Below, in pieces: positions 1 through 46,735 of a DNA stretch of 46,735 bases. This stretch comes from a virus, in the IMG/VR virus record IMGVR_UViG_3300011994_000002, positions 3,717 to 50,451 of that record. One strand, given 5' to 3'. The stretch's first letter is position 1. Every line of letters starts with the position of its first letter. The notes under the pieces were generated by a model, which saw nothing but the letters and a program-made list of their open reading frames with translations, did not search any database and was not told where the DNA came from. The position numbers and the translations under genes were made by a program.

Positions 1-837
1 CGCGACAACACAATCTAGTCGCTCCTGCTCTGCGGCGTGCCATGCTAGTACCATCACAGGTATATTCGCTTGCTCCTTCCCCTCCAGCGCTGCGGGCGGC
101 AACAGAGTTGCTATTTGCGCTTCCAGACCACTAACCTTTTTCTCCAATATTTCCTTATCTATCCACAGAACACCACGGACATTTCGCAGAGTTTGGTTTT
201 CTTGCTCCAGACCCGCAACCCGCCGGTCTTCGACGCCAATTTTCCGGTTTTGCTCAGCGGATAATGATTCAAAATACGCAATCTGTGCCTTCAGTTCGTC
301 AATCGTGTCAGCCTGTTTTATCAAGTCTTGCCTAGCCCACTCAAGGCGCTCAGCTAACTCTGCACCTCGGTCCTCTGCATCAATACGAGCCTTGTCACAA
401 CTACGATATATCGTAGTCTCCATGACCCCTGTGATGTCCCCTATGGCCAAATCTAGTGCGGCCTGTAGCTGCTTCTCAATCTCTACATTCCGCGCTTGCA
501 GTGCTTCGATATGCATAAATGCAGTATCTGGCTGTGCTGGCGGGTGGGTGAATAGTGGCTTCCATGCGGATGCAAACGGCTTGTCATGCGCGCCGCCTAT
601 AAATATCTGATCTGATTCGTGTATCCACCATGCCACAGGCTCCCCGTTATGCGCCACCACTCCCGGCAACTCGACTGGAACGGCTGCGAGCATATCGCTA
701 ATCGCGCCAACGATTCTCTCTTTCCAAAAATCGCCTGCTTTGTATTTGGTCTTGAATGCTTCGAGCATATCCCCTGTTGGCTCAACCGGCACAACCTTGC
801 ACAAATCAGTATCAATCGTTACTGTAATTTTGCTCAT
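1..837 (-). CDS. Ea22-like coiled-coil phage protein (3' end outside the window)
   Basis: This leftward reading frame stays open from an ATG at 837 to the window edge, giving at least 279 residues. AAGGAGA lies just upstream of the ATG. Residues 67-70 (PVAW) and 94-100 (PLFTHPP) form the pair of short motifs typical of Ea22-like early proteins of lambdoid phages. Residues about 105-265 are a long Glu/Lys/Gln-rich heptad region, predicted to be a coiled coil. In lambda the family lies in the non-essential early region and has no defined biochemical role. The gene follows a hairpin terminator at 909-936. The family call rests on the two motifs only. Confidence 0.7.
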   Translation of the reverse strand, partial: MSKITVTIDTDLCKVVPVEPTGDMLEAFKTKYKAGDFWKERIVGAISDMLAAVPVELPGVVAHNGEPVAWWIHESDQIFIGGAHDKPFASAWKPLFTHPPAQPDTAFMHIEALQARNVEIEKQLQAALDLAIGDITGVMETTIYRSCDKARIDAEDRGAELAERLEWARQDLIKQADTIDELKAQIAYFESLSAEQNRKIGVEDRRVAGLEQENQTLRNVRGVLWIDKEILEKKVSGLEAQIATLLPPAALEGKEQANIPVMVLAWHAAEQERLDCVVA

Positions 838-908
838 AATTCATTCTCCTTTTATCTATTCAACGTAGCAATTGTAATTGCTGCCGAATGGTATGTCAAG
901 CATAATTG

Positions 909-936
909 AAGAGAGCCACTACTTAGTGGCTCTCTT
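909..936 (-). terminator. Hairpin terminator between two leftward genes
   Basis: A perfect 12-bp stem (AAGAGAGCCACT paired with AGTGGCTCTCTT) encloses a 4-nt loop ACTT. It sits just after the stop codon of the 389-aa gene. On the minus strand it is followed by TTCAATTAT, a weak U-run. On the plus strand the stem itself ends in TTT, so it may act both ways. Confidence 0.75.
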
Positions 937-956
937 TGCTGAACATTCATGTTCAG

Positions 957-2126
957 CTATTTCTTCGAAATGGGCTTTGCCCTGTAACGGCTAGGGGCTG
1001 CTTGTGCAACAGGCTTAGCTGCAATCATTGCTGCCTTCTTCTCAGCAGCTATGCGATCTATCTCCTGCTGCTGATGCCGCTTGATTTCCTCCAAGTCTTC
1101 TTCCTCAGGTTCGACAGAAGCCTTGGCAGACTCAAGCGCCTTAGCCTTCTCACGCTCTTGAAAGTCTGCGATAACCTCCTGCAGAGTTTGCGGAGCCTCC
1201 TGCTCTTTCATCGCTGGGGCTACAGTGGCTTCCTCAAGCTCATCACTCGGCAAGTCTGCAAGTGTTGTGTCGTCAAGCATACTAGATGCAAGGGACATTA
1301 GGCGCATAGCAGCCGCAACAATTTCTTGCTTCGTGGCTGTGACGGCAATAGCAATGCCAACATGCTCAGTTTTGATTTCGCGGTAGCCTTCTGCGAGCAT
1401 CTCCATTGCCGTCACAGGATAGTTGCTGTGGCTTGCAAGCCACTCAGAGTACAAACGGGCTTGGCTGTCGTCCATTGGGCCTTCCTCGCCCTTGTCAGAG
1501 GCTCTGCGGTACATTGGTTCTTGTGGGGCAAGCGTTTCAGGTTGCAGGGGGACATGAGCGGCCTCATAGAGGCCGCCTGCTGTGGCTTGCTGAACATGCT
1601 CCCCTGCACGGCGTTCTGCGACAGGCGAGGGTAGTTTTGCTTCAGCAAGAAGCTCCTCGTGTATGGCCTTTTGACGTGCTGCTGGTCGCGGCCTGCCAAT
1701 AATAGTGAGAACACTCTCGTACGAACGTATATTCATTGCCTGAAGATGAGACACAATAGCATTCAACAATGACAACTCAACGGCACCGGAAACCCATGAG
1801 CCAATAGTCTCATTTCCGATGAACTGGAAAAGAAGTGATGCAAGCTGTATTTTTCTACGAACAGACTTGTATTCTGAGCCATCCTTATTTGTACAATCGA
1901 AAAGCGCCGCTGCATACAATTGCTGTAATTGTGCTTTGCTTTCTGCACTGGCTACACCAGACTCATGGAACAGGCTGAGTGATACTGAAAATTCCATGCA
2001 GATTGCATAACGAGTTGTGGTGAACGCATTAGCGAGCGCTTGAACGTAGGTAGTGTGGCTGATCGCCGCTACGTGCTGGATAGGTGCAATTACGGGTGTT
2101 GGTTGAGTAAGGATATTATCAGTCAT
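957..2126 (-). CDS. Hypothetical 389-aa protein with charged, Ala-rich C-terminus
   Basis: No family is recognised. Residues 1-150 look like a compact helical domain. Residues about 150-260 are low in hydrophobics. The last 100 residues alternate acidic and basic patches (EPEEEDLEE, then KRHQQQEIDRIAAEKKAA) and end in a Lys/Arg-rich tail, as in coiled-coil or nucleic-acid-associated phage proteins. CGGAGAG precedes the ATG. It has its own promoter at 2232-2259, and the 16-bp operator at 2175-2190 lies between promoter and start codon. A terminator follows at 909-936, so this is probably a single-gene unit under phage control. Confidence 0.8.
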   Translation of the reverse strand: MTDNILTQPTPVIAPIQHVAAISHTTYVQALANAFTTTRYAICMEFSVSLSLFHESGVASAESKAQLQQLYAAALFDCTNKDGSEYKSVRRKIQLASLLFQFIGNETIGSWVSGAVELSLLNAIVSHLQAMNIRSYESVLTIIGRPRPAARQKAIHEELLAEAKLPSPVAERRAGEHVQQATAGGLYEAAHVPLQPETLAPQEPMYRRASDKGEEGPMDDSQARLYSEWLASHSNYPVTAMEMLAEGYREIKTEHVGIAIAVTATKQEIVAAAMRLMSLASSMLDDTTLADLPSDELEEATVAPAMKEQEAPQTLQEVIADFQEREKAKALESAKASVEPEEEDLEEIKRHQQQEIDRIAAEKKAAMIAAKPVAQAAPSRYRAKPISKK

Positions 2127-2174
2127 GACACTCTCCGTTAAGTTTCCACTTCCGTGGGGTTTCAGCTTTCGCTG

Positions 2175-2190
2175 TTCTCAAATGTGAGAA
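2175..2190 (-). promoter_or_regulatory. 16-bp palindromic operator, site 1
   Basis: The plus strand reads TTCTCAAATGTGAGAA, the exact reverse complement of the sites at 6307, 12034 and 28990. It lies in the untranslated leader of the 389-aa gene, about 42 bp downstream of the predicted leftward start point, where a bound protein would block elongation. Confidence 0.75.
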
Positions 2191-2231
2191 ATTGTAGGAA
2201 GGAAACTTATGATTCCCTCCCTGACAACTGA

Positions 2232-2259
2232 AGTATATGACATTATTCAGGCAATGCAA
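2232..2259 (-). promoter_or_regulatory. Leftward sigma-70 promoter of the 389-aa gene
   Basis: On the minus strand TTGCAT (2259-2254) and TATACT (2237-2232) are separated by 16 bp. It lies in the 183-bp gap before the 389-aa gene and is followed by the operator at 2175-2190. Confidence 0.6.
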
Positions 2260-2309
2260 GCACTTCCAGTATAGTATTTATTAATTGATAGCTTGGTTAC
2301 GATAGTGTT

Positions 2310-3050
2310 TTACTTTGGTAATTTCTTCTGAAAATAAACAAGTCCTTTACTCGTAACATAGGTAGTAGCTGGTGCTAAGTTACCATTAGGCAGTGCATAC
2401 TGAGGCCGGAAAGATGGTTTCAGATACTCAATGAACCGTTCGTAGGGTGTATTGTCCTTCCGAAGATAACCACATTCACGGAGTGTCTTCATTAGTTTAC
2501 GAGGGCCAATACCAATAATCTTTGCAGCTTCAGCAAAGCTGTACATTGTATCATCTGCTGAAACAGCGTCTCTGAAGGCTATAGCAGGAAGTGCTGCTTC
2601 TAGTGCATCACTGACAGTTGTGAGTTTTAGGAGGTTCTCACGCTCACGCTTCTTAGTGGCAATATAGAACTCTGCCATCTCGATGTCGTCAGAGAAGTTT
2701 GGAAGTTTCACGACAGACTTTGTGAGTTGCTCCTTAGCCACAACCCATGCATCATACACTGCTGCTGTCAGTTCGTAGGAGTATGACATCGCAAGTAGGT
2801 TGGCTTCACGTTCAGGGAAGTGGTAGACGGCACGCTCTTTCAGAGTTCCATGACTACCAGTCTCGTAAAAGCTGGTTCCAATAAATTTTGGAGCCACCAA
2901 TACACCAAGAACCTTTGGCACTTTATCCATGAATGAGTCGTGACGTAGTTCAGCCTTACCGACTTCTCGTGTTGCATTAATGTAATCAACCATATCAAGT
3001 GAAGACATAGTTTTAACACCTGCTTCGTTTGTTACAATTTTCAGTTCCAT
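2310..3050 (-). CDS. Phage antirepressor, KilAC domain with Rha-like N-terminus
   Basis: The C-terminal 100 residues carry the KilAC pattern: a helix-turn-helix stretch (YSFAEAAKIIGIGPRKLMKTL), then LRECGYL, then a basic segment, then TTYVTSKGLVYF. The N-terminus (TMSSLDMVDYINATR followed by RHDSFMDKV) resembles the Rha/Bro-type DNA-binding region. Such proteins counteract prophage repressors or regulate early genes. The start is the ATG at 3050, preceded by AAGGAGAAGT. It ends the long leftward early operon that contains DNA ligase, 9 bp after the 97-aa gene. It is the only clear transcription regulator in the window, so it is a natural candidate partner for the dispersed operator system, though nothing in the sequence proves that. 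Confidence 0.88.
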   Translation of the reverse strand: MELKIVTNEAGVKTMSSLDMVDYINATREVGKAELRHDSFMDKVPKVLGVLVAPKFIGTSFYETGSHGTLKERAVYHFPEREANLLAMSYSYELTAAVYDAWVVAKEQLTKSVVKLPNFSDDIEMAEFYIATKKRERENLLKLTTVSDALEAALPAIAFRDAVSADDTMYSFAEAAKIIGIGPRKLMKTLRECGYLRKDNTPYERFIEYLKPSFRPQYALPNGNLAPATTYVTSKGLVYFQKKLPK

Positions 3051-3059
3051 ACTTCTCCT

Positions 3060-3353
3060 TTAATTAGTTACTTCTAATTCCCTATTCTTAACACGCTCTA
3101 ATATCTCTGCCAGTGATTCGCCATCAGGGACAATTTTCCTGAGGTTATAACGTGGCGTATTGTTTACCTCCCCGTTAGCCCATTCAATCTCGAAAATGTG
3201 GGTATCAAAAAACACTGACGGAGATTCCTCATGATGTACCTGCTTGATTCCGAAGTCTTGAAGGACGATACCTTGGAGATTATTGTACTCAATATCACGG
3301 TTGTAGTTGCAACCCACTATCAAGTCATTTACTTTCAATACACTACCGTTCAT
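3060..3353 (-). CDS. Hypothetical 97-aa protein
   Basis: Small mixed-charge protein, no family recognised. The N-terminal half is beta-like (VLKVNDLIVGCNY, VLQDFGIKQV), and the C-terminus is a charged helix (LAEILERVKNRELEV). Its ATG overlaps the stop of the upstream 66-aa gene by 4 bp and AAGGAAG precedes it. It belongs to the ligase-antirepressor operon. Confidence 0.75.
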   Translation of the reverse strand: MNGSVLKVNDLIVGCNYNRDIEYNNLQGIVLQDFGIKQVHHEESPSVFFDTHIFEIEWANGEVNNTPRYNLRKIVPDGESLAEILERVKNRELEVTN

Positions 3354-3550
3354 TTATCTTCCTTATTTACGTTACGTGAACATTCTAGCTCAACCCGGCA
3401 TCTCGCGTGGTACGTCTGCAGAATAACGTCAAGCATGTCAATTTTCTCAGCAGCTTCCTCAAGCGTAATCACAATAGACGCCATAGGAACCTCCTCTCCG
3501 TTGCGAAGGCGATCTGCAAGGGCACGTAGCTGGTTGGAGTAGGTTGTCAT
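3350..3550 (-). CDS. Hypothetical 66-aa helical protein
   Basis: Short, largely helical protein (LRALADRLRNGEE, then EEAAEKIDMLDVILQTY). Similar short helical proteins are common in phage early operons, but no function can be assigned. It overlaps the ligase gene upstream by 4 bp and the 97-aa gene downstream by 4 bp, so the three are translationally coupled. Confidence 0.75.
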   Translation of the reverse strand: MTTYSNQLRALADRLRNGEEVPMASIVITLEEAAEKIDMLDVILQTYHARCRVELECSRNVNKEDK

Positions 3551-4452
3551 GACATGTCCTCAGCATCACGAAATCCTTTGAAAATGGGGAACCTAAAGCT
3601 ATCCTTGCGACCAACAGCAAAGTGGGTGAACGTAATATACTTGCCAACATATTTATCTTTATTTGCCCACACTTCTGCACGCATAGCATCGTCTAGGCCA
3701 CTCCCGCAAGTAAATGTAATCCCTTGGCAAGTGCAAACGAGTGCGCCCAAAGTGTCTGCACCTACCATACCTTCGAGAGCTTGTGACCTCTGTGTACGCC
3801 CCAGCTCATTAGTTTTAGCTTCGTTAGTATTGGTAAATTTCTCCTCAAAACCAATAATCAAGCCCTCATCTTGATCGAACCGCTTCAGCTTTGAGATGAT
3901 ACCCTCTTTGAGTGTGCTCCTACCCATCTTGTAAGCACCTGTAACGCTGCGGCACATAACGCCCTCAAAACCAAGCTCAAGCACATTAGCCTCGTACTCA
4001 AGAAGTTCTTGCTCGTTGCGTACAATGGTTTGCTCAAGGTGTACAACATGCTGACTGCCGTACTCTCGTACAATGTTTCCAGCCAGTTGGTTGCGTGCTG
4101 CGTAATCTTCTTCACTGTCAAAGTAATCAAACACAGCAAGGCGAATTTCATCACGTGAAAACTCAGGCTTTAGCTCTGTTGCCATAGCCGCACTTGTAGT
4201 TTTATTGAATACCAACTTATCGCTCCAATCCCCGTATAGGATTTCAGCATCAATGCCATTCAACTCAGTTTTCCCAAACAACTCCTGGACAGTTTTACTG
4301 CGAATTTTCTTCATGCTGCGGCTGTACACAACACCGTTGACAATTAGGCATCTTATCCCATCCAGCTTTTTGCTGCATAGCACAGGCCACTGTAGATTAG
4401 ATGTATCTTCAAGTGTTGCTGCCAACATTGGCTTCAATTGCTTCTCGCTCAT
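3547..4452 (-). CDS. ATP-dependent DNA ligase
   Basis: Seals nicks with ATP through an enzyme-adenylate. Motif I is KLDGIR, with the catalytic lysine at residue 29. Motif III is DAEI (residues 68-71), FDYFD follows at 108-112, motif IV is EGVM (163-166) and motif V is IISKLKRF (about 185-192). At 301 residues it is a minimal T7-type ligase: adenylation domain plus OB-fold, without NAD-ligase domains. Start ATG overlaps the stop of a 52-aa membrane-protein gene. It lies mid-operon between small unknown genes and the antirepressor. A role in phage replication or repair is inferred from the family. Confidence 0.95.
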   Translation of the reverse strand: MSEKQLKPMLAATLEDTSNLQWPVLCSKKLDGIRCLIVNGVVYSRSMKKIRSKTVQELFGKTELNGIDAEILYGDWSDKLVFNKTTSAAMATELKPEFSRDEIRLAVFDYFDSEEDYAARNQLAGNIVREYGSQHVVHLEQTIVRNEQELLEYEANVLELGFEGVMCRSVTGAYKMGRSTLKEGIISKLKRFDQDEGLIIGFEEKFTNTNEAKTNELGRTQRSQALEGMVGADTLGALVCTCQGITFTCGSGLDDAMRAEVWANKDKYVGKYITFTHFAVGRKDSFRFPIFKGFRDAEDMS

Positions 4453-4607
4453 ACTACTTTCTCCTTATCAAATTCATCAACAATTACACCAATATGAATC
4501 ACCAACAGTACAAACCATATTGCTGCCAACAATGATGATGCTCTGTCGGAAATCATAACACAACTAACAGCAATGCCGTAAATACTAAGAAACGTCTGTG
4601 ATGTCAT
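4449..4607 (-). CDS. Small two-helix membrane protein, 52 aa
   Basis: Read from the minus strand: ATG at 4607, TGA at 4451-4449. Both ends form ATGA overlaps, with the 61-aa gene upstream and with DNA ligase downstream, which strongly supports it as a real gene. Residues about 5-20 and 24-43 are hydrophobic and could span the membrane twice, and the C-terminus is charged (DEFDKEK). No family recognised. Confidence 0.72.
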   Translation of the reverse strand: MTSQTFLSIYGIAVSCVMISDRASSLLAAIWFVLLVIHIGVIVDEFDKEKVV

Positions 4608-4789
4608 TCCCAAGCTCCCATCCGTACAAAATTACCGACTTTATCAAACTCGAACAACGTATAGAAACCGCTGTAACCGCTTACCTTCTTGTATTTGTTA
4701 TAGCCGCCCACTTTGATACCTTCAGGCTTCTCTCGGCATCCTACACCAAACTCTTGCAGAAGCTGAACGAGTTTCTCTTTGTCTGTCAT
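4604..4789 (-). CDS. Hypothetical 61-aa protein
   Basis: Small protein rich in Gly, Tyr and Lys, with a Phe/Tyr-rich beta-like second half (YSGFYTLFEFDKVGNFV). No family recognised. ATGA overlaps link it to the 82-aa gene upstream and the 52-aa membrane protein downstream. Confidence 0.72.
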   Translation of the reverse strand: MTDKEKLVQLLQEFGVGCREKPEGIKVGGYNKYKKVSGYSGFYTLFEFDKVGNFVRMGAWE

Positions 4790-5034
4790 GCTATACCTCG
4801 CTCCTTAACAGACAACGCTTCATAAACCCTGCGTTCAGCCCCACAGACATTAGGCATCACTCTCATTGCCTCCACAGCATCTTGAAACGTCTCATAAGGC
4901 GCTGTAATAGCCTTCCACCCTCCCGGTAGGGAGAATTCCTCTACATGCCAGCCAATTCCATTAACTGTTCGGTATTGTTGAGCGCTTGGGAGCGCTTCCA
5001 GCAATGCTGTAATTTCTACATCTGAATTTTTCAT
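4786..5034 (-). CDS. Hypothetical 82-aa protein
   Basis: Soluble small protein with an N-terminal helix (EITALLEALPS), a central beta stretch (GWHVEEFSLPGGWKAI) and a C-terminal helix. Function unknown. AAGGAATAC precedes the ATG. It lies 9 bp after the 135-aa gene and overlaps the 61-aa gene by 4 bp. Confidence 0.72.
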   Translation of the reverse strand: MKNSDVEITALLEALPSAQQYRTVNGIGWHVEEFSLPGGWKAITAPYETFQDAVEAMRVMPNVCGAERRVYEALSVKERGIA

Positions 5035-5043
5035 GTATTCCTT

Positions 5044-5451
5044 TCAATATCCACACAACTCGTTAAGCTTCTCGTACACAGTGTAACCCCTAATAACATC
5101 AGATGCACCGAAGGCATCACGCAAGTATTGCACATCATCTTGATTTTCAAGTGTAATGACAACTTGCTGGAAGGGTGGCTCATGAGCAACAGAATTAGCA
5201 CGACTGATAATGTCGTAATCAAGCTCGCGCATTGGGACATCTCCTGCAGAGTTATTATCACATACGATACGAGGGCCATCCCCTACCTCTGGATAATCAG
5301 AGTAGTTCACGACTGTGTAAACCTTTCCAAGTGTGAGCCAATACTTTGCGCCAATGTGATTCTTATTTTTCTCGGAATGCTTTGTAAACACAACTTCAGC
5401 ACCGATCAGTGGATGCAGGCAAGCCTGCGGTGTTGCGACAGTGATTTTCAT
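5044..5451 (-). CDS. Hypothetical 135-aa protein
   Basis: Residues 10-70 form a small beta-rich region (LIGAEVVFTKHSEKN, then YWLTLGKVYTVVNY) of the kind found in phage SH3-like small proteins. The rest is mixed, with QQVVITLENQDDVQYL near the C-terminus. AAGGAAACAA precedes the ATG. Function unknown; fourth gene of the leftward operon. Confidence 0.75.
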   Translation of the reverse strand: MKITVATPQACLHPLIGAEVVFTKHSEKNKNHIGAKYWLTLGKVYTVVNYSDYPEVGDGPRIVCDNNSAGDVPMRELDYDIISRANSVAHEPPFQQVVITLENQDDVQYLRDAFGASDVIRGYTVYEKLNELCGY

Positions 5452-5461
5452 TTGTTTCCTT

Positions 5462-5662
5462 TCAATTAATTTTCATCATAAAGTCGATCACAATATCTCT
5501 ACTCCTAAACTCTCGCCCAAGCTCATCCTTAATCTCCTGCAGGATTTGGTATGCAGGCTTGTCTTCAATGTCGCTTATAGACACTGCATCAGTGGTTTTG
5601 CAACGGATAAGTGGCTGCACCTCGTCTTGCCAAGAAATTGTTACTAAGTATCTGCTCATCAT
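5462..5662 (-). CDS. Hypothetical 66-aa protein
   Basis: Begins with two consecutive ATGs (5662 and 5659). AGGAG stands 3 nt before the first and 6 nt before the second, so the second is the better-spaced start. Mixed alpha/beta small protein ending in IVIDFMMKIN. No family recognised. Confidence 0.7.
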   Translation of the reverse strand: MMSRYLVTISWQDEVQPLIRCKTTDAVSISDIEDKPAYQILQEIKDELGREFRSRDIVIDFMMKIN

Positions 5663-5668
5663 ATTCTC

Positions 5669-5878
5669 CTATTTAAATTCTACATTCCCTCTCAGGTTGT
5701 TTATAGTGCGTTGCATATTAAACTTATCAAGCACATCGTACTCGCAACTATCACTATAAATGCGAATTGTAACGCCATTGTGTGTTGCCATAACTTCACT
5801 ATTAGACAAGAAAGCTTGCTTTATAACTCGCTGTGTGAATGTGTAGAGGTTTTCTCCAAGTTCAGCTTTAATGTTCAT
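5669..5878 (-). CDS. Hypothetical 69-aa protein
   Basis: First well-supported gene of the leftward operon, preceded by TTAGGAGAATGAA. Helical N-terminus (LYTFTQRVIKQAFLS), then a beta-rich second half (HNGVTIRIYSDSCEYDV). Function unknown. The promoter at 5945-5974 lies about 70 bp upstream. Confidence 0.72.
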   Translation of the reverse strand: MNIKAELGENLYTFTQRVIKQAFLSNSEVMATHNGVTIRIYSDSCEYDVLDKFNMQRTINNLRGNVEFK

Positions 5879-5944
5879 TTCATTCTCCTAAATAAATTCT
5901 GCGCTTCGCTTGACGTTCGCTGGCGCTTCCGTTTCAACACAACA

Positions 5945-5974
5945 ATTATAAGTCTAAGCAAATAAGCCTGTCAA
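5945..5974 (-). promoter_or_regulatory. Leftward early promoter
   Basis: On the minus strand a perfect TTGACA (5974-5969) and perfect TATAAT (5950-5945) are separated by 18 bp. It would drive the operon from the 69-aa gene through ligase to the antirepressor. A 16-mer, TGTTGGCACATTCCTA (5991-6006), lies just upstream of the -35 box and recurs at 10070. Confidence 0.85.
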
Positions 5975-6067
5975 TCAATTTAAATTACGCTGTTGGCACA
6001 TTCCTATGTCTAAGACACGCTCACACGTTTTAGCACTCTGTCCCTATAAGGAAAGGGTATGTTCGTG

Positions 6068-6190
6068 TCATTCCTGTGTGGCCTTTGCAATCAATTCCTG
6101 TAAGTCGTCCATGTGTTTCTGCCAAGCTTCCCTGTGTGTACTCTGCTTAGAGTCTCTCCACTTATCTCCACAATGCCACCATTTCTTCAT
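6068..6190 (-). CDS. Possible 40-aa protein behind a 13-codon leader ORF
   Basis: Minus-strand ATG at 6190, stop at 6070-6068. The product is very basic and Trp-rich at its start (MKKWWHCGDKWRDSK), then helical. It has no ribosome site of its own. The only good one (AAGGAG) precedes an overlapping 13-codon ORF (6203-6162) in another frame. The pair could be a leader-coupled arrangement or simply a decayed gene. Weak call. Confidence 0.35.
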   Translation of the reverse strand: MKKWWHCGDKWRDSKQSTHREAWQKHMDDLQELIAKATQE

Positions 6191-6235
6191 TTAAATTACA
6201 CATAATGTTCTCCTTGTTTGTTAGCCAATGAGTAG

Positions 6236-6264
6236 ATATTACAAGCCTCCACAGTTGTTGTCAA
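6236..6264 (-). promoter_or_regulatory. Leftward promoter next to operator site 2
   Basis: TTGACA (6264-6259) and TAATAT (6241-6236) on the minus strand with 17-bp spacing. The operator at 6307-6322 lies 42 bp upstream of its -35 box. It is divergent from the rightward promoter at 6514. Confidence 0.75.
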
Positions 6265-6306
6265 GCACATTTGTCTGAAACTCTTGTACATTCTTCGGAC
6301 GGGGTG

Positions 6307-6322
6307 TTCTCACATTTGAGAA
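6307..6322 (+). promoter_or_regulatory. 16-bp palindromic operator, site 2
   Basis: TTCTCACATTTGAGAA, identical to the sites at 12034 and 28990. It lies in the divergent intergenic region between the leftward early operon and the rightward accessory operon, so it could control both. Confidence 0.78.
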
Positions 6323-6513
6323 TGGCATACTTGAGGACAGGTGTTGCTTATCATATGCAAGAAATGTTAAGCATGTATTGTTACTGTGCATACTATATTG
6401 TACATTTATATGCGTTTTGTTGGGATGTGTGCGGAATTTACATGTTTTGTGCGGTTCATATACTTTATTGCAACGTAATGAGGCTATTTACAAAGTTTCC
6501 TGTAAGTAAGTAC

Positions 6514-6541
6514 TTGTATTTCTACAGCCTTGTGGTATAAT
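6514..6541 (+). promoter_or_regulatory. Rightward promoter of the first accessory operon
   Basis: TTGTAT (6514-6519), 16-bp spacer, perfect TATAAT (6536-6541). The first gene begins 31 bp downstream. The -10 context GGTATAATG followed by TGTACTTGAG recurs before the paralogous cassette at 16439. Confidence 0.7.
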
Positions 6542-6571
6542 GTCTGTACTTGAGAAACAACCGGAGAACAC

Positions 6572-6787
6572 ATGAGCAAATTTAGCTGGCGATCTGCGAG
6601 CATTGAAGAATTAGCACAAAAGATTATAGGTGATAAGACTAACACTGTGCGACAACAAATTAACTACTACAAACTTCTGAGTGATATTAACATGCTTCAG
6701 AAGATTACCAAAGCTAAAGAAGTTGCTAAGTTGTGGAAGCTTGAGGAGCGAGTAGAAGAAATAAAGAGAAAGATTGAATGCCTATAA
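6572..6787 (+). CDS. Hypothetical 71-aa helical protein, cassette copy 1 gene A
   Basis: Paralogue of the 73-aa gene at 16497. The two share the opening (K/R)F(S/N)W, then AS(I/V)EELA, a TNT block, and a charged helix ending around KLWKLEE or LLWNAED. Entirely helical and highly charged; function unknown. It overlaps the next gene by 10 bp, as its counterpart at 16497 overlaps its partner by 8 bp, so the gene pair was duplicated as a unit. Confidence 0.78.
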   Translation: MSKFSWRSASIEELAQKIIGDKTNTVRQQINYYKLLSDINMLQKITKAKEVAKLWKLEERVEEIKRKIECL

Positions 6788-7299
6788 AATACTCAGTAGC
6801 ACAACAACAAATTATAGATAGGTACTTAGAAGCAACCAAGCATTGTCCTGAGAGCAGAATCCCACTTGAGAAACTTGTTAGCATGAAGAAGCATGTGCCA
6901 AGATGTCGTCCTGACAGCACCATGCTTAAGAAGTGTGAACGAGACTTCTTGGAAAGTGAGCAACTTGAAACAGTGGGTAGAAAGAAGAGACAAATTGACA
7001 ACAGTTTAGTTGCTTCAATATTCTACAAGTATGAAGATTATTACGATGCAAAGAGCCGTTTCTACTGGTTAGACGACATCATTACTGGTGTAAGTAGACT
7101 TGACTTAGGTGGTAACACTAGGCCACTAAATACTGGCGTATTGTACAACTTCCTGAGCACAGCAAGCGTCATAAATACAACCATAATTATGGATTATTGC
7201 GATGTTAAGGAAAGACAAGCGCAGAAAATACTGTTGTCCTTAGTTGTAGCTAATAGAGTGATAGAAAATGAGATTAGGAGGATGAATTTGACTCTATAA
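6778..7299 (+). CDS. Hypothetical 173-aa protein, cassette copy 1 gene B, winged-helix-like C-terminus
   Basis: Paralogue of the 222-aa protein at 16711. Both contain FxWLDD or FRFLEDT, a TRPL(N/S)T block, LS followed by I-T-T, and an ER-x-x-Q/C-x-x-L helix near the C-terminus. The C-terminal 70 residues look like a helix-turn-helix (IIMDYCDVKERQAQKILLSL), so a DNA-binding role is an inference. It overlaps gene A and is followed by 110 bp that in the other copy hold tandem repeats. No known family recognised. Confidence 0.75.
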   Translation: MPIKYSVAQQQIIDRYLEATKHCPESRIPLEKLVSMKKHVPRCRPDSTMLKKCERDFLESEQLETVGRKKRQIDNSLVASIFYKYEDYYDAKSRFYWLDDIITGVSRLDLGGNTRPLNTGVLYNFLSTASVINTTIIMDYCDVKERQAQKILLSLVVANRVIENEIRRMNLTL

Positions 7300-7409
7300 T
7301 TTTTGGTGCAAAGCTTTAGCGTTTACCTTTCAGTTATATAGGTGACGCTAATTGACAGAATGATAACTATCCCATCCATGAGATGGGTTTACTACGTTTA
7401 AAGGGTTGT

Positions 7410-7637
7410 ATGGAAATAAGTAAAGAGTACTACGTGTACATGGCGAAAGTATGTGATGAAGTTGTGTATGTTGGAAGTGGGAAGGGCGAAACAGTACTAG
7501 ATAATTGCTTCGGCTCGGGGACAACAGGCGTTGCCTGTATAAACACAAACAGAAATTTCTTGGGAATTGAAACGGACAAGGGTTATTTCAACATAGCTGC
7601 AAAGCGTATTACTGAAGCACAAGGAGGAACACAATGA
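7410..7637 (+). pseudogene. Chimera: GIY-YIG N-terminal fragment fused to DNA methyltransferase C-terminal fragment
   Basis: An open frame of 75 residues from the ATG at 7410, preceded by AAAGGG; an in-frame ATG at 7383 lacks a ribosome site. Residues 7-25 (YYVYMAKVCDEVVYVGSGKG) match the start of the GIY-YIG endonuclease at 17490, which has YYVYIVSGG followed by YIGSGKG. From residue 28 it becomes VLDNCFGSGTTGVA followed by FLGIETDKGYFNIAAKRI, the motif I and SAM-site tail of beta-class N6-adenine/N4-cytosine methyltransferases (typically DPFxGSGTT then GxExxxxYxxxAxxR). Neither half is complete, so neither activity is expected. ATGA overlap with the next gene may keep it translated. Confidence 0.72.
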
Positions 7638-7891
7638 CACCTTTCAACATTAACAACTATGTCCGCGTCAAGTTAACACCCTCTGGCAAAGATATTCACA
7701 AGCAATATTACGAATCAATCCGCAATATGCGTACAAACTACACATACGAGCCTCCTAAAGAGGATACTAAGGGCTTCAGCAGGTTTCAGTTGTGGGAACT
7801 GATGAGCCTGTTCGGAGAACATATCTATATGGGGATGCGAGAGCAGCCCTTTGAGACAACTATTTATTTTGATTCCAAGGAGAACTTATGA
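7634..7891 (+). CDS. Conserved phage protein, 85 aa
   Basis: Starts by ATGA overlap with the chimera and has a strong AAGGAGG. The opening FNINNYVRVKLTPSGKDIH, the middle PPKED and the FQLWELMSLFGEHI segment match a small conserved protein seen in many proteobacterial phages; its function is unknown. It ends with FETTIYF. Confidence 0.78.
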   Translation: MTPFNINNYVRVKLTPSGKDIHKQYYESIRNMRTNYTYEPPKEDTKGFSRFQLWELMSLFGEHIYMGMREQPFETTIYFDSKENL

Positions 7892-8037
7892 ACCAAACAG
7901 TAATACTTAAAAGGACACTATCACGGCCTGAGATTGTCATCTTATTCACAGGTACTCCGCTGGCGTGCCATTACTACGTGTGTAGTAATGCTGGTACGTT
8001 TGAAGTTGTTAACAGCTTTAATAGGGAAACTAAATGA
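7888..8037 (+). CDS. Hypothetical 49-aa protein
   Basis: ATG at 7888 after AAGGAGAACTT and overlapping the preceding stop. Product starts MNQTVILKRTLSRPEIVILF; a short hydrophobic core makes it a possible small soluble beta protein. The stop overlaps the next start (ATGA). No family recognised. Confidence 0.65.
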   Translation: MNQTVILKRTLSRPEIVILFTGTPLACHYYVCSNAGTFEVVNSFNRETK

Positions 8038-8222
8038 TGGCAACAACAACACAATCACGCCACTTCGTCCGCTGTATAGACGCTAGCGGAGGCACTGTTG
8101 GTTTGCTTACAGAAGGTAAAGTGTACGAAGTAGAGGGATTCCATTCTCCATATTATATTAAGCTTGTTGGCTGTGACTACCTATTCAAAACTTGTCGTTT
8201 TAAGATGAATGAAACCAAATGA
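8034..8222 (+). CDS. Hypothetical 62-aa protein
   Basis: Starts with ATGATG, the first ATG overlapping the preceding stop. The pattern RCIDASGGTVGLLTEGKVYEV followed by YIKLVGC resembles small SH3-like phage proteins that begin with a cysteine-containing strand and a GKxYxV turn. Function unknown. ATGA overlap with the next gene. Confidence 0.72.
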   Translation: MMATTTQSRHFVRCIDASGGTVGLLTEGKVYEVEGFHSPYYIKLVGCDYLFKTCRFKMNETK

Positions 8223-8470
8223 AACACGCACAGAATAAGCTACAACAATCACGCAACAAACGTGAGGGCTTCTACGCAGGCTACTACCCTTGGCACATTC
8301 ATTTTGGCAAAGGTGGTCATAAGCGCTGGGATAGTTGGGCTATGGGTGAATTTTATCCACGTATTCAGGGTGTCACATGGGTGAATGAGATGTGGAGCGA
8401 AGCGGCTTTGAGTTACTTTGAAGAGAATACCCTTGACAGCCCTCACAATTGCAAGCACAATGCTTGCTAG
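8219..8470 (+). CDS. Hypothetical 83-aa protein
   Basis: Rich in His, Trp and Tyr (FYAGYYPWHIHFGKGGHKRW), with a Cys/His C-terminus (HNCKHNAC) that could bind metal; that is speculation. Coupled to the upstream gene by ATGA. No family recognised. Confidence 0.68.
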   Translation: MKHAQNKLQQSRNKREGFYAGYYPWHIHFGKGGHKRWDSWAMGEFYPRIQGVTWVNEMWSEAALSYFEENTLDSPHNCKHNAC

Positions 8471-8500
8471 AAGCTTCACATACACAGACAGGAGAACAAC

Positions 8501-8785
8501 ATGACTAAATGGAAATATTCAATCGACATCAAGCAACATATCAGTGACGACACAAGCAGTGAAGCCATTGTGAAAGCTGCAAAAGCCATTGTGCATGAGC
8601 TTGAGAAATTACCAGGGTGGCTTATCGGCTATGGTCTTGACGAGCACATTTACGATTTTCAAGAAATTGTAGATTGTACACATGATGCAGAGGACAACGC
8701 AGATTTGTTAGATCACTTCAACTACTTATTGAATGATCTTTACAGCTTCGCTGATTACAACCGTATTTGGATGGGCTTTATTTAA
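8501..8785 (+). CDS. Hypothetical 94-aa acidic protein
   Basis: AGGAGAACAAC precedes the ATG. Helical acidic protein with a central EAIVKAAKAIVHELEKL helix and an Asp-rich second half. Function unknown. It ends one base before the next gene. Confidence 0.72.
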   Translation: MTKWKYSIDIKQHISDDTSSEAIVKAAKAIVHELEKLPGWLIGYGLDEHIYDFQEIVDCTHDAEDNADLLDHFNYLLNDLYSFADYNRIWMGFI

Positions 8786-8786
8786 T

Positions 8787-9113
8787 ATGAGATTAATTAC
8801 AAAATACGTAGCAAATGATGGCTCTGAATTCACAGACGAGCTGGCTTGCCGTTATCACGAAGTAAAGAGTATGCACGGAGAAGCTCACCAATGCCCTAAA
8901 TGCTTAGGTCGTGGTGTTGTACAAGGAGAGCCAATCATAGAGCGTGTTCGTGACTATATCTCTGAGAGCTACCAAGGCATGTTTGCACGTCCTGAGTATA
9001 TGAACAAGATTGTAGGTTATGAGAGTGTACCATGCAACGTTTGTGGTGGTGGAGGATATACAGCAACTCTTAAGCTACCTGTAACCAAGACAACTATTGT
9101 TGGATGGGAATAA
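8787..9113 (+). CDS. Small zinc-ribbon protein with DnaJ-like CxxCxGxG motifs
   Basis: ATG at 8787 follows the previous stop directly, although the frame is open upstream to 8733. Two motifs, CPKCLGRG (C36, C39) and CNVCGGGG (C83, C86), copy the cysteine-rich zinc-binding repeats of DnaJ. The 43 residues between them are helical. A zinc-binding small protein is likely; target unknown. TAATG overlap with the next gene. Confidence 0.78.
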   Translation: MRLITKYVANDGSEFTDELACRYHEVKSMHGEAHQCPKCLGRGVVQGEPIIERVRDYISESYQGMFARPEYMNKIVGYESVPCNVCGGGGYTATLKLPVTKTTIVGWE

Positions 9114-9313
9114 TGAAAACTGAAATTCAAGTAAATGATGGAAAGTACACTGTTGTCATGGACGGAGGTAAACTCTCAGCACTACGGTACGGAGAGCCTT
9201 GGCAAGATTTGACAGGGAATAATTTGGTATACTGGCTGGCGATTGAATTGCAAGAGGCACGTGATGAGGTTACTGAGTTGAAGAATACTATTCATAATTT
9301 GGAGAGGTATTGA
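9113..9313 (+). CDS. Hypothetical 66-aa protein
   Basis: Start chosen at 9113, where TAATG couples it to the zinc-ribbon gene; an in-frame ATG at 9104 lies inside that gene. N-terminal beta hairpin (QVNDGKYTVVMDGGKL), then a charged helix (LQEARDEVTELKNTIHNLE). Function unknown. Confidence 0.7.
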   Translation: MKTEIQVNDGKYTVVMDGGKLSALRYGEPWQDLTGNNLVYWLAIELQEARDEVTELKNTIHNLERY

Positions 9314-9678
9314 TGACAAATAAAACTTGGTCTTACGATGGTGAGCTATTTCAGTATGACTCATTATATGAGTTGATTGAAGATGTTAATGGCTGTGACG
9401 GAGGTGACGTTTCTGTTGGTGACATAGTGTATGTAGGCGATGCAGAAATACCGAGCGTAAAGCGATATATTAATGTAGATAACATCCTTGAGAGCATCTG
9501 CGAGAGTGCTTGCGACGATGTTGGAGAATGTGCTGAGGAGTGGCCTGATTTGTCTGCTAAGGAGAAAGGCATGCTGGAAGACTTGATTGCTGATTTCTTG
9601 GATAAGTATAGCCCTGTGAAGTTTTACACGGTGAGTGGTGTCAAGGAATATGTTGTGACGGCTGAGGATTTAGGTTAG
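9313..9678 (+). CDS. Hypothetical 121-aa acidic protein
   Basis: ATG at 9313 overlaps the previous stop (TGATG) with GGAGAGG upstream; the TTG at 9310 is in frame but less likely. Strongly acidic (net excess of Asp/Glu), with the segments VSVGDIVYVGDAEIPSV and EKGMLEDLIADFLDKY. No family recognised. Confidence 0.7.
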   Translation: MTNKTWSYDGELFQYDSLYELIEDVNGCDGGDVSVGDIVYVGDAEIPSVKRYINVDNILESICESACDDVGECAEEWPDLSAKEKGMLEDLIADFLDKYSPVKFYTVSGVKEYVVTAEDLG

Positions 9679-9724
9679 CATTAGTTAAATTAAAGGGTTT
9701 GTAGCACAACAAAAGGAGAGCAAA

Positions 9725-9934
9725 ATGAAACTGACAGACAATCAAGTGTGTTTGATACAGCAACTTGCACAAATGGCTAAACGGGAACATAAGTGGGTTG
9801 ATGAGGACAACTGGTATAGCTGCCCTAAAGCACCTGACGGATGTTCTGATGACAGCCAAGGAGATGAGTGCAACTGTGGTGCTGATGTACATAACATTAA
9901 AGTGGCAGAATTGCTTAAACAGATTTTAGGATAA
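9725..9934 (+). CDS. Hypothetical 69-aa protein with Cys pairs
   Basis: AAAAGGAGAGC precedes the ATG. An N-terminal helix (QVCLIQQLAQMAKREH) and a C-terminal helix (VAELLKQIL) flank a Cys-rich loop (SCPKAPDGC, then CNCG), which suggests a small metal site. Function unknown. Confidence 0.7.
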   Translation: MKLTDNQVCLIQQLAQMAKREHKWVDEDNWYSCPKAPDGCSDDSQGDECNCGADVHNIKVAELLKQILG

Positions 9935-10271
9935 CACCTCAGAGATTTCAAAGTTGAATTTCTGAGGAATTTGTCAAATTCTGCAAACACAATTTCTAAG
10001 GGTTCCTGATGTTCCATCGGCGTAGGACTGATGCCTACAGAATCGCCCACAAAACGCTTTAAACAATGTTGTTGGCACATTCCTACCAACTCACAGAGAA
10101 GTATTGTCAAACGCTCTCGTTCCCAATAGAACTGGCACATATTGTTGCAAGCTTGTTGGGAGGATTCTGCTGGAATTGCAGATGAGTCTCTGTAAAGAGC
10201 TTGACATGTATTCTGGCGAGGTGCATAATGCTTTACATGGAAGCACATAACGTAATACAAAGGAGAACTTA
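9935..10271. other. 337-bp intergenic stretch with a hairpin and a repeated 16-mer
   Basis: Immediately after the stop a hairpin spans 9937-9966 (CCTCAGAGATTTC against GAATTTCTGAGG, two wobbles), without a clear U-run. TGTTGGCACATTCCTA at 10070-10085 is identical to 5991-6006. No convincing gene on either strand: a long leftward frame (9742-10323) runs through it but overlaps real genes at both ends and has no ribosome site. Confidence 0.6.
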
Positions 10272-10508
10272 ATGATTCACCCGATCCTCGATATAGCTTG
10301 CCATAACCTCGCAAGAGAAGCATTATTTGGCGGTATCCCTGATTTTAGCATCAGCTTACGTAAGCATGGACTACAATACCGCAAAGGTAAAACTGCGGAG
10401 TATGTTCGTGAAGCTGTGCAGAAAGGACTTCGTGCGGGCTCTGGACGAACAGAGTTGGAGATTAGTATGGTAGCTTGTTACTTGTCTAAAGTTGTTAAGC
10501 TGGCTTAA
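10272..10508 (+). CDS. Hypothetical 78-aa basic protein
   Basis: AAAGGAGAACTTA precedes the ATG. Basic and helical (YRKGKTAEYVREAVQKGLRAG), followed by LEISMVACYLSKVVKLA. No family recognised. The next gene starts 11 bp later with its own AAGGAGAG. Confidence 0.7.
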   Translation: MIHPILDIACHNLAREALFGGIPDFSISLRKHGLQYRKGKTAEYVREAVQKGLRAGSGRTELEISMVACYLSKVVKLA

Positions 10509-10518
10509 GGAGAGTAGA

Positions 10519-10863
10519 ATGACTGACAAAGAGTTGTTAGAGTTGGCTGCTAGGGCTGCGGGGTATAAATTTGACTCAACGGAGCCATTTGAAATTTCAA
10601 AAGAACATAAAGGGGAGACATACTGGTTTGAATGGAACCCGTTGATTTATGATGGTGATGCGTTGCGGCTTGCTGTGAAGCTTAATATTGGACATGGGGC
10701 ATACACAGCATCAGATTTGACGGAACACTGTTGTGCCTACCTAAATCACAGAAGTGTTCTGAAATTCCACCGTGTGTATGTAACGCTTGGAGATGATCCA
10801 TATGCAGCCACAAGGCGTGCTATTGTGTTGATTGCTTCGGAAGTTGGTAAGGAAATGTTGTAG
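10519..10863 (+). CDS. Conserved phage protein of the 'DGDALRLAVKL' type, 114 aa
   Basis: Start at 10519 after AAGGAGAGTAGA. The opening (LLELAARAAGY), the core WNPL followed by DGDALRLAVKL, and the C-terminal PYAATRRAIVLIASEVG match a small protein common in phages of Proteobacteria and of unknown function. It closes the first accessory operon. Confidence 0.82.
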   Translation: MTDKELLELAARAAGYKFDSTEPFEISKEHKGETYWFEWNPLIYDGDALRLAVKLNIGHGAYTASDLTEHCCAYLNHRSVLKFHRVYVTLGDDPYAATRRAIVLIASEVGKEML

Positions 10864-11091
10864 ACACAAGTATTTAATGTGATGTTCTGCCTCAATGGTA
10901 CTTAGCATAAGGACTTCAGCAGGCTTGCCTGCTCTAGCATCCTTAAAAGGCTCATTTAGAATGGAATCCTAAAATCTGAAATCTCATAAAAATGGATTCT
11001 CAAAATATTTACCATTCTAAAACTGATCCACCGTAAAATGCCACTTTAGGCTGGATGGTAAAATTTCAAGGGCCTTGATGGGAATGGTTCT

Positions 11092-11205
11092 CATTTGCAT
11101 GATGCGCTGTGCCTGGACGGCTATAGAGCGTTTGTTGCATGTTTGCCATGTAGCGGCTACGGAAAAGCACGAGCGTGCTGCTCCCCACAGCGCATCATGC
11201 AAATG
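11092..11205. repeat. Perfect 20-bp inverted repeat enclosing 74 bp
   Basis: Arms at 11092-11111 (CATTTGCATGATGCGCTGTG) and 11186-11205 are exact reverse complements. The interior has a small hairpin AGCAC-GAGC-GTGCT at about 11165-11180. As RNA this would be a long stable stem-loop; as DNA it could be the ends of a small non-autonomous element. Confidence 0.8.
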
Positions 11206-11296
11206 CATAGGTGCATAGCAAGAATTCCCTTGCGTGGCTCTCAAGCTGTTTTAATGGCCCCTTGCTGGCATGCTGGTTTCCTTTCGTCCATAAGAA

Positions 11297-11329
11297 AAGC
11301 CGAACCTGGAATCTTTCCGTGTTCGGCTT
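11297..11329. terminator. 9-bp stem-loop, possible terminator
   Basis: AAGCCGAAC pairs with GTTCGGCTT across a 15-nt loop. On the minus strand the stem is followed by TTCTTATGG, a weak U-run. Probably a leftward or bidirectional terminator. Confidence 0.45.
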
Positions 11330-11439
11330 CAGTCATTCGTTAACAGTTAATTCACGCTTGCTTTTCGCTAGGCAACAGCCCGGCCTTCCTGCATAAGCGC
11401 GTGATTTGAAATATACGCTCGATTTCAAGGATGTGCAAC

Positions 11440-11457
11440 AAATAATTTAAATTATTT
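11440..11457. repeat. 18-bp perfect AT-only palindrome
   Basis: AAATAATTTAAATTATTT reads the same on both strands. It lies 11 bp after a TTGAAAT/ATTTCAA inverted repeat (11406-11428). Possible protein-binding or duplex-unwinding site. Confidence 0.6.
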
Positions 11458-11581
11458 CAATGCGACATGTTGCCTGTTGTGTGCTACTCGCGCATGCGTC
11501 TAATGTTATACGTAAGCTGAAATAAAAGCTTGCCATGGCTGCCGCCAGACTTGGTTGTTTCAGCTTAATTTAAACAAATCA

Positions 11582-11668
11582 CAATAAGCCAGCGTGAGGC
11601 TGGCTTTTCTTTGTCCGTTACATTCAAACACGTTTCACCATAGGAGGGCGCTCGCGATACGTAGCCCG
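11582..11668 (-). ncRNA. Candidate leftward small RNA, about 87 nt
   Basis: The leftward promoter at 11675-11703 would start transcription near 11668. The only strong signal downstream is the intrinsic terminator at 11586-11606, which on the minus strand ends in TTATTGT. No open frame with a ribosome site lies between. Size and layout fit a phage small RNA; its target is unknown. Confidence 0.4.
11586..11612. terminator. Intrinsic terminator
   Basis: AAGCCAGC pairs with GCTGGCTT around loop GTGAG, followed by TTCTTTG on the plus strand and TTATTG on the minus strand. It can work in both directions. Confidence 0.75.
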
Positions 11669-11674
11669 TAATTC

Positions 11675-11703
11675 ATAATAAGACAATGCATTAACATTGT
11701 CAA
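11675..11703 (-). promoter_or_regulatory. Leftward promoter in the intergenic kilobase
   Basis: Minus strand TTGACA (11703-11698), 17 bp, TATTAT (11680-11675). It points away from the next rightward gene and into non-coding DNA, which is why a small RNA is proposed. Confidence 0.65.
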
Positions 11704-11797
11704 GCCTGCCAGGACATAGCAAGCATTATTTCGATTGTTGCCCAAATAAAACTCATTGACAATAATCAAATCCTATTGAGCAAATAGAAATTATTCA

Positions 11798-11825
11798 TTG
11801 TGCAATGTAGTAAACAATCTATTAT
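11798..11825 (+). promoter_or_regulatory. Rightward promoter of the 54-aa gene
   Basis: TTGTGC (11798-11803), 16 bp, TATTAT (11820-11825). It is one of four promoters here with TTGC/TTGTGC followed by AATGT and a 16-bp spacer. A small hairpin CGGCA-AACC-TGCCG follows at 11833-11846. Confidence 0.45.
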
Positions 11826-11867
11826 GTAATGAGCGGCAAACCTGCCGTATAACAATATGGGGCGAAT

Positions 11868-12032
11868 ATGATCAAGAATTTCCACACATATGATGCGGCA
11901 ATTGCTTTCAGCGCAGCGGCGGGATATACAGGCAGCAAGCCTTTTAAACGGCTCACATGGCATGATGGCGCGCAGATCGTCGTCTGGTGTGTTCAAATAC
12001 ACTGGCAGGCTGCAAAGCTCCAAACAGTATAA
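11868..12032 (+). CDS. Hypothetical 54-aa protein
   Basis: ATG at 11868 after a GGGGCGA-type ribosome site; the stop at 12030-12032 is 1 bp before operator site 3. The product begins MIKNFHTYDAAIAFSAAAGY and contains Trp-rich WHDGAQIVVWCVQIHW. No family recognised; the frame is clean and correctly placed. Confidence 0.55.
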   Translation: MIKNFHTYDAAIAFSAAAGYTGSKPFKRLTWHDGAQIVVWCVQIHWQAAKLQTV

Positions 12033-12033
12033 T

Positions 12034-12049
12034 TTCTCACATTTGAGAA
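12034..12049 (+). promoter_or_regulatory. 16-bp palindromic operator, site 3
   Basis: TTCTCACATTTGAGAA, identical to sites 2 and 5. It ends 14 bp before the -35 box of the promoter at 12064. Confidence 0.78.
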
Positions 12050-12063
12050 CATTAAAATACTGC

Positions 12064-12091
12064 TTGCAATGTTCTTCAGATGCTGTAGAAT
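12064..12091 (+). promoter_or_regulatory. Promoter with TTGCAATGT-type -35
   Basis: TTGCAA (12064-12069), 16 bp, TAGAAT (12086-12091), followed by TTTATTGGAAG. The same box spacing and the same downstream TTTATTGGAAG occur at 15080-15107, so the two promoter segments are duplicates. Confidence 0.65.
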
Positions 12092-12129
12092 TATGTTTAT
12101 TGGAAGTGACAACACAACAGGAGCGGCAA

Positions 12130-12408
12130 ATGACTAGCTTAAATTATCTTACAGAATCAGAAATTGTTGCAGTGTATCGCACGAATGATTATCTCGTGAA
12201 TCGTTCCCGCACAGGGTACGGATCGAAAATCCCTATGCAATACAAAATTAAGCTTACAAACGGGCGTACTTACAGGATGTACTGTATGATATATTCCAAT
12301 TCGGGAACATGCTACGTCATCAAGAATGGTGAGAGGCTTTTAACGTCGCGGATTGAATATTGTGATAAAATGCAGAATCCAATTGTCATTGGCAAAGATA
12401 AATTTTAA
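12130..12408 (+). CDS. Hypothetical 92-aa protein
   Basis: Start set at 12130, after CAGGAGCGGC and downstream of the promoter at 12064. The frame is open further upstream, but that stretch overlaps the 54-aa gene, the operator and the promoter. Beta-rich and basic (PMQYKIKLTNGRTYRMYCMIY). Function unknown; it would be controlled by operator site 3. Confidence 0.72.
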   Translation: MTSLNYLTESEIVAVYRTNDYLVNRSRTGYGSKIPMQYKIKLTNGRTYRMYCMIYSNSGTCYVIKNGERLLTSRIEYCDKMQNPIVIGKDKF

Positions 12409-12423
12409 TTACTGAGGCACAAA

Positions 12424-12690
12424 ATGAAAATACTATCAATTGACGCATGGCGTGATCGGCACGGATATTGGACATGGAATCAATGGTTTGATGCTGGTAG
12501 CATTGACAAACAAACTTTCGAGAGCTTAAAAACAAACAGGCAGATTATTGCATGGTTTCGTGAGAATGGTTTTATTACAGCAGCGTCTGCCGGTAAGGTA
12601 TGCATTGATGACGATCAGCATAATATCGTGATTTGTCAGAAATCTAACAGAATGCCGCTCTTTGCAATCGAATATGGGACGGATTATTAA
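12424..12690 (+). CDS. Hypothetical 88-aa protein
   Basis: GAGGCACAAA precedes the ATG. Aromatic-rich N-terminus (DRHGYWTWNQWF), then a helical middle (LKTNRQIIAWFRENGF) and a beta C-terminus. Similar small proteins occur in phage accessory regions; function unknown. Confidence 0.7.
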   Translation: MKILSIDAWRDRHGYWTWNQWFDAGSIDKQTFESLKTNRQIIAWFRENGFITAASAGKVCIDDDQHNIVICQKSNRMPLFAIEYGTDY

Positions 12691-12691
12691 A

Positions 12692-12856
12692 ATGAAAATC
12701 ACACTATCAACATGCAAACAGGCTATCCGGCTCTATTCTAACAAAGACGCCAGCAAGGCTACTAACAGGCACAATCAGCGGGCATGGCTTGCCAGCATTG
12801 CCACGCTGGGCGCTCGGTGGATATTGGCAAGCCCTGTTACACGGAAAGGGCCATAA
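12692..12856 (+). CDS. Hypothetical 54-aa basic protein
   Basis: Start set at 12692, one base after the preceding stop; an in-frame ATG at 12662 lies inside the previous gene. Basic, with a Trp-containing hydrophobic C-terminal half (RAWLASIATLGARWIL). No family recognised. Confidence 0.6.
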   Translation: MKITLSTCKQAIRLYSNKDASKATNRHNQRAWLASIATLGARWILASPVTRKGP

Positions 12857-12857
12857 C

Positions 12858-12977
12858 ATGCAGGACATACAAAACCCAGTGAGAATAGTATTAGTAATTT
12901 GCCTGTTAATAATTATGCTGGGCTTTCTGCCTGATGCTGTTGAGAATATTGCACAGTTTATTGAAATGATGTTTTAA
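12858..12977 (+). CDS. 39-aa single-pass membrane protein
   Basis: ATG at 12858 after GGAAAGGG, 1 bp after the previous stop. One membrane segment at residues about 11-27 (RIVLVICLLIIMLGFL), then a short acidic C-terminus. Possibly a superinfection- or host-membrane-acting peptide, an inference from size only. Confidence 0.6.
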   Translation: MQDIQNPVRIVLVICLLIIMLGFLPDAVENIAQFIEMMF

Positions 12978-12983
12978 AATAGA

Positions 12984-13012
12984 TTGACAAGCTTCAAGGC
13001 AACATATAAAAT
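12984..13012 (+). promoter_or_regulatory. Promoter of the 141-aa gene
   Basis: Perfect TTGACA (12984-12989), 17 bp, TAAAAT (13007-13012). The gene starts 57 bp downstream. Confidence 0.65.
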
Positions 13013-13068
13013 TCTTTACATCGGACGCATAAGTGAACGACAATTAGACAACATAACGAAGGTAAGCT

Positions 13069-13494
13069 ATGAAAAAGCCCATCAAAACAATCAAAGCATT
13101 TGCAGCACAATCTAACATGCCTGCGACATTAATTCGCGCTGTTATCCGTCAATGTGGCGGCTTTGAAAGCTTCAAAGAGATGGCGGAAGATGTTTCAGAT
13201 CATGGTGCATCAGGTGGCTTTCATGGCTTCATTTATTACACTGATACGGTGAAATTCACAAAGAATAATAAAGCCGCTATTCTTGAATATGCGAAAGAGC
13301 AAGCTTCGGATTTCGGACAGAGTATGATTGGTATGATTGCAGGGTTTGGCTGTCTTAAAATGTCCGAGGAGGAAACAGCTGAGGCACTGTATAACAGCCG
13401 CAGCGCCGAGCGCACAAATGTTTATAATGCTTTGGCGTGGTATGCGCTGGAGGAAGTTGCAAGGGTTTATTGCGACGCTGCAGAAGATAATTAG
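13069..13494 (+). CDS. Conserved phage protein (DUF7222-like), 141 aa
   Basis: The sequence SNMPATLIRAVIRQCGGFESF, then the GGFHGFIYYTDTVKF block, the IAGFGCL segment and ALAWYALEEVAR near the end follow a conserved protein widespread in phages of Enterobacteria and related hosts. Its function is unknown. GAAGGTAAGCT precedes the ATG. It is expressed from its own promoter at 12984. Confidence 0.8.
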   Translation: MKKPIKTIKAFAAQSNMPATLIRAVIRQCGGFESFKEMAEDVSDHGASGGFHGFIYYTDTVKFTKNNKAAILEYAKEQASDFGQSMIGMIAGFGCLKMSEEETAEALYNSRSAERTNVYNALAWYALEEVARVYCDAAEDN

Positions 13495-13501
13495 TAATTT
13501 G

Positions 13502-13529
13502 TTGCACAATGTAAAGATGCATGTAATAG
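13502..13529 (+). promoter_or_regulatory. Putative promoter of the 94-aa gene
   Basis: TTGCAC (13502-13507) followed by AATGT, 16-bp spacer, TAATAG (13524-13529). Same -35 context as the promoters at 12064 and 15080. Confidence 0.4.
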
Positions 13530-13560
13530 TGATTCCACACTAACAAACTGAGAATAAATC

Positions 13561-13845
13561 ATGAAAAAGCCCATCCGCATTAATGCAAACCGCTGGTTTC
13601 AAAAGACATACGGCAACACGTACTTTTCTTGCTACGTTGTATTTAATGACGGCAGCACAGAGACAATTACAAAGTTTCAATATGGCTATGGTGATTACTA
13701 TCTTCAGTACGCTGTCGAATGGCTCATTCAGAATGAGTACATTACAGAGCCAGAAGATATGCGCAAAACAGCTAATTGGCAATTGTTGCAAAGCATAGGC
13801 TGCAGTTATTGTGTTGCCGATGTGCAGCGAAAGAAAGACCTGTAA
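13561..13845 (+). CDS. Conserved phage protein, 94 aa
   Basis: Opens KKPIRINANRWFQKTYGNTY, then a beta segment and YGYGDYYLQYAVEWLI, a pattern recurrent in small phage proteins of unknown function. The first five residues copy the start of the 141-aa protein upstream (MKKPI), hinting at a copied translation-start region. Confidence 0.75.
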   Translation: MKKPIRINANRWFQKTYGNTYFSCYVVFNDGSTETITKFQYGYGDYYLQYAVEWLIQNEYITEPEDMRKTANWQLLQSIGCSYCVADVQRKKDL

Positions 13846-13944
13846 ACAGCACCAAGCTTACCACAGCAGTAGCACATTCAATTTGTTTTAACAACATGGC
13901 ACATTATAGCCAAATGGCATTAACGCAGCTTATAGGGGTTTAAA

Positions 13945-14100
13945 ATGCGAAACATTCTTATTGCAGCATACCTTGATTATATTAATGACTATCTGACAAT
14001 TGATGCATACGCTAAGGATAACGGATTGTCCAGAGAGCAAGCCGAAACTCTAATTACGTTAGCACGTGATGTAGCCAACTCACAACATCCTGAGGCATGA
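13945..14100 (+). CDS. Small conserved phage protein, 51 aa
   Basis: ATG at 13945 after AGGGGTTTAAA; TGA at 14098-14100. The product reads MRNILIAAYLDYINDYLTID, then an AKDNGLSREQAETLI helix-turn-helix-like stretch and a HPEA end. This short family is common in phage accessory clusters. Function unknown. Confidence 0.72.
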   Translation: MRNILIAAYLDYINDYLTIDAYAKDNGLSREQAETLITLARDVANSQHPEA

Positions 14101-14101
14101 A

Positions 14102-14239
14102 ATGAATACAATATTATTAACCAACCTAGCGCCAATGCTTCGGTATAATTTACTAGATGACGGCTTCGGAAACCTTGTAATTGTTTCTGCAGCATCATGG
14201 GCAGCAGCTTATTACCATGTTCATGGGAGAATTGTATAA
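14102..14239 (+). CDS. Hypothetical 45-aa protein
   Basis: ATG at 14102, one base after the previous stop; the TAA overlaps the next ATG (TAATG). Product begins MNTILLTNLAPMLRYNLLDD and has a short hydrophobic segment (NLVIVSAASWAAAYY). No family recognised. Confidence 0.55.
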   Translation: MNTILLTNLAPMLRYNLLDDGFGNLVIVSAASWAAAYYHVHGRIV

Positions 14240-14424
14240 TGAACATGCCAGCTTATGAAATACGCAAGAATTGTGCATTATGGCAAGTGTTTTATGCAGG
14301 CAGCACAATTGTCCAATTCTCCAGCCTGCAGCGTGCAAGGTGCTCCGACTGGATTGCATTCAATACTCACGTATTGCCTGCCGATTCATTTAACAGCCCA
14401 CAACAGGAAGATGTCGCACAATGA
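14239..14424 (+). CDS. Hypothetical 61-aa protein
   Basis: Start at 14239 by TAATG overlap; an in-frame ATG at 14197 is inside the previous gene. Contains YEIRKNCALWQVFYAGSTIVQF, a beta-rich segment. ATGA overlap with the next gene. Function unknown. Confidence 0.62.
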   Translation: MNMPAYEIRKNCALWQVFYAGSTIVQFSSLQRARCSDWIAFNTHVLPADSFNSPQQEDVAQ

Positions 14425-14639
14425 AAACTAAACAAGAACTCCAGCAAGTAACATGCGATGGTTTCAAGTGGGTTTACAATGAAGACGGCGCACATTTCTT
14501 CCAGAAGTGTTTAGACAATGTATGGCAGAATAAATTTGCTGTGATAAGGTGTTTGCCGGAAGATCTTGAGAATGGAAACTTTGAATTCTTTGTCAAACAT
14601 GGATTGACGAATACAAACAAGGCTGAGAAAGTTAAATGA
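14421..14639 (+). CDS. Hypothetical 72-aa protein
   Basis: ATGA-coupled on both sides, preceded by AACAGGAAGA. Aromatic-rich (FKWVYNEDGAHFFQKC) with a basic tail (KAEKVK). Function unknown. Confidence 0.68.
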   Translation: MKTKQELQQVTCDGFKWVYNEDGAHFFQKCLDNVWQNKFAVIRCLPEDLENGNFEFFVKHGLTNTNKAEKVK

Positions 14640-14854
14640 ATAATTGGTTATCAATCCCGAATGACGCCTTGAATGCAACAGGATGGCACTTGTGGCAGCG
14701 TACAGACCTGCACAATGGCACTGTGTATCAAATGACTAGCAATATTGAAATCGTGCCTAAAAGTGCTGCCGGCTTTCTCACAGTGGAAAGCTTATTTAAG
14801 ACTTATGGTGTTACACCCGCGAAGCAGCTGTCAGCGTCCCCAACATTACATTAA
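14636..14854 (+). CDS. Hypothetical 72-aa protein
   Basis: Starts by ATGA overlap. Contains WLSIPNDALNATGWHLWQRTD and ends in a Ser/Thr/Pro-rich tail. No family recognised. Confidence 0.66.
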   Translation: MNNWLSIPNDALNATGWHLWQRTDLHNGTVYQMTSNIEIVPKSAAGFLTVESLFKTYGVTPAKQLSASPTLH

Positions 14855-14863
14855 TAGGAATAC

Positions 14864-15016
14864 ATGCAAAATAACATTCGCACAGTAAAGATCATTCGCA
14901 CAGGTGAGCTGCTAGACGCGCAAGCATACCAAAGCAAGGCAGCATATAAGGAACGCGGCAAGCGTCATGCATGGGAACGGCATGACAAGCGTATTGTTCA
15001 GGAAACTAAGCATTAG
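14864..15016 (+). CDS. Hypothetical 50-aa basic protein
   Basis: ATG at 14864 after AATAGGAATAC; TAG at 15014-15016. Very basic and helical, with the segment AAYKERGKRHAWERHDKR. Possibly nucleic-acid binding, by composition only. Confidence 0.6.
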   Translation: MQNNIRTVKIIRTGELLDAQAYQSKAAYKERGKRHAWERHDKRIVQETKH

Positions 15017-15079
15017 CATACATGGCGCATAGGGCAAATGTCTTATGTGCTTTTATTTTGTGTAATGTAAAGAAAGTGC

Positions 15080-15107
15080 TTGCAATGTGCATTGGGCAGT
15101 GTAGAAT
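15080..15107 (+). promoter_or_regulatory. Promoter, duplicate of the one at 12064
   Basis: TTGCAA (15080-15085), 16 bp, TAGAAT (15102-15107), then TTTATTGGAAG. Unlike the 12064 copy it has no 16-bp operator upstream. Confidence 0.65.
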
Positions 15108-15142
15108 GAACTTTATTGGAAGCGAACAAACGAAAGCACAAA

Positions 15143-15376
15143 ATGATTTCCTACACAATGACAGTAAAGAACTCGATAGACTGTGCAGACATCACAAACA
15201 CATCAGGAGATGTTAAGTCCGTCGCTGCGCTGAAGGCTCTTTGTAAAGCCGCGTATCTTGCTGGTGCTGTAAGTGTATTTGTAGTATGGAATAAGACAAT
15301 ATCTGGTTATGACTATGCAAACACATCATTTCGCAAGGGTCGCTTAGTTTTCCAATCTGGACATCAAAATACGTAA
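15143..15376 (+). CDS. Hypothetical 77-aa protein
   Basis: Start set at 15143, 36 bp after the -10 box at 15107 and preceded by GAAAGCAC; the frame is open from 15116. Helical middle (VAALKALCKAAYLAGAVSVFVVW), then a basic beta end. Function unknown. Confidence 0.65.
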   Translation: MISYTMTVKNSIDCADITNTSGDVKSVAALKALCKAAYLAGAVSVFVVWNKTISGYDYANTSFRKGRLVFQSGHQNT

Positions 15377-15396
15377 TACAATCAAGGAGAAACAAA

Positions 15397-15543
15397 ATGC
15401 TATTGCCATCAACAAAGATATTAGTATTAAAGCTACGTAAAAGCATGGGTGATTATGCTTTCGTTCGCTATTGCAGGAACATCGGTATTAGTTTCGAAGA
15501 CTGTCATTTGTATATGTTTGGCACATTGCCTGTTGAGGTGTAA
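15397..15543 (+). CDS. Hypothetical 48-aa protein
   Basis: ATG at 15397 after a strong AAGGAGAAAC; TAA at 15541-15543. Product starts MLLPSTKILVLKLRKSMGDY and is basic in its first half. No family recognised. Confidence 0.6.
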   Translation: MLLPSTKILVLKLRKSMGDYAFVRYCRNIGISFEDCHLYMFGTLPVEV

Positions 15544-15580
15544 TATGAAACGAGACCAATTCTCTTAAAGGAAAACTATC

Positions 15581-15718
15581 ATGAAAACATTTGGCTATAT
15601 TCTCGGCACAATTGCAACACTATTTATTATCGAGGGTGGCGAATTGTCTGTTGAAACTGACCAGGGCTGGGGTGTATGGTATCCGTTGCAGGAGCCATCG
15701 TTGTTTGATGGGTATTAA
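15581..15718 (+). CDS. Chimeric 45-aa protein: copied start of the 16020 gene on another C-terminus
   Basis: The first 17 residues (MKTFGYILGTIATLFII) match the 70-aa membrane protein at 16020 in 16 of 17 positions, and the DNA is nearly identical up to TTTATTATC. After that the sequence switches to EGGELSVETDQGWGVWYPL, a soluble C-terminus unrelated to the 16020 gene. AAAGGAAAACTATC precedes the ATG. It is either a functional fusion or a by-product of recombination at the shared start. Confidence 0.6.
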   Translation: MKTFGYILGTIATLFIIEGGELSVETDQGWGVWYPLQEPSLFDGY

Positions 15719-15747
15719 TTCTAACATAACATAAAGGAAAATCAATA

Positions 15748-15990
15748 ATGTCATGGATTAAAGTTAATGATTCATTGCCAAACTTCGACAGCTTTGATCC
15801 TATATTCAGGTTGGAGAGCGCACCCGTGTTAGTCTATACAAATTACAAAGTTATGTTAGTCGCCACTTTGGAAGCTGATACAGACTATCCAGATAATAAG
15901 TTATGGTATACTGCAGACAGCGAGAAGTGGGAAATTACAAACAATGTAACGCATTGGATGAAATTACCTGATGCACCAAAAGAAGCTTAA
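15748..15990 (+). CDS. DUF551-like protein, 80 aa
   Basis: The opening (SWIKVNDSLP), the middle APVLVYTNYKV and the final VTHWMKLPDAPKE follow DUF551, a small family of phage and prophage proteins that begins with W-I-x-V-x-D-x-L-P and ends with a THWMPLP block. Function unknown. AAAGGAAAATCAATA precedes the ATG. Confidence 0.85.
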   Translation: MSWIKVNDSLPNFDSFDPIFRLESAPVLVYTNYKVMLVATLEADTDYPDNKLWYTADSEKWEITNNVTHWMKLPDAPKEA

Positions 15991-16019
15991 TTTTAATGTA
16001 ATATAAAGGAGAATCATTC

Positions 16020-16232
16020 ATGAAAACATTTGGTTATATTGTAGGCACAATCGCAACACTATTTATTATCCTGTTAATTGTAGCGACCAACATAGCGCCA
16101 CCCAATCGCAAACATACACAATACGAAGACTGCAAAGACATGGCAGAGCATCAAAGGTCAGACCGGGAGACTGAAGATGTTATGCGCAATATGTGCGATC
16201 TGTTGCCTGTTGAGAATGCAGACTTGCGTTAA
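16020..16232 (+). CDS. 70-aa membrane-anchored protein
   Basis: AAGGAGAATCATTC precedes the ATG. Residues about 4-25 are one hydrophobic segment (membrane anchor or uncleaved signal), followed by a charged soluble tail with two Cys (DCKDMAEHQ, NMCDLL). Its first 17 codons were copied to 15581. It is the last gene before the terminator at 16267. Confidence 0.68.
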   Translation: MKTFGYIVGTIATLFIILLIVATNIAPPNRKHTQYEDCKDMAEHQRSDRETEDVMRNMCDLLPVENADLR

Positions 16233-16266
16233 TGGCTTTGCACAGTAATCTATACAGAAACATAAT

Positions 16267-16288
16267 AGGCCCATAACGGGCCTTTTCT
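16267..16288 (+). terminator. Intrinsic terminator
   Basis: AGGCCC pairs with GGGCCT around loop ATAAC, followed by TTTCT. It closes the tiny-gene cluster. Confidence 0.75.
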
Positions 16289-16327
16289 GCTATTGTGCAA
16301 GGCTTTGTATAGAATTGCGAGGAGCAG

Positions 16328-16444
16328 ACATACGTTAGTATGTGAACCCGCTAGGGCTGCGACTAGTGGTTTATATTGTTATGTTGCATATAAGTGGGAT
16401 TGTTATTACTTTAATGTATGTTGGAAGGGCTTGACAGGTATAAT
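16328..16444 (+). promoter_or_regulatory. Leader and -10 element of the second cassette
   Basis: A small hairpin ACATAC-GTTA-GTATGT (16328-16343) and a paired CTAG block lie upstream. The best -10 box is TATAAT (16439-16444) in the same GGTATAATG context as 6536, with TGTACTTGAG downstream in both. The -35 box is unclear. A TTGACA at 16431 lies too close to this -10 box. Confidence 0.45.
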
Positions 16445-16496
16445 GTTATGTGTTATGTGTTACAATGATGTACTTGAGGAACTTATAAAGGAATGT

Positions 16497-16718
16497 ATGA
16501 AGCGTTTTAACTGGCAGCTTGCAAGTGTAGAAGAATTAGCATTAGAAATACAGTGTGCAACAAACACAAGAATAAGTCAACAATTGTTTCATTATCGTAA
16601 ACAAGATAATAAGGTGATGATTGATAAGATGAATACAGCACGTAAGCTGGTTTTGTTGTGGAACGCTGAGGATCAAGCTAAGGTGTTGAAATTAGAACTA
16701 GGCTTGATTGATGACTAA
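16497..16718 (+). CDS. Hypothetical 73-aa helical protein, cassette copy 2 gene A
   Basis: Start set at 16497 after AAAGGAATGT; the frame is open further upstream across the promoter. Paralogue of the 71-aa gene at 6572: KRFNWQLASVEELALEI corresponds to SKFSWRSASIEELAQKI, and both end with a KLWKLEE/LLWNAED helix. Overlaps gene B by 8 bp. Function unknown. Confidence 0.76.
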   Translation: MKRFNWQLASVEELALEIQCATNTRISQQLFHYRKQDNKVMIDKMNTARKLVLLWNAEDQAKVLKLELGLIDD

Positions 16719-17379
16719 GCCGCCAATTTGTTATACTAAAGACGGTAAAAGGCTTGTTCTCGATATGGATACAGGCATATGGGAAGAAGTCAGAAAGTAC
16801 ACTAAAAAGAAAGTAGTATTTGTTGGGAAGATGCTAGACGGTACTGAAACGTCCTTTCACTGGGACTCTATACCGTTCGATACAGCAGAATCAGATAGCC
16901 AAGTAAAAGAGATGAACGATGCTGTAAAAGATGCTAGGGGCCAGAAGAGTAAGTCTTATTGCAATAAGACGATTAAAGATATCCTATCTCCTTGTGATTC
17001 TTACAGCAGTGCAACAAATACCTTTAGATTCTTAGAGGATACGTTAGTTGCTGTATCAGGCTTACATTCCGGTACTCGTCCTTTAAGCACTTATAGATTG
17101 TTTGATATGCTATCAAGTATTGAGACTATTACAACATTGTCCGTTATGCAACATACTGGACTATCTGAGAGGTATTGCAGGACACTTGCAACAATTCTTA
17201 AGGTTGCATCAACAGAGCTTACTAGGCGGTTACACGGTTATATAGTGGACTATCAAGACGGTAATAAGGTCAGTAGAGTATCTAAAGAGCAAAGTAGGTA
17301 TGATCGCATAGACTATGTGCAATGGTTTATAGAGCAGCAAAAGAGTGGTTTGTATGAGGGCTTATCAGTGCCCAGGTAA
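16711..17379 (+). CDS. Hypothetical 222-aa protein, cassette copy 2 gene B
   Basis: ATG at 16711 (a TTG at 16708 is in frame). Residues about 1-60 form a beta-rich N-terminal part absent from copy 1. Residues about 105-180 match the 173-aa paralogue (FRFLEDTLVAVSG, TRPLSTYRLFDMLS, LSERYCRTLATIL), and a 45-residue basic tail follows. The helix-turn-helix-like C-terminal region suggests DNA binding. The stop codon overlaps the first base of the 27-bp tandem repeats, which could be its binding sites; that link is inference. Confidence 0.75.
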   Translation: MTKPPICYTKDGKRLVLDMDTGIWEEVRKYTKKKVVFVGKMLDGTETSFHWDSIPFDTAESDSQVKEMNDAVKDARGQKSKSYCNKTIKDILSPCDSYSSATNTFRFLEDTLVAVSGLHSGTRPLSTYRLFDMLSSIETITTLSVMQHTGLSERYCRTLATILKVASTELTRRLHGYIVDYQDGNKVSRVSKEQSRYDRIDYVQWFIEQQKSGLYEGLSVPR

Positions 17380-17443
17380 TTTCCTTCTTATAGGTAGCCG
17401 CATAGATTTCCTTCTTATAGGTAGCCGCATAGATTTCCTTCTC
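17379..17443. repeat. 27-bp tandem repeats, 2.4 copies
   Basis: Units start at 17379, 17406 and 17433 and read ATTTCCTTCTTATAGGTAGC plus CGCATAG; units one and two are identical and the third breaks off after ATTTCCTTCT. They lie directly behind the 222-aa gene and before the GIY-YIG gene. They resemble iteron-type repeats. Confidence 0.8.
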
Positions 17444-17489
17444 TTAAGGGATTTGACGAGCTAATACGAAGTTTTGAAGTAAATGACAC

Positions 17490-18050
17490 ATGGATTTGAC
17501 ACACGATAAACAGAGGGTAAGATGTGCATTAAGGAACTATATGATTAAAACAGCGAAAGAAGCTGGAGTAGACACTAAGTTTTGGAGTAAGTGGAAGCAC
17601 CTATTCTTCGAGACGATGGAAGAGCAAGAAGAGTATAACGAAGTAGAGGAAATCAGGTATCACTATAAAGCGGCTGGAGGCGTCATCCCAGATAGTACTA
17701 AGGGTGGAAGTTACTACGTGTATATCGTATCAGGTGGAGGCATGCCGGATAGCCTTACTTACATCGGCTCAGGTAAGGGGGATCGCTACAAGCATGCGCT
17801 GTCAGGTGTATCTAACAACTACATACTTAACAAGCTACATCATACAGGTGAAGAACTCTATACGATCATACTGAAAGATAATCTAACACAAGATGATTCA
17901 TTACTGTTAGAGAAGCAATTGATTGCATTCTATAATCCTGTTGCTAATACAGCACATAAGACTAAGATGTTATACCGCAAGCACGGCAGATCACCATATG
18001 AGGCAGGCTTTAAGATAGTAGACAATGAATTGGTGATGCTCAATAAGTAA
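17490..18050 (+). CDS. GIY-YIG endonuclease, cassette copy 2 gene C
   Basis: The N-terminal 70 residues are helical and basic. The GIY-YIG domain starts at about residue 73 (YYVYIVSGGG), followed by TYIGSGKGDRYKHAL and LLLEKQLIAFYNPVANTAHK, which supplies the Glu and Asn expected late in the fold. Such enzymes cut DNA and promote spread of their own gene. No NUMOD motifs are seen. The first cassette copy retains only the start of this domain, fused to methyltransferase sequence. Only a weak ribosome site is visible before the ATG. Confidence 0.85.
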   Translation: MDLTHDKQRVRCALRNYMIKTAKEAGVDTKFWSKWKHLFFETMEEQEEYNEVEEIRYHYKAAGGVIPDSTKGGSYYVYIVSGGGMPDSLTYIGSGKGDRYKHALSGVSNNYILNKLHHTGEELYTIILKDNLTQDDSLLLEKQLIAFYNPVANTAHKTKMLYRKHGRSPYEAGFKIVDNELVMLNK

Positions 18051-18066
18051 CAAATAGCCGTCAATA

Positions 18067-18105
18067 AAGCCCTGTATCGTGCCCTGTAACAGCACTGCAG
18101 GGCTT
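18067..18105 (+). terminator. Terminator-like hairpin after the GIY-YIG gene
   Basis: AAGCCCTG pairs with CAGGGCTT, with a second GTGC/GCAC pairing inside the loop. It is followed by CTCTA, so the U-run is weak. Confidence 0.55.
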
Positions 18106-18465
18106 CTCTATGTGCGCTACATGCAACACGTATAAGCACCTATCCATGTGCCTAGGACAAGCGCATAAGGTGCTGCCATAACATGGCCTATCAAGCACCA
18201 TAACAACACGCTAGCAATACCCTTCCAGCACTGTGCGACATCCTGCCGGGCCATGCTTGCTATGTTACCGCAAGGGTATCGCCATAAGGTGCTATCACCA
18301 CACCTATAACATCGCTGTCAGTTATGCCTATTGTGAATAGTAGTGTGCTCATGACATTGTGCCGATAATCTTAAGGATAATTGGTAGATTATCTACCGGC
18401 TTAATTAAATAGGGACAGAGTGGATTTATGAAGGTACTCCCCATAGGAAACACTCGATAGCAACA

Positions 18466-18484
18466 CTGAATGAGAATCATTATC
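18466..18484. promoter_or_regulatory. Fur-box-like sequence
   Basis: CTGAATGAGAATCATTATC matches the 19-bp Fur consensus at 15 positions. No gene or clear promoter lies next to it, so it may be chance. Confidence 0.2.
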
Positions 18485-18969
18485 AGCCACCTTGAAAGCC
18501 ATTATGTTAGCATCATGACAACACTAATATGCATCGAAGAAGCTTCAGATAGTAAGCTGTTACAGGCCCGCTACGCTGTCATGCTGTGAAGTGTTGCCAT
18601 GTATAAGGGAAGCTGTTGTGCGTGTACATGGCGGGGCGTAGGAGGGTGCTGGCGGGTAGGTTATGAGGTGTGGAAGGCTGCAGGGAGGTTCTGGTAGATT
18701 GCAAGTGGCTGATAGGTGAAGGCTATCGGAGGATGATGCTAGGTTAACAGTTGATTGCCATATTTTAATGCTATTGTGGTAACAAAGTGCCACGGCATGG
18801 CCTGCGTTAGACCACGAAAGCGTCATTTTCAAGATTTCATACAAGCAATTCCCAAGCTCCTTGTAGATATATTTCCAGCTTGCGTACTGTGGTTGTCACC
18901 ATGAAGCCGTCTCATCAAAAATTTATTATAGAAATTTCCATAAATATCACTTTGTATGACAATATCTGC

Positions 18970-18998
18970 TTGCCTTTACCATACAGACCGTATATACT
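18970..18998 (+). promoter_or_regulatory. Promoter of the serine recombinase operon
   Basis: TTGCCT (18970-18975), 17 bp, TATACT (18993-18998), 51 bp before the recombinase ATG. Confidence 0.65.
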
Positions 18999-19049
18999 CT
19001 TTATATGGCCTGAGCAATAACGCGACAGGCACACTATAGGAGAATTAAA

Positions 19050-19727
19050 ATGGCAACAGTTTATGGGTATTTGCGTATAAGCACTAATGACGGCTTACAG
19101 AATGTTGAGAATCAACGCATGGCTATCAAAGCTAAGGGATTTGCGGTAGATCATTGGTATGCGGAGGAAGGTGTCAGTGGGAGTGTCCCTGCCAAGAAGC
19201 GTCCAGAGTTTTCGGCAATGCTATCAAAACTGGTGGAGGGCGATATTTTAGTCACTGTCTCAATTGACCGCCTAGGGAGAAACGCTGAAGACATTCTCAA
19301 CACCATCAACACACTTGAGAAGATGAAAGTTGGCGTCAACATCATCTCTCTGGGCAACATGGACATCACTAGCGCAGCAGGTAAGGCATTCGTGACAATT
19401 CTAAGCGCCTTGGCTGAGATGGAGAAGGCTGAAATTGTAGAGCGTGTTAATCGCGGCCTCATCCGTGTGAAAGCAGAAGGCCGCATTCTAGGCCCACGCC
19501 TTAAGATTGCACCTGATGTTCTGCGTGAGTTGTGCCAAGCACGTAAAGAGAAGGTTACACTAGACGTTCTCAGCGCACAATATGGCCTTGACCGCAACAC
19601 TATCTCGCAGAACGTAGCCAAGCACAGTGACAAGCTTGATGAATACGAAATCGAGTGGGATAAGCGAGAGTTGCAATACAAAGCTGCTGAGGAAGCCCGT
19701 ATTAATAACGGGAGGAAGGTTGCATGA
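19050..19727 (+). CDS. Small serine recombinase (resolvase/invertase family)
   Basis: Catalyses site-specific DNA strand exchange through a phosphoserine link. The N-terminal domain has YLRIST, with catalytic Ser11 and Arg9. The conserved block is SIDRLGRN (residues 71-78), then an E-helix (LSALAEMEKAEIVERVNRG) and a short C-terminal helix-turn-helix with LDVLSAQYGLDRNTI. At 225 residues it is resolvase-sized, with a charged tail of about 30 residues; it is not a large serine integrase. Possible roles are resolving genome multimers, inverting a segment, or integration. AGGAGAATTAAA precedes the ATG. It overlaps the next gene by 4 bp. Confidence 0.93.
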   Translation: MATVYGYLRISTNDGLQNVENQRMAIKAKGFAVDHWYAEEGVSGSVPAKKRPEFSAMLSKLVEGDILVTVSIDRLGRNAEDILNTINTLEKMKVGVNIISLGNMDITSAAGKAFVTILSALAEMEKAEIVERVNRGLIRVKAEGRILGPRLKIAPDVLRELCQARKEKVTLDVLSAQYGLDRNTISQNVAKHSDKLDEYEIEWDKRELQYKAAEEARINNGRKVA

Positions 19728-20140
19728 GCAAGAAGAAAATTGTAGCAAGAGAAATAAACACTAAGTTGGTTGCATACTATTGTACAAAACAGTGGGACAC
19801 CGCGTTAGATACTAAGGCCACTCAACGTAGACGCATTACAGAGTGGGTTGCTGAGAGTGACTGTGAGATTGTAGAAGAGTTTGGAGATGGCGATCTTGAC
19901 AGAGCCTTTGAGAGAGCTTATGACATAGGCGGCAGAGTTATAGCTGCTGATTTAAGTAGGTTTGCTGACAGAACTATCGACATCTTAGATATTGCAGAAG
20001 ATGAGACAAAGCGTTACGTTACAACAGAAGGTGATGCAGGTATAGATACTCCAAACTGTGAGAGGAGCAAGCTTGCTCATGCAATGGTAATAGCAGTTAG
20101 ACAAAACTACATCATGACCTGCGAACACTGGTTGTCGTAA
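19724..20140 (+). CDS. Degenerate serine recombinase-like protein lacking the catalytic serine
   Basis: Residues 14-90 follow the resolvase N-terminal fold: a first strand LVAYYCTKQ, a helix with TQRRRITEWV, a strand DCEIVEEFG, and IAADLSRFADRTIDIL, which parallels the D-R-L-x-R block of the active enzyme. The R-x-S of strand 1 is replaced (CTK), so catalysis is not expected. The 45-residue C-terminus is unrelated to a DNA-binding domain. It is translationally coupled to the active recombinase (ATGA), suggesting a modulating partner. Confidence 0.65.
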   Translation: MSKKKIVAREINTKLVAYYCTKQWDTALDTKATQRRRITEWVAESDCEIVEEFGDGDLDRAFERAYDIGGRVIAADLSRFADRTIDILDIAEDETKRYVTTEGDAGIDTPNCERSKLAHAMVIAVRQNYIMTCEHWLS

Positions 20141-20146
20141 CAAACA

Positions 20147-20182
20147 AGGCCACATTCCTTACCAGAAACGTGGCCTATTTCC
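20147..20182. terminator. Terminator between convergent operons
   Basis: AGGCCAC (20147-20153) pairs with GTGGCCT (20170-20176) over a 16-nt loop, followed by ATTTCCTTTT. It follows the recombinase pair and faces the leftward operon. Confidence 0.65.
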
Positions 20183-20184
20183 TT

Positions 20185-20286
20185 TTAAATTAACACGGTT
20201 GGATAGGACATACCAACCACATACATATCGCAGCTAATTAGCTTCTGTAGGAATACCTCACCATAGTTTTCTATAATGTATTTCAA
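20185..20286 (-). CDS. Possible 33-aa protein starting with TTG
   Basis: Minus strand: AGGAG, 7 nt, then TTG at 20286, which overlaps the preceding TGA (TTGA). Product begins with KYIIENYGEVFLQKLISCD and ends with PTVLI. Spacing and coupling are good, but the size makes it uncertain. Confidence 0.4.
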   Translation of the reverse strand: MKYIIENYGEVFLQKLISCDMYVVGMSYPTVLI

Positions 20287-20410
20287 ACTGGCACTCCTAC
20301 ACGAAATCCACCAGTGTATTGAGGAGCGGACTCTATCCTTCCGAACATTCCGTCGAACAGAACGTAGTCACTGTATTGATATTGTGGAATGTCAGCCTAA
20401 CTTGCATCAT
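20283..20410 (-). pseudogene. Small leftward gene with an apparent frameshift
   Basis: An ATG coupled by ATGA to the 124-aa gene (20410-20408) opens a frame that reaches a stop after 25 codons. In another frame, 20396-20283 encodes a protein-like stretch (YQYSDYVLFDGMFGRIESA, then GGFRVGVPV) that has no start codon of its own. One extra base near 20395 would join them. It looks like a recent frameshift or a sequence error. Confidence 0.4.
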
Positions 20411-20781
20411 AAACCATCCCTTATTTCTAACACAATCCCAGCAGTAGCATAAGCGCTCCACTCAGGATTGTTCTTCACAAAATATGTAGCATTCGTATAG
20501 TGCTCATTGAAGCTCTCAACAGGCACATTACAACGCTTCAAATACCGCCTAACCATTTTTACACTTGTTGGCTCATTGGCATGAGGCATTCTCACCTTAT
20601 ATTTGCTTGCAAGGGTGCTCCAATAATAGCTATCAAGATATTCAGTCTTGATTAAGTGAGCATTAGCGTCACGTAGTTCCCTATTGCGCTGTGCTGTTTG
20701 GCGAGCTAACACTAAGAGAGCGTCCTTGTCAGCTTGTGTTAGTGTTGCTCTGTATGCTGCTAGTTTTGATAGTCCACTCAT
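20407..20781 (-). CDS. Hypothetical 124-aa protein
   Basis: N-terminal half is helical and basic (LTQADKDALLVLARQTAQRNRE), then LDSYYWSTLASKYKV and KMVRRYLKRCNVPVE. No family recognised. The ATG overlaps the HNH gene stop by 4 bp. Confidence 0.68.
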   Translation of the reverse strand: MSGLSKLAAYRATLTQADKDALLVLARQTAQRNRELRDANAHLIKTEYLDSYYWSTLASKYKVRMPHANEPTSVKMVRRYLKRCNVPVESFNEHYTNATYFVKNNPEWSAYATAGIVLEIRDGL

Positions 20782-21386
20782 TCTTTCTCCTCAATAAATT
20801 TCCACGTACGCATACGTTCGATTACCCGCTCATCTACGACATACTCTTTAACCTTAAGTCTTTCGTACCAGCGACGAGCTTCTACCTCTTTAGCGACTAC
20901 GTAAGCCGCGTGTGCGGCGTCTGGAGTTGTATGGTACCCAAGATGCACACGTGAGCTGTTTATGCTTATTTGTGAAATAAATTTCCTAGACTTCTTGTTA
21001 TAGGTTACACCTTGCGGGTAAACTCCACCGTAGTTACTCCTAGACAGCAAGAAATTGTTCAACTCTTGTGGGACGAAAACACAAGTGTCTTCGCTATACA
21101 ATCTGTTCCCTGCATGTAGTATATCCTTCTCAAGCACATATGTGCTAAGGCCGTAACCCACTTGTTCAAGACTCCAGTTTGTGAAGTACTGAAAGTCTTT
21201 GAAATTAGTAGATATTGTACACCCGATATACGTAGGGCTAACTATCTGTACACTCCCACCTTCGTTACAACGTGAATTCATATTCCTCCATGTGACACCA
21301 GACCTTGTGTGCTGCCTAACTCCACCTACAGTGTAGCTTTTAACCCACTTCTCGTCGATTTTTAAATCTTCTGAAACATATCCCAT
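20778..21386 (-). CDS. HNH homing endonuclease, AP2-type
   Basis: Start set at 21386, where TAATG couples it to the 104-aa gene; an in-frame ATG at 21401 lies inside that gene. The core shows WRNMNSRC, a Y-x-G-x-x-I strand, FQYFTNW, then LEKDILHAGNRLYSEDTCVFVP, the pattern of phage HNH homing endonucleases (catalytic His/Asn region). A C-terminal AP2-like segment follows (KKSRKFISQI, VHLGYHTTPDAAHAAY). Probably cuts a neighbouring allele to spread its gene. No intron is visible. Confidence 0.88.
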   Translation of the reverse strand: MGYVSEDLKIDEKWVKSYTVGGVRQHTRSGVTWRNMNSRCNEGGSVQIVSPTYIGCTISTNFKDFQYFTNWSLEQVGYGLSTYVLEKDILHAGNRLYSEDTCVFVPQELNNFLLSRSNYGGVYPQGVTYNKKSRKFISQISINSSRVHLGYHTTPDAAHAAYVVAKEVEARRWYERLKVKEYVVDERVIERMRTWKFIEEKE

Positions 21387-21700
21387 TATTTCCCTACCCA
21401 ATCAATGTCAAATTCAGACCCCGCAACAACAAACGTCAAGTCTACGAACACCACCTTTCCACCTTCCCTGAATATACTGTAATAGAACCCCCCAGAGCCT
21501 TCCACACTCTTCTCTTCATATGGAGCACGTTCAACAGCACTCTTGAAGTCCTTGCGCACACGCTGTCTAATGTCAAATAACGTGGGTGTTCCCTCTGTTG
21601 TATGCCACCTCCATTCAAGGAGTTCCATCACTTTGTGAACACGCTCCATGTCCATGTTATCCATACAGCAATTTACTAGGTTTTGTTCTTGTTCTGTCAT
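21386..21700 (-). CDS. Hypothetical 104-aa protein
   Basis: AAGGAGCAACA precedes the ATG. N-terminal helices (RVHKVMELLEWRWHTTEG) and TPTLFDIRQRVRKDF, then a GSGGFYYS segment and VDLTFVVAGSEFDID at the end. This resembles a small conserved phage protein of unknown function. Confidence 0.75.
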   Translation of the reverse strand: MTEQEQNLVNCCMDNMDMERVHKVMELLEWRWHTTEGTPTLFDIRQRVRKDFKSAVERAPYEEKSVEGSGGFYYSIFREGGKVVFVDLTFVVAGSEFDIDWVGK

Positions 21701-21709
21701 TGTTGCTCC

Positions 21710-21880
21710 TTAATCCTTTATTGTAAATGGTTTATCACAGACATAGCATGTGATAAGTGAAATAACGCACATGTCAGTAAAGCTTAGGAGGTTGGCTCCG
21801 GTTACATAGTGCGTAATTAAGCTACCTGCAAAGCTGCTTAGTAGTGCTATTACGAAGTTTACAGTACGTTGTTTGTTCAT
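21710..21880 (-). CDS. 56-aa membrane protein
   Basis: ATG at 21880 overlaps the metallophosphoesterase stop (ATGA), with AAGGAGCAACA upstream. Residues about 9-25 and 30-48 are hydrophobic, so two membrane passes are likely. Ends 9 bp before the 104-aa gene. No family recognised. Confidence 0.68.
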   Translation of the reverse strand: MNKQRTVNFVIALLSSFAGSLITHYVTGANLLSFTDMCVISLITCYVCDKPFTIKD

Positions 21881-22422
21881 TGTTGCTCCTTAAATTTCTT
21901 CTTGGCATCTTCCAAGTTAATTGGTGTGAAGTTTGTATGCTCTACACTTAAGCACATGTACCTACTATCGGGCCTTTGCTCATGGCACGAGAAGTCATCG
22001 TATTGCTCCCAAACCACGTTATTGTGCAAGTGCCCATGCCAATTCCCTTTCCATCTTCCCAAGCTGTCAGGGTGAATTGGAACATGTGTAAGACAGAATC
22101 CATCCAGTGTACCGAATGCACGAATATCCTTGAAGTATGGTAAGTATTCTTTCAGTTGGAACAAATCGTGATTACCTTTCACCAATATCTTCTCACCGTT
22201 GAGACGTGCCAGCGTTGGGAAGGCTCTACGATTGATAACTACGTCACCAAGTACGTAAATCTTATCCTTTGGACGTACAACACTGTTCCAGTTGTCTACT
22301 AAGGCTTCATCCATTTCACAGTAGTTGTCCCAAGGTCGTAGCTTTGTGCCGTCTTCACGTAGAAACTTTGTAACGCCAATGTGGCCAAAGTGGAGGTCAG
22401 CTGTTAGGAATGTGTTGCTCAA
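21877..22422 (-). CDS. Calcineurin-like metallophosphoesterase
   Basis: Hydrolyses phosphoesters with two metals. Motifs: TADLHFGH (the D-x-H), VLGDV (GD), VKGNHD (GNH[D/E]), then LTHVPIH and WHGHLHN (GHxH). Start chosen as the TTG at 22422, 7 nt after AAGGAG; an in-frame ATG at 22458 lies in the terminator stem and lacks a ribosome site. The product is 181 residues, a normal size for phage members. It lies downstream of the ClpP-like gene, past a terminator, so expression may depend on read-through. Confidence 0.92.
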   Translation of the reverse strand: MSNTFLTADLHFGHIGVTKFLREDGTKLRPWDNYCEMDEALVDNWNSVVRPKDKIYVLGDVVINRRAFPTLARLNGEKILVKGNHDLFQLKEYLPYFKDIRAFGTLDGFCLTHVPIHPDSLGRWKGNWHGHLHNNVVWEQYDDFSCHEQRPDSRYMCLSVEHTNFTPINLEDAKKKFKEQQ

Positions 22423-22436
22423 TAGTTTTCTCCTTA

Positions 22437-22474
22437 AAATAATAAAAGCCAAACACACGTTAATGTGTAAGGCT
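22437..22474 (-). terminator. Leftward intrinsic terminator
   Basis: On the minus strand AGCC and GGCT close a stem that also pairs ACACAT with GTGTGT, followed by TTTATTATTT. It separates the ClpP-like gene from the metallophosphoesterase gene. Confidence 0.75.
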
Positions 22475-22495
22475 CTTATAGTACATTACAAAATG

Positions 22496-23173
22496 TTATT
22501 TAGCAATAGGCTTCTTCTTCTTAGGTTTTGTAGGAGGCTGTTCAGTTTCCCTCTGCGCCACCATGTCAGCATCTTTTTGCTTAAAGTATTCTACACGAGA
22601 TAGCACCCTATCACACCATTGTTGAGCATTCAGCCAGATTTGATCCCCTCGCATAACTCCATCAAACTCTTCTGTAGTCAGGAAGCCCTCATAAATATCG
22701 GCGTATTGCTTACGGAGAAACTCTTTATCAAAGTCACTCTTAGAGTGGTACTCATTCAGATTGCCATACGCCCCAGCAGAACCATTATGTATCAGGCTAT
22801 TGAAGTTGTCAGCAAGCTCAAAACTGTCAGCAGCTAAGAGGATGTGTGTGGCAGCCGAGTGCGTTCCTCCCGAAGCTACCACATGTACAGGAGCTTGGCA
22901 TTTATAGATCGCATGTAGGAACGCACCAGAGGCATCAACGTTCCCACCAGGACATTGAAGATGGATTTCAACCATGTCATCTTCTTTCGCCATACCCAGT
23001 GCCGATATTGCAGTTGAGAATTGGCTAACAGACTCAATGCCACTATCCACTTCAATACGGTATGTGCCATTGCGCTGAGGGATGAAGCTTACGTTGTATT
23101 CTTTTGGCTCATCTAAGTAATACGAGGATTTGACTGGAGATTTGTTGAGGCGTTCTTGTTTAAATTGATTCAT
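22496..23173 (-). CDS. ClpP-like serine protease
   Basis: Contains the ClpP-fold core: QCPGGNVDASGAFLHAIYK, then the nucleophile region ASGGTHSAATHILLAA with Ser106, and the His region LIHNGSAGAYG with His129. The C-terminus is a Lys/Pro-rich tail (PPTKPKKKK). At 225 residues it is close to bacterial ClpP. It is outside the head module and distinct from the S49 prohead protease at 30621, so it may act on host or early phage proteins. It lies 8 bp after the PhoH-like gene. Confidence 0.88.
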   Translation of the reverse strand: MNQFKQERLNKSPVKSSYYLDEPKEYNVSFIPQRNGTYRIEVDSGIESVSQFSTAISALGMAKEDDMVEIHLQCPGGNVDASGAFLHAIYKCQAPVHVVASGGTHSAATHILLAADSFELADNFNSLIHNGSAGAYGNLNEYHSKSDFDKEFLRKQYADIYEGFLTTEEFDGVMRGDQIWLNAQQWCDRVLSRVEYFKQKDADMVAQRETEQPPTKPKKKKPIAK

Positions 23174-23181
23174 AGTTCTCC

Positions 23182-23928
23182 TTAGTAACCAGCACGATCA
23201 TAAGCCATAATAAAATCCTTGCACAACTTGCTACGTACAATATGCTCATACGAATCAAAGTCAATAAGTTCAGCATTTTCCTGCAGCTTAGGGGAAGACT
23301 TGATGATGTTCATCAGAGCTAGTAGTCCACTATCTTTGCTAAGGCAACTTTGTGTGACATCTCCACAGAGAGTCATCCTTGCACCTCCATTACGAGTCAC
23401 AATTGACTTGATTTCATCTACTGTGCAGTCCTCTACTTCATCTGCGATAACCCATGTATATTTTCCGTAGCTCATGCCCTTGATGGACTCTAGCGGCTGA
23501 AGGACAATATTCTCATCCAAGATTGCCAAGTCCACAACAGCTTTACCAACTCTTGTGTACAGTACGGACAGCATAGGCATAATCCACTGTTTCATCTTCT
23601 CGGTGTTGTCACCCTTCGCGAATCCAAGGCTGGCTGAGTTAGACACAGCAGGGCGTGCAAGAACAATTTTATTGATGACACCGGACTTGTATGCATCAGC
23701 AGCGAAACAACAAGCTACAAATGTCTTCGATGTCCCGGCATAGCCACTTGCCACAACTAAATCTTTTGTGCGCAAAGCTTCAAAGTAATCAGCTTGACGT
23801 TCATTCAGAGGTACAATTGCTTTCTCTTTAATCTCCTGCCGGGCCACTGACAAGAACTTTTCCTTCAACGGAGGCTTCTCCGCTTCAACACGACTACGGC
23901 GAGACTTAACAGTGTGCTGTTTTGACAT
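23182..23928 (-). CDS. PhoH-like ATPase
   Basis: Walker A is GYAGTSKT (residues 62-69; the usual second glycine is a serine). Other PhoH marks are IVLARPAVS, LGFAKGD, Walker B VIADEVED (D163, E164) and the CGDVTQ motif. PhoH proteins bind and hydrolyse ATP and are often linked to RNA metabolism; phage copies are common. The 40-residue N-terminus is basic. First gene of a leftward operon, with a promoter at 24009. Confidence 0.93.
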   Translation of the reverse strand: MSKQHTVKSRRSRVEAEKPPLKEKFLSVARQEIKEKAIVPLNERQADYFEALRTKDLVVASGYAGTSKTFVACCFAADAYKSGVINKIVLARPAVSNSASLGFAKGDNTEKMKQWIMPMLSVLYTRVGKAVVDLAILDENIVLQPLESIKGMSYGKYTWVIADEVEDCTVDEIKSIVTRNGGARMTLCGDVTQSCLSKDSGLLALMNIIKSSPKLQENAELIDFDSYEHIVRSKLCKDFIMAYDRAGY

Positions 23929-24008
23929 GTATTGGCCCTTTCAAATGTATCATACAAGACGCCTTTCAACGCCTTGTGATCTTCACACAACAATTTGCGG
24001 AATGCACT

Positions 24009-24037
24009 ATATTAGCATACGTTCTATGTTTTGTCAA
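24009..24037 (-). promoter_or_regulatory. Leftward promoter of the PhoH-ClpP operon
   Basis: Perfect TTGACA (24037-24032), 17 bp, TAATAT (24014-24009) on the minus strand. The transcript leader is about 75 nt. Confidence 0.8.
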
Positions 24038-24044
24038 TACACTA

Positions 24045-24314
24045 CTATTTTGATAGCTTAGGCCGTCCAGCGGGCTTCTTAATTTGTTGTGCAACTTCCT
24101 TAAGTGCAACAAGTTCTTCTAGTTGACTAGGCTTGGTAGCAAACAACTCCGCACCAACATCATTCTTCTTGATCATCCCCACTTCGAATGCCACTCCCCA
24201 AGTGCATGGAGGGTTGTTCTCGAAATCTACCGCGTAGCCTTCTGCAATCAGGCTTTCAATTTCTGCAACAAACACATATAAACTTGGATTCAGCACCATC
24301 TTTAGATTACTCAT
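24045..24314 (-). CDS. Hypothetical 89-aa protein
   Basis: AAGGAGAACT precedes the ATG. Residues 1-30 are hydrophobic-helical (VFVAEIESLIAEGYAVDF), with a central CTWGVAFEV segment. The C-terminus PAGRPKLSK is an AT-hook-like basic motif, so minor-groove DNA binding is possible. Function unknown. Confidence 0.72.
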   Translation of the reverse strand: MSNLKMVLNPSLYVFVAEIESLIAEGYAVDFENNPPCTWGVAFEVGMIKKNDVGAELFATKPSQLEELVALKEVAQQIKKPAGRPKLSK

Positions 24315-24322
24315 AGTTCTCC

Positions 24323-24409
24323 TTAAATTGTTTCAATAGCTTCTTCTGAAGCCTCATATTCAGCCAACCACTTCTCAAGCGTGTCATACTCCATTTCCTG
24401 CTCACGCAT
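24323..24409 (-). CDS. Tiny acidic 28-aa protein
   Basis: Minus strand: AAGGAGG, 8 nt, ATG at 24409; TAA at 24325-24323. The product is MREQEMEYDTLEKWLAEYEA plus eight residues, a single acidic amphipathic helix. It overlaps the 58-aa gene by 8 bp. The strong ribosome site supports it. Confidence 0.5.
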   Translation of the reverse strand: MREQEMEYDTLEKWLAEYEASEEAIETI

Positions 24410-24578
24410 CAATACGGCCTCCTTGCAGCAATAGGAACACAGGACTTGTGTTCTGTAGCTTATTCTCAAGTAAATAATCAGAGACGCCTAACAGAGCTTC
24501 ATCGCAGTCCTTCACGTTTGTCACTTTAATAACTGACAAGCTTCCTGTTTCATTACGGTAGTACCCACAGACATTCAT
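24402..24578 (-). CDS. Hypothetical 58-aa protein
   Basis: AAGGAGAAACG precedes the ATG at 24578. Sequence begins MNVCGYYRNETGSLSVIKV, then DEALLGVSDYLLENKL and a hydrophobic end. No family recognised. It lies 9 bp after the 46-aa membrane protein. Confidence 0.6.
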   Translation of the reverse strand: MNVCGYYRNETGSLSVIKVTNVKDCDEALLGVSDYLLENKLQNTSPVFLLLQGGRIDA

Positions 24579-24587
24579 CGTTTCTCC

Positions 24588-24728
24588 TTAGCGTATACGT
24601 TTAACAACATTTCCAGCAACAATATAAGTTGCTCCAAACCAATTTACAACAGTTGAGAAGGTTATCACACTCAGTACAATGATACAAGCATACTTAGCCC
24701 ATAGTAGGGCAGATTTGATGTGTTTCAT
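24588..24728 (-). CDS. 46-aa membrane protein
   Basis: ATG at 24728 overlaps the stop of the 61-aa gene. Residues about 8-42 are nearly all hydrophobic (YACIIVLSVITFSTVV, FGATYIVAG) between basic ends (MKHIK, VKRIR), typical of a small inner-membrane protein. Confidence 0.62.
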   Translation of the reverse strand: MKHIKSALLWAKYACIIVLSVITFSTVVNWFGATYIVAGNVVKRIR

Positions 24729-24910
24729 TTGCCATCACCAGCGAAGTGCCTCAAGCAGCTGTTAAAGCCATTGCAAAAATTGTGGAATGCCACTTGCGTA
24801 TGGTAGTTGGCGTACGAGCCACAGGCTAGACGGTTCATGTCCATATCCATTGAGTGTGCTTGGGACAAGCTGAAGTAAATTTGAAGGTGTTCTTTAGTGA
24901 TTGTGTCCAT
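24725..24910 (-). CDS. Hypothetical 61-aa protein
   Basis: AAGGAGAATT precedes the ATG. Helical, Met/His/Asn-rich (LAHSMDMDMN-like centre, FHNFCNGFNSCLRHF). No family recognised. First gene of a leftward operon from the promoter at 24940. Confidence 0.68.
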   Translation of the reverse strand: MDTITKEHLQIYFSLSQAHSMDMDMNRLACGSYANYHTQVAFHNFCNGFNSCLRHFAGDGK

Positions 24911-24939
24911 AATTCTCCTTGTGTGTTGTGACAGCAGGT

Positions 24940-24969
24940 ATATTACATGTTACTTTTGAAGTGTGTCAA
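24940..24969 (-). promoter_or_regulatory. Leftward promoter divergent from the packaging operon
   Basis: TTGACA (24969-24964), 18 bp, TAATAT (24945-24940) on the minus strand. Confidence 0.72.
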
Positions 24970-25020
24970 CAACTATTGCGTGTTTCAAGTACGAGATAGT
25001 TGTGTCTGCTCGTGCAGCCA

Positions 25021-25062
25021 CCATGCCAATTTTGGGCATCATCGTACCCATTTCTGGCATGG
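25021..25062. promoter_or_regulatory. Inverted repeat abutting the packaging promoter
   Basis: CCATGCCA (25021-25028) and TGGCATGG (25055-25062) are perfect inverted repeats, with inner TGGG/CCCA pairing. The right arm ends 2 bp before the -35 box at 25065. Candidate operator for a regulator distinct from the 16-bp family. Confidence 0.5.
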
Positions 25063-25064
25063 GC

Positions 25065-25093
25065 TTGACAAAACAGCATCCATGTGCTATGAT
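25065..25093 (+). promoter_or_regulatory. Promoter of the putative small terminase gene
   Basis: Perfect TTGACA (25065-25070), 17 bp, TATGAT (25088-25093). Confidence 0.8.
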
Positions 25094-25127
25094 ACGTGCA
25101 TTCGAGAAATAATGCAAGGAGAAAGCC

Positions 25128-25448
25128 ATCGGCGCTCAATTAAAGACGGTGGAACAAACTTTCATCCGTAAACAGAATAATCCACTCACAGCACTGCTCA
25201 AGTTGCTCCAGAAAGAGCGCATGGCAGCAGTTGAGACGCTAGTTAAGGGTATGGAGAGCCAAGACTTGAAAATGGCTACTTCGTGTGCCAAGCAAATATT
25301 AGATTTGGAAATTGAATTATCGGAAGCTATTAATCGTGATCAGATGACTCGATTGGTTGCGCAAAGTAGGCTCGGCGGGGGTCTTGGTGGGAGTACTACG
25401 GAGGACAATACGCCAATGATCCAGTTTGATGTGATTCAGTCAGTTTAG
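25128..25448 (+). CDS. Putative terminase small subunit, apparent ATC start
   Basis: Small helical protein with KQNNPLTALLKLLQKERMAAV, a central helical pair and a Gly-rich tail (GGGLGGS), located one gene before the large terminase. This is the usual place for the packaging-site recognition subunit, but no family motif is certain. AAGGAG (25116-25121) is followed after 6 nt by ATC at 25128, in frame, giving 106 residues starting (M)GAQLKTVEQ. The only conventional candidate, GTG at 25149, is 27 nt from that ribosome site and has none of its own. Confidence 0.55.
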   Translation: MGAQLKTVEQTFIRKQNNPLTALLKLLQKERMAAVETLVKGMESQDLKMATSCAKQILDLEIELSEAINRDQMTRLVAQSRLGGGLGGSTTEDNTPMIQFDVIQSV

Positions 25449-25460
25449 GTAACAAGATAA

Positions 25461-25489
25461 TTGTACGGTAACATTCTGTGTGTTAGAGT
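25461..25489 (+). promoter_or_regulatory. Putative promoter ahead of the tRNA region
   Basis: TTGTAC (25461-25466), 17 bp, TAGAGT (25484-25489). Operator site 4 begins 16 bp later, over the likely start point. Weak boxes. Confidence 0.35.
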
Positions 25490-25505
25490 GCAGCAAGTAA
25501 GTTAA

Positions 25506-25521
25506 TTCTCACATGTGAGAA
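25506..25521 (+). promoter_or_regulatory. 16-bp palindromic operator, site 4 (fully symmetric)
   Basis: TTCTCACATGTGAGAA is a perfect palindrome and differs from the other five at one base. It lies between the putative small terminase gene and the tRNA. Confidence 0.72.
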
Positions 25522-25540
25522 CATAGGAATCCGAGCTTTC

Positions 25541-25604
25541 GCTACCGCTGAGCGCAGGAGTGCAATACGGTGCGATCACGGTATCGGAAATTAATTGCGG
25601 TAGC
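25541..25604 (+). other. Structured intergenic segment
   Basis: GCTACCGC (25541-25548) pairs with GCGGTAGC (25597-25604), enclosing 48 nt that contain the repeat ACGGT-GCGATC-ACGGT. A GC-rich island in AT-rich surroundings. Possibly part of the packaging site or an RNA structure. Confidence 0.4.
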
Positions 25605-25624
25605 CAGCCCGAAGTGAACCAATA

Positions 25625-25652
25625 TAGCGGCACTTATTAACAAGTGCCGCTA
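25625..25652 (+). terminator. 11-bp hairpin before the tRNA
   Basis: TAGCGGCACTT pairs with AAGTGCCGCTA around loop ATTAAC. No U-run follows; the tRNA begins 4 bp later, so it may instead guide 5' processing. Confidence 0.5.
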
Positions 25653-25656
25653 CAAT

Positions 25657-25732
25657 GCCCCTTTAGCTCATCTGGTAGAGCGCAGAACTTGTAATTCTGA
25701 GGTGAATCGTTCGAGACGATTAAGGGGCACCA
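25657..25732 (+). tRNA. tRNA-Thr (anticodon TGT)
   Basis: 76-nt cloverleaf with encoded CCA: acceptor GCCCCTT/AAGGGGC, D stem GCTC/GAGC, anticodon stem CAGAA/TTCTG with loop CTTGTAA (anticodon TGT at 25690-25692), T stem AATCG/CGATT with loop TTCGAGA, discriminator A. It reads the ACA codon, which is frequent in the structural genes here. Stands alone; no other tRNA was found in the window. Confidence 0.96.
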
Positions 25733-26110
25733 GTAGAATATTAACAAGCGCACCTCTCATGTGAGTCATACTCTCCTGTGCTTTGAGAGTGTGCCTGTTG
25801 GTGTTTTTAACAAGATTCATACAGAGTCTCCAAGAGGTCTTAACTGTACCCGCGAGGTTATGTAGAGTACATCGTTGCAGGTTCCTGTGAGGGTGGTATT
25901 GTGGTGAGGCTCACATTTTGGTGAGTAAGTGTAGGAGATGGTCAGTGTGCTGCCTACATATCAATTAAGTTCCTGAGCTACTTATAAGGTGGCTTGGGAT
26001 ACTTTCGTTTGAGTTTTCTCAGGTCAAAGTATCAGGTGGGGCACCTCCCAAGGCCATTTGGTATTTTGACCTAAGAAGATTTATTAACAAACCCTTGGGA
26101 GGGGTAAAGT
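25733..26110 (+). other. 378-bp leader of the endonuclease gene, highly structured
   Basis: No gene is supported. ACTCTC/GAGAGT near 25770-25796 and CTCAC/GTGAG near 25912-25924 form small hairpins. AGGTCAAA (26021-26028) pairs with TTTGACCT (26065-26072). CCTCCCAAGG (26044-26053) pairs with CCTTGGGAGG (26093-26102). The motif TTAACAA occurs at about 25636, 25740, 25807 and 26083. Group I intron core sequences were looked for and not found. Confidence 0.5.
26044..26102 (+). promoter_or_regulatory. Inverted repeat that would bury a ribosome-binding site
   Basis: The right arm (26093-26102) contains the GGGAGG of the ribosome site GGGAGGGG, 5-12 nt before the ATG at 26111. Pairing with the left arm, a perfect 10 bp, would block translation. 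The overlapping stem 26021-26072 holds the left arm in its loop, so alternative folds are possible. Confidence 0.6.
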
Positions 26111-27550
26111 ATGGCAAGAAGTAATTTACAAAAGGTATTTGTCGGTGACAGTGTGACGACAAGCAACAGCGGAGTGGCAACTGTAACACAGTATGAGAAC
26201 TATTACAACATAACAGTCAAGTTTGAGAATACCGGACACGAGCAGACAACATCCGGCTCACAGTTCCAATCTGGCTCAATCAGAGACAGAAGTGTACAGC
26301 AAGGATCAGTTAAGGTTGGTGATTGGTTCGCCTCGAATCACTGTGGAAGATGCGTAGTATTAGCATATAACGGTGCGAAGAATGTCTTAGTTCGATTTGA
26401 AGATTCAGGGGTTGAGAAGGTATTCAGCAGTTCTCAGCTAAACGCTGGTAACATGTCCGACAAGTCTTTCAGAGTTGTGTCAGTTGGTGACAAATTCCCG
26501 ACTAACACCTCAGGTATTGCCACTGTAGTGGAGCTTCTGCCTAAGGGCCGTGCTATCGTGCAATTTGAAGATGGAAATCGGAAAGAGTGTGCTAAAGGAT
26601 TACTTCAAGTTGGAGCAGTCTATAATGGTACTTGGAACTACACACAAGACGAAGCTGTAGAACTTATGCGTAACAAGTATGACGCCTTCTACAGTTATGA
26701 GGGCGTTAATTTTATTAACGTAAAATCTCCAATTGTTGTGACTTGTCCTATCCATGGTAATTTTGACACATCTTTTGATAACCACTATCATGCGGGAAGC
26801 GGGTGTCCTACATGCGGATTACTGCGTAGGTCTGCAAAGAGAACGATGCCAGAGGAAGTGGCCTTTGCCGAGATTCGTGAGTGCCACGGAGATACATATG
26901 ACTATTCAAAATCAGTCTATGTAAACAACGAAACCAAGATTGAAATTGTCTGTCGAGAACACGGCCCATTTTGGCAGTCTCCAGAGAAACATAAAACTGG
27001 TCAAGGTTGTCCTGTATGCGTTGGTAATGTCGTGATGACGAGGGAGAGATTTATTCCACTTCTTCCTGAAAAACACGTTAAGAAATACGACTACAGTCTT
27101 GTGACTGATTCACATTTTGAGGATGAGTCTAAGAAATTGCCGATCATTTGTGATGAGCACGGTTTATTCCACCAGCACTACAGAAACCACTTATCTGGTA
27201 GCGGTTGTCGCAAGTGTGCAAAATTCGGATTTAAGACGAACCAGCAAGGTAGCCTATACGTGCTTGAGTCATACGGAGTAATCAAGGTTGGGATTACAAA
27301 CAACGAGAATGTCTCGGTGAGAGTTCGTCAGATTGAGGTTTCTAGCGGAAAGAACCTCAATATTCTGAAGACATACCAAATGTCAGGTCAAGAGTGTCTT
27401 GATACAGAGACGGTGGTCTTATCGACACTGAGAAAACTTTACAATAATCCTACTGAGGACTTTGACGGATACACAGAATGTTTTATTGGAGCTTCTGCTG
27501 ATGAAGTAATAAGTCTGGTAGAAAGCACAATGGAGATTCTCAATGGCTAA
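26111..27550 (+). CDS. GIY-YIG homing endonuclease with three CPxHG zinc modules and three VGD repeats
   Basis: The C-terminal 100 residues carry a GIY-YIG-like core (LYVLESYGVIKVGIT, residues 382-396) ending in FDGYTECF. Before it are three tandem zinc modules: CPIHG/CPTC (212-235), CREHG/CPVC (281-303) and CDEHG/CRKC (347-369), as in DUF723-type homing endonucleases. Residues 1-170 are three approximately 57-residue repeats beginning VGD (11, 69, 125), each with a V-x-F-E(D/N) strand, not found in the sister enzyme at 38260. It sits between the two terminase genes and overlaps the large terminase by 8 bp. 479 residues. Confidence 0.88.
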   Translation: MARSNLQKVFVGDSVTTSNSGVATVTQYENYYNITVKFENTGHEQTTSGSQFQSGSIRDRSVQQGSVKVGDWFASNHCGRCVVLAYNGAKNVLVRFEDSGVEKVFSSSQLNAGNMSDKSFRVVSVGDKFPTNTSGIATVVELLPKGRAIVQFEDGNRKECAKGLLQVGAVYNGTWNYTQDEAVELMRNKYDAFYSYEGVNFINVKSPIVVTCPIHGNFDTSFDNHYHAGSGCPTCGLLRRSAKRTMPEEVAFAEIRECHGDTYDYSKSVYVNNETKIEIVCREHGPFWQSPEKHKTGQGCPVCVGNVVMTRERFIPLLPEKHVKKYDYSLVTDSHFEDESKKLPIICDEHGLFHQHYRNHLSGSGCRKCAKFGFKTNQQGSLYVLESYGVIKVGITNNENVSVRVRQIEVSSGKNLNILKTYQMSGQECLDTETVVLSTLRKLYNNPTEDFDGYTECFIGASADEVISLVESTMEILNG

Positions 27551-28967
27551 CAAGAAGAAAATATGGGGGCCGGGGTCTGAGAAGCAGAGGCTGGTTCTTA
27601 TCGAGAATGAGGTAGACATATGTCTTACAGGTGGCTCAGCCGGAAGCGGGAAGAGCTACTTAAGCTTGCTCAAAGCAGCAGGACTTGTAGCAGACCCTGC
27701 AGCAAGGATTATGATCTTACGCCTGTCCTACCCAATGCTCAAGGATTTGATAAGCGCATCTAAGCAAATCTACCCCCATTTCGGCGGCGTATATAAGACA
27801 CAAGCTCGCACATGGGTGTTTAAGAACGGTGCTGAGATTGACTTTAAAGCTATGCCGCGTGACTTGTACGAGGTGCAGGGTTGGGAGCGCACAACATACA
27901 TTGTTGATGAGAGCGCGGAGTTTCAGTTAGAGGACATTTTAGCACTAATGGGGCGCTTGCGCAGCGCTACGTATAAGGGTAAGTTGAGTCTGTTACTCAC
28001 ATGCAACCCTTCTAAGACCTCGTACCTGCTAGACTTCGTTCAATTCTCACTAGACTCAGAGGGAGTCCCTCTTCCAGGAACTGAGCACAAGATACGTTAC
28101 TTCGTTGTCCAGAACAACCACGTAAAGTGGGCAGACACACCAGAAGAATTATACGAGAAGTACGGGCAAGGGCTTAAACTGGGGACAGAGTTCGTTCCAT
28201 TAAAGTTCAAATTTATTCCCATGCATTGCACAGACAACACTGCGCTTATGAAAGCCGATCCAGGCTATGTTGGTCGTCTTCTCTCAGCACCACGAGTCAA
28301 TGTCCTTCGCCTATACCACGGCTCTTGGTATGCCACAGTAATGGGCAGTTCAATGGTGTCTGAGGACATGTTTGAGATTGTCGAACACCCCCCTGTTAAC
28401 CCCATATCGAAAATAAGAAGTTGGGATTTGGCATCAAGCATCCCTAACGAAGCGAACCAGTTTAAATGTGACTGGACGGCTGGCGTATTAATGTCCAAGG
28501 ATGCGTTCGGCAACTTCTACATAGAAGATGTCGTTCGATTTCAGAAGCAGATTGACGGCGTACTGAAGACTATCAAGGAAGTTGCTTGGCAAGACGGACT
28601 AGATATTACACAAACAATTCCTTCTGACCCTGGGCAGGCTGGGAAGGTGGCTGTGAAGTTCTACACCACATTCTTGGCGGAACATGGGATTACAACAAAG
28701 GTGGATGGCAGTAACCCTCATGCGAGTAAGGTGACAAGGTTTGGGCCATTCGCCAGCGTTGCTGCGAATGGTTCTGTGAAGATCGTCAAAGGTGATTGGA
28801 ATAGGGATTTCTTTGACGAGGTGTGTTTCTTCAACGGTGATCGTAAGAATCATGACGACCAGGCCGATGCTACATCAAGTGCATTTACGCACCTTGCAAA
28901 GCAAGTAACCATACCTACATTTTCTATACCTAGTCTCACTCAAAACTCACCCATTCCTACCATCTAG
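27543..28967 (+). CDS. terL: Terminase large subunit
   Basis: Packaging motor ATPase and nuclease that fills the prohead. Walker A GGSAGSGKS (residues 30-38), Walker B TYIVDES (D122, E123), the coupling motif LLTCNPS (about 151-157), and the nuclease acidic motif SWDLASS (D295) with a late HDDQADA (438-442). At 474 residues the length is normal. Its ribosome site (TGGAGA) lies inside the end of the endonuclease gene, showing the endonuclease was inserted directly against this start. Confidence 0.96.
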   Translation: MANKKKIWGPGSEKQRLVLIENEVDICLTGGSAGSGKSYLSLLKAAGLVADPAARIMILRLSYPMLKDLISASKQIYPHFGGVYKTQARTWVFKNGAEIDFKAMPRDLYEVQGWERTTYIVDESAEFQLEDILALMGRLRSATYKGKLSLLLTCNPSKTSYLLDFVQFSLDSEGVPLPGTEHKIRYFVVQNNHVKWADTPEELYEKYGQGLKLGTEFVPLKFKFIPMHCTDNTALMKADPGYVGRLLSAPRVNVLRLYHGSWYATVMGSSMVSEDMFEIVEHPPVNPISKIRSWDLASSIPNEANQFKCDWTAGVLMSKDAFGNFYIEDVVRFQKQIDGVLKTIKEVAWQDGLDITQTIPSDPGQAGKVAVKFYTTFLAEHGITTKVDGSNPHASKVTRFGPFASVAANGSVKIVKGDWNRDFFDEVCFFNGDRKNHDDQADATSSAFTHLAKQVTIPTFSIPSLTQNSPIPTI

Positions 28968-28989
28968 TGTAGCTTGCTACGCAATCTAA

Positions 28990-29005
28990 TTCTCACATTT
29001 GAGAA
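28990..29005 (+). promoter_or_regulatory. 16-bp palindromic operator, site 5
   Basis: TTCTCACATTTGAGAA, identical to sites 2 and 3, ending 26 bp before the -35 box of the portal promoter. Confidence 0.78.
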
Positions 29006-29031
29006 CAATTGTCAAGCTCCTTGGCAGGGGC

Positions 29032-29060
29032 TTGACAAAACCACATGTATAGTGTATAAT
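29032..29060 (+). promoter_or_regulatory. Promoter of the portal operon, full consensus
   Basis: TTGACA (29032-29037), 17 bp, TATAAT (29055-29060). The segment from GGCTTGACAAAA to GTGTATAATACGC is repeated almost exactly at 36405-36438. Confidence 0.9.
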
Positions 29061-29088
29061 ACGCGTTAATTATAAGGAGCCGCAAAAT

Positions 29089-30603
29089 ATGGCAAGTAAA
29101 AAAGCTGCCAAGGTGGCTTCAGTAGATGCGTTAGCACCAGATGATGGCGTAACTATACCACGTCTATCGCTCGGAGAGCAAGGCTTCTCAGCGTTAAAAG
29201 TTAGACAAGGTAGGGTTTACGAAGAGGCTAATGCTTCCTTCCGTATGCCTCAGCTTGCTAAAGTTGTCGCGGAGATGCAGTACAGCCCTGTTGTCAATGT
29301 CGGCTTAGGTGCAATCAACACGCTAATGAATCGCTCAGAAGTTATTGTTGAACCTGTAACGGGTGAGACTCCAACTGATAAGGCGCGAAGAGATTACTTA
29401 GCATCCGTTTTGCATGATATGGACACTTCATGGCAAGCTACAATGCAAGGCATAGGGACATACAAGGAGTGGGGGCACCAAGTATCTGAAATGGTGTTCC
29501 GCAGACGGTTGTACAAGAATGGCTCCAAGTGGAATGATGGCTTGATTGGTTTGAAGGGATTGAAGAATCGTCCACAAGCTACAATAGCACGTTGGAACTT
29601 CAGCTTAGATGGACGTACTCTTGAGAGTGTATCACAAACCTTAGCAGGCATGGAGAATGCTTATAGGTTTGTTAATCTGCAAGACGCAAACGGCTTTATC
29701 ATCATCCCTCGTGAGAAGTTCATCCTATTTCGTTGTGATGCTTCATCTGACAATCCAGAAGGTACAAGCATTCTACGTAGTGTGTACCTAGCGTACAAGC
29801 AACTAACGCTGCTCACAGACAACCTTATGATTGGTGTGAGCAAGGATATTGCAGGCTTGCCATTTGCCCAACTCCCACCAAAGTACATGTCTCCGGACGC
29901 AAGTGCGGAAGATAAAGCAGTTTATGCAGCCGCTAAAGCTATTGTAGATAATATAAGTACAGGCCAGCAATCAGGAATTATTTTCCCCAAGATGGTAGAC
30001 CCAGAGTCGAAAGCTGATATGTTCAGCTTCTCTCTGTTAGAACAAAAAGGTGGTAAGGCATACGACCTCCCTGCCATCATAAAGATGTTGCAATCGAACA
30101 TTCTGAGCGTTCTGTCATGTGACAGTATTGCAATGGGCACGACTGGCGGCTCCTTGTCTCTGCAAGATGGTAGCACAAATTTGTTGGCACTCCAAGTATC
30201 TTATAGGTTGTCAGAGATTGCTAACACACTCAACCAAGAACTTGTTCCAACCTTGTGGCGCATGAATGGCTGGTCTTGTGAAAATCTTCCGAAGATTTGT
30301 TTCAAGGATGTTAGTTCTGTGAGCTTGGAAGAAGCCTCAAAGTATTTGCAACGGGTGGCATCAGTCGGCCTTTTGGAACTTGACCGTGGGGTGCTTAATA
30401 GGGTACGTGAGATTATCGGATTTGAGCCTAAACCTGAAGATGAACCTATTGACTTTGAAAACCTTTCCACAACGCTTTCCGGTAAAGCTACTTCTAGCTC
30501 ACAAGGAATGGCAGTAGGTGTTGGTGGCGTCAATGGCGGCACTTCTACATCTAGTAAAGGTGGCAAGGATACAAGTGCTCAAAATGCTGACAATTCTGCA
30601 TAA
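29089..30603 (+). CDS. Portal protein (DUF935, Mu gp29-like)
   Basis: Forms the dodecameric DNA gate of the head. The 504-residue sequence shows the portal pattern of the DUF935 group: an N-terminal AKVVAEMQYSPVVNVGLGAI, a central WGHQVSEMVFRRR, REKFILFRCDASSDNPEGTSILRSVY, and a C-terminal LVPTLWRMNG. The last 45 residues are Gly/Ser-rich and probably disordered. TAAGGAGCCGC precedes the ATG. It opens the head operon under operator site 5. Confidence 0.92.
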   Translation: MASKKAAKVASVDALAPDDGVTIPRLSLGEQGFSALKVRQGRVYEEANASFRMPQLAKVVAEMQYSPVVNVGLGAINTLMNRSEVIVEPVTGETPTDKARRDYLASVLHDMDTSWQATMQGIGTYKEWGHQVSEMVFRRRLYKNGSKWNDGLIGLKGLKNRPQATIARWNFSLDGRTLESVSQTLAGMENAYRFVNLQDANGFIIIPREKFILFRCDASSDNPEGTSILRSVYLAYKQLTLLTDNLMIGVSKDIAGLPFAQLPPKYMSPDASAEDKAVYAAAKAIVDNISTGQQSGIIFPKMVDPESKADMFSFSLLEQKGGKAYDLPAIIKMLQSNILSVLSCDSIAMGTTGGSLSLQDGSTNLLALQVSYRLSEIANTLNQELVPTLWRMNGWSCENLPKICFKDVSSVSLEEASKYLQRVASVGLLELDRGVLNRVREIIGFEPKPEDEPIDFENLSTTLSGKATSSSQGMAVGVGGVNGGTSTSSKGGKDTSAQNADNSA

Positions 30604-30620
30604 AACAATAAAAGGAATAC

Positions 30621-31487
30621 ATGCCGCATAAACTATTCAAACTTACTCAGAAACTCTACGGTGTCCCGCACCTTGTTTCTCAGCAAAGCTTCAACAACAT
30701 CACCTCCTACCTTTCCACTCGCAACGCAGGGCTTATGAAATTAGTACCGATGATTGGTGCTGACGATACAGAAGACCCTTCGGAGGCTCCAGACGATCTT
30801 GATGATATCAGCGGTGTTGGCATCATTGAAGTATGTGGCCTTTTAACTTATAAGCCCAGTGAATTTGAGGCTCTTTGTGGTGGTTGTTCCTACACAGGCG
30901 TACTTGAGCAAGCAGAAGAACTAATCGAAGCTGGAGCTACACATATCATCTTGTCAGTGGACTCCGGTGGCGGTGAAGCCTACGGAGTTTTCCTAGCAGG
31001 ACAATCTCTCAGAGAAATGTGTGATGAAGCTGGCGTATCGCTTACAGCATACGTAGACGGTACATGTGCAAGTGCTGCATATGCTCTGGCATGCGTCTGT
31101 GATGAAGTTATCGCAAACCCATTCGCTGAGGTTGGTTCCATCGGTGTACTGATTTGTTTGGAAGATTCTAGCGAGAACATGAAGCAAGAAGGCTTCAAGA
31201 ATGTATTCATCTCAGCAGGCGCACAGAAGATTCCCTACGCAGAAGACGGTTCATTCCGGCCAGAATTTCTAAGTGATTTGCAAGACAAGGTGGACTCTCT
31301 ATACGACTCTTTTGCGGAGCATGTCTCTACTTACACAGGATTGTCTACAGAAGATATTAAGGCAACTGAAGCTCGTACATTCATGGCTAAGGACGCAATG
31401 GGCAAAGGGCTTGTGAACAAGATTATGTCTAACGATGAGTTCGTAGATTACATCGTGACCAAACAACAAGGAGTACAAGGTGCTTAA
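30621..31487 (+). CDS. Prohead protease, S49 (SppA) family
   Basis: Cleaves the scaffold and possibly capsid proteins during head maturation. Signature: ILSVDSGGGEAYG, then the nucleophile region GTCASAAYALA (Ser151) and the general-base lysine in GAQKIPYAEDG (Lys203), as in the Ser-Lys S49 proteases. ADEVGSIGV-type strand (FAEVGSIGVLI) is present. 288 residues; in lambda the counterpart gene C also encodes the scaffold, here split off into the next gene. AAAGGAATAC precedes the ATG. Confidence 0.93.
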   Translation: MPHKLFKLTQKLYGVPHLVSQQSFNNITSYLSTRNAGLMKLVPMIGADDTEDPSEAPDDLDDISGVGIIEVCGLLTYKPSEFEALCGGCSYTGVLEQAEELIEAGATHIILSVDSGGGEAYGVFLAGQSLREMCDEAGVSLTAYVDGTCASAAYALACVCDEVIANPFAEVGSIGVLICLEDSSENMKQEGFKNVFISAGAQKIPYAEDGSFRPEFLSDLQDKVDSLYDSFAEHVSTYTGLSTEDIKATEARTFMAKDAMGKGLVNKIMSNDEFVDYIVTKQQGVQGA

Positions 31488-32019
31488 AGCAATCAAGAAA
31501 CAGTTTTTTAGTGGAACCAAAGGAAGTGAAATGAAGCAAAAAACGGAGCAGACTGCTGACATGTCTGTAGAACTCACAGCGCAGTTGGCCCACGCACAGG
31601 AACAAGTTGTTTCCCAAGCTTCCGCTTTCCAAGCTATTCAAGGACAGTTTGCAGAGATGCAAAACTCTTTCGCAGAACTCTCAACCAAGTATGAAACTGC
31701 ACAAGCAGCACTTGCAGCAGTTGAAGACGCTAAAGCGGCACTCATTGTCGCAGCGGCTGAAAAGCAACTGGCAACACGTAAAGAAAAAGTAGAAATGGCT
31801 ATCGGCACTGCTAAGGCTCCTGCTGTTTTGCTGGCTACTGAGAATCTTGATGATGCTTCCTTTGAAGCCATTGTAGCAGCTTTCTCTGCTAACTTGGAAG
31901 CTGAGAGCAAGTCCACCATGTTTACCGAAGTTGGCGTAGCTGCAGAAGCAGCGCCTGTAGAAGTAGATGCTGTATCTAAATTGGCAGCAGCTTTTGCTAA
32001 AAAGTTCACGCCTAAGTAA
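31480..32019 (+). CDS. Capsid scaffold protein
   Basis: GTG start at 31480, 8 bp inside the protease gene, with AAGGAGTACAAG upstream. Helical, Ala/Glu/Gln-rich (LAHAQEQVVSQASAFQAIQ, AALAAVEDAKAALIVAAAE), predicted coiled coil at residues about 35-100, with a C-terminal basic tip (AAAFAKKFTPK) typical of scaffold-capsid contact. Position between protease and capsid and coupling to the protease support the role. 179 residues. Confidence 0.85.
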   Translation: MLKAIKKQFFSGTKGSEMKQKTEQTADMSVELTAQLAHAQEQVVSQASAFQAIQGQFAEMQNSFAELSTKYETAQAALAAVEDAKAALIVAAAEKQLATRKEKVEMAIGTAKAPAVLLATENLDDASFEAIVAAFSANLEAESKSTMFTEVGVAAEAAPVEVDAVSKLAAAFAKKFTPK

Positions 32020-32798
32020 TGCATCAATTAAGTTGCGTCTACTGGATACACCTACCTGAGCACACTGACATCTTTACAGAGGGTTATATTGGAGTCAGTG
32101 TTAACGGGGCTGCCTGCAGGTTTGCACAACACAAGGCAGCCACGCTACGAGGTGGCACTTATCTCCTGCACAATGTCATTAGGAAGTACCAAGAAGCCTT
32201 AGTCGTAGACACCATTTTGCAAGGGAGTCCAGAGTATTGTTTGGAAATAGAGTATAGGCTCCGCCCAACAGCGTGTATCGGGTACAACCTAGCTATAGGT
32301 GGGAACAGCCCAAATCTCGGTAGGAAGCACACAGAGGCAGCTATTACAGCGATGCGTTTAGCAGCCATCGGCAGGAAAACATCTGATGCCACAAAGTTAA
32401 AACTCTCAGTATCTGGTAAAGGCCGTGTTCACTCCGAGGCTTCTAGGAACAAGATGTCTGTCAGTCGCACAGGTCACACACAAAATAGCACTTCAGTAAG
32501 GCAAAAGATGAGTGCCTCTCAGAAGCTAAGACCGTCTTGGAACAACTCTAATGCAAATGAAGAGGTCTGGAAACTTGCTGAAGAAGTTTTCAATTACCAC
32601 AAGATGCATCCGAAACACGGAATAATGAGAATCGGAAATGCTTTTAGCTTAGATAGAAACAATCTAAGAGTTTTGCTAGAAAAGATTAAGGCAGGCTGGA
32701 ATCCTTCACTGGACCCTGACTGGCTTATTTTCAGTAGTAAGCTTTCACCAGATGCTTCTGGGGATAAGTCGCTTGAAACCGGCATTTCGCCAAATTAA
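32019..32798 (+). CDS. GIY-YIG homing endonuclease with NUMOD3 motifs
   Basis: GIY-YIG domain at residues 6-95: CVYWIHLP, then EGYIGVSVNGAACRFAQH, and ending LEIEYRLRP and CIGYNLAIGG. Residues about 93-170 hold several NUMOD3 DNA-binding motifs (PNLGRKHTEAA, AAIGRKTSDATK, VSGKGRVHSEASRNKMS, SRTGHT). The C-terminal 80 residues are helical. It is inserted between scaffold and decoration genes and starts by TAATG overlap with the scaffold stop, without a ribosome site of its own. 259 residues. Confidence 0.92.
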   Translation: MHQLSCVYWIHLPEHTDIFTEGYIGVSVNGAACRFAQHKAATLRGGTYLLHNVIRKYQEALVVDTILQGSPEYCLEIEYRLRPTACIGYNLAIGGNSPNLGRKHTEAAITAMRLAAIGRKTSDATKLKLSVSGKGRVHSEASRNKMSVSRTGHTQNSTSVRQKMSASQKLRPSWNNSNANEEVWKLAEEVFNYHKMHPKHGIMRIGNAFSLDRNNLRVLLEKIKAGWNPSLDPDWLIFSSKLSPDASGDKSLETGISPN

Positions 32799-32819
32799 AC
32801 TAAGTAAAGGAAATAAATT

Positions 32820-33512
32820 ATGGCAATTATCGCCACTGAAACCCAACACTATTCCAACGTAATTAAATATGAATTGTGGCCAGAAAAGGGCTTCTGCAAG
32901 AAGCTCGTAACACTTAATGGTGCTGTCTCGACAGGCTTGCCAATTGGCGCTGTGCTTGGCTCGTACATCGCATCTGCCACAGGTACAGCCGCAGCAATGG
33001 TTGGTACTGGTAATGCTACCGCTGGCACTATCACAGCTACCGCTGATACCAATCTGCAACAAGGCGTATACACTGTCAAGATGACAGCAGCCACAACCTT
33101 CAATGCCTACGATACCAAAGGCACACTGATTGGTTCTGGGGTAAATGGCACTGCATTCACACAGAATGGCTTGTCGTTCGTTATCACTGCTGGTGCAACC
33201 CCTGCTGTTGCTGGCGATACCATTGCCATCACTGTTGCAGGCACTGTCAAGTACAAGCTTAACGAAACCACAGCCACTGACGGCACCCAAGTCCCTAGCG
33301 TGGTCGTTGTAGGTGACGCTAGTGGCCGTCCAGTATCGCAAGCCGTAGTTGTCAACACTGACACAACCTTCTTGGTAATGTACCGTGGCCCTGCTGCTGT
33401 CGCTGATGCTTCGTTGACGTTTGGTGCCTCGGTTACTGCTGGCGCTGTCCGTACCGCTGCACTGCTGGCACTGACAGCAGCTTCTGGCATCGACGTATTG
33501 GCTCAAGCCTAA
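32820..33512 (+). CDS. Head decoration protein
   Basis: N-terminal segment YELWPEKGFCKKLVTLNG and later PIGAVLG resemble head decoration proteins. The region about residues 60-145 is an inserted Thr/Ala-rich beta domain (GTITATADTNLQQGVYTVKM, FVITAGATPAVAGDTIAI) seen in larger family members. C-terminal block is DTTFLVMYRGPAAVADASL. 230 residues. Position immediately before the capsid gene supports it. AAAGGAAATAAATT precedes the ATG. Confidence 0.85.
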   Translation: MAIIATETQHYSNVIKYELWPEKGFCKKLVTLNGAVSTGLPIGAVLGSYIASATGTAAAMVGTGNATAGTITATADTNLQQGVYTVKMTAATTFNAYDTKGTLIGSGVNGTAFTQNGLSFVITAGATPAVAGDTIAITVAGTVKYKLNETTATDGTQVPSVVVVGDASGRPVSQAVVVNTDTTFLVMYRGPAAVADASLTFGASVTAGAVRTAALLALTAASGIDVLAQA

Positions 33513-33581
33513 TAGTTGTCATTGACAACACAAAGCCACTTAACTGTGGCAATTCTCTGACAATAATAAAGGAAATAGATA

Positions 33582-34616
33582 ATGTTGATTCGTAGCCCAT
33601 TAAATAATTTTGATGTAGTAGACCTCACCTCCGCAGTTCGCAACGTGCCTATCCAATGGGGTACTTTTAACACCCTAGGTATCTTCTCGGAAGAAAGTGT
33701 TGCGTCGGATGTGGTCTTGTTTGAAGAATCCACTCAAGACGGAGCATTGATCGTTGATCGTGTCCGTGGTGAGAAGAACAACGTAGGTAAAGATGCTACT
33801 CGCAAGCTGCACTCGTTTGTTGTACCTCACTTTCCTTTGGATGACTTCATTACTCCAAAAGATTTGCAAAACAAGTCTGCTTATGAAAACTTCAATGAAG
33901 CAGAGCAATTGGAAGCTGTACAGATGCGCAAGATTACGCGCATTCGCCAGAACCATGACTGGACTCTTAACAAGGCACGTGCTCAAGCTATCATGCTTGG
34001 TACTGCCTATGCCCCAAGCGGCACAGTTACCCAAGATTGGCAAGTTGAATTCAACGTGTCCCGTCCTGCAGTAGACTTTGTACTTGGCACAAGTACAACT
34101 GAGGTCTTGGCTAAAATTGAATCGGTTATCGCAGCAGTACAGACAGGTATGGGTGGTAACGGTATTTTCTCTGGTATCATCATCCCTTGTGATACTGCAT
34201 TCTTCAACAACTTGATCAAGCACGCTTCGGTTAAGACAGCTTACACTTACGCACAGAACTTGGCTGCTGGCACTGACCCACTGCGTGGTCGTTTGGCTGA
34301 AGGTGGCTCACCATTGCCTCTCGGACGTTCTTTTTATTTTGGTGGCGTTACTTTCCGTGAAGTACGTGACTCGTACAATGGTACAAGTATTGTAACAGCA
34401 AGTGAAGGTGTTGCAGTTCCTACTGGTTCTGAAATGTTCAAGACTTACTTCGCTCCATGCGAGCGCTTCGGCCTTGTAAACACACTTGGCGAGCAGGTGT
34501 ATTTATTTTCACAGGCTGAGCCTAACGGAACCAAGATCAACATGGAATCGGAGTCGAACCATATCTCTGCTCTACTCAGGCCGCAAGCTTGTGTACGTGT
34601 CTACAGTTCCAACTAA
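33582..34616 (+). CDS. Major capsid protein (lambda gpE family)
   Basis: Forms the icosahedral shell. 344 residues with gpE-type marks: FNTLGIFSEESVASDVVLFEE near the start, GALIVDRVRGEKN, then HFPLDDFITPKDLQN, QNHDWTLNKARAQAIMLGT, and the C-terminal GEMFKTYFAP-like segment (SEMFKTYFAPCERFG) ending LLRPQACVRVYSSN. AAAGGAAATAGATA precedes the ATG. A strong terminator follows. Confidence 0.95.
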   Translation: MLIRSPLNNFDVVDLTSAVRNVPIQWGTFNTLGIFSEESVASDVVLFEESTQDGALIVDRVRGEKNNVGKDATRKLHSFVVPHFPLDDFITPKDLQNKSAYENFNEAEQLEAVQMRKITRIRQNHDWTLNKARAQAIMLGTAYAPSGTVTQDWQVEFNVSRPAVDFVLGTSTTEVLAKIESVIAAVQTGMGGNGIFSGIIIPCDTAFFNNLIKHASVKTAYTYAQNLAAGTDPLRGRLAEGGSPLPLGRSFYFGGVTFREVRDSYNGTSIVTASEGVAVPTGSEMFKTYFAPCERFGLVNTLGEQVYLFSQAEPNGTKINMESESNHISALLRPQACVRVYSSN

Positions 34617-34620
34617 GTAA

Positions 34621-34687
34621 TTAAGAACTTCGCCGGGTAAATACCGGCTAGTTTCTTAACAGAGTCCCTTGCTTTGCAGGGGATTTT
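34621..34687 (+). terminator. Double hairpin terminator after the capsid gene
   Basis: First hairpin 34621-34659: TTAAGAA/TTCTTAA outside, GCCGG/CCGGC inside. Second hairpin TCCCTTGC (34665-34672) with GCAGGGGA (34676-34683, one wobble), followed by TTTTAATT, a standard intrinsic terminator. Confidence 0.85.
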
Positions 34688-34715
34688 AATTAAGGAGCTC
34701 ACCCCACAAGGGGTA

Positions 34716-34744
34716 TTGACAAACCGACCTTCCTATGGTATAAT
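34716..34744 (+). promoter_or_regulatory. Full-consensus promoter of the HNH gene
   Basis: TTGACA (34716-34721), 17 bp, TATAAT (34739-34744). A hairpin ACCCC-ACAA-GGGGT (34701-34714) abuts the -35 box. No 16-bp operator is nearby. Confidence 0.88.
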
Positions 34745-34776
34745 GCTTGTCTTGATTATAACAGAACGGAGTTTGT

Positions 34777-35496
34777 ATGGTAAAGAAGTACGACATTGGT
34801 ATATTGCTCGGTGAAACTTTCAACAGGATAACTATCACTGGTGAGGTACGGGAAGATGGACGCGAGCGTGAATTTACGTATTCTTGTGAATGTGGAGGTT
34901 CCGGCAAGACTAAGCCATCACATATCGTAAAAGGTATTGTAAAGTCTTGTGGCTGCTTACTAAAAGAAAAAGCTAAAGAGAACTTGAAGCTTGCTCTACT
35001 CAGCCCTGAAATTGGTAAAAACCACACTCATGGGATGTATGGCACCCGCCAACACAAAATTTGGTCTGGTATGAGGACGCGTTGCAACAACCCAAATGTG
35101 CAGGAATACCCTGACTACGGTGGAAGGGGTATCGTTCACTGCTCTAAGTGGGAAACTTTCCAAGGCTTTTGGGAAGATATGCAAGATGGCTACTCTGACA
35201 ACTTGACGCTTGAAAGAAAAGATACCAACGGTAATTACTCAAAAGATAACTGCAAGTGGGCTACCATGAAAGAGCAGAGTCACAATCGGAGAAAACAAAA
35301 GCGCGAGACAACATCTGATTTCATTGGTGTCGGCCTGCGGGTAAACGTTTGGAGAGCAAGGATAGTTGATCCGAGTGGAGTTAGGCTTGAACGGCAATTC
35401 ATTGAAGAGTTGTGTGCTGCGCAATGGTATGATGACAGAGCCGAAGATTTCTACGGCCATCGCCCAAACAAAACTACAAGGGAAACATGGTTATAG
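34777..35496 (+). CDS. HNH homing endonuclease
   Basis: N-terminal zinc-type module CECGGSG followed by SCGCL. The central domain is THGMYGTRQHKIWSGMRTRC, then DYGGRGI and CSKW, then the HNH core LTLERKDTNGNYSKDNCKWAT and QSHNRRKQ. A C-terminal AP2-like stretch follows (IGVGLRVNVWRARI). 239 residues. It lies between the capsid and connector genes, overlapping the connector by 10 bp, and has its own terminator-promoter boundary. CGGAGTTTGT precedes the ATG. Confidence 0.93.
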   Translation: MVKKYDIGILLGETFNRITITGEVREDGREREFTYSCECGGSGKTKPSHIVKGIVKSCGCLLKEKAKENLKLALLSPEIGKNHTHGMYGTRQHKIWSGMRTRCNNPNVQEYPDYGGRGIVHCSKWETFQGFWEDMQDGYSDNLTLERKDTNGNYSKDNCKWATMKEQSHNRRKQKRETTSDFIGVGLRVNVWRARIVDPSGVRLERQFIEELCAAQWYDDRAEDFYGHRPNKTTRETWL

Positions 35497-35981
35497 ATTA
35501 TTCAACACCAGAGGGTAAACTGAGAATGCGTCTAGGGGATATTTCTGATATCCCCTATTTACCATCAAGTGTTTACGTGACTGTGTACGCGGACAATGGA
35601 AACAACTTGCAAAAGTCAGTCATAACTTGTGGAATGATGATACTGGCTCAGTTATCGTACAAGACGCACAGAAAAATTTCATTGCAGCTAGAGGTATTCG
35701 GGAAAGAGGCGTTCGATTCATACAGAACATTCCTGTTGATGTCAGTAAAAGACCCTGCCTTTATGGACATCTCACCTATGCCATACAGTGCCTCTGGGTC
35801 AGCACTAAACCCATTAATACAATTCGCCTCAGACTGGAATCGTAACTACTATACAGGCACACAGTCACAACGCTTGGCAGTTGATGCTGCAATCAGCCCT
35901 AATGATGGCTCTCTGTACGGCAACTTAAACTTAACAGGCCCAGCCGGCTCCGAAGGCTCAGGGTGGACTCTAAATGTCTAG
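35487..35981 (+). CDS. Head-tail connector (adaptor) protein
   Basis: The 164-residue protein starts STPEGKLRMRLGDISDIPYLP, like small adaptor proteins of the gp6/gp15 type that open with a short helix and an R-x-x-x-x-D. A helical block follows (LAQLSYKTHRKISLQLEVFG). Located directly after the capsid (with an endonuclease inserted) and before another joining protein. Its ribosome site AAGGGAAAC is inside the HNH gene. Assignment is by position and general pattern. Confidence 0.7.
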   Translation: MVIDYSTPEGKLRMRLGDISDIPYLPSSVYVTVYADNGNNLQKSVITCGMMILAQLSYKTHRKISLQLEVFGKEAFDSYRTFLLMSVKDPAFMDISPMPYSASGSALNPLIQFASDWNRNYYTGTQSQRLAVDAAISPNDGSLYGNLNLTGPAGSEGSGWTLNV

Positions 35982-36372
35982 TGCAAACGACTTCGACCGC
36001 ATGATACTCGACTTCATGAACGATGACCCCTGCACAGCCTACTACCAGAAATCCTTCGCAGGGTCTTACGACCCTGCTACAGGTGAATTAGCAGTGACAT
36101 TAGTAGAAATTCCTGTGCAGGTAATCCTAGTTGACCTAACACGCAATAACAACGGGCTGTCAAGCAAGTTTGGGACTACCATCCTTGTAGGAGATAAAGA
36201 TTGCTATATGAGGCCACCTGAGAAGGCTGACCCTTTGGCAACTCCGCTAGTAATCGACACTACAGCAGACCGCTTGCGAGTTGGCTCAATTGTCTATAAA
36301 GTTTATGATATGAAGAGTGCTGATCCTACAGGTTCTGCCCCACTGCTGTACAACTTAATGCTAAGACGCTAA
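35974..36372 (+). CDS. Head closure / joining protein
   Basis: 132 residues, overlapping the adaptor by 8 bp. Beta-rich, with GSYDPATGELAVTLVEIPVQVILVDL-like start region and DRLRVGSIVYKVYDM near the end, the latter typical of stopper or head closure proteins. Function is inferred from order. Confidence 0.65.
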   Translation: MSSANDFDRMILDFMNDDPCTAYYQKSFAGSYDPATGELAVTLVEIPVQVILVDLTRNNNGLSSKFGTTILVGDKDCYMRPPEKADPLATPLVIDTTADRLRVGSIVYKVYDMKSADPTGSAPLLYNLMLRR

Positions 36373-36374
36373 AG

Positions 36375-36390
36375 TTCTCAAATGTGAGAA
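36375..36390 (-). promoter_or_regulatory. 16-bp palindromic operator, site 6
   Basis: TTCTCAAATGTGAGAA, the reverse complement of sites 2, 3 and 5, ending 16 bp before the -35 box of the promoter at 36407. Confidence 0.78.
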
Positions 36391-36406
36391 CAACCACTCC
36401 GAGGGC

Positions 36407-36435
36407 TTGACAAAAGACCATCTGTAGTGTATAAT
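36407..36435 (+). promoter_or_regulatory. Promoter of the tail operon, full consensus
   Basis: TTGACA (36407-36412), 17 bp, TATAAT (36430-36435). Near-copy of the portal promoter, including GGGCTTGACAAAA and GTGTATAATACGC. The operator is 10 bp nearer than at the portal promoter, one helical turn. Confidence 0.9.
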
Positions 36436-36459
36436 ACGCCCTATAAAAGAAAGAGCACA

Positions 36460-36888
36460 ATGTCTTTCCTAGATGATATTAAGGCATTCAGAGAACAGGC
36501 TTTACAAGACGTTTCTAAAGCAACTAATGCCATTGTCTACGACTTGTTCACAGAGGTTGTTGCTAGAAGTCCATCACCTAGTAATCCGGGGTTGTTTGCA
36601 AAAGGCTTGCTTGCGAATCAATGGTACACCGGAGTAGGTGGAGCGTATAGTAGTGACCTAAGCTCTGCTACGAATGACATAGGTGTAAACAGCCTTTCTC
36701 GTATATCAGCAACACTCTCACAAAACCCGTTTCTCCGTAAAGATAATACAGTCACTTTCACGAACAACACTGAAGAGGCGTATTACGCGGAAGTGTTGGG
36801 CTGGCTTCCACCGATATGGTCTGGTAGAACAGGCCCATACAAGATGGTGGCGTCGAGTGTCCAATCAATATTAAACAAATACAGCTAG
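36460..36888 (+). CDS. Tail completion / neck protein (HK97 gp10-like)
   Basis: Start set at 36460; the frame is open from 36427 but that part lies in the promoter. 142 residues: helical opening (MSFLDDIKAFREQALQDVSK), then ARSPSPSNPGLFAKGLLANQW and a YYAEVLGWLPPIWSGRTGPY block, which match neck or tail-completion proteins that follow the head closure protein. Assignment by position and pattern. Confidence 0.72.
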   Translation: MSFLDDIKAFREQALQDVSKATNAIVYDLFTEVVARSPSPSNPGLFAKGLLANQWYTGVGGAYSSDLSSATNDIGVNSLSRISATLSQNPFLRKDNTVTFTNNTEEAYYAEVLGWLPPIWSGRTGPYKMVASSVQSILNKYS

Positions 36889-36895
36889 GAGGCTT

Positions 36896-37291
36896 ATGAG
36901 TGTCCGTAGTGAACTGGAGAGCAAACTAGCAACATTCGCAGCAGCACAATCTCCACCAATTCCTGTTTCATGGCAAGGTGTACCATTTACCAAACCTGCA
37001 AGTAGTCCTTTCATTGAGTGCTTTATAATCTCGGCTTCCACTAATGTAGTGACAGTTGACGGTACTAGACAGCGCGAACGTGGGACATTCCAATGCAACA
37101 TTTGGTGGCCTTCTGGTGTCGGTGCAGGGAAAGTTGAAGCCCTTGCTAAATCTCTTGCAGCAGTTTATCCAGTTGTACCCAAGACAGGAACTGTAAGCAT
37201 TGAAGATGCTGCTAATACAGGACAATTAGTACTAGATCAAAGTGGCTGGATTATACAGCCTATCAGCTTCCCATACAGGGTTGAGTCGTAA
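36896..37291 (+). CDS. Tail terminator protein (DUF4128-like)
   Basis: 131 residues: a helical start (VRSELESKLATFAAA), PVSWQGVPFTKPASSPFIECFII, then RQRERGTFQCNIWWPSGVGAGKVEALAKSL and a final beta strand. This is the usual tail terminator pattern (W-E-N-x-x-F-P at the start, G-x-x-x-x-x-A in the middle). It caps the tail tube. AGGAGGCTT precedes the ATG. Confidence 0.8.
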   Translation: MSVRSELESKLATFAAAQSPPIPVSWQGVPFTKPASSPFIECFIISASTNVVTVDGTRQRERGTFQCNIWWPSGVGAGKVEALAKSLAAVYPVVPKTGTVSIEDAANTGQLVLDQSGWIIQPISFPYRVES

Positions 37292-37321
37292 GCTACATTA
37301 CAAATTTAAATAGGAAACAAC

Positions 37322-37669
37322 ATGGCAGCAATTGGAATTACTAGCAAGAACGTGCTCGGCCCGTTCACACCAACTACAACAGTATTGTCAGCTTCTGACA
37401 CATTAACATACACAGCAGGCTCTAGTCAAGACCTGATTATGTACAACATTACAGCATCACCTGTTGTAGTCACACTAGATGGCGCTAGTGGTACAACAGT
37501 GGCTGTTCCGGGTTGTGGTGCGACAACAGTCTCAGTAGCAGCAGGTTTGGCAATCACTGTCCCTGCAAATGGCTTTGAAGTTGTACGTCTCGATACTATC
37601 CCAGCATACCTGAATGGCGCAGTGGCAGTTACTGGCGGCGTCGGTGTAGTAGCAACAATCTTGAACTAA
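37322..37669 (+). CDS. Hypothetical 115-aa structural protein
   Basis: Ala/Thr/Val/Gly-rich beta protein (AGSSQDLIMYNITASPVVVT, GATTVSVAAGLAITVPANG), similar in composition to small virion-decoration proteins. Lies between tail terminator and tail tube. Function unknown; may be a virion protein. Confidence 0.68.
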   Translation: MAAIGITSKNVLGPFTPTTTVLSASDTLTYTAGSSQDLIMYNITASPVVVTLDGASGTTVAVPGCGATTVSVAAGLAITVPANGFEVVRLDTIPAYLNGAVAVTGGVGVVATILN

Positions 37670-37724
37670 GTTGTTCAAAATAACCAACCCCGCAGTAATC
37701 TAATTATCTCAGAAAGAAACAAAT

Positions 37725-38168
37725 ATGACAACTCTCGCATTTAGTTCCATTGGCAGTACCATATCCATCTCCGCAGGCGTACCAGCTACAATTGACGCAG
37801 CAGGTTTCGGCGCTCTGACATATACGCTAATCAAAGAAGTAACAGACATCGGATTATTGGGGCCAGAGTCAAGCGTAATTACATTCAACCCCGTCAATGA
37901 CCAGAATACCTACAAACTAAAAGGTTTTCGTCAATCAGGAAGCTTAGACCTTAAGGGCGCACGCTCAACAACTGATGCAGGCCAAACCCTTCTGATTGCT
38001 GGTGAAGCTAGTAACGCACCTTACGCTATTAAGATTGTCTTGCAGAATGGTTCTATCTTGTACGCGCAGGCACTTATCATGTCATATAAGACCTCAATCG
38101 GCTCCGGTTCACAGATTACTTCGTTTGAATCAAAATGCGAAATCAGTGGCGGTGTTGTAACAGTGTAA
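37725..38168 (+). CDS. Major tail tube protein
   Basis: 147 residues. Contains TYTLIKEVTDIGLLGPESSVI, FNPVNDQNTYKLKGFRQSGSLDL, and a QTLLIAGEASNAPYAIKIVL stretch, following tail tube proteins of gpV/gp12 type. Located just before the tail assembly chaperone pair, with an endonuclease inserted between. AGAAAGAAACAAAT precedes the ATG. Confidence 0.85.
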   Translation: MTTLAFSSIGSTISISAGVPATIDAAGFGALTYTLIKEVTDIGLLGPESSVITFNPVNDQNTYKLKGFRQSGSLDLKGARSTTDAGQTLLIAGEASNAPYAIKIVLQNGSILYAQALIMSYKTSIGSGSQITSFESKCEISGGVVTV

Positions 38169-38183
38169 TGGTTGTGTTATAAT
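38155..38183 (+). promoter_or_regulatory. Promoter overlapping the end of the tail tube gene
   Basis: TTGTAA (38155-38160), 17 bp, TATAAT (38178-38183). It would drive the endonuclease at 38260. Confidence 0.65.
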
Positions 38184-38238
38184 ATACGTTTCACAATTGC
38201 ACTACGTGCGTGTAGGCTTTATCCCTGCCGCACATCTA

Positions 38239-38259
38239 GTGTATCTTACAAGGATACAC
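38239..38259 (+). promoter_or_regulatory. Hairpin against the endonuclease start codon
   Basis: GTGTATC (38239-38245) pairs with GATACAC (38253-38259), the base immediately before the ATG at 38260. The ribosome site AAGGA (38250-38254) lies in the loop and stem, so the fold would limit translation. Confidence 0.65.
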
Positions 38260-39186
38260 ATGGCAAGAAAATTAACACAAAAAGAATGGATTGCTGGAGC
38301 TACGGAAAAACATAGTGGAAAGTACACATATGAAAACACCGTGTATGTGAGGGGAAAAGACAAAGTAATAATTACATGCCCATTACACGGGGATTTTGTA
38401 CAGCAAGCACAGGCGCACAAGAATGATGGAGATGGTTGTAAAGAGTGTGCAAAGATTTTGATTACAGGTAGGTCAGTGAGCAGTGATACAGATGCTTTCA
38501 AACTGATGGGAAATGCAGTTCACAACGGGTTCTACTCCTATCATAAATCAGTGTATGCGGATAGCACGACACCAATTCTTATAACTTGCCCAGTACACCA
38601 CGATTTTTGGCAACGCCCTTCATCACATCTAGGCGGGAGCGGCTGTAAGGCGTGTGCTGCTGAGGCGGCAAAGTTAGCCAATAGTAGTAACATAGCTGAA
38701 TTCAAGGTGAAAGCTGCTGTTGTTCATGGTGGACATTACGGGTACGACAGGGCGGTGTACTCAAATAGCTCAACACCCTTGATTATAACATGTCCTGTAC
38801 ATCACGACTTCTCGCAGTCACCTAGTTCTCACCTCTCAGGGTCAGGTTGCCCGAAGTGTATGACCTGCGGTTACAACATAGGGAAGCCGGGAACACTATA
38901 CGTTCTTACATCTGCAGCAACAACCAAAGTTGGTATAACCAATCGCACACCTGACAATAGAATATCAGAGATATTTAATAAAGGTGGCCCACAGTTTAGT
39001 TTAAAGTCCTCATTTTACTTTGAAGACGGCGAACTAGCTAGAAACTTGGAGAGGGCGTCTCACAAGTGGTTAGGGATGCATTACAAACCAGTCTCAGAAG
39101 TATTCGACGGGTCAACAGAGTGTTTCTACAATGTTGACCTAGAAGCACTCATAAATTTCGTAACACCTCTGGCAACAGAGAACTAA
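38260..39186 (+). CDS. GIY-YIG homing endonuclease with three CPxHG zinc modules
   Basis: Start set at 38260; the frame is open from 38197 through the promoter leader. Three modules ITCPLHGDF, ITCPVHHDF, ITCPVHHDF, each followed by a G-x-G-C-x-x-C (first pair C40, C60/C63). The C-terminus carries GTLYVLTSAATTKVGITN and FDGSTECF, closely parallel to the enzyme at 26111. It lacks that enzyme's N-terminal VGD repeats. 308 residues. Inserted between tail tube and tail chaperone genes. Confidence 0.9.
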   Translation: MARKLTQKEWIAGATEKHSGKYTYENTVYVRGKDKVIITCPLHGDFVQQAQAHKNDGDGCKECAKILITGRSVSSDTDAFKLMGNAVHNGFYSYHKSVYADSTTPILITCPVHHDFWQRPSSHLGGSGCKACAAEAAKLANSSNIAEFKVKAAVVHGGHYGYDRAVYSNSSTPLIITCPVHHDFSQSPSSHLSGSGCPKCMTCGYNIGKPGTLYVLTSAATTKVGITNRTPDNRISEIFNKGGPQFSLKSSFYFEDGELARNLERASHKWLGMHYKPVSEVFDGSTECFYNVDLEALINFVTPLATEN

Positions 39187-39247
39187 GCAGTATAGAGAAG
39201 AATAATCTTCCGAATAATAGCAGTCTTCTACCTAAAGGAATTCTAAC

Positions 39248-39652
39248 ATGGCTTTTAACATCAATTCTGTTCAGTTGTCCGAAACAACAGTACTCCACCT
39301 GGATCACCCTAAGCTTGGCCTGATGTACGCTGATGAGGCACAAACTCAGCCGCTCACCATTGAGGTGTGGGGACGCTCTAGTAAAGTATTCCGCAACTAC
39401 ATGGCATCACAATTGCGTAAGAACGCTCAGAAGAGCGGCAAACAAAAATCACCTTCCGCAGATGAACTCCTGCAAAGCAATGCAGAGTTTTATGCAACAC
39501 TCACCAAGAAAGTCTCTAACTTTGACTTAGATGGTGCAGCGCTTGACAACTTCGACACTATCAAAGAGCTTTACGCTAACCCTGCCCTCGACTGGATCAC
39601 TACACAAGTAGGTGAGAAGTTCGGTGAGGTGGAGAGTTTTTTGGGCAACTGA
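39248..39652 (+). CDS. Tail assembly chaperone, upstream protein (gpG-like)
   Basis: 134 residues, helical second half (SADELLQSNAEFYATLTKKV, DTIKELYANPALDWI). Precedes the tape measure gene, where lambda has G. Near its end a slippery T TTT TTG (39637-39643) allows -1 frameshifting into the following frame. AAAGGAATTCTAAC precedes the ATG. Confidence 0.82.
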   Translation: MAFNINSVQLSETTVLHLDHPKLGLMYADEAQTQPLTIEVWGRSSKVFRNYMASQLRKNAQKSGKQKSPSADELLQSNAEFYATLTKKVSNFDLDGAALDNFDTIKELYANPALDWITTQVGEKFGEVESFLGN

Positions 39653-40170
39653 AAGAAAACCTCTCAGTATTTGCTAGACACTCGGCGTGGCTAAACGCCA
39701 CGCCTGAGAAGTCTGATAAGCCCAGAAGAGAGATGTACGTAGAAGGTTCCCCATACCTAACCTTGCCACAACTAAACGAATACGAGGCACATTTAGTATC
39801 CCTGTGGTACGAGTGTGGCACTGTGGCACAAGGTGGCATGGGACTTTCACCCCTTGACTGGACTCAGATTGTAGCATGGTCTGAGAGGATGTATTCAAGC
39901 GACACTGTAGAGTGGGTGAAGTCACCAACTAAACGTTGGATGCCTGTTGTTACTACACAAAACACATTGATGGATTATGAGCTTCAGATAATTAGGCAAC
40001 TCTCGCAAGAGTATTGTTCTGAGTATTCTCAAGCGTCTTCTCCACAACGTTCCTGCCCTAAAGAACTGAGTACAGAAGAATTCGACAGTTTAGAAAATAG
40101 TAACGCAATTAATAATGCCTTCATTGAGCTGTTTGGCTCAGCGGAGCAGAGAAGTAAGCTGGTGTTGTAA
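39248..40170 (+). CDS. Tail assembly chaperone fusion made by -1 frameshift (gpGT-like)
   Basis: The first 132 codons are shared with the upstream protein. At T TTT TTG (39637-39643) a slip of -1 joins GGG CAA CTG and the frame continues without a stop to 40170, adding 175 residues for about 307 in total. An ATG at 39733 lies inside the extension; it has no ribosome site and is unlikely to be the start. In lambda the G and GT products bind the tape measure before tail assembly. Position and slip site fit fully. Confidence 0.85.
39637..39643 (+). other. Slippery heptamer for -1 frameshift
   Basis: T TTT TTG in the zero frame, followed by GGC AAC TGA in that frame. Downstream GC content includes GGCGTGGCTAAACGCCACGCC (39685-39705), whose ends GGCGTGG/CCACGCC can form a hairpin about 40 nt downstream. 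Confidence 0.85.
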
Positions 40171-40216
40171 ACGTGATATTCATTAGTAACATAAATTATA
40201 AAGGTTTCACATAGGC

Positions 40217-43200
40217 ATGAATATCACTTCTCTTAGAATATCCGTAAAATCCGACGGTATTGACGATGCCACAGCTTCTCTTAATAGCTTAGCACAGGCT
40301 GCAGGGCGGGCTGAGCGTGCTATTGGTACACTATCCTCATCTAGCAGGACGCTATCAGACTCACAGAAGAATTCCGCAGACGCTATAGAGAAGCTGATAG
40401 CTAAATTCCAGAAGCAAGTTGATCTGTTGGGCGCAAACACGTCCCAAACAAACGCCTATAATGCAGCAATGAAGGGCGCGAATGACTTGGGTCAGCAAAT
40501 GGCAGCAATGCTAGGGGCTGAAGTGGACGCGTATAGGGCGCTAGGAGACGCACAGAAGGCAGCAATCAGTGATAATAAATCACTTGATGCTTCCTATAAG
40601 AAGCTGCAAGACTCCGCAGATGCGTACTATGCGGCACAGGCTAGAGCACAATCAAATGGTAACGCTCTGAATGCTCTTGGTGAACGTCAGATGGCGTACA
40701 AGAAACTCTCCGATGCGCAAGGGGAAGCTATGCGTATGAATGCTGCGCTAGACGCCTCTAATGCACGCCTAGAGAGAGACCATGGTGCAGCTATACAGAT
40801 AGAGAAGGAACGCGCCTATCGTGCATTGAGTAAAGCACAGTCTGAGGCTATCTCTCAGAACAATGAGATGGACGCTGCCACTAAGCGTGCCAAAGCCTCG
40901 GGTGACGCCTTTATTCAGAATTTGACAGAGCAAACTGGTAGGCTTGGCCTAACTGGCAGAGCACTGCACGAGTACAACGTCTCCCTCATAGAGAATCAAG
41001 CAAGAACTCTTGGCGTGTCCTCACAAGCAGCACCAATGATTGCTGCCTTGAAAGCCACAGATGGAGCAGCACATGGCGCTCACTCTGGCATCGCTGGTAT
41101 CACTCGCGAGATGATTGTCATGGCGCATGAACTATCACAAGGTAGTTTCTCACGCCTTGGTGGTTCCGCAATGGTTATGGCTGAGAAGTTTAATGTGGCA
41201 GCTATTGCTATGAGGGGATTTGCCGCTGCTGCAGAGGTTACAGGGCTAGGCGTAACTGCGCTTCTCTCGGTAATATCGCTAATAGTTATTGCTATTGGAA
41301 CTGCCATAGCTGCGCTTGTAGCTATGCACAGAAGTGTAGTTCAGTTTAAGGAAATGACTGAAGTCATTGCTGAGACAGGGCATGCATCTGGGCTAACAGC
41401 AGACAGTATGCTGGCACTCGCACATGCAGCTACAGCAACACGCGGTAGCCTTAGTGACGCTAAAGATGTTGTGATGGATTTGGCTAAAACTGGTAGGTAT
41501 TCCGCAGAACAGATGGGTGCCATAACGGAGTCTATCACATCTCTTGCCAGTGTATCTCACACACCTATAAAAGACCTTGAGGAAAGATTTGCCGGACTAG
41601 CCTCAGGTATTGAAGCAGGAACTATCAAGTCTACAAATGCCATATCAAGGAATGCTGAGCGCATGAATGCTCAGTATCACTTTATGGATGAAGCAACAAT
41701 GGATCGCATCATCTCTATGGAGAATGAGGGGAACGCCCAAGGAGCTTTGTCGGCAGCAACTGATGCTATGGTGGCAGCTAATAAGAAGAGTACAGAGGAG
41801 ATAGAAGCTAACCTAAGCACGTCCATGAAGACGCTCCATGAGTGGGGTAGAGAGGTAGCTTCTGTGTGGGACAAGATTGCACACGTACAGACTAGGGATT
41901 CGCAGATTGCTGACTTAGAGGAAAAGAAAGTACGCAATAACAACATGACGCTCCTGAATTTTATTGCGCCTCAATCCGGTATTAACGCCAATAAGAGAAT
42001 TGACGACGACATTGCCAATCTACGTGAGCAATGGTTGCGAGCTGATACACATGCACAGCAACTCAAAGACGAACAAGATTTGAATGATAGGCGCGTCCAC
42101 GATCTAAAAATGATGGACTTGGTAGACAAGCACCTCCGATCTAAAAGCGCTGCACAAGAAGCTTATGACACATTCCGGCAGCAAAGAAGCAGCATGTCTG
42201 CTGAAGAACAGCTCAAAAACAAAGCTAAGTGGGATGAGGACGAACTCCTACTTCTTAAGAAGACACAAGAGAAAGTTGTCAAAGTAAAGTCAGAGGGTCT
42301 CAGCGGTGTAAACGCACAGCAGAAGCAATATGAAGTTGAGTACAAGGCTGCAGAGAGCGCTTATGGAAACCAACTAAAAGTAATTGAGATGTTTCACAAG
42401 AGCGGTGAAATGTCTGATCAGGCTTACCTTACAGCAAAAGCAACAACTCTGCAAACTGAAATAGATAATACAAAAACGTATTATGGTAAGGCCGTGGCAG
42501 ACTTAGAAAACTTTCACGGAAAGACATTGAAAGAGCGCAACCTTGCAGCAAGTAAGGTTGCAGAGCTGCGCTTGAAAGAAAGCAAGGCACTCTCAGATTT
42601 AGGATTCCAGAAATTAGCACTTTCACAGACAGAGGAAGAGCTTGCCAGCAGAGGTGAGAAGGCTGCTGAGGAAAAATCTAACAAAGAAATTGAGGCTATC
42701 AATAAGAACATAGTAGCCATACAAGCACAGATAGACGCTTACAATTCCTTACCGGATGCTATGAAGGCTGTTGGTGTGTCTGCAAAGCAGATGCAAGATC
42801 ATATCACGGAAGCTAATATTAATGCTTTGAAAGAGCAACTTACTGTTATGCAAGAGTTTGCAGACGGTGAGAAGGCTGCAGGAAACGCTAGCGCAGATTC
42901 TGCACAAAAAGTTGCGGACGCAGTGCAGGCAAAGATAGTAGCGCTGACAAACCTCGGCAAAGTTCAAACAGAGCTTGAAGTGCAGCAGAAGGCTAACGTA
43001 CTAAATACTGTCACTACGAAAGCCGCAGAAAAACTCTGGCAGGAGACAGACAAGAAGATTAGTGATGACTTAGCCAACGCCATTATTGATGGCGGTGGGA
43101 GTGGTTTCAAGAAGCTTATTAGGGACATGGAGATTGCTTTTGCCAAAGTAATCCTTCGCCCACTACTTGCACCAATTAGTGGGGGGATTGCCTCTTATAT

Positions 43201-45814
43201 GAGTCCAACAGCCGTATCCGCTGCGCCTATTCAGGGGATTGGAAGTCAGATAGGTATGGGGCAAGGTATTGGTTTATTGCAATCTGCCAAGTCGGCTTAT
43301 AGTGCTGTAAGTGACGGGTTTCAGAGTGTAGGTGCTACTGTGGGTAATGGTGTTCAATCCGCAATTGACTACGTAGGTGGAACGTCAGGGGTGATGGGGC
43401 CAACAGCTACAGGTGGAAACATCGCCGCAGGTGGGTCGGCCTCCTCAATGGCAGGTACAGCAGCCACTTATGTAGCAGGTATGGCTGCTGGGAAACTGGC
43501 AGGTAGCGCAATCTCAGGGCAATACGGAATTGGTAATCACGGCAGTGCTGTAGTTAATATTGGTACAGCTATCGGAGCACTATGGGGGCCTGTATTTGCA
43601 ATGATTGGTGGAGCTATTGGTGGGCTTGTCAATCGTGCCTTTGGTATGGGTAAAGTAAAGGTGACAGGCCAAGGTGTAGAAGGTAGCTTTGGTGCTGGTG
43701 GATTCTCTGGTAATGACTACGCTAATACACATCAAGACGGTGGCTGGTTTAGGAGTGACAAGAATAGCCACAAGCAGATTGCAATGGACGTAGCAACTCA
43801 GAACCAATTTACAGATGGTTTCAATTCTGTAAAGTCTGTGTCATCAGGCTTCGCCAAAGCACTTGGCTTAGACGCGACTAGCATTGCAAACTATAGCCAG
43901 AAAATCAATATTGCATTAACTGGTGACGCTACTAAAGACGCTGCCATAATAGCGAAGCTGTTTACGGATATGGCTGATGCAATGGCTACAAACGTGGCAC
44001 CCCATATCGCAGATTATGCTAAGTCTGGTGAAACGTCTAGTGCAACACTGCAGCGCTTGTCAGTTAGTTTGTCGGCTGTCAACGGCATGTTCGACACACT
44101 CAATTTAAAACTGTACGCCACGTCCATTGCTGGTGCGGACACAGCATCTAAGTTGATTGACCTGTTTGGTGGTCTGTCCAATATGCAGACTATAACGTCC
44201 TCGTATTTCCAGAGTTACTATAGTGATCAAGAGCGTGTAGATATAACCACAAGGCAACTTACTAAGAGCTTCAGTGACCTTGGGTATGCTATGCCAGCCA
44301 GTAATGCGGCGTTGAGGTCTTATATAGAAGCACAGGACTTGACCACTACGGCAGGCCAAAAGGCATATGTAGACTTGATGAATCTTTCAGGTTCTTTTGC
44401 AAACTTGACAAGTGAGACAGCTAAATTATCAGTGGCAACAAGTAACGCAGCAGACCTTGCGAAGCAACGTCTAGACCTTGAAATTCAGATAATGGAACTC
44501 CAAGGGAATGCTTCTGGTGCCCTTGCAGCAAAACGCAAGATTGAAATTGGCGCACTGGACGCAACCCTGCAGCCGTTACAAGAAGTTATCTACGGACTAC
44601 AAGACGCTGCAACTTCAGCGTCGGATGCCAAAGCTGCTGGAGCAGATGCATTCGCAGTGTTACAGAAATCTATCACAGATGCCAAAGCTGCTGCTACAGT
44701 CACATTTAATGATGCTAAAACTGCTATCACAGCAACACTAGACACAGCAAAGACGGCTAATACAGCTATCGCAGCGTTAGCAACTAGCCTACAAGGTTGG
44801 CTTGATAGTAACTCTCTAGCAACAGAGCAAGTGGCGAACAGGCAAGCGGCACAAGCACAAATTGCACACGCATTAGCAATTGCCAACAGCACAGGTGTAC
44901 TACCAACTTCAGCCGATCTTGCTAATTCCTTGAAAGTTGTAGCACAGCCTAGCGAGAACCTCTTCGCAACATTCGAGGACTACTCACGAGATTTCGCTGT
45001 AACTTCTGGCAAGATTGCAGCATTGAATGTGGTAGCAGGTAAGCAGAAGTCTGTCAGTGACCAGCAACTTGACGCTTTGCAGAATAGCTTAGATGTATTG
45101 CAGAAGAACTATGACGCAACTATCAAGGGTTTTGATGACACCTTAACTGCGGCGCAAGCGCAACTAGATGCTGTAAATGGTACTACTGTTGCAGTGACAT
45201 CTGTTAGCGAGGCTATAAGCGCACTTACTAAGGCTATCTTGGCTATGAATGACGCTAAAGCAGCCTCAACTACATCTGGCGCTATTACAGGGCTGTATAA
45301 AAACGTCCTTGGACGAGCACCAGATGCTGCCGGAATGGCATATTGGACTGCGCAAGCGAACAGTGGCGCATCTATTGCACAAATATCCGCAGGGTTCACT
45401 AATAGCGTGGAGGCCAAACTTGATGGTCTGTATAGCAGTGTCCTTGGACGAGCACCTGATGCGGCAGGGATGGCATTCTGGACTGACAGGCTCAACAGTG
45501 GCGAGAGCATGGCGGACGTTACGAGTGGTTTTTACAATTCAGACGAGTACAAGAAGATTAACGGTTCACATGCCAACGGACTACACACTGTACCTTTTGA
45601 TAACTACGTAGCGAATCTTCATGCTGGTGAACGTGTGCTGACAGCTAAACAGTCCGTGGACGCGGATACAACTGCAGAGGAAATTAGACAGATGAGGGCA
45701 GATATGAATGCTGCTTTGTTGTCTATTGCTCAGAACACTGGCAAGACTTCTAAGACGCTTCTCAAATTTGATGGTGACGGTATGCCACAAGCCAGAGACT
45801 ACACAACTGCTTAA
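40217..45814 (+). CDS. Tape measure protein with C-terminal DUF4214 repeats
   Basis: 1865 residues; sets tail length and helps DNA ejection. Long helical Ala/Gln/Lys regions flank a hydrophobic block at about residues 340-375 (GVTALLSVISLIVIAIG) that may insert in the host membrane. A Gly-rich stretch lies near 1100-1160. About residues 1690-1780 hold two DUF4214-type repeats (LYKNVLGRAPDAAGMAYW and LYSSVLGRAPDAAGMAFW), often linked to surface or carbohydrate contact. It ends with a LHAGERVL block common in tape measures. Preceded by a weak AAAGGTTTCACATAGGC. Confidence 0.95.
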   Translation: MNITSLRISVKSDGIDDATASLNSLAQAAGRAERAIGTLSSSSRTLSDSQKNSADAIEKLIAKFQKQVDLLGANTSQTNAYNAAMKGANDLGQQMAAMLGAEVDAYRALGDAQKAAISDNKSLDASYKKLQDSADAYYAAQARAQSNGNALNALGERQMAYKKLSDAQGEAMRMNAALDASNARLERDHGAAIQIEKERAYRALSKAQSEAISQNNEMDAATKRAKASGDAFIQNLTEQTGRLGLTGRALHEYNVSLIENQARTLGVSSQAAPMIAALKATDGAAHGAHSGIAGITREMIVMAHELSQGSFSRLGGSAMVMAEKFNVAAIAMRGFAAAAEVTGLGVTALLSVISLIVIAIGTAIAALVAMHRSVVQFKEMTEVIAETGHASGLTADSMLALAHAATATRGSLSDAKDVVMDLAKTGRYSAEQMGAITESITSLASVSHTPIKDLEERFAGLASGIEAGTIKSTNAISRNAERMNAQYHFMDEATMDRIISMENEGNAQGALSAATDAMVAANKKSTEEIEANLSTSMKTLHEWGREVASVWDKIAHVQTRDSQIADLEEKKVRNNNMTLLNFIAPQSGINANKRIDDDIANLREQWLRADTHAQQLKDEQDLNDRRVHDLKMMDLVDKHLRSKSAAQEAYDTFRQQRSSMSAEEQLKNKAKWDEDELLLLKKTQEKVVKVKSEGLSGVNAQQKQYEVEYKAAESAYGNQLKVIEMFHKSGEMSDQAYLTAKATTLQTEIDNTKTYYGKAVADLENFHGKTLKERNLAASKVAELRLKESKALSDLGFQKLALSQTEEELASRGEKAAEEKSNKEIEAINKNIVAIQAQIDAYNSLPDAMKAVGVSAKQMQDHITEANINALKEQLTVMQEFADGEKAAGNASADSAQKVADAVQAKIVALTNLGKVQTELEVQQKANVLNTVTTKAAEKLWQETDKKISDDLANAIIDGGGSGFKKLIRDMEIAFAKVILRPLLAPISGGIASYMSPTAVSAAPIQGIGSQIGMGQGIGLLQSAKSAYSAVSDGFQSVGATVGNGVQSAIDYVGGTSGVMGPTATGGNIAAGGSASSMAGTAATYVAGMAAGKLAGSAISGQYGIGNHGSAVVNIGTAIGALWGPVFAMIGGAIGGLVNRAFGMGKVKVTGQGVEGSFGAGGFSGNDYANTHQDGGWFRSDKNSHKQIAMDVATQNQFTDGFNSVKSVSSGFAKALGLDATSIANYSQKINIALTGDATKDAAIIAKLFTDMADAMATNVAPHIADYAKSGETSSATLQRLSVSLSAVNGMFDTLNLKLYATSIAGADTASKLIDLFGGLSNMQTITSSYFQSYYSDQERVDITTRQLTKSFSDLGYAMPASNAALRSYIEAQDLTTTAGQKAYVDLMNLSGSFANLTSETAKLSVATSNAADLAKQRLDLEIQIMELQGNASGALAAKRKIEIGALDATLQPLQEVIYGLQDAATSASDAKAAGADAFAVLQKSITDAKAAATVTFNDAKTAITATLDTAKTANTAIAALATSLQGWLDSNSLATEQVANRQAAQAQIAHALAIANSTGVLPTSADLANSLKVVAQPSENLFATFEDYSRDFAVTSGKIAALNVVAGKQKSVSDQQLDALQNSLDVLQKNYDATIKGFDDTLTAAQAQLDAVNGTTVAVTSVSEAISALTKAILAMNDAKAASTTSGAITGLYKNVLGRAPDAAGMAYWTAQANSGASIAQISAGFTNSVEAKLDGLYSSVLGRAPDAAGMAFWTDRLNSGESMADVTSGFYNSDEYKKINGSHANGLHTVPFDNYVANLHAGERVLTAKQSVDADTTAEEIRQMRADMNAALLSIAQNTGKTSKTLLKFDGDGMPQARDYTTA

Positions 45815-45824
45815 AGGATATTAG

Positions 45825-46735
45825 ATGAAGATTATTCGTCCACTGGCTATCACAGATGCAGTGTTACAAAGTAGCAATGTGAGTGAAAACGATTTTCCGG
45901 CCTATTCAGCATCCACAGTGTACGCCACAGGTACGAAAGTACTTTATGTTGCTACAAATACCCACTTAGTCTATGAAAGCCTGACAGGAAGCTCAGCCGC
46001 TATCACCATGACAATTGCAAGTCCTTGTGTAGTCACTTGGACAGCGCATGGACAAGCTGCAGGCACGCCAATATCATTTGCTACTACAGGTGCATTACCT
46101 ACGGGGGTTGTTGCTGGTACAGTTTATTATGTCCTTGCCCCAACTGCTAACACGTTTAACATTGCAGCAACTGTTGGTGGGGCGGCAATTGTAACTAGCG
46201 GATCACAGAGTGGAGTGCAGACAGCTACAGCAAGCAACAACTATAACATACCTGTCACAGATGCTACAAAGTGGCTTAGTGATGGTGCTGATAATAGGTG
46301 GAAATGTTTCGATGTGTCCATCACCAGTCAGACGAGTAATACAACCTCTATAGCAAATGTGTTCGCAACAACTGGACGTATTGACAGTGTAGCACTCTTG
46401 AACATCAATGCAGCAAGTGTGACGATTACACAGACGGATGCCACAGACGGTGTTGTTTATGACAAGACAACAAGCCTTGTGGCTGATAGTGGTATCCAAG
46501 ACTGGTTCGCATACCTCTTTGAGCCAATTATCAGGGTAACAGATAGCGTTGCCACAGACTTGCTTCCCTACGCCAACTCTACAATCTCTGTGACGCTTAC
46601 AGATACAGGTAATACAGTGTTGTGTGGAGGCATGGTGTTGGGGCTATCAAAAGACATTAGCTACAAGGTGAATAACTCTCCAACAGGGATTGCTGCTAGT
46701 GCAAAAGTGGGTATACAAGACTACTCTATTAAGCC
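45825..46735 (+). CDS. Conserved tail-associated structural protein (3' end outside window)
   Basis: Open from ATG 45825, 10 bp after the tape measure gene, to the window edge (303 complete codons). Starts MKIIRPLAITDAVLQSSNVS, then AYSASTVYATGTKVLYV, a repeated beta pattern of virion proteins that follow the tape measure. A Thr/Gly-rich inserted beta segment (WTAHGQAAGTPISF) lies near residues 68-130. Probably a minor tail or baseplate protein. Confidence 0.8.
   Translation, partial: MKIIRPLAITDAVLQSSNVSENDFPAYSASTVYATGTKVLYVATNTHLVYESLTGSSAAITMTIASPCVVTWTAHGQAAGTPISFATTGALPTGVVAGTVYYVLAPTANTFNIAATVGGAAIVTSGSQSGVQTATASNNYNIPVTDATKWLSDGADNRWKCFDVSITSQTSNTTSIANVFATTGRIDSVALLNINAASVTITQTDATDGVVYDKTTSLVADSGIQDWFAYLFEPIIRVTDSVATDLLPYANSTISVTLTDTGNTVLCGGMVLGLSKDISYKVNNSPTGIAASAKVGIQDYSIK

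Follow-up and report, generated by a model that had tools for sequence, protein, structure and literature searches.

A small serine recombinase gene overlapped by a gene for a putative catalytically inactive recombinase relative in a tailed phage

Can the gene for an active phage recombinase be followed directly by one for a relative that neither cuts nor binds DNA, and what might such a protein do? This question was raised by a stretch of 46,735 bp (the window), which corresponds to positions 3717 to 50451 of the 50,451-base viral record IMGVR_UViG_3300011994_000002 and carries the terminase, portal, major head protein and tape-measure genes of a tailed phage. Two open reading frames, A and B, are located on the plus strand between bp 19050 and bp 20140, and their ATGA overlap joins them into a two-gene unit. 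The features of the locus are listed below, with the basis of each assignment.

18970..18998, plus strand: putative sigma-70-like promoter of the A-B unit, TTGCCT-17-TATACT (9/12), weak and no more frequent than chance
19038..19042, plus strand: Shine-Dalgarno sequence of A, AGGAG, with the ATG 7 nt downstream (sequence)
19050..19727, plus strand: ORF A, 225 aa, small serine recombinase of the resolvase/invertase type with intact active-site residues and a helix-turn-helix (HTH)-like C-terminal tail (PF00239, phrog_125 and gamma-delta resolvase matches)
19711..19715, plus strand: Shine-Dalgarno sequence of B, GGAGG inside GGGAGGAAGG, with the ATG 8 nt downstream (sequence)
19724..19727, plus strand: ATGA overlap of the A stop and the B start (sequence)
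19724..20140, plus strand: ORF B, 138 aa, putative degenerate serine-recombinase catalytic domain (sequence profiles, alignment-guided model and residue comparison)
20147..20176, no strand assigned: 13-pair hairpin, terminator-like on the minus strand, with a T-rich stretch after the hairpin also on the plus strand (hairpin call and sequence)

The hairpin starts 7 bases past the B stop and closes the unit. With Shine-Dalgarno sequences of their own and this hairpin behind B, A and B look like a complete two-gene unit, convergent with a block of minus-strand genes. The first-pass annotation had described the two genes as coupled, which agrees with the overlap, the Shine-Dalgarno sequence of B and the terminator, but its further claim of equal production was not upheld, since the ATGA overlap indicates linkage only and a separate GGAGG lies 8 nt before the ATG of B. 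The codon score of B in frame was 0.204, compared to 0.11 to 0.33 for the genes of the window and to values of zero or below for the other five frames of B, and by this measure ORF B is coding-like with phage-like codon use. Inspection of the sequence by eye revealed no continuation of B in another frame and no frameshift remnant. The region from bp 18104 to bp 19030, a stretch of approximately 0.9 kb located upstream of recombinase A, contains no convincing gene and no significant inverted repeats, and it is possible that this gene-poor stretch is home to the site of A. A search for an invertible segment or crossover site found no long inverted repeat near A-B, and none clearly indicating an invertible segment in the sister genomes. 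A perfect 27-bp tandem duplication, ATTTCCTTCTTATAGGTAGCCGCATAG, is present at bp 17379 to bp 17432, immediately 3' of the end of an ORF.

Protein A matched PF00239 with an E value of 7e-34 (117.5 bits, above the cut-off of 23.3), the phrog_125 DNA invertase family with 6e-48 and gamma-delta resolvase with 1.8e-18. It keeps the R-I-S, S-G..R and D-R-L-G-R motifs (in the segments GYLRIST, SG..PAKKRP and IDRLGR) as well as the HTH-like tail, and alignment identified the catalytic residues R8, S10, R45, D67, R68 and R71 in gamma-delta numbering. Judged by its sequence, A is an ordinary small serine recombinase and should be catalytically competent, in agreement with its first-pass description as active. 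Hundreds of relatives of A, at less than 60% identity, were found in phage genome records.

For protein B, a search of Pfam (24,736 models) also gave PF00239 as the best match, with 15.6 bits and an E value of 0.017; this falls below the cut-off of 23.3 and spans only the middle of the domain (positions 16 to 94 of 145 in the model). When 12 related phage records were searched with PF00239, B was the sole match apart from bona fide recombinases (14.2 bits, E = 0.0012 for its genome). Against a profile of 17 diverse recombinases B scored 10.3 bits (p = 2.3e-5), a score reached by 2 of 20,000 shuffles, while reversed B scored -2.2. A profile of the catalytic domain only, built from 22 recombinases, gave p = 7.4e-5 (5 of 20,000 shuffles), and among 6,974 ORFs this profile ranked B first after the true recombinases, by a margin of less than 1 bit. 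An initial profile of six sequences was less convincing, with 3.1 bits and 412 of approximately 20,000 shuffles reaching that score. Smith-Waterman comparisons of B with single recombinases other than A gave p values of 0.004 to 0.01 for three and 0.18 for one. PHROG and NCBIfam searches gave no support for B as a recombinase, and PADLOC gave no match to B as a defence protein.

Structure prediction of B alone, proposed in the first-pass annotation as a check on the resolvase fold, gave a divided answer. From the single sequence, AlphaFold2 returned an all-helical model with a pLDDT of 49, in which the resolvase fold was not seen. With six recombinases in the alignment, pLDDT rose to 71.8 and pTM was 0.61, with blocks of residues 31 to 80 at 83 to 90, and the order of elements, E-H-E-H-E-H-E-H with a final helix E of 26 residues, is that of the resolvase catalytic domain. 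A search of the PDB and of predicted viral structures with this model gave serine recombinases as the top matches at a probability of 1.0 (phage serine recombinase 4bqq, 3guv, 3g13, Bxb1 and TP901-1), and only serine recombinases matched well. Since recombinase sequences in the alignment steered the model, it shows compatibility with the resolvase fold and not independent proof of it.

It could be argued that B is an orphan phage protein, unrelated to recombinases and resembling them by chance only. The best Pfam matches of shuffled B, to other families, had E values of 0.036 to 0.17, so that the value for real B is little better; the local profile ranks B barely above unrelated ORFs, and neither PHROG, NCBIfam nor the single-sequence fold favours a recombinase. 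However, shuffled or reversed B never matched PF00239, the family matched by B is that of the gene to which it is coupled, the alignment is co-linear, and with PF00239 taken alone the Pfam score corresponds to a p value of about 7e-7 (0.017/24,736). The alignment-guided model is also compatible with the resolvase fold. We consider a chance likeness unlikely; B does resemble serine recombinases, though weakly at the sequence level, and it probably descends from one.

Membership of B in the family as an active enzyme is rejected on the basis of its residues. Of the columns invariant among recombinases, B keeps Q34, E52, G56, R79 and A124, which are fold positions, and has lost the catalytic ones. 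The nucleophile, R8, the serine of the S-G motif and the conserved E/R of helix E are absent, the R45 loop is deleted (approximately 11 residues), and D67 and R71 are replaced by Ser78 and Asp82, whereas R68 is kept as R79. In the earlier reading, CTK had taken the place of R-x-S. The loss of the serine stands, as no Ser occurs within residues 3 to 44 of B whatever the alignment register, but the register is not fixed: CTK is one option, and MAFFT aligns Cys20 with the Ser column. ORF B terminates inside helix E and so has no C-terminal DNA-binding domain, as had been noted before. B is best explained, in line with its first annotation, as the catalytic domain of a recombinase from which the catalytic residues and the DNA-binding end are missing.

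The description of B as a paralogue of A was not supported. A tandem duplication of A was considered and rejected, as BLASTP of A against B gave no match and the Smith-Waterman shuffle p value was 0.69. B is closer to the lineage formed by the recombinases of sister phages L004, L005, L024, L056, L070 and L074 and their like (HMMER p = 1e-4; 16 of 20,000 shuffles) than to A-type recombinases (p = 0.018; 1151 of 20,000). No homologues of B were found in phages by tblastn at E values up to 10, nor in plasmids, viral contigs and genome contigs. There were none in 11 sister-phage records, where the only match, with E = 0.005, lay in an unrelated ORF at the end of a contig. Within the reach of these searches, B appears confined to one phage genome.

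Sister phages were found via their terminases, at 71 to 77% identity. Most of the long sister records have exactly one PF00239 gene near a PhoH/ClpP block, in differing lineages and on differing strands, and in sister phage G001 the gene is absent from the part of the genome examined. Recombinases of differing lineage and strand lie near this block at L003:4240, L004:294, L005:1454, L056:1270 and L070:2501. These comparisons suggest that the recombinase at the block has been swapped repeatedly among the sister phages. The nearest relative of A (41% identity) occupies the identical place and strand in sister phage G002 without B; the next gene downstream is on the opposite strand, with its end 25 bases away. 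This A-orthologue without B argues against an essential partner role for B.

Other features of the window also differ from the sister phages. The PhoH-like protein encoded on the minus strand at bp 23182 to bp 23928 has an altered Walker A motif, GYAGTSKT, where the sister phages have GSAGTGKS, and it is only 30% identical to theirs, compared to 73 to 77% for the terminase. A near-perfect palindrome, TGTTCTCAMATKTGAGAACA, occurs in six copies (at bp 2173, 6305, 12032, 25504, 28988 and 36373) where zero are expected, and was not found in sister genomes G002, G003 and G012. Its copies are mostly intergenic, two of them 14 to 24 bases upstream of 12/12 sigma-70 promoters (at bp 29032 and bp 36407), and it is a putative operator-like or other regulatory site. 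The contigs of these three sisters (86 to 90 kb) have direct repeats of 126 to 127 bp at their ends and look complete; the 50-kb record containing the window is therefore probably a fragment.

It is conceivable that B has no function and is what remains, in truncated and decaying form, of a second recombinase that was displaced when A was acquired, perhaps one of the sister-phage lineage. Such an origin would fit the better score of B with that lineage, the swapping of recombinase types at the locus, and a protein with no catalytic residues, tail or relatives. However, the sister recombinases of that lineage are on the opposite strand, and the intact frame of 138 codons, the strong Shine-Dalgarno sequence, the phage-like codon score, the fit of the ATGA overlap and the terminator are unexpected after such neutral divergence. 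In a simulation of neutral decay the frame stayed open in 5% of cases at 0.2 substitutions per site and in 0.5% at 0.5, so its survival in this way is unlikely, and the Shine-Dalgarno sequence, overlap and terminator of B fit a gene in use. A relic therefore seems improbable.

The reading that we prefer, with somewhat less than even confidence, is that B is a dead recombinase-domain protein without a DNA-binding end, made with A and acting on A via catalytic-domain contacts. Serine recombinases dimerise and form synaptic tetramers through their catalytic-domain/helix-E interfaces. A would be the catalytically competent partner, and B, co-made with it, would have lost catalysis and DNA binding while keeping the core of the catalytic domain and most of dimerisation helix E, and may contact A at these same interfaces. 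Because B would neither cut DNA nor bind it via the usual tail, assemblies that mix A and B would have no activity or an altered one, and B may in this way restrain, time or bias recombination. Given the coupling and the retained dimerisation parts, binding A and altering its assembly would be the most economical role for B, and inhibition or restraint the simplest sign of its effect, since a complex containing B would be short of catalytic and DNA-binding halves. The first-pass annotation had put forward a heterodimer partner, a directionality factor or an inhibitor as candidate roles. The interaction of A with B, the direction of its effect and its benefit to the phage are what we infer from these features. 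That A is controlled in trans by this co-translated pseudo-recombinase subunit, dead and unable to bind DNA, which joins its dimers or tetramers, is a more tentative proposal. It is quite unlikely that B is an exapted dead recombinase domain acting on other targets independently of A, for although another virus provides a precedent in a catalytically inactive serine recombinase homologue, poxvirus F16 (PMC4304020), its translation is coupled to that of A, which points to a role for the two together.

Partner genes were also found beside other small phage recombinases, and among the sister phages the partner is often an HNH protein with the DNA-binding tail of a recombinase. In a sister phage (L075:1955-3160, L081:2501-3706) and in the related contigs L085 to L088 and L090, an HNH protein with a recombinase-type tail is encoded 45 to 61 bases upstream of the recombinase. 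Its tail is paralogous to the DNA-binding tail of the recombinase (38% over 88 aa, E = 2e-12), and HNH replaces the catalytic domain. L102, L108, L109, L111 and L117 have an HNH protein without a recognisable tail. In the unrelated L061:2369-3453/L141 and L077:2492-3819, the HNH-tail gene is 3' of the recombinase with an ATGA overlap, although most of the HNH-tail genes found do not adjoin a recombinase. These pairs resemble the pair in the window in that an active small recombinase lies beside a gene sharing one recombinase half, in L061/L141 and L077 also with the ATGA overlap; they share the DNA-binding tail, which is fused to an HNH nuclease, whereas the pair in the window shares the catalytic half, which is predicted to be dead. 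In other sister phages a third kind of neighbour, a helix-turn-helix protein of 72 to 74 aa, is encoded 50 to 70 bp 3' of the recombinase (L066:3254-3472, L068:3230-3454). Small phage recombinases thus have coupled partner genes repeatedly, the dead catalytic half having been seen in the window only. The two kinds of half-recombinase partner, a dead catalytic half and an HNH domain with a DNA-binding tail, suggest that partner genes have been neglected in recombinase systems.

Serine recombinases are known to be regulated by DNA enhancers together with host proteins, by accessory sites and by unrelated directionality proteins. If our reading is true, a subunit that is a pseudo-enzyme, coupled to its active relative, would add a mode of controlling DNA rearrangement that differs from these and needs protein only, and a B-like subunit would be a compact tool to switch recombinases off. 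The first-pass annotation knew of no described phage pair of this kind, and none was found in the literature or phage collections searched. The 'Hin1/Hin2' pair of Escherichia coli phage 813R1 was set aside as a split invertase in a tail-fibre region. Both its sequence and its active-site residues place A in the resolvase/invertase family (PF00239; gamma-delta/Tn3 resolvase, Hin/Gin), whereas B has a weak, co-linear similarity to the family, is compatible with the catalytic-domain fold in the alignment-guided model, and has no nucleophile, R45 loop, D67, R71 or DNA-binding domain. The sole precedent found in the literature on inactive or heterodimeric phage serine recombinases was F16 (OPG061), a nucleolar protein of a eukaryotic virus, thought to be phage-derived (PMC4304020). 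It appears low in the fold-search list of the B model. Like B, it is a viral protein with a serine-recombinase domain in which catalysis has been lost, but coupling to an active recombinase is not described for it (PMC4304020). B could also be compared to directionality factors such as phiC31 gp3, which binds a large integrase at its zinc domain (PMC5814800); B is likewise small and phage-encoded and could, by binding a serine recombinase, change how it behaves, but A is a small recombinase without a zinc domain, and B itself resembles the catalytic domain.
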